Below, piece by piece: positions 1 to 15,671 of a DNA stretch of 15,671 bases. The translations under genes were made by a program, and so were the position numbers. This DNA comes from Candidatus Omnitrophota bacterium. GTDB taxonomy: Bacteria > Hinthialibacterota > Hinthialibacteria > Hinthialibacterales > JAKPRU01. The notes under the pieces were generated by a model, which saw only the letters and a program-made list of their open reading frames with translations, ran no database searches and was not told the origin of the DNA. Location: the NCBI GenBank assembly GCA_029557025.1, contig JAKPRU010001064.1, positions 1-15,671 of the forward strand, given 5' to 3'. Positions within the stretch are counted from its first letter, which is position 1; the number at the start of each line of letters is the position of its first letter.

Positions 1-196
1 GAACAGGGGGATAGATTTGAGCCAGTTCCGGGTCATGTTTGCCCCAGAGTGTGTCCGGTTTCCCACAGAGGACCGTTGCGTTCCACCCTATTGCAGGCAA
101 GTTAGCGATAGTGCGCTGAACCTGGATGGACCGGGGACTGAGCAGTGGGGGATAGTAGCAGGATAATGTCAGCAATGAGCGCAAGGGATTCTCCAT
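1..196 (-). CDS. Glycosyltransferase N-terminus (partial)
   Basis: This is the first 65 codons of a gene that runs off the left edge of the window. The ATG at 196-194 overlaps the asnB TGA by one base (TGATG), so translation is probably coupled to asnB. The peptide begins MENPLRSLLTLSCYYPP and contains YYPPLLSPRSIQV followed by LPAIGWNATVLCG. This matches the usual opening of GT-B family-4 glycosyltransferases: a first beta strand, a glycine-poor 'YPP...SPRS' loop, a helix, then the 'GW.VTVLCG' second strand. The catalytic C-terminal domain is outside the window, so donor and acceptor cannot be named. Pairing with asnB suggests a surface-polysaccharide assembly cluster. The family call is from motif recognition only. 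Confidence 0.7.
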   Translation of the reverse strand, partial: MENPLRSLLTLSCYYPPLLSPRSIQVQRTIANLPAIGWNATVLCGKPDTLWGKHDPELAQIYPPV

Positions 197-2088
197 CACA
201 GCCATCTTTTCGCCCAAATTTCCAGAACAAACAGTATCCAGGCTTTTTGCACTTCGGTTGAAGACCCGCCATTCCTGGCGGCCTGGATCACTTCCCGAAT
301 GTTCTCTTTTCGGAACAGGCTTTCAATAAACGTCTCTTTGGAGAGCAGCGTATCTTCCACATACCGGCCGAACTTATCCTGCATCCACAAATCCAGCGGA
401 ACGGGAAATCCTTTTTTGGGGCGTGTGAGAATGGAGTCCGGCAGACGGTCATGCGCAAACCGTCGTACCAGGTACTTGGTGATATACTTTCCATTCGCAT
501 CGCGCTTGATCTTTCGTTCCGGCGGGCGTTGCGCCGCCCAAGCCACCAAGCGGTGATCCAGAAACGGAACCCGCAGCTCAATGGAGGTTGCCATGGTCAT
601 CTTGTCCGCCTTCATCAGGAGATCTTCCACAAGCCAATCCTGACAGTAGGCATATAGAACTTGGTGAAGCGGCTCTTTCGCACGGACCGCCCGGTAATAC
701 CCGGCAATGATCTCCTGAGAGTCCGCATACTTTGGCGCATCCGGCCACAGAGTTATCTTTTCCGGTGTTGTAAAGAAATCCGTCATATAGGGCCGGAACA
801 CCGCGTTCCTCTGCGTAAGCGGGATGTTCAGGCGGTCGATTCGCTCGACTGCGCGAGTGTTTCCCAGTAATCGAAACAACGCTCGAGGCAGCGTATCTCG
901 AAGGAAAGACGGAAGACGGTGCAGCATTCGGATCTTGTCCCAATAGGCCGCGGCGCGGTCCAGCGTATATCCCGCAAAAACTTCATCCGCTCCTTCCCCC
1001 GAAAGAACGACTTTCACATGTTTTGCCGCGAGTTTTGAGACGAAATACAGGGGTATCGAGGCCGGATCGGCCAGCGGTTCATCGGTGTGCCACGCAAACT
1101 CCGGCAGAAAATCGACGAAATCCTGCAAGGTGATTTCAATTTCGTGGTGATCGGTCTTGTATCGCCGGGCAATTTCCCGCGCGTAGGGCAATTCGTTGAA
1201 TGCGTGCTTATCGGCGAGGGCAACGGAGAAGGTACTTAGCGGCGTGTTGTGTACTTCCGCAACCGCCGAGGCTACCGTGCTGGAGTCCAGACCGCCGCTC
1301 AGAAGGATTCCTACCGGAACATCCGCAATAAGCCGACGTTTGACCGCATCCAGAAACAACTCCGAAAACTCCCGGGAATCGTCTTCCTCATCCGTCGGCA
1401 TCGATTCCTCCGGGTAAGGAATTTCCCAATAACGATCCGGAACAGGATCGGTCTTCCCTGTTTCGAGTGTCAGTGTGTGTCCCGGTGGAAGTTTTCGGAT
1501 ATCTTTCCAGATCGTTCCCGGTTGGGGGACATACCGGAATGTGAGGTAATTCCAGATCGCCTCCAGGTTCAGCTCTTTGGGGATGAATCCTGTCGCGAGG
1601 ATGGATTTGATTTCCGACGCGAAAAGGAACATGTTTCCCCGCTGCGCATAATAGAGAGGCTTGATTCCCATACGGTCGCGGGCCAGGAACAAGCGTTGAT
1701 TCCGCTCATCCCAGATCGCGAAGGCAAACATGCCAATCAATTCCTGAACACAGCGAGGGCCGAGTTCTTCGTACAGGTGAAGAATGGTTTCCGTGTCGGT
1801 TTTGCTGGAGAATCGGTGTCCCTTTTTCAGGAGATCCTCGCGCAGTTCCCGGTAATTGTAGATCTCCCCATTGAAGATGATCCGGCAAGTCTGATCTTCG
1901 TTTGTGATGGGTTGCCTGCCGGTGGAGAGATCGATAATGCTGAGCCGACGCATCCCCATCCCGAAGGAACCCTGGAGGTAATGCCCTTCATCATCGGGAC
2001 CGCGATGGCGGATCACACGGCACATCTCCGTAATGACGCGCTCATCGACAATCCCGTCCGTTTTCCATATTCCCACAATTCCGCACAT
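196..2088 (-). CDS. asnB: Asparagine synthetase, glutamine-hydrolysing
   Basis: This 630-aa class II amidotransferase makes asparagine (or amidates a related carboxylate) from glutamine and ATP in the cytoplasm. I start it at MCGIVGIW so that Cys2 becomes the N-terminal nucleophile of the glutaminase domain; a GGAG ribosome site sits about 5 bases upstream. Visible glutaminase motifs are RLSIID (about residue 48), NGEIYN (73-78) and KTDTE (96-100). The synthetase half has the ATP-pyrophosphatase P-loop SGGLDS (264-269) and, further on, SGEGADEVFAGY. The length is typical of AsnB. It is followed, with a one-base overlap, by a glycosyltransferase. This arrangement is common in exopolysaccharide clusters, where such enzymes may act on sugar acids or cell-surface intermediates instead of free aspartate. 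The enzyme family is certain; the true acceptor is inferred. Confidence 0.95.
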   Translation of the reverse strand: MCGIVGIWKTDGIVDERVITEMCRVIRHRGPDDEGHYLQGSFGMGMRRLSIIDLSTGRQPITNEDQTCRIIFNGEIYNYRELREDLLKKGHRFSSKTDTETILHLYEELGPRCVQELIGMFAFAIWDERNQRLFLARDRMGIKPLYYAQRGNMFLFASEIKSILATGFIPKELNLEAIWNYLTFRYVPQPGTIWKDIRKLPPGHTLTLETGKTDPVPDRYWEIPYPEESMPTDEEDDSREFSELFLDAVKRRLIADVPVGILLSGGLDSSTVASAVAEVHNTPLSTFSVALADKHAFNELPYAREIARRYKTDHHEIEITLQDFVDFLPEFAWHTDEPLADPASIPLYFVSKLAAKHVKVVLSGEGADEVFAGYTLDRAAAYWDKIRMLHRLPSFLRDTLPRALFRLLGNTRAVERIDRLNIPLTQRNAVFRPYMTDFFTTPEKITLWPDAPKYADSQEIIAGYYRAVRAKEPLHQVLYAYCQDWLVEDLLMKADKMTMATSIELRVPFLDHRLVAWAAQRPPERKIKRDANGKYITKYLVRRFAHDRLPDSILTRPKKGFPVPLDLWMQDKFGRYVEDTLLSKETFIESLFRKENIREVIQAARNGGSSTEVQKAWILFVLEIWAKRWL

Positions 2089-2443
2089 GGATTCTCCAGG
2101 TCCTTCAGGTCTTGATTGATCCTCACCCCCCAGTATGGAGAGGGGGAGTGTCACCCTGTCATTCCGGCGAAAGCAGGAATCCAGGCCGAATGTTTGAGCG
2201 TAATGACGTTTTCTGCGAGTGTAAAGGATGTGGAAATGTTCCCGAATATCGAATCAGAAGGGTTACAGACGCTTGATGGGATTTATCTTTTTGCAGGAAT
2301 ATCAGGGGACTGGAATGATTGGCTGCAAAGGAGTACCCAGACATCCCCCTGCCCGGGACCGTTAGAGCCATCCGGATAGAACTCACTCGGCACGAGGCAG
2401 CGAAATCCGGCTGGGCTGTCTATGTCTGTACTCGGATGCTTCC
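2089..2443. other. Intergenic spacer upstream of asnB with hairpins
   Basis: These 355 bases separate the AsmA-like stop from the asnB start and hold no convincing gene. Two short hairpins lie close to asnB: C-rich 2124-2131 pairing imperfectly with G-rich 2143-2150, and the palindromic repeat listed separately. A weak minus-strand promoter candidate is TTTACA (plus 2220-2225) and TACGCT (plus 2197-2202) with a 17-bp spacer; its -10 is poor. No T-rich intrinsic terminator follows the AsmA-like gene. Confidence 0.5.
2155..2184. repeat. REP-like palindrome (GTCATTCC...GGAATCC type)
   Basis: The stretch holds ATTCC at 2161-2165 and GGAAT at 2176-2180, flanked by CCTGTC and CCAGG, and forms a stem with a GAAA-containing loop and one mismatch. 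The core 'GTCATTCC(G)GCGAAAGC(n)GGAATCCAG' is a widely dispersed short repeat known from many bacterial genomes, including the related Neisseria dRS3-type ATTCC/GGAAT elements. It lies about 70 bases upstream of the asnB start, within its probable leader. Only one copy was noticed in the window. Confidence 0.6.
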
Positions 2444-4573
2444 TTACGAATCGGATTGGGCATCGACTTTCAATGTTGCATTCAGGTTTTTCCATTGGAC
2501 CGGGATTTCGCTCGACCCCGCCAGAAGACGACTCTCGTTCAACGTTGCCCGTGCGCTGGCCTTCCAGTCTCGCTCCCGAATCCATTCGCCGCGTACTTGA
2601 ATATCTGCCTTCCCGCCGAAATCCAGCCCCTCCAACCGCAGGCTTTTCCATATCTGCTTCGCGGAGGAATAAAACTGCGCGAGATCTTTCAAATGAAGCA
2701 CAAGGTCATAAGTGATCGACTTCAGTCCCTTGGAATCCGTAGTTGCGACAGCGGTTCCTGTGAGAGTGAACAGATCGCAGGAGGATTGAATGTCCGAAAT
2801 CTCGATGGGGGCCGTGTTGTTCTGCCGCGTGATCTGCGCGGAGAAATCCCATTGGGGAAGTGTGAGGCTCTCCCACTTGGGTTGTTTGGCTGAAATGGAA
2901 ACATTTCCGGTCAGTGATCCTTCCTGGCGTTGGATCACCTGGCTGTTCATACGGAGTTCCGAGGCGGAGAATGTTGCACTGGGAACGACAAGGTTGGCCA
3001 TTGCCGTTACAAGATTCAGGTGTTTTTCAGTCGGGTGAATAGAGAATTTCGTCTCCAGGTCTGCCATGCCGGAAGGAGTGTCTTTTGCCGCCGCGCCGGG
3101 AAGTGCGAGAGTCCAGAGGCGATCCAGCGACAAGTTTTTGCTCTGAAGATCCCCATCCATTTCGAGCGAAGGCGAAGCTTTTCCCGAGAGGTTTCCAACG
3201 ATCCGGCAAAGCCCCGGCGCATCGAGCGAAATGCGATCCGCCGTAAATGCTTTCCAGCCTGCGCTTGTGATCTGACCGATGGACAGGTTCAGCCGAGAGA
3301 CATCCAGCGCACGTTCTCCCGCCTGAAGGCTATCGACCTCTGCGGAGAATTTCAGCGTGCCTTTCTCAATGCCGGTTTGTGGATGGATCGTGGATTGAAA
3401 ATCCAGCTGACCCGCCCGAGTTTTGATATGAAATCCGGGTCTTGAATACTCAAAAGGATCAAGAAATACATTCATGGACACATCGCCTGTCTGGGTTGAC
3501 GGGATATTGATTTGTCCTGATGCGGAAGCGATTTTCAACGGAGGGGTATTCCGGCCGCTTGAGAACGCAACCTGACTCAGGTTGATCGCGGTCTGCGCGG
3601 AGAAGGGCGACAGGGAGGCGATTTGCATAGAGATCAAACCGGGCGGATTCTGTGCGGCTTCCATCGCCCCCAGGCGAAGAAGAACATCCAACGGTCCGGT
3701 CGGCGGGCAGGTTGCCGAACAGGACGCCCCGTTTTGAAGGTTTGATGGAATCCACTTCGGAACAAACGATGCCGGAAGCCAGCCGAACCCGTCCGTCCGC
3801 AAAGTCATTGACGCGCCTTTATCCTGCGGAGAGAATCCTTGTGTGCGAGTCTCCACTTCGACCTTTGATCCGTCGGGGGATTTCGCGCTTCCGATCAGGT
3901 GAAGTCGCTCCGCCTTCATATCCCGTTTGATAGAGATATTCTTAAGTTCGATGTTTCCTCCGTCTATTGCGGCACGAAACTTCCCATCTGTGATCTTGAA
4001 ATCCCCCAGCAAGTTCATACATAAGTCCTCCACCGTTGTGAGGATTTTACGCAGGTTGTCCGGAGTGAATACTTTTCCGGATTTTTCAGTCTTTTCCCCA
4101 CCGCCCCCCTGGATCGCAACATCCGGTCTGTCGATCTCGAGAGCGACTCTCCGGCCGGCTTCCGTTCGCTTCCAGCCTACGTCAATCGCGGGGACGGCAA
4201 TGTCCAATCCTTTCGCAAGCCCGGATGGGGAGTGAAGCTCACGGAGGCTTACTTCACCCTCGCCCAGCACCGACCATTTCAAGACCAACTTGTCCGCACT
4301 CAGCCGCCGGGTCTCGCCTTCTTTGGGGGCGATTTCAACCGCCACGTTTAACAGAGACGGCTGCAAGAATGGCGAGACAGTCGCCCGCTGCCATTCGGCT
4401 TTTACACCATGGGAGGCAATCTGTTTTCCAATCCATTCCTGACCCGACCCGGTGGTCAGAAACCAATACATAGCCAGATACGCGATCAGGTACAATCCTG
4501 CAAGAATCCCGACAATGACCAGGAGGAATTTTCTGCCTCGACGACCTGATAAAAAGAACTTTCTTCCGTCCAT
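2444..4573 (-). CDS. AsmA-like inner-membrane-anchored protein
   Basis: This is a 709-aa protein with a short basic N-terminus, one transmembrane helix at about residues 15-38 (KFLLVIVGILAGLYLIAYLA region), and a long periplasmic part. The latter is built of alternating beta-strand patterns such as 'LNVAVEIAP', 'LVLKWSVLGEGEVSLRELH' and 'GNIELKNISIKRDMKAERLHLIG'. This is the profile of the AsmA/TamB/DUF748-type superfamily, which bridges the periplasm and is linked to outer-membrane biogenesis and lipid transport. I start at MDGRKFF because a GGTGG ribosome site precedes that ATG; the upstream TTG at 4609 lacks one. It ends rather abruptly in LKVDAQSDS, inside what looks like another beta repeat, so a shortened C-terminus is possible. 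No specific ortholog is recognised. Confidence 0.7.
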   Translation of the reverse strand: MDGRKFFLSGRRGRKFLLVIVGILAGLYLIAYLAMYWFLTTGSGQEWIGKQIASHGVKAEWQRATVSPFLQPSLLNVAVEIAPKEGETRRLSADKLVLKWSVLGEGEVSLRELHSPSGLAKGLDIAVPAIDVGWKRTEAGRRVALEIDRPDVAIQGGGGEKTEKSGKVFTPDNLRKILTTVEDLCMNLLGDFKITDGKFRAAIDGGNIELKNISIKRDMKAERLHLIGSAKSPDGSKVEVETRTQGFSPQDKGASMTLRTDGFGWLPASFVPKWIPSNLQNGASCSATCPPTGPLDVLLRLGAMEAAQNPPGLISMQIASLSPFSAQTAINLSQVAFSSGRNTPPLKIASASGQINIPSTQTGDVSMNVFLDPFEYSRPGFHIKTRAGQLDFQSTIHPQTGIEKGTLKFSAEVDSLQAGERALDVSRLNLSIGQITSAGWKAFTADRISLDAPGLCRIVGNLSGKASPSLEMDGDLQSKNLSLDRLWTLALPGAAAKDTPSGMADLETKFSIHPTEKHLNLVTAMANLVVPSATFSASELRMNSQVIQRQEGSLTGNVSISAKQPKWESLTLPQWDFSAQITRQNNTAPIEISDIQSSCDLFTLTGTAVATTDSKGLKSITYDLVLHLKDLAQFYSSAKQIWKSLRLEGLDFGGKADIQVRGEWIRERDWKASARATLNESRLLAGSSEIPVQWKNLNATLKVDAQSDS

Positions 4574-4618
4574 AGTGATCCACCTTTGTGATAATTCCGG
4601 ACACAACAATCCTTACTG

Positions 4619-4624
4619 AGTATA
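4619..4624 (-). promoter_or_regulatory. Possible -10 box for the AsmA-like gene
   Basis: Read on the minus strand this is TATACT, a good -10 hexamer, about 46 bases upstream of the AsmA-like ATG. No convincing -35 is seen at 16-18 bp, so the call is weak. Confidence 0.25.
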
Positions 4625-4688
4625 CACCTTTCGGATCGTTAATGCTCAGAAAATGTAAGCAGACAGCGGAGGCCGGCTTGCGATATTC

Positions 4689-4718
4689 GGATTAAATCGG
4701 TTCGTATCATGGATTAAA
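4689..4718 (+). repeat. Direct repeat GGATTAAA upstream of sigma-54 site
   Basis: GGATTAAA occurs at 4689-4696 and again at 4711-4718, exactly 22 bp apart (about two helical turns), just upstream of the -24 element. TTCGGAT also occurs twice, at 4630-4636 and 4686-4692. Same-face repeats in a divergent promoter region suggest a regulator site, but sigma-54 activators usually bind further upstream, so this is only suggestive. Confidence 0.35.
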
Positions 4719-4728
4719 CGACCCATAT

Positions 4729-4746
4729 TTGGCATTGGAGTTGCTT
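4729..4746 (+). promoter_or_regulatory. Sigma-54 (-24/-12) promoter candidate
   Basis: The sequence TTGGCAT-N5-TTGCTT gives GG at 4731-4732 and GC at 4743-4744, separated by exactly 10 bases. This is the invariant spacing of RpoN promoters (consensus TGGCAC-N5-TTGC). Expected initiation is near 4755, leaving a leader of about 30 bases with an AGGAG ribosome site before the ATG at 4785. A sigma-54 promoter would require an AAA+ enhancer-binding activator, and none is encoded in the window. The match and position are good; function is inferred. Confidence 0.6.
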
Positions 4747-4784
4747 TCGATTGTCCCAGGAGACGGAAAAAACAGGAGAATATC

Positions 4785-6524
4785 ATGTCCACTGTCACAA
4801 ATGTTGAATCGACTTCTCCCAGACCCCCGTTTGCACAGAAATCCTCAGTTCAGCCATCCGCTGGGGCGTTTGAGAACACCCTGGTTGCGGCAGCGGACTC
4901 GCAGCCGAAACAGAAGGGGCAGGCTGCTCCTGCTCCCGCCCGCGCCTCCGCCCTGGAACTGCCTCCGGCCTCCGTCAACTTCAAACCGAAAAGCGCTGTT
5001 TCCACGCCGTCCTCCGTTCGCCTCTTCCGACCGCTTCCACTTGCCGGAAACACCCAAACATCGTCAACGATCATTGCTCGACCGGTTAGCCCAACCGCTA
5101 CACAGTCCGCGCCGGTTACAGCCCGGCAGGCCGCGTCCGAGGGTCTGGCGGAGCAGGTCGTTTCCGATTACAGAGAATATCAACAAATGATGGACGATAA
5201 GTCTCAGGCTAATGCCGGATCGTCTCAGGCCATACCCGAATCGGTGGACCTTCGACCGACTTCCCCGCTGCCGGTCTCGCCCGAAACCGCCATTCCGTAC
5301 AGACAAGCCATCGCACAAAGTGAACAGAGTGCTGTTGTACAGGAACCATCTATCGGAGCGTCTTTCCGGGAACCCAGATCGCCATTTCCAATTCTGACCG
5401 CACCCGCCGGCCCGGCCGCTTCCACTACCCCGGTGACCCCGGTTGTCACGGAATCTGAGCCGTCCCAACCTGCCAAACAGAAGACACCTATCGGGGAGGC
5501 TCTCGCTGCCTATAAAGACGAACAGTTGCTCTCTAATGCAGGCGGAGACAACTACATCCGCACAGGCGAAACCATGGAGGTCGATCCCGACTACGATCAC
5601 ACGCAGTTCTCCCAGCGTGTCGGCAAAGACCTGATCGATGCAAAAGAAAACTTGAAAGATGCCGTGGGGGACCTCTCGACCGGATCGGTAACACACTACC
5701 GGGATGAATCGGGCGAAATCCAGGTACGAAAACATCGGGGATTCTTCAAGACTCTGGGCAATTTCGGAAAAGACATTGCCAGTGGAGTAACCCTGGGGAT
5801 CTATCGTCCCAAGGGGCAAGAGGCTCCAACGGGGCTTAGCCGTGTAGTGTACCCGTTCAAGAAAGTTGTTGTGGATGGAGTGATGAAAGACTTGGTTATC
5901 GGTATTCCGAGCAGCCTGATTCATGCCGGGGAGCATACAACTCTGGCGGCTCTGAACACCAGCGAAGCCGTACCGGATGCCACTATCGGGAACGCCCCCG
6001 CCGGAAGGCAACTCACTACATCAACATTCGATAATACCCAGGTCGGTGCGAGCTATGTGGCCGATGTGATGCCCGCCGGTGAAGCCTGGGAACGGGTTGG
6101 AGCCGCCGGGCAGGATGGAAACTGGGGAGTGCCGATTGCCACTAACCTGAAGGCTTCCGAGTACAACTCGACCGATCCGCGATTCCTTGGCGTACGCAAT
6201 ACGGGATTTCGGAAAGGCGTTGAGACCATCGGGACTTTAGGGATGGGAGCGGCTGTGGCCGCAGCAAATGCTCCCACGGCAGCCCTGACCGCCTCCGCAG
6301 CCATGAATCCGGGAACCACTGAAATACCCGCAGAGGAAATCATCCGGAAAGAGCCTTCTTCGCCCATGCCATCTCCGGCGGAAATGGACCCTGAACTGGC
6401 TGCTGCCCTCGAAGCCCTCTATAAGGCGCGAGAGAGGCAGGCCCCCGGATTCACACAGACCAGCCCCTCGCTTACAACTTCTGCTGCCGCCGATCGACGT
6501 CCGAAACTCTGGGAAAACCCGTAA
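4785..6524 (+). CDS. Unknown Pro/Ser/Ala-rich cysteine-free protein
   Basis: I do not recognise this 579-aa protein. The ATG has AGGAG 8 bases upstream. Residues 1 to about 235 are low-complexity and rich in Pro, Ser, Ala and Thr, so probably disordered. Residues about 236-300 look helical (EALAAYKDEQLL, DLIDAKENLKDAV). Residues about 300-480 look like the folded core (RGFFKTLGNFGKDIASGV, VYPFKKVVVDGVMKDLVIG, a Gly/Asp/Trp-containing GQDGNWGVP stretch). An Ala-rich stretch follows at 482-508, then a Pro-rich tail with one short charged helix (533-551). It contains no cysteine at all and no signal peptide or clear transmembrane helix. It stands alone between a sigma-54 promoter candidate and a strong terminator. 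A secreted, appendage-length or structural role is possible, but nothing in the sequence proves it. Confidence 0.75.
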   Translation: MSTVTNVESTSPRPPFAQKSSVQPSAGAFENTLVAAADSQPKQKGQAAPAPARASALELPPASVNFKPKSAVSTPSSVRLFRPLPLAGNTQTSSTIIARPVSPTATQSAPVTARQAASEGLAEQVVSDYREYQQMMDDKSQANAGSSQAIPESVDLRPTSPLPVSPETAIPYRQAIAQSEQSAVVQEPSIGASFREPRSPFPILTAPAGPAASTTPVTPVVTESEPSQPAKQKTPIGEALAAYKDEQLLSNAGGDNYIRTGETMEVDPDYDHTQFSQRVGKDLIDAKENLKDAVGDLSTGSVTHYRDESGEIQVRKHRGFFKTLGNFGKDIASGVTLGIYRPKGQEAPTGLSRVVYPFKKVVVDGVMKDLVIGIPSSLIHAGEHTTLAALNTSEAVPDATIGNAPAGRQLTTSTFDNTQVGASYVADVMPAGEAWERVGAAGQDGNWGVPIATNLKASEYNSTDPRFLGVRNTGFRKGVETIGTLGMGAAVAAANAPTAALTASAAMNPGTTEIPAEEIIRKEPSSPMPSPAEMDPELAAALEALYKARERQAPGFTQTSPSLTTSAAADRRPKLWENP

Positions 6525-6546
6525 GACAATCGTTCCGCTGACCAAC

Positions 6547-6577
6547 AAAACCGCCGGGGAAACCTCGGCGGTTTTTT
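6547..6577 (+). terminator. Rho-independent terminator
   Basis: A 9-bp stem (CCGCCGGGG at 6551-6559 with CCTCGGCGG at 6563-6571, including one G-T pair) has an AAA loop and is followed by six T's at 6572-6577. AAAA precedes the stem, so it may also work weakly in reverse. It starts 22 bases after the stop of the 579-aa gene and separates it from the downstream exported-protein operon. Confidence 0.9.
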
Positions 6578-6673
6578 GTCGACAAGACGGATGAACAATA
6601 ATACGTATATCACGGTAGACACATCCGCCGGGAACCCGCACAATAACATAAATCTATAGAAAACAGGATTGAC
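6576..6673 (+). promoter_or_regulatory. Leader region of the exported-protein operon
   Basis: This stretch, between the terminator and the ATG at 6674, must hold the promoter for the next operon if there is one. It contains a perfect 10-bp palindrome TTGTCGACAA (6576-6585), an 8-bp palindrome ATACGTAT (6601-6608), and a weak TTGTCG-N17-TAATAC pair starting in the first palindrome. None is a strong sigma-70 match. Confidence 0.3.
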
Positions 6674-7609
6674 ATGTTTCGGATTTCTTTACCCTGCCTG
6701 GTTCTGCTGTCGATTTGCATGTTCCCCGGATATAGCTTGGCCAAAAAGGAGATCCCCGGCGTTCACGCGGCATCTCTTGATCTGGCCTCCCCGGTTGCGG
6801 TTCTCCCGTTTACCTGGAACGAGGCGGTCAAACCGAAAGTTCGAGAAAACCTTGCAGACCTTCCCCGGCTCGCGCGCGAGATCTTTGCGGAGTCTTTCGC
6901 AACCCTGCCTTATGAAGACATGGACGAAGCGGTGGTTCTCAAGAAGATCCGCGATGCAGGATTCCTGGAAGAGAACCGTTGGCAGGCAATGAAATCAAGC
7001 GATCTGGCATCCCTCATCGGCGCGGGAACACTGGTGGAAGGTGAGATCACAAAAGCCTCTTTGGGCAAGAGTGGCCTCTGGAACCGCACAGTGTTCGGCA
7101 TTCGGATTTCCTTTGTCGATGGAAAATCCGAAATGTTGCACTGGCAGGGAACGGCGGAATCCAAACGGTACGGCGGACTTCTACTTCATACTGGGCTGGC
7201 GACCGAATTCCTTTCCGAACTCTCCAGCAACGAGGCGCAACGCCGACGGACGTTAGAAAACACTGTGAGAGATGCCATGCGCAAAATCCTGTTGACTCTT
7301 CCGCCGACCGAAAATCTGGTGATTCTCACGCCGGTGATAGAAACCGGCCAGGTAAAAATTGAACCCGGTCCGCCGAAAGAGATTACCGTTGAAATCCGGG
7401 GGACTCCCGATTGTATCGCCACATTCGATATCGGATCGTTTCGAAGATACATCCCGCTTTGGGAAGTGGAAAGCGGGATGTATCGAGGCAGCTATATCGC
7501 CCAGCCGAACGATTCGGCCGCGAGTCAGGAAGTGCGGGTTCGTTTGGAATCCCGCCTTGGGGTGGCCGCGGTACGGCGAGTCGAACAGGAGGCAGTGACA
7601 CTCCCATGA
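6674..7609 (+). CDS. Exported CsgG/TolB-N/GNA1162-like protein A
   Basis: This 311-aa protein has a signal peptide (hydrophobic residues 5-20, likely cleavage after SLA at about 23). There is no lipobox: Cys15 is preceded by Ile, not Gly/Ala/Ser. Residues about 38-210 follow a pattern seen in the CsgG/TolB N-terminal/GNA1162 (DUF799) group: 'SPVAVLPFTW' first strand, a helix, 'DEAVVLKKIRDAGFLEENRW', 'LASLIGAGTLVEGEITKAS', then paired strands 'VFGIRISFVDGKSEMLHWQGTAES'. Residues about 236-305 form a separate beta-rich module (ITVEIRGTPDCIATFDIG, then PLWEVESGMYRGSYIAQPND), resembling small Ig-like sandwich domains of envelope proteins. AGGA lies 8 bases before the ATG. The next gene overlaps by 4 bp and is its diverged paralog. 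A periplasmic or outer-membrane-associated role is likely; the partner is unknown. Confidence 0.7.
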   Translation: MFRISLPCLVLLSICMFPGYSLAKKEIPGVHAASLDLASPVAVLPFTWNEAVKPKVRENLADLPRLAREIFAESFATLPYEDMDEAVVLKKIRDAGFLEENRWQAMKSSDLASLIGAGTLVEGEITKASLGKSGLWNRTVFGIRISFVDGKSEMLHWQGTAESKRYGGLLLHTGLATEFLSELSSNEAQRRRTLENTVRDAMRKILLTLPPTENLVILTPVIETGQVKIEPGPPKEITVEIRGTPDCIATFDIGSFRRYIPLWEVESGMYRGSYIAQPNDSAASQEVRVRLESRLGVAAVRRVEQEAVTLP

Positions 7610-8604
7610 AGGCGCCTGTCCGTATCCATTATGTTCTGTTCGTCGCTTTGGTCTGCATTCCAGCGAGTTCTGTTCAATCTTCTGTTTCGAAAAAAATAGT
7701 CGTTGCTCCAAAGATCGATCTCAGCAGACCGGTCCGTGTGGCCCTTTTGCCGATGGAGGCGAAAGAGAGTTGGGGAGAAGGTTCGCGCCATATCCGCCGC
7801 GCTTTCTATGGTGAATTACTGGAAATCCCAGAGTTTCGTCTCATGGAACCAGCTGCGGTAGACCACCTTCTTGAGAAAAAGGGTCTTTTACAGGACAGTC
7901 GCTGGAGCGAGCAAGATCCCAAAGTCCTCGCCGAGTCACTCAATGTGGATTTTCTGATTTATCCCCGGTTGACTGCGTGGACACAGCGATATTTCCTTTT
8001 ACAGTCGCAGACCTCTGTGGCTGTCCGGGCATCCATGGTCGATGGACACACCGGTGAGCGGGTTTGGGAGGCGGAATCGAAAGCGAGATTCCAGAAGGGC
8101 CTGACCGGCATTCCAACCGGCCTAACGGCTCTCGCTTTAGAACCTTTGCGCGGCATGAGAAAACGGTTCCTGTATGAGTGCGCATTCGATGCCACCCACG
8201 GGCTGTGGGAATGCCTTATGCCGCAACCGACAAGTCAGGAACAGGCAAGAGAATCCGCTCGGCAAATCAAGTCAACCTCTTCCAAACAAAAGGAAAGGGC
8301 GAATACCCGGTCCGAATCAAAGGAACCCGCTTTGGCGATCCGCGCTGTCGATGCTGTTTTGGAGGAGAATACGCTGACAGTCATCATCGAAGGAACAGCG
8401 GGCTGTGCGGCGTCATTTTTCTTTGATGACATGAATCGGTTGTTTCCGCTCACCGAAATCGCTTCGGGCCGATATCGGGGACAATATCGAATCCCTCCGG
8501 AAATTGCGCTTTCCCCCACGAAAGTGGAGGTTCGTCTTGTTTCTCCGGATGGCCGCGCTGTGATCGGCCAAGTGGAACACGCCGACAATGTGAAATCCCA
8601 GTAG
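7606..8604 (+). CDS. Exported CsgG/TolB-N/GNA1162-like protein B
   Basis: This 332-aa protein starts at the ATG overlapping the previous stop (ATGA), with AGGAGG 13 bases upstream. It has an N-terminal hydrophobic signal segment (about residues 8-22). It repeats the plan of its neighbour: 'RPVRVALLPME' first strand, 'AVDHLLEKKGLLQDSRW' aligning with 'VVLKKIRDAGFLEENRW', 'LAESLNVDFLIYPRLTAW', and a 'SMVDGHTGERVWEAESKA' strand pair. A charged Gln/Lys/Ser linker at about 205-245 leads to the shared C-terminal module (LTVIIEGTAGCAASFFFDD, then PLTEIASGRYRGQYRIPP, 254-324). The two are clearly tandem paralogs by order and motif, though diverged. Both have a single Cys in the same place in the C-module (GTPDC and GTAGC). 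It is probably an envelope protein working with its neighbour. Confidence 0.7.
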   Translation: MKAPVRIHYVLFVALVCIPASSVQSSVSKKIVVAPKIDLSRPVRVALLPMEAKESWGEGSRHIRRAFYGELLEIPEFRLMEPAAVDHLLEKKGLLQDSRWSEQDPKVLAESLNVDFLIYPRLTAWTQRYFLLQSQTSVAVRASMVDGHTGERVWEAESKARFQKGLTGIPTGLTALALEPLRGMRKRFLYECAFDATHGLWECLMPQPTSQEQARESARQIKSTSSKQKERANTRSESKEPALAIRAVDAVLEENTLTVIIEGTAGCAASFFFDDMNRLFPLTEIASGRYRGQYRIPPEIALSPTKVEVRLVSPDGRAVIGQVEHADNVKSQ

Positions 8605-8622
8605 AATGGCTTGTCTCACTAT

Positions 8623-10761
8623 ATGAATCCCATCGAAAAATACATCGGTTGCCTGGTCGGGCTTGCCGTCGGCGATGCGTTCGGGACAAACGCGCACGGC
8701 GGGAATCCGGACCGGTCCAAGGCTCCATCGGATCATTCGCTGAGTCGACTGCCGGGCGGATTTCTTCTGTACACGTCAGACACGCAACGCGCTTTGCTGT
8801 TGGCGGAATCGCTGGCCGAATGTGGGAGACCGGACCCGGAGGATTTGTGTGCCCGATTTCTTCGCATGTCGGAGGGTCCGAAACACCTGCCGCTGGGAAG
8901 TTTCCGGCGACCGGGGCGGAATTTCCGCATGTCCATCGATAAATTGAAAGCGGGTTGGGCCTGGGATCAATCGGGAGCGGACTCGCCCGGAATGGGCGCA
9001 GCGGCCCGAATCGCACCCTTGGGATTGGTTGCCACGGACCGGACCGAATTGATCGAGCAGGCTACTCGCCTGTCCCTGCCGACTCATCGCGATCCGAGGG
9101 CGATTGCGGCAGCTGTTGCGGTCGCGTTTTTGATTTTCGATGAAATAAGTGGACAGAGTCGAGGAGAACAGGATGAGACCGTCGCATCGGTGCGCCTGCG
9201 ACGAACCATCGAAACCGTGTTGGAAGCGGAAAACCGCATGGACAGGGATTACCGCAACCGGATTACGCTGGATTCCGCGCCGTTCCTTCACCAGATGTCG
9301 GAAATGCTGCAAGTGGTGGAAACCTGCCTGGACCTGGATCGGGAGAGAGCGTTGGAACAAATTGCGGGGCGGGCATCCGAACTGTTCGGCGCCCCGGTTT
9401 CCGCTTCAGCGGGCCTGTCACTTGCCGGAGTTTCATCGGCAATCTGGTTCGTATCGAGCCGGGCGTTCGATTTCGAGGCGGCCATCACGGAAATCCTCCA
9501 CGCGAGGGCGGACGCGGGAAGTGTCACTACCATCGCAGGGGCGCTTTGCGGGTGTATTCGCCCCGATACGATCCCTGTTGCCTGGAAAGACCTGCTGATC
9601 AATGTGGACCAGATCATACTCCGCGCAAAACGTCTGGCCGGTGTTGAAATCCCTCCCGGTCTGCTGCGTGACCTCCGTCAATTCGAGCGAGCCTGTACCG
9701 AACAGTTTCATCTTCGCCGGAAGGTCCATCGAACACCTCTGCGGGCCTATTCGGAGGCAACAGCGGAAAACGATCGCGTTTTTGGAGTTCGTGTCATTTC
9801 CGGACGATCGGGAGATCCCTGTGTGTTTTTCTTCGATGGAAACCTGGACCTGTGTGGGCTGTTCGACCTGGGGCGCACCTTTCCGCTTCGTCCTCCCGAT
9901 ATCCGCCGCATGAATTACCTGTTTGTTACGCACAGCCATATCGACCATTTCATCGGATTCGATCACATTCTTCGCCATTCACTCAACCGCCCGAACCTAC
10001 TCCACGTTTTCGGTCCTCCACATATTGCCGCGCAGGTTCAACACCGCCTGCGAAGTTATATCTGGAATCTGCGACGATCGCTTCGATTAGATATTCGGAT
10101 CCATGAGATCGACGAATCGGCTGTCACCATATCGAATATCTCGATGCAGACAGCATTCGCCCGCCGTGAAGAGGAGGCCTCCCATCCGCACCACGGGGTC
10201 ATTTTTGAGACGGAGCGGTTCTTATTTCGAGCGGCAACTTTGCGCCATGGAATGCCCTGTCTGGGATATGCCATAGAGGAGCCTGCCTTTGTCCGAGTTG
10301 ATAAGGACCGTCTGGAATCTTCCGGCCTGTGCCCTGGACCCTGGCTGAATGCGCTGAAGACTGCCTGGCGTTCCGGTACGCTGGATACAACGACGCTTGA
10401 TATCCGGGGCAAAGAGTATCCTGCGCGGCCGTTGGCGCAGGATTTACTGGTGGAGTATCCGGGGCGGAAAGTCGCTTATGTGGTAGACACTGTGTTTACC
10501 GACGAAACGCGGGCACGCATTGTCGAACTGGCGCGTCATGCCGACCTGTTTCTCTGCGAGGCGGCTTTCTCTCAGCAACTGGATGCAGAACAGGCCAAAC
10601 GCAAATTCCATCTCACAGCATTTCAGGCCGGGACCCTCGCCAGAGAGGCCGATGTAAAACGTCTCCACATCTTCCACTTCTCACGTCGTTATCAAACAAG
10701 ACCAATGATTCTGATCCGCGAAGCCAGACAAGCCGCCGGGGGAATTGAGGTCACCTATTGA
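8623..10761 (+). CDS. ADP-ribosylglycohydrolase-like / RNase Z-like MBL fusion
   Basis: This is a single 712-aa ORF with two folds. Residues 1 to about 345 are an ADP-ribosylglycohydrolase (DraG/ARH) fold: GCLVGLAVGDAFG near the start, YTSDTQRALLLAESL (50-64), GMGAAARIAPLGL (123-135), THRDPRA (154-160), DAGSVTTIAGALCG (297-310). The metal-binding motifs deviate: TDDT is TSDT, DxDT is DAGS, and the usual Glu after GDxxG is replaced. Residues about 386-712 are an RNase Z-like metallo-beta-lactamase with all expected ligands: HSHIDH (437-442), RHG His542, VVDT Asp622, HLTA His663, HFSRRY His685. The ATG at 8623 gives the typical ARH opening MNPIEKYIGCL; a TTG at 8611 is an alternative. Neither has a clear ribosome site. 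It begins 18 bp after the paralog pair, so probably the same operon. The substrate is unknown; nucleotide or RNA phosphodiester hydrolysis is inferred for the C-half. Confidence 0.85.
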   Translation: MNPIEKYIGCLVGLAVGDAFGTNAHGGNPDRSKAPSDHSLSRLPGGFLLYTSDTQRALLLAESLAECGRPDPEDLCARFLRMSEGPKHLPLGSFRRPGRNFRMSIDKLKAGWAWDQSGADSPGMGAAARIAPLGLVATDRTELIEQATRLSLPTHRDPRAIAAAVAVAFLIFDEISGQSRGEQDETVASVRLRRTIETVLEAENRMDRDYRNRITLDSAPFLHQMSEMLQVVETCLDLDRERALEQIAGRASELFGAPVSASAGLSLAGVSSAIWFVSSRAFDFEAAITEILHARADAGSVTTIAGALCGCIRPDTIPVAWKDLLINVDQIILRAKRLAGVEIPPGLLRDLRQFERACTEQFHLRRKVHRTPLRAYSEATAENDRVFGVRVISGRSGDPCVFFFDGNLDLCGLFDLGRTFPLRPPDIRRMNYLFVTHSHIDHFIGFDHILRHSLNRPNLLHVFGPPHIAAQVQHRLRSYIWNLRRSLRLDIRIHEIDESAVTISNISMQTAFARREEEASHPHHGVIFETERFLFRAATLRHGMPCLGYAIEEPAFVRVDKDRLESSGLCPGPWLNALKTAWRSGTLDTTTLDIRGKEYPARPLAQDLLVEYPGRKVAYVVDTVFTDETRARIVELARHADLFLCEAAFSQQLDAEQAKRKFHLTAFQAGTLAREADVKRLHIFHFSRRYQTRPMILIREARQAAGGIEVTY

Positions 10762-10800
10762 AGCGTTCCTGAACCGGGATAGCGAGGTCGTTGAATCTGT

Positions 10801-10920
10801 CTTATCCCAAGTTTCGTAATCGTTCTGTCGGCCCAAATGATGCCGTGTCGGGCGAAGATGTCGCCAATTTTTCAGGTAACGAAACGCCGTCTCCACACAC
10901 GGCAGAATCCTGTAAACCCT
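10801..10920 (-). pseudogene. Possible decayed transposase C-terminal trace
   Basis: Translated on the minus strand, an open stretch reads CVETAFRYLKNWRHLR and then loses resemblance. 'VE..F..LK.WR.L..R' is the pattern around the last acidic residue of IS5-type DDE transposases. There is no start, no upstream DDE motifs and no terminal repeats, so this is at most a remnant in the 229-bp gap between convergent genes and may be chance. Confidence 0.22.
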
Positions 10921-10936
10921 TAATTTTTATTGCGAC

Positions 10937-10971
10937 CCTGTTTATGCCATAAAAGGTGGCCTTTAAACAGG
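10937..10971. terminator. Stem-loop between convergent genes
   Basis: CCTGTTTA (10937-10944) pairs perfectly with TAAACAGG (10964-10971), and inside it GCCA (10946-10949) pairs with TGGC (10957-10960) around a 7-base loop. It sits between two converging transcription units, so it may end transcripts, but neither strand has the usual T-run right after the stem. A degraded element end is the alternative. Confidence 0.4.
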
Positions 10972-10990
10972 TACTCGTAAAAAACCAGGG

Positions 10991-11821
10991 CTAATCCCGT
11001 CCGGAATGGATTTCCCTCACAATCTCTACATTTTCGGAAATCTGGTCTTTGTATTTCGGAAAGACTCCCACAACTACAGCATCATTGGGTTTGATATGAG
11101 CGAACACAAATCGGAACGCCTCGCGGACTTCTTCGGATGAACCGCATTTCCGCCCTGCCGCAAGGATCTTGAACAGGAGACAGGTCTTATCGGTCTCGCA
11201 TACAAAACGGCACATCCGATCCCGATCTTCCTCGATGAACGGTTCCTCGACACGTTTGCCGCCCGCCAGCAGGCTTTGCCGTTCCACCCGGCTGATGTTG
11301 TAACAACAGGCCATGTAGAAATCAATATCCCAGCTGCGTTCCTCGCAGTACTCAAGTACCTCCGGGATGTGGGAACAGATTCCAATCTGCAATCCCAAGT
11401 CCCGGATAATTTTCAGGTACTCCTGTATCTCGTCGATTCGACCCGCTTTCCAGAGTTCATCCGTGTAGCTTCCGTGGTGGTAGACGGCAATCGGATGATG
11501 TTTGGCGATTTGGCGGATGTTGTCGGGAATGTCACCCCATTCGGTAGCCGTTTGGACAATCCAATGCATGGCGCCACCCCGATTTCGGTACTCGTCTACC
11601 CACCCCATGACAATCCGGTCTCCGCGTGAAACCATCGCGGTGATTCCGGCTCGTTCGGCATCGAACAGGGTCTGGACTACACGTTCGGCGGTGTAATACT
11701 CGGCCATCTCACGGTCCAGGGTTTCCGACAGGTGCGAGTAGCCACGGAACGGATTTCCACCGATAATTAAGCGGGAAATGTCATACGGACCGAACGGAAT
11801 AGAGGGAAGGGGTGGATGCAT
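10991..11821 (-). CDS. Aldo/keto-reductase-like TIM-barrel protein, unknown role
   Basis: This is a 276-aa protein. It opens with the AKR-like first strand 'ISRLIIGGNPFRGYSHL' (about 15-31) and closes with the AKR-like end 'FVFAHIKPNDAVVVGVFPKYKDQISENVEIV', typical of the C-terminal phosphate-grip region of these barrels. Strands in between (AGITAMVSRG, MHWIVQT, HPIAVYHHGS, LGLQIGICSH, DIDFYMACCYN) fit a (beta/alpha)8 barrel. The catalytic Asp-Tyr-Lys-His tetrad of true aldo/keto reductases is not recognisable, so oxidoreductase activity is doubtful. It is the last gene of the serA-mqnA unit, 30 bp after mqnA, with no strong ribosome site. I know no assigned function for this type. Confidence 0.6.
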   Translation of the reverse strand: MHPPLPSIPFGPYDISRLIIGGNPFRGYSHLSETLDREMAEYYTAERVVQTLFDAERAGITAMVSRGDRIVMGWVDEYRNRGGAMHWIVQTATEWGDIPDNIRQIAKHHPIAVYHHGSYTDELWKAGRIDEIQEYLKIIRDLGLQIGICSHIPEVLEYCEERSWDIDFYMACCYNISRVERQSLLAGGKRVEEPFIEEDRDRMCRFVCETDKTCLLFKILAAGRKCGSSEEVREAFRFVFAHIKPNDAVVVGVFPKYKDQISENVEIVREIHSGRD

Positions 11822-11851
11822 ACGCTAGAGTTCCGACTGCCAAGATGAAAT

Positions 11852-12670
11852 TCAATGCGGACGCCGGGCTTCCTGTACCGCACGTTTGTTTACGCGCTCG
11901 ACCAGATTAAAGAACATCTCCAGCCCTTCCAGTTCGCGGGGACCGACATCGAACAAAACATTCTGTGTAAGGAACTCGCGAATAAAATCGGCGTTGAACT
12001 TCCGGCTTTGGGGAGTTTGTTCGATGATGCGATCGAGATTGGCGCATCCCCGTTGTTTCATTTCCAGAAACAGCGGGGTAACGGCCTCCATATCGACATG
12101 ATCCGTTGCCAGCCAGCGTGCGTAGACAAACGGCAATCCCACAGCCTTTTTCCATTCCTCGCCGAGATCGAATACGTACTGTTCCGGATGGAGAAAATAA
12201 TACCTGGGATCGCCGATGGTTAACGCGGCTTCTCCAAGGAAAAGGCCCTGCTCGACAGGCAGATGATAATAATGGTATGTCGGGCGACGGCCGTAATACT
12301 CTTCAAGGATAATTTTCGTGAGGGCGCAGGAGGTCATGGAGTCCTCCAATAACGCGACCGTTTCGAGTTCCTCCAGGGGAACGCGGCTGTGCAGAAGGAT
12401 ACTTCTCACCGGCCCGTCCGAGACGATTCCAATATGAGGAATACTCTGATAGTCGCGGTGCATCTGGTGGATCGAAGAGACCATGGCAATGTCGATTTCC
12501 CCCTCATCCATCATGTGGCCCAGTTTGCGGGGCACCTCCAGAATCAGGGATGCCTCGGGCCACACCTCGGAGAACTGATAAATCAGCGGTTTGGCATTCA
12601 GATAGGGCACGCAGCCGACGCGCAAGGCGGGACGGCGGCCTTTGGAAACGGGTCGAACCGATTCAGTCAC
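11852..12670 (-). CDS. mqnA: Chorismate dehydratase (futalosine menaquinone pathway)
   Basis: This 272-aa protein of the MqnA/MqnD periplasmic-binding-like fold probably dehydrates chorismate to 3-enolpyruvylbenzoate, the first step of the futalosine route to menaquinone, in the cytoplasm. Motifs are RVGCVPYLNAKPLIY (17-31), GEIDIAMVSSI, and LTIGDPRYYF, corresponding to MqnA's 'R.G.I.YLN..P', 'D.a.vs' and 'L.IGD' patterns. The length is normal for MqnA. The start is a GTG whose GTGA overlaps the serA stop by 4 bp, so translation is coupled to serA. MqnD is closely similar in fold, but the YLN..P opening favours MqnA. No other mqn genes are in the window. Confidence 0.8.
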   Translation of the reverse strand: MTESVRPVSKGRRPALRVGCVPYLNAKPLIYQFSEVWPEASLILEVPRKLGHMMDEGEIDIAMVSSIHQMHRDYQSIPHIGIVSDGPVRSILLHSRVPLEELETVALLEDSMTSCALTKIILEEYYGRRPTYHYYHLPVEQGLFLGEAALTIGDPRYYFLHPEQYVFDLGEEWKKAVGLPFVYARWLATDHVDMEAVTPLFLEMKQRGCANLDRIIEQTPQSRKFNADFIREFLTQNVLFDVGPRELEGLEMFFNLVERVNKRAVQEARRPH

Positions 12671-14259
12671 TTCAGGTTGACCATTTTTACATCGAGAATC
12701 TGCGGAATGGCTCCGAGTTGCTCAACAAGTTCCCGGTTCGGGTGTTGATCCACATTCAACACCGTGAATGCGGGACCCCCGGGTTCCTTGCGGGCGAGTT
12801 TCATATCCGCAATATTGATTCCTGCTTTTCCGAGAACCGTACCGACATGCCCCACAATCCCCGGCTCGTCCGTGTTGCGGAGAATGACCAGATATCCATC
12901 CGGACGCGCATCGATGTGGTAGCCGTTCAGCCGCACAATCCGGGGATCCTTCGGCGGGAAGATCGTGCCGCTCAAAGAGTACTCCTCTTCTTTTGCCTGA
13001 AGCCGAACGGTAATCAGGGAACTGTACCCCTCGTTGTCTTCCGTCTTGGTTTCGGAGAACCGAATCCCCCGCCGTTTTGCGAGGAACGGAGCGTTTACCT
13101 CGTTGACCGTCTCTTCCGTGATCGGTGAGAGAATTCCTTTGAGGACGTTTACAGTCAATAGAGATGTGTCTAATTCGCTCACTTCTCCGGCATAAATAAT
13201 TTCCACATGTTCCGGTGTCCGGGACAACAATTGAATCCCACACATCCCGAGTTTTTCCGCGACGAGCAGATAGGGGGCGATGACGTTTTTTATTTTAGGG
13301 TCCAACGCCGGAATGTTGACGGCGTTTTTGATTTCACCGCCGGTGAGAGCGTCCACAACCTGGTGAGCAATGGCGATAGCCACATTAACCTGCGCTTCCG
13401 TCGTGGAAGCTCCGAGGTGGGGAGTCATAATGCAGTTGGGATGTTTTAACAGGGGATTGTCGGGATCGACCGGTTCCTTCTCAAATACATCCAGTGCGGC
13501 CCCCGCGACATGCCCGGACTCCAGCGCGCGGAACAGGGCTTCTTCGTCGATGATCCCCCCGCGTGCGCAGTTAATGATTCGGACGCCTTTTTTCATTTTC
13601 GCCAAGGCGTCGTCGTCGACTATATGGCGGGTCTCGTTTGTGAGAATGCAGTGGAACGTAATGAAGTCCGCATTCCGGAAAACGTGTTCCAGGTCGGAGG
13701 ATTCGAAGCCCATCCTCCTGATCTGTTCTTCGGCGGTATACGGATCGCAGGCCAGCACCTTCATCCCGAAGGCTAATGCGCGGCTGCCGACAATGCTCCC
13801 GACACGCCCCACGCCGATCACTCCCAGCGTTTTTCCGAACAGCTCTACGCCCTTGAATTTCGTTTTTTCCCACTTGCCTTCGCGCATGGATTGGGTGGCC
13901 TGCGGTATATTTCGGGCCAGGCTCATCATCAGGCTCCATGTATGTTCCGCCGTGGAAACGGTATTCCCGCCGGGGGTGTTCATCACAATGATCCCCCGCT
14001 CCGTGGCGGCATTCAAATCGACGTTATCCACGCCAACCCCGGCGCGTCCGATAATTTTCAACCGACTCGCTTTGGAGATGATATCGGCCGTGACCTTGGT
14101 GGCGCTTCGCACAATCAACCCATCGTAATCGCCGATAATCGCAGCCAGTTCCTCCGGGGGAAGCCCCACTTTTATATCCACTTCCAGGTCTTTTGCTTTC
14201 TTGAAAATCTCAACGGCTTCGTTGTCCAGTTTGTCGCTGATCAGGATTTTGAATGGCAT
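12667..14259 (-). CDS. serA: D-3-phosphoglycerate dehydrogenase, long form
   Basis: This 530-aa enzyme oxidises 3-phosphoglycerate to 3-phosphohydroxypyruvate with NAD, the first committed step of serine synthesis. It shows the D-2-hydroxyacid dehydrogenase layout: SATKVTADII and GRAGVGVDNVD in the substrate domain, the NAD motif GVGRVG (149-154), and the catalytic Arg233 (ARGG), Glu262 and His281. It continues into the intervening domain of long-form SerA (about 315-450) and a C-terminal ACT domain (about 455-530, starting GYLVILRNTDEPGIVGHVG), so feedback regulation by serine is plausible. The ATG has GGAGA a few bases upstream. It lies 33 bp after the aminotransferase and overlaps mqnA by 4 bp. 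Confidence 0.95.
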   Translation of the reverse strand: MPFKILISDKLDNEAVEIFKKAKDLEVDIKVGLPPEELAAIIGDYDGLIVRSATKVTADIISKASRLKIIGRAGVGVDNVDLNAATERGIIVMNTPGGNTVSTAEHTWSLMMSLARNIPQATQSMREGKWEKTKFKGVELFGKTLGVIGVGRVGSIVGSRALAFGMKVLACDPYTAEEQIRRMGFESSDLEHVFRNADFITFHCILTNETRHIVDDDALAKMKKGVRIINCARGGIIDEEALFRALESGHVAGAALDVFEKEPVDPDNPLLKHPNCIMTPHLGASTTEAQVNVAIAIAHQVVDALTGGEIKNAVNIPALDPKIKNVIAPYLLVAEKLGMCGIQLLSRTPEHVEIIYAGEVSELDTSLLTVNVLKGILSPITEETVNEVNAPFLAKRRGIRFSETKTEDNEGYSSLITVRLQAKEEEYSLSGTIFPPKDPRIVRLNGYHIDARPDGYLVILRNTDEPGIVGHVGTVLGKAGINIADMKLARKEPGGPAFTVLNVDQHPNRELVEQLGAIPQILDVKMVNLK

Positions 14260-14292
14260 GGTTGTCTCCGTTCTCCCAAGGTGCGCGTGTTG

Positions 14293-15474
14293 TCAGTCCG
14301 TAATGGATGCGAGCTTCGGCCATTCCCGGTTGAGAATCTCAATGGCGGCTCCGACACCTTTCCCGGCTTCCGGCACAGGCCGTCCAAGGTCCGCCAAAAC
14401 CATCTCAGTTGCTGCCAGCATGAGCGGAACATCCATCCGGTCGGCATAGCCCATGTGGGCGAACCGGAATATCTTTCCTTTCAGGCTGTCCTGGCCGCCG
14501 GCGATGGTGATTCCATATTTGTTCCGCAACGTCTTGACAATTTCTCCGGCGTCCATTCCCTGGGGAGCCAGGATGGCGGTCAGGCCATTGAACGGCGCTT
14601 TCGGGTAAATCTCCAGGCCCATCGCCCTGACACCGGCACGCATCGCCTCGCCGAGAATCTCGTGACGATGCATGGTGCGATTGTACCCCTCTTCGCGAAA
14701 TGCCTTGAGAGACTCACGCAATCCCATCACCAAGTTTACACCCGGTGTGAACGGCGTGGTCTGTTTAGCCAGGGAAGAGCGATATTTTTTCAGGTCCAGG
14801 TAGTACTTCGGGCATTTGGAGGCTGCGGTGAGTTTCCACGCCTTTTCGCTTAGACTGATGAAGGCCAGTCCGGGCGGGATGGTCAAAGCCTTGTGTCCGC
14901 CGCCGACCACGACATCCACTCCCCACTGATCGGTCAGCAGCGGGGTTGCGCCCAGCGAACTCGTCGCATCAATCACCATGACCGCGTTTGTTTTCCCGAT
15001 TACCTCGGCGACCGCCCTGGCGTCGGTGACAATTCCGGTGCTGGTTTCGCTCAGGGTTGTATACACCGCTTTGACATCGGGATTCTTCTTGAGGGTCTCC
15101 GCAATGAGAGCGGGGTCGACGGCGTATCCCCATTCCACGTCGATGTTGATCGCCTCCACACCATACGCGGTGCAGATCTCCGACCAACGTTCCCCGAATT
15201 TACCGCCCCGCACACAGATCGCCTTATCGCCGGGTGAAAGCAGGTTGGAGACGGCGGCCTCCATCGCGCCCGTGGCCGAAGCGAGAATGATGTATACATC
15301 CTGCTCCGTTTGCACGACATACTTCAGGTTCTCACTCACCTCCATGAGGTATTCGCTAAAAACCGGAGACCGGTGATGGGTGATGGGCGAACCGAGCGCC
15401 TGGAGCACATAGGGCGGCACTTCGGTGGGTCCGGGTGAATACAGCCGGGGTTTCAAATCAGCTCGTGGGGACAT
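14293..15474 (-). CDS. Class V aminotransferase, probable phosphoserine/serine-glyoxylate type
   Basis: This 393-aa PLP enzyme is of the serine-pyruvate/alanine-glyoxylate aminotransferase group. It opens with LYSPGPTEVPPYVLQALGSP and HHRSPVF, binds PLP phosphate with SATGAMEA (66-73), and carries VIDATSS (Asp169) plus the Schiff-base lysine in GGGHKALTIPPGLAF (Lys195). I start at MSPRADLKP because GGAGGT lies 9 bases upstream of that ATG; a longer frame extends to 15531 without support. It is directly followed by serA, as in Thermotoga-type serine operons, so it probably performs the phosphoserine aminotransferase step in place of classical SerC. Serine-glyoxylate activity is the alternative. 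No SerB-type phosphatase is in the window. Confidence 0.85.
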   Translation of the reverse strand: MSPRADLKPRLYSPGPTEVPPYVLQALGSPITHHRSPVFSEYLMEVSENLKYVVQTEQDVYIILASATGAMEAAVSNLLSPGDKAICVRGGKFGERWSEICTAYGVEAINIDVEWGYAVDPALIAETLKKNPDVKAVYTTLSETSTGIVTDARAVAEVIGKTNAVMVIDATSSLGATPLLTDQWGVDVVVGGGHKALTIPPGLAFISLSEKAWKLTAASKCPKYYLDLKKYRSSLAKQTTPFTPGVNLVMGLRESLKAFREEGYNRTMHRHEILGEAMRAGVRAMGLEIYPKAPFNGLTAILAPQGMDAGEIVKTLRNKYGITIAGGQDSLKGKIFRFAHMGYADRMDVPLMLAATEMVLADLGRPVPEAGKGVGAAIEILNREWPKLASITD

Positions 15475-15556
15475 TGCAGTAAACCTCCATTTGCACGATC
15501 CGTGACAAATAGTGCGTTGGATTTTGCACACGTCAACGGCGTGGAATTAAGCAATA

Positions 15557-15586
15557 ACTATAGAATTATTCACCGGCAGGGGTCAA
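15557..15586 (-). promoter_or_regulatory. Sigma-70 promoter of the aminotransferase-serA-mqnA operon
   Basis: On the minus strand TTGACC (plus 15581-15586) and TATAGT (plus 15557-15562) are 18 bp apart. Each has 5 of 6 consensus bases. Initiation near 15550 would give a leader of about 75 bases before the ATG at 15474. The -35 overlaps one of three CCGTTGAC copies in this region. Confidence 0.6.
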
Positions 15587-15613
15587 CGGCTCACACTTTC
15601 CTTTACCGTTGAC
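15582..15613. repeat. Perfect 8-bp inverted repeat over the -35 box
   Basis: GTCAACGG (15582-15589) and CCGTTGAC (15606-15613) form a perfect inverted repeat with a 16-base centre. A third copy of GTCAACGG lies at 15532-15539, exactly 50 bp from the second. The second copy contains the -35, so these could be operator half-sites, or part of the neighbouring repeat cluster. Confidence 0.4.
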
Positions 15614-15614
15614 T

Positions 15615-15671
15615 GCCGGGCAGAGACGCCCGGCCTACTCATGAATATGGTGGGACAGGCCTCCGTGCCTG
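15615..15671. repeat. Two adjacent REP-like GC hairpins (second cut by window end)
   Basis: GCCGGGC (15615-15621) pairs with GCCCGGC (15628-15634) around AGAGAC. CAGGC (15656-15660) pairs with GCCTG (15667-15671) around CTCCGT. Both are short GC stems with 6-base loops, separated by 21 bases. The strings 'GCCGGGCAGAGACGCCCGGC' and 'ACAGGCCTCCGTGCCTG' look like the interspersed hairpin repeats found in many copies in some planctomycete-related and other environmental bacterial genomes. The second may continue past the window. Confidence 0.55.

Follow-up and report, generated by a model that had tools for sequence, protein, structure and literature searches.

A degraded ARH-fold domain fused to an RNase Z-like domain, a candidate tRNA 3′-end maturase, in a Candidatus Omnitrophota genus

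The fusion locus and its neighbours

The window, the whole stretch of 15,671 nucleotides analysed here, is contig C292 in a draft genome (G000) of 4.69 Mb that is about 91% complete. Its forward strand encodes a single chain in which an ARH fold is followed by an RNase Z-like hydrolase, and the gene stands directly downstream of a tandem gene pair.

6674-7609 and 7606-8604, + strand: tandem paralogous gene pair, 26% identical, directly upstream of the fusion
8623-10761, + strand: fusion ORF, 712 aa from ATG 8623, uninterrupted
8623..9642, + strand: ARH-fold domain, residues 1 to about 340, non-catalytic by its motifs
9643..9774, + strand: linker, residues 341-384, with a helix at 351-369 and then a low-confidence stretch at 369-380 (pLDDT < 50) in the AlphaFold2 model
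9775..10758, + strand: RNase Z (metallo-beta-lactamase) domain, residues 385-712

The program-made ORF list begins this frame at TTG 8611, while the methionine at ATG 8623 is shared by both genus mates. Residues 9-312 match the Pfam ADP_ribosyl_GH profile PF03747 at 140.5 bits (cut-off 26.2), and residues 421-512 match PF12706 (Lactamase_B_2) at 48.9 bits (cut-off 27); the related search with PF00753 gives 20.6 bits, below its cut-off of 22.7. The covalent ARH and RNase Z-like chain put forward in the original prediction is thus borne out by one open frame, by its Pfam and NCBIfam domains and by its presence, whole, in two genus mates. The AlphaFold2 model of the 712-aa chain contains two confident domains (mean pLDDT 91.0) on either side of the weak linker, and their relative placement is not fixed (pTM 0.65).

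The second gene of the upstream pair encodes a GNA1162-like lipoprotein (PF05643, 39.6 bits), and the order of the pair upstream of the fusion is kept in both genus mates. Only 18 bases separate the lipoprotein stop from the fusion ATG, so the genes possibly share one transcript; no functional link between the pair and the fusion is visible. Further upstream lies the gene of a 579-aa protein (4785-6524, + strand) that shares 95% and 83% identity with its counterparts in the genus mates and has no match in Pfam, NCBIfam or PADLOC.

Anatomy of the two halves

The C-terminal half carries the residues of a bacterial-type RNase Z (tRNase ZS) in order along the chain.

9931..9948, + strand: metal motif H437-x-H439-x-D441-H442, invariant in 7/7 fusions and in 16/16 rows of alignment A3
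10246..10248, + strand: metal ligand H542, from alignments, invariant in 7/7 fusions
10288..10458, + strand: flexible arm (tRNA exosite) spanning about residues 556-612 and containing a GP-like motif GLCPGP at 568-573
10486..10488, + strand: metal ligand D622, from alignments, invariant in 7/7 fusions
10558..10560, + strand: E646 of a HEAT-like motif (CEAA), invariant in 7/7 fusions
10609..10611, + strand: H663 of an HST-like motif (HLT), invariant in 7/7 fusions
10675..10677, + strand: metal ligand H685 (FHFS), from alignments, invariant in 7/7 fusions

The tRNase ZS metal set (HxHxDH followed by H, D and H) is complete, and as originally proposed all seven ligands of an RNase Z-type site are present. 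Sequence and model together reveal an arm of the tRNase ZS kind (about 55 aa, GxPxGP), with GLCPGP differing at one position, and the glutamate and histidine used for proton transfer in the HEAT and HST motifs are found in the variants CEAA and HLT. In structure comparison, the RNase Z half of the model fits RNase Z-tRNA complexes. It shares its fold, all metal ligands, the HEAT/HST-type E and H and the GP-like arm with bacterial RNase Z (1y44, 2fk6, 4gcw; E. coli 2cbn), but it is only 27-29% identical to these by structure and bears an additional N-terminal ARH domain. Its score against TIGR02651 RNase_Z is 128.3 bits, far below the curated equivalog cut-off of 292.95; that profile aligns only from position 50, leaving unmatched the region where PxKxRN is expected, and the motif is not seen in residues 385-436. 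By its parts this half appears to resemble RNase Z, yet it lies outside the TIGR02651 equivalog.

Its closest kin are PRK02126 proteins (NF002558, 'ribonuclease Z'), which are 33-43% identical and have the same invariant residues. Residues 385-707 match this profile at 304.8 bits, slightly below the cut-off of 315, and all seven fusions match at E < 1e-3 (best 8.1e-92). PRK02126 occurs in Myxococcota, Thermodesulfobacteriota, Nitrospinota, Nitrospirota and Methylomirabilota; 169 loci of this type matched, 80 were kept and 78 of these are stand-alone. In the RNase Z tree, which took 31 of the 78 stand-alone loci, 41 rows, of which 34 are stand-alone and 7 fused, separate with 100/100 support from canonical RNase Z, which is represented by only three rows, and the fused copies form a separate branch. 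L063 was omitted from this tree and from alignment A4, and open frame 2005-3012 was used for L031 because its tblastn range contains a stop. By scores and tree, the RNase Z half is a sister branch of PRK02126 rather than a strict member. A PRK02126 gene whose product shares 39% identity with the RNase Z half described here is also present on a MAG contig labelled Klebsiella pneumoniae (L041), which makes that label look doubtful.

The N-terminal half has an ARH fold and matches the family profile, with a metal site that has decayed.

8773..8781, + strand: degraded first metal motif T51-S52-D53 (ARH3 T76-D77-D78), from alignments, with ARH3 numbering as in the available part of PMC8141533
8989..9009, + strand: pocket loop GMGAAAR, residues 123-129, with R129 replaced by Q in 3/7 fusions
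9073..9114, + strand: block SLPTHRDPRAIAAA, residues 151-164, invariant in 7/7 fusions
9511..9522, + strand: degraded second metal motif D297-A298-G299-S300 (ARH3 D314-x-D316-T317), from alignments

The ARH motifs claimed at first sight therefore stand in part: the fold is present along with some of the pocket motifs, while the metal-ligand motifs are degraded. Against the six-residue di-metal site of ARH3 (T76 D77 D78 D314 D316 T317), the fusion reads T51 S52 D53/D297 G299 S300. The D77 equivalent is gone in all five fusions that have that part and the D316 equivalent in all seven. Other positions drift, with T51 changed to N or M in 3/5 fusions and D297, the D314 equivalent, to H or N in 3/7 (P0004, P0005 and P0006). 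The comparison with ARH3, DraG and ARH1 structures (7aks, 6d36, 2woc, 6g28) likewise shows the D77 and D316 equivalents missing. The available part of the ARH3 study describes the acidic ligands as critical for activity (PMC8141533), which argues against the ADP-ribose removal that had been suggested for this half, and we infer that its catalysis has been lost.

A comparable case is ADPRHL1/ARH2, also of the ARH family, described as a vertebrate pseudo-ARH lacking catalytic residues in the available text of PMC10601310, PMC7390403 and PMC7050489. It is a vertebrate heart protein for which the accessible portions of PMC10601310 and PMC7390403 make no nuclease fusion apparent, and we claim no orthology.

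Distribution, selection and origin of the fusion

The same fusion is found in genus mates G001 (118,715-base contig, 96% identical) and G002 (81,667-base contig, 87% identical), both on contigs labelled 'Candidatus Omnitrophota'. Across the 61 genomes searched, our own included, it occurs in 3/3 genomes of the genus and in 0/6 genomes from a second family of the order. Searching for the domain architecture among protein clusters, with scoring limited to the 8000 candidates that have the most words in common, places both domains together in at least seven clusters (P0001-P0007, 56-99% identity), two of which (P0005 and P0007) are missing about 80 residues at the N-terminus. The fused copies form one clade in the ARH tree (support 100/100) and one in the RNase Z tree (96/99); P0001, 99% identical to the window protein, was omitted from alignments and trees.

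Each half is under purifying selection. Comparison with G002 gives a dN/dS of 0.169 over residues 1-340 and of 0.044 over 385-712. The very close G001 offers few changes, with values of 0.50 and 0.095 for the same two segments. The original prediction would have fallen had homologues always been split into two genes, with a stop near codons 346-385 here; the chain is whole in the genus mates, and there is no such stop here, in G001 or in G002. The small size of the family and the lack of an ARH neighbour within the fetched flanks of the stand-alone PRK02126 loci (0/78) might have hinted at an assembly error or a recent accidental fusion, but this is excluded, since separate assemblies on long contigs carry the same chain, divergent copies keep both halves with low dN/dS and each tree holds a single fusion clade.

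Free-standing relatives place the decay of the ARH half in a wider context. The ARH tree holds 20 of them (P0008, P0010-P0026, L187, L192), of which 15 have lost the metal motifs, four are intact (P0022, P0024, P0025, L187) and one, L192, is mixed; P0021 and P0023 were scored on the second motif alone. Intact proteins separate the decayed free-standing group from the fusions, so the simplest reading of the tree would be that the metal ligands were lost at least twice. The join of the fusions with the intact P0025 has support of only 89/81.

Most of these free-standing kin end in a strongly basic C-terminal tail about 100 aa long. The last 60 residues are charged +9 to +17 in 17 of the 20, the exceptions being P0025 (+2, with an RG-rich tail), P0020 (+4) and P0024 (-5); in 12 other ARH proteins the corresponding charge lies between -4 and +4. 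The fusion carries its RNase Z domain where most free-standing kin carry the tail, and this substitution of a nuclease for a basic tail hints at an RNA setting for the ARH group.

The same genome encodes a second ARH protein (L002, G000:C667:2724-3572; 589-aa open frame, 109.7 bits). Some ARH proteins have further Pfam domains, among them P0009 and P0052 (PF00782, PF05706 and others), P0049 (PF00294) and P0054 (PF20208).

tRNA 3′ ends and the role of the ARH half

In bacteria, a pre-tRNA whose gene lacks CCA is cut by an RNase Z-type enzyme before CCA is added. None of the 30 tRNA genes read in G000 encodes CCA (33 matches, three of which gave no locus), so a cut of this type is expected there. 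The fusion is the top RNase Z match of that genome at 130 bits, with the runner-up at 41, and no match exceeds the curated RNase Z cut-off in 14 genomes of the class. These observations suggest that the fusion is probably the tRNA 3′-end maturase of the genus. An ADP-ribosylated nucleic acid had been offered as a possible target; pre-tRNA is the likelier RNA substrate, because the tRNA-binding arm is kept and CCA is missing from the tRNA genes read.

The main weakness of this tRNA reading is that order mates have CCA-less tRNAs and neither protein. Genomes G003, G005 and G008 contain neither the fusion nor any strong RNase Z match, and CCA is encoded in none of the 15 tRNA genes read in them, the mates' loci being the 30 with the highest scores among 255 matches across six genomes. 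All six order mates have an RNase Z-like metallo-hydrolase of 271-291 aa (L111, L114, L115, L117, L118, L119), 39-64% identical among themselves and scoring 32-47 bits against TIGR02651; the genus loci compared show no clear counterpart of it. This protein could be a replacement partner and candidate tRNA 3′ processor, or an unrelated protein.

The wider PRK02126 family adds context. Among the 61 genomes, six have the PRK02126 type and seven a canonical RNase Z that matches strongly, at 266-371 bits, with no overlap, which shows little, as about 0.7 would be expected by chance. The canonical cut-off NF000801 is passed in 0/13 named PRK02126 genomes (0/15 including G001 and G002), and at least six of the 13 have another RNase Z-like protein that matches portions of the profile at 70-109 bits. 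Of 11 tRNA genes found across the 78 loci, a script scored five as encoding CCA; PRK02126 is thus not confined to CCA-less tRNA sets. At three Nitrospinota loci, a tRNA-Glu (CTC) gene without CCA closely precedes a stand-alone PRK02126 gene of the same orientation (L045 238-312, L062 5851-5925, L068 7832-7906), and at L090 a tRNA-Glu gene lies about 0.8 kb upstream.

Taken together, we lean, with modest confidence, towards an active RNase Z-type nuclease, likely the pre-tRNA 3′ maturase of the genus, fused to a non-catalytic ARH binding module kept by selection. The RNase Z half would cut the 3′ trailer off CCA-less pre-tRNAs. The ARH half, without its di-metal catalytic centre, would use its old pocket to bind an ADP-ribose-type nucleotide, or offer a docking surface for protein or RNA, and through the flexible linker would localise or tune the nuclease.

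A credible though clearly less probable alternative is that the ARH half serves purely as a structural or RNA-binding scaffold, an extra tRNA contact or dimer platform, and has no nucleotide ligand. The drift of the ARH ligand positions, the basic tails of the free-standing kin (RG-rich in P0025) and the helix running into the flexible linker are in keeping with this. Block 151-164, part of the old pocket, speaks against it, being unchanged in all seven fusions where 115 of the 340 ARH-half positions are invariant, although this block could be structural.

An unlikely proposal is that the two domains act jointly as an eraser. The RNase Z fold would then be mainly a phosphodiesterase that removes nucleotide modifications, AMP or ADP-ribose, from proteins or RNA, and the ARH pocket, having lost the ability to cut the glycosidic bond, would capture ADP-ribose and offer its pyrophosphate to the metallo-hydrolase. 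Precedents exist in the available portions of three reports: RNase Z of E. coli, yeast and human strips AMP from proteins or peptides (PMC12663964), ARH-type enzymes process phosphate-linked ADP-ribose on RNA ends (PMC11833690), and ARH3 D77A, altered at the position of S52 here, is inactive yet binds ADP-ribose 23-fold more tightly (PMC8141533). The deAMPylase shows that an RNase Z can act on a protein bearing a nucleotide modification, but the accessible text has SelO as the AMPylase and mentions no ARH domain (PMC12663964). A SelO match is found in 0/14 class genomes and Tpt1/KptA in 0/3 genus genomes, the RNase Z half keeps its tRNA arm, and the placement of the domains is poorly fixed. 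Moreover, D314 is important for ADP-ribose binding in ARH3, and its equivalent is the residue replaced in P0004, P0005 and P0006.

It is slightly more doubtful still that the chain is bifunctional, as first suggested, with an ARH half that still hydrolyses by way of a changed metal site or without metal; against this stand the missing D77 and D316 equivalents, the altered T51 and D297, and the critical role of the acidic ligands in ARH3 noted above.

Returning to the non-catalytic module, the tighter binding by ARH3 D77A leaves ADP-ribose-type ligand sensing possible by analogy. Each of the parts is already known, and our literature search, in agreement with the original prediction, found no description of a fusion of ARH with RNase Z, so that the combination is new to the literature searched. 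A more speculative extension, which we hold only tentatively, is that the decayed ARH half is a built-in reader that would bind ADP-ribose in free form, a nucleotide derived from NAD or a partner carrying ADP-ribose, and thereby set the activity or place of a tRNA-maturing RNase Z and couple tRNA 3′ ends to the NAD/ADP-ribose state. If so, the parallel decay in the basic-tailed kin would mark a wider class of bacterial RNA-associated ARH readers, and in a little-known bacterial group a signal or partner of the ADP-ribose type may be linked to a basic step of RNA processing.
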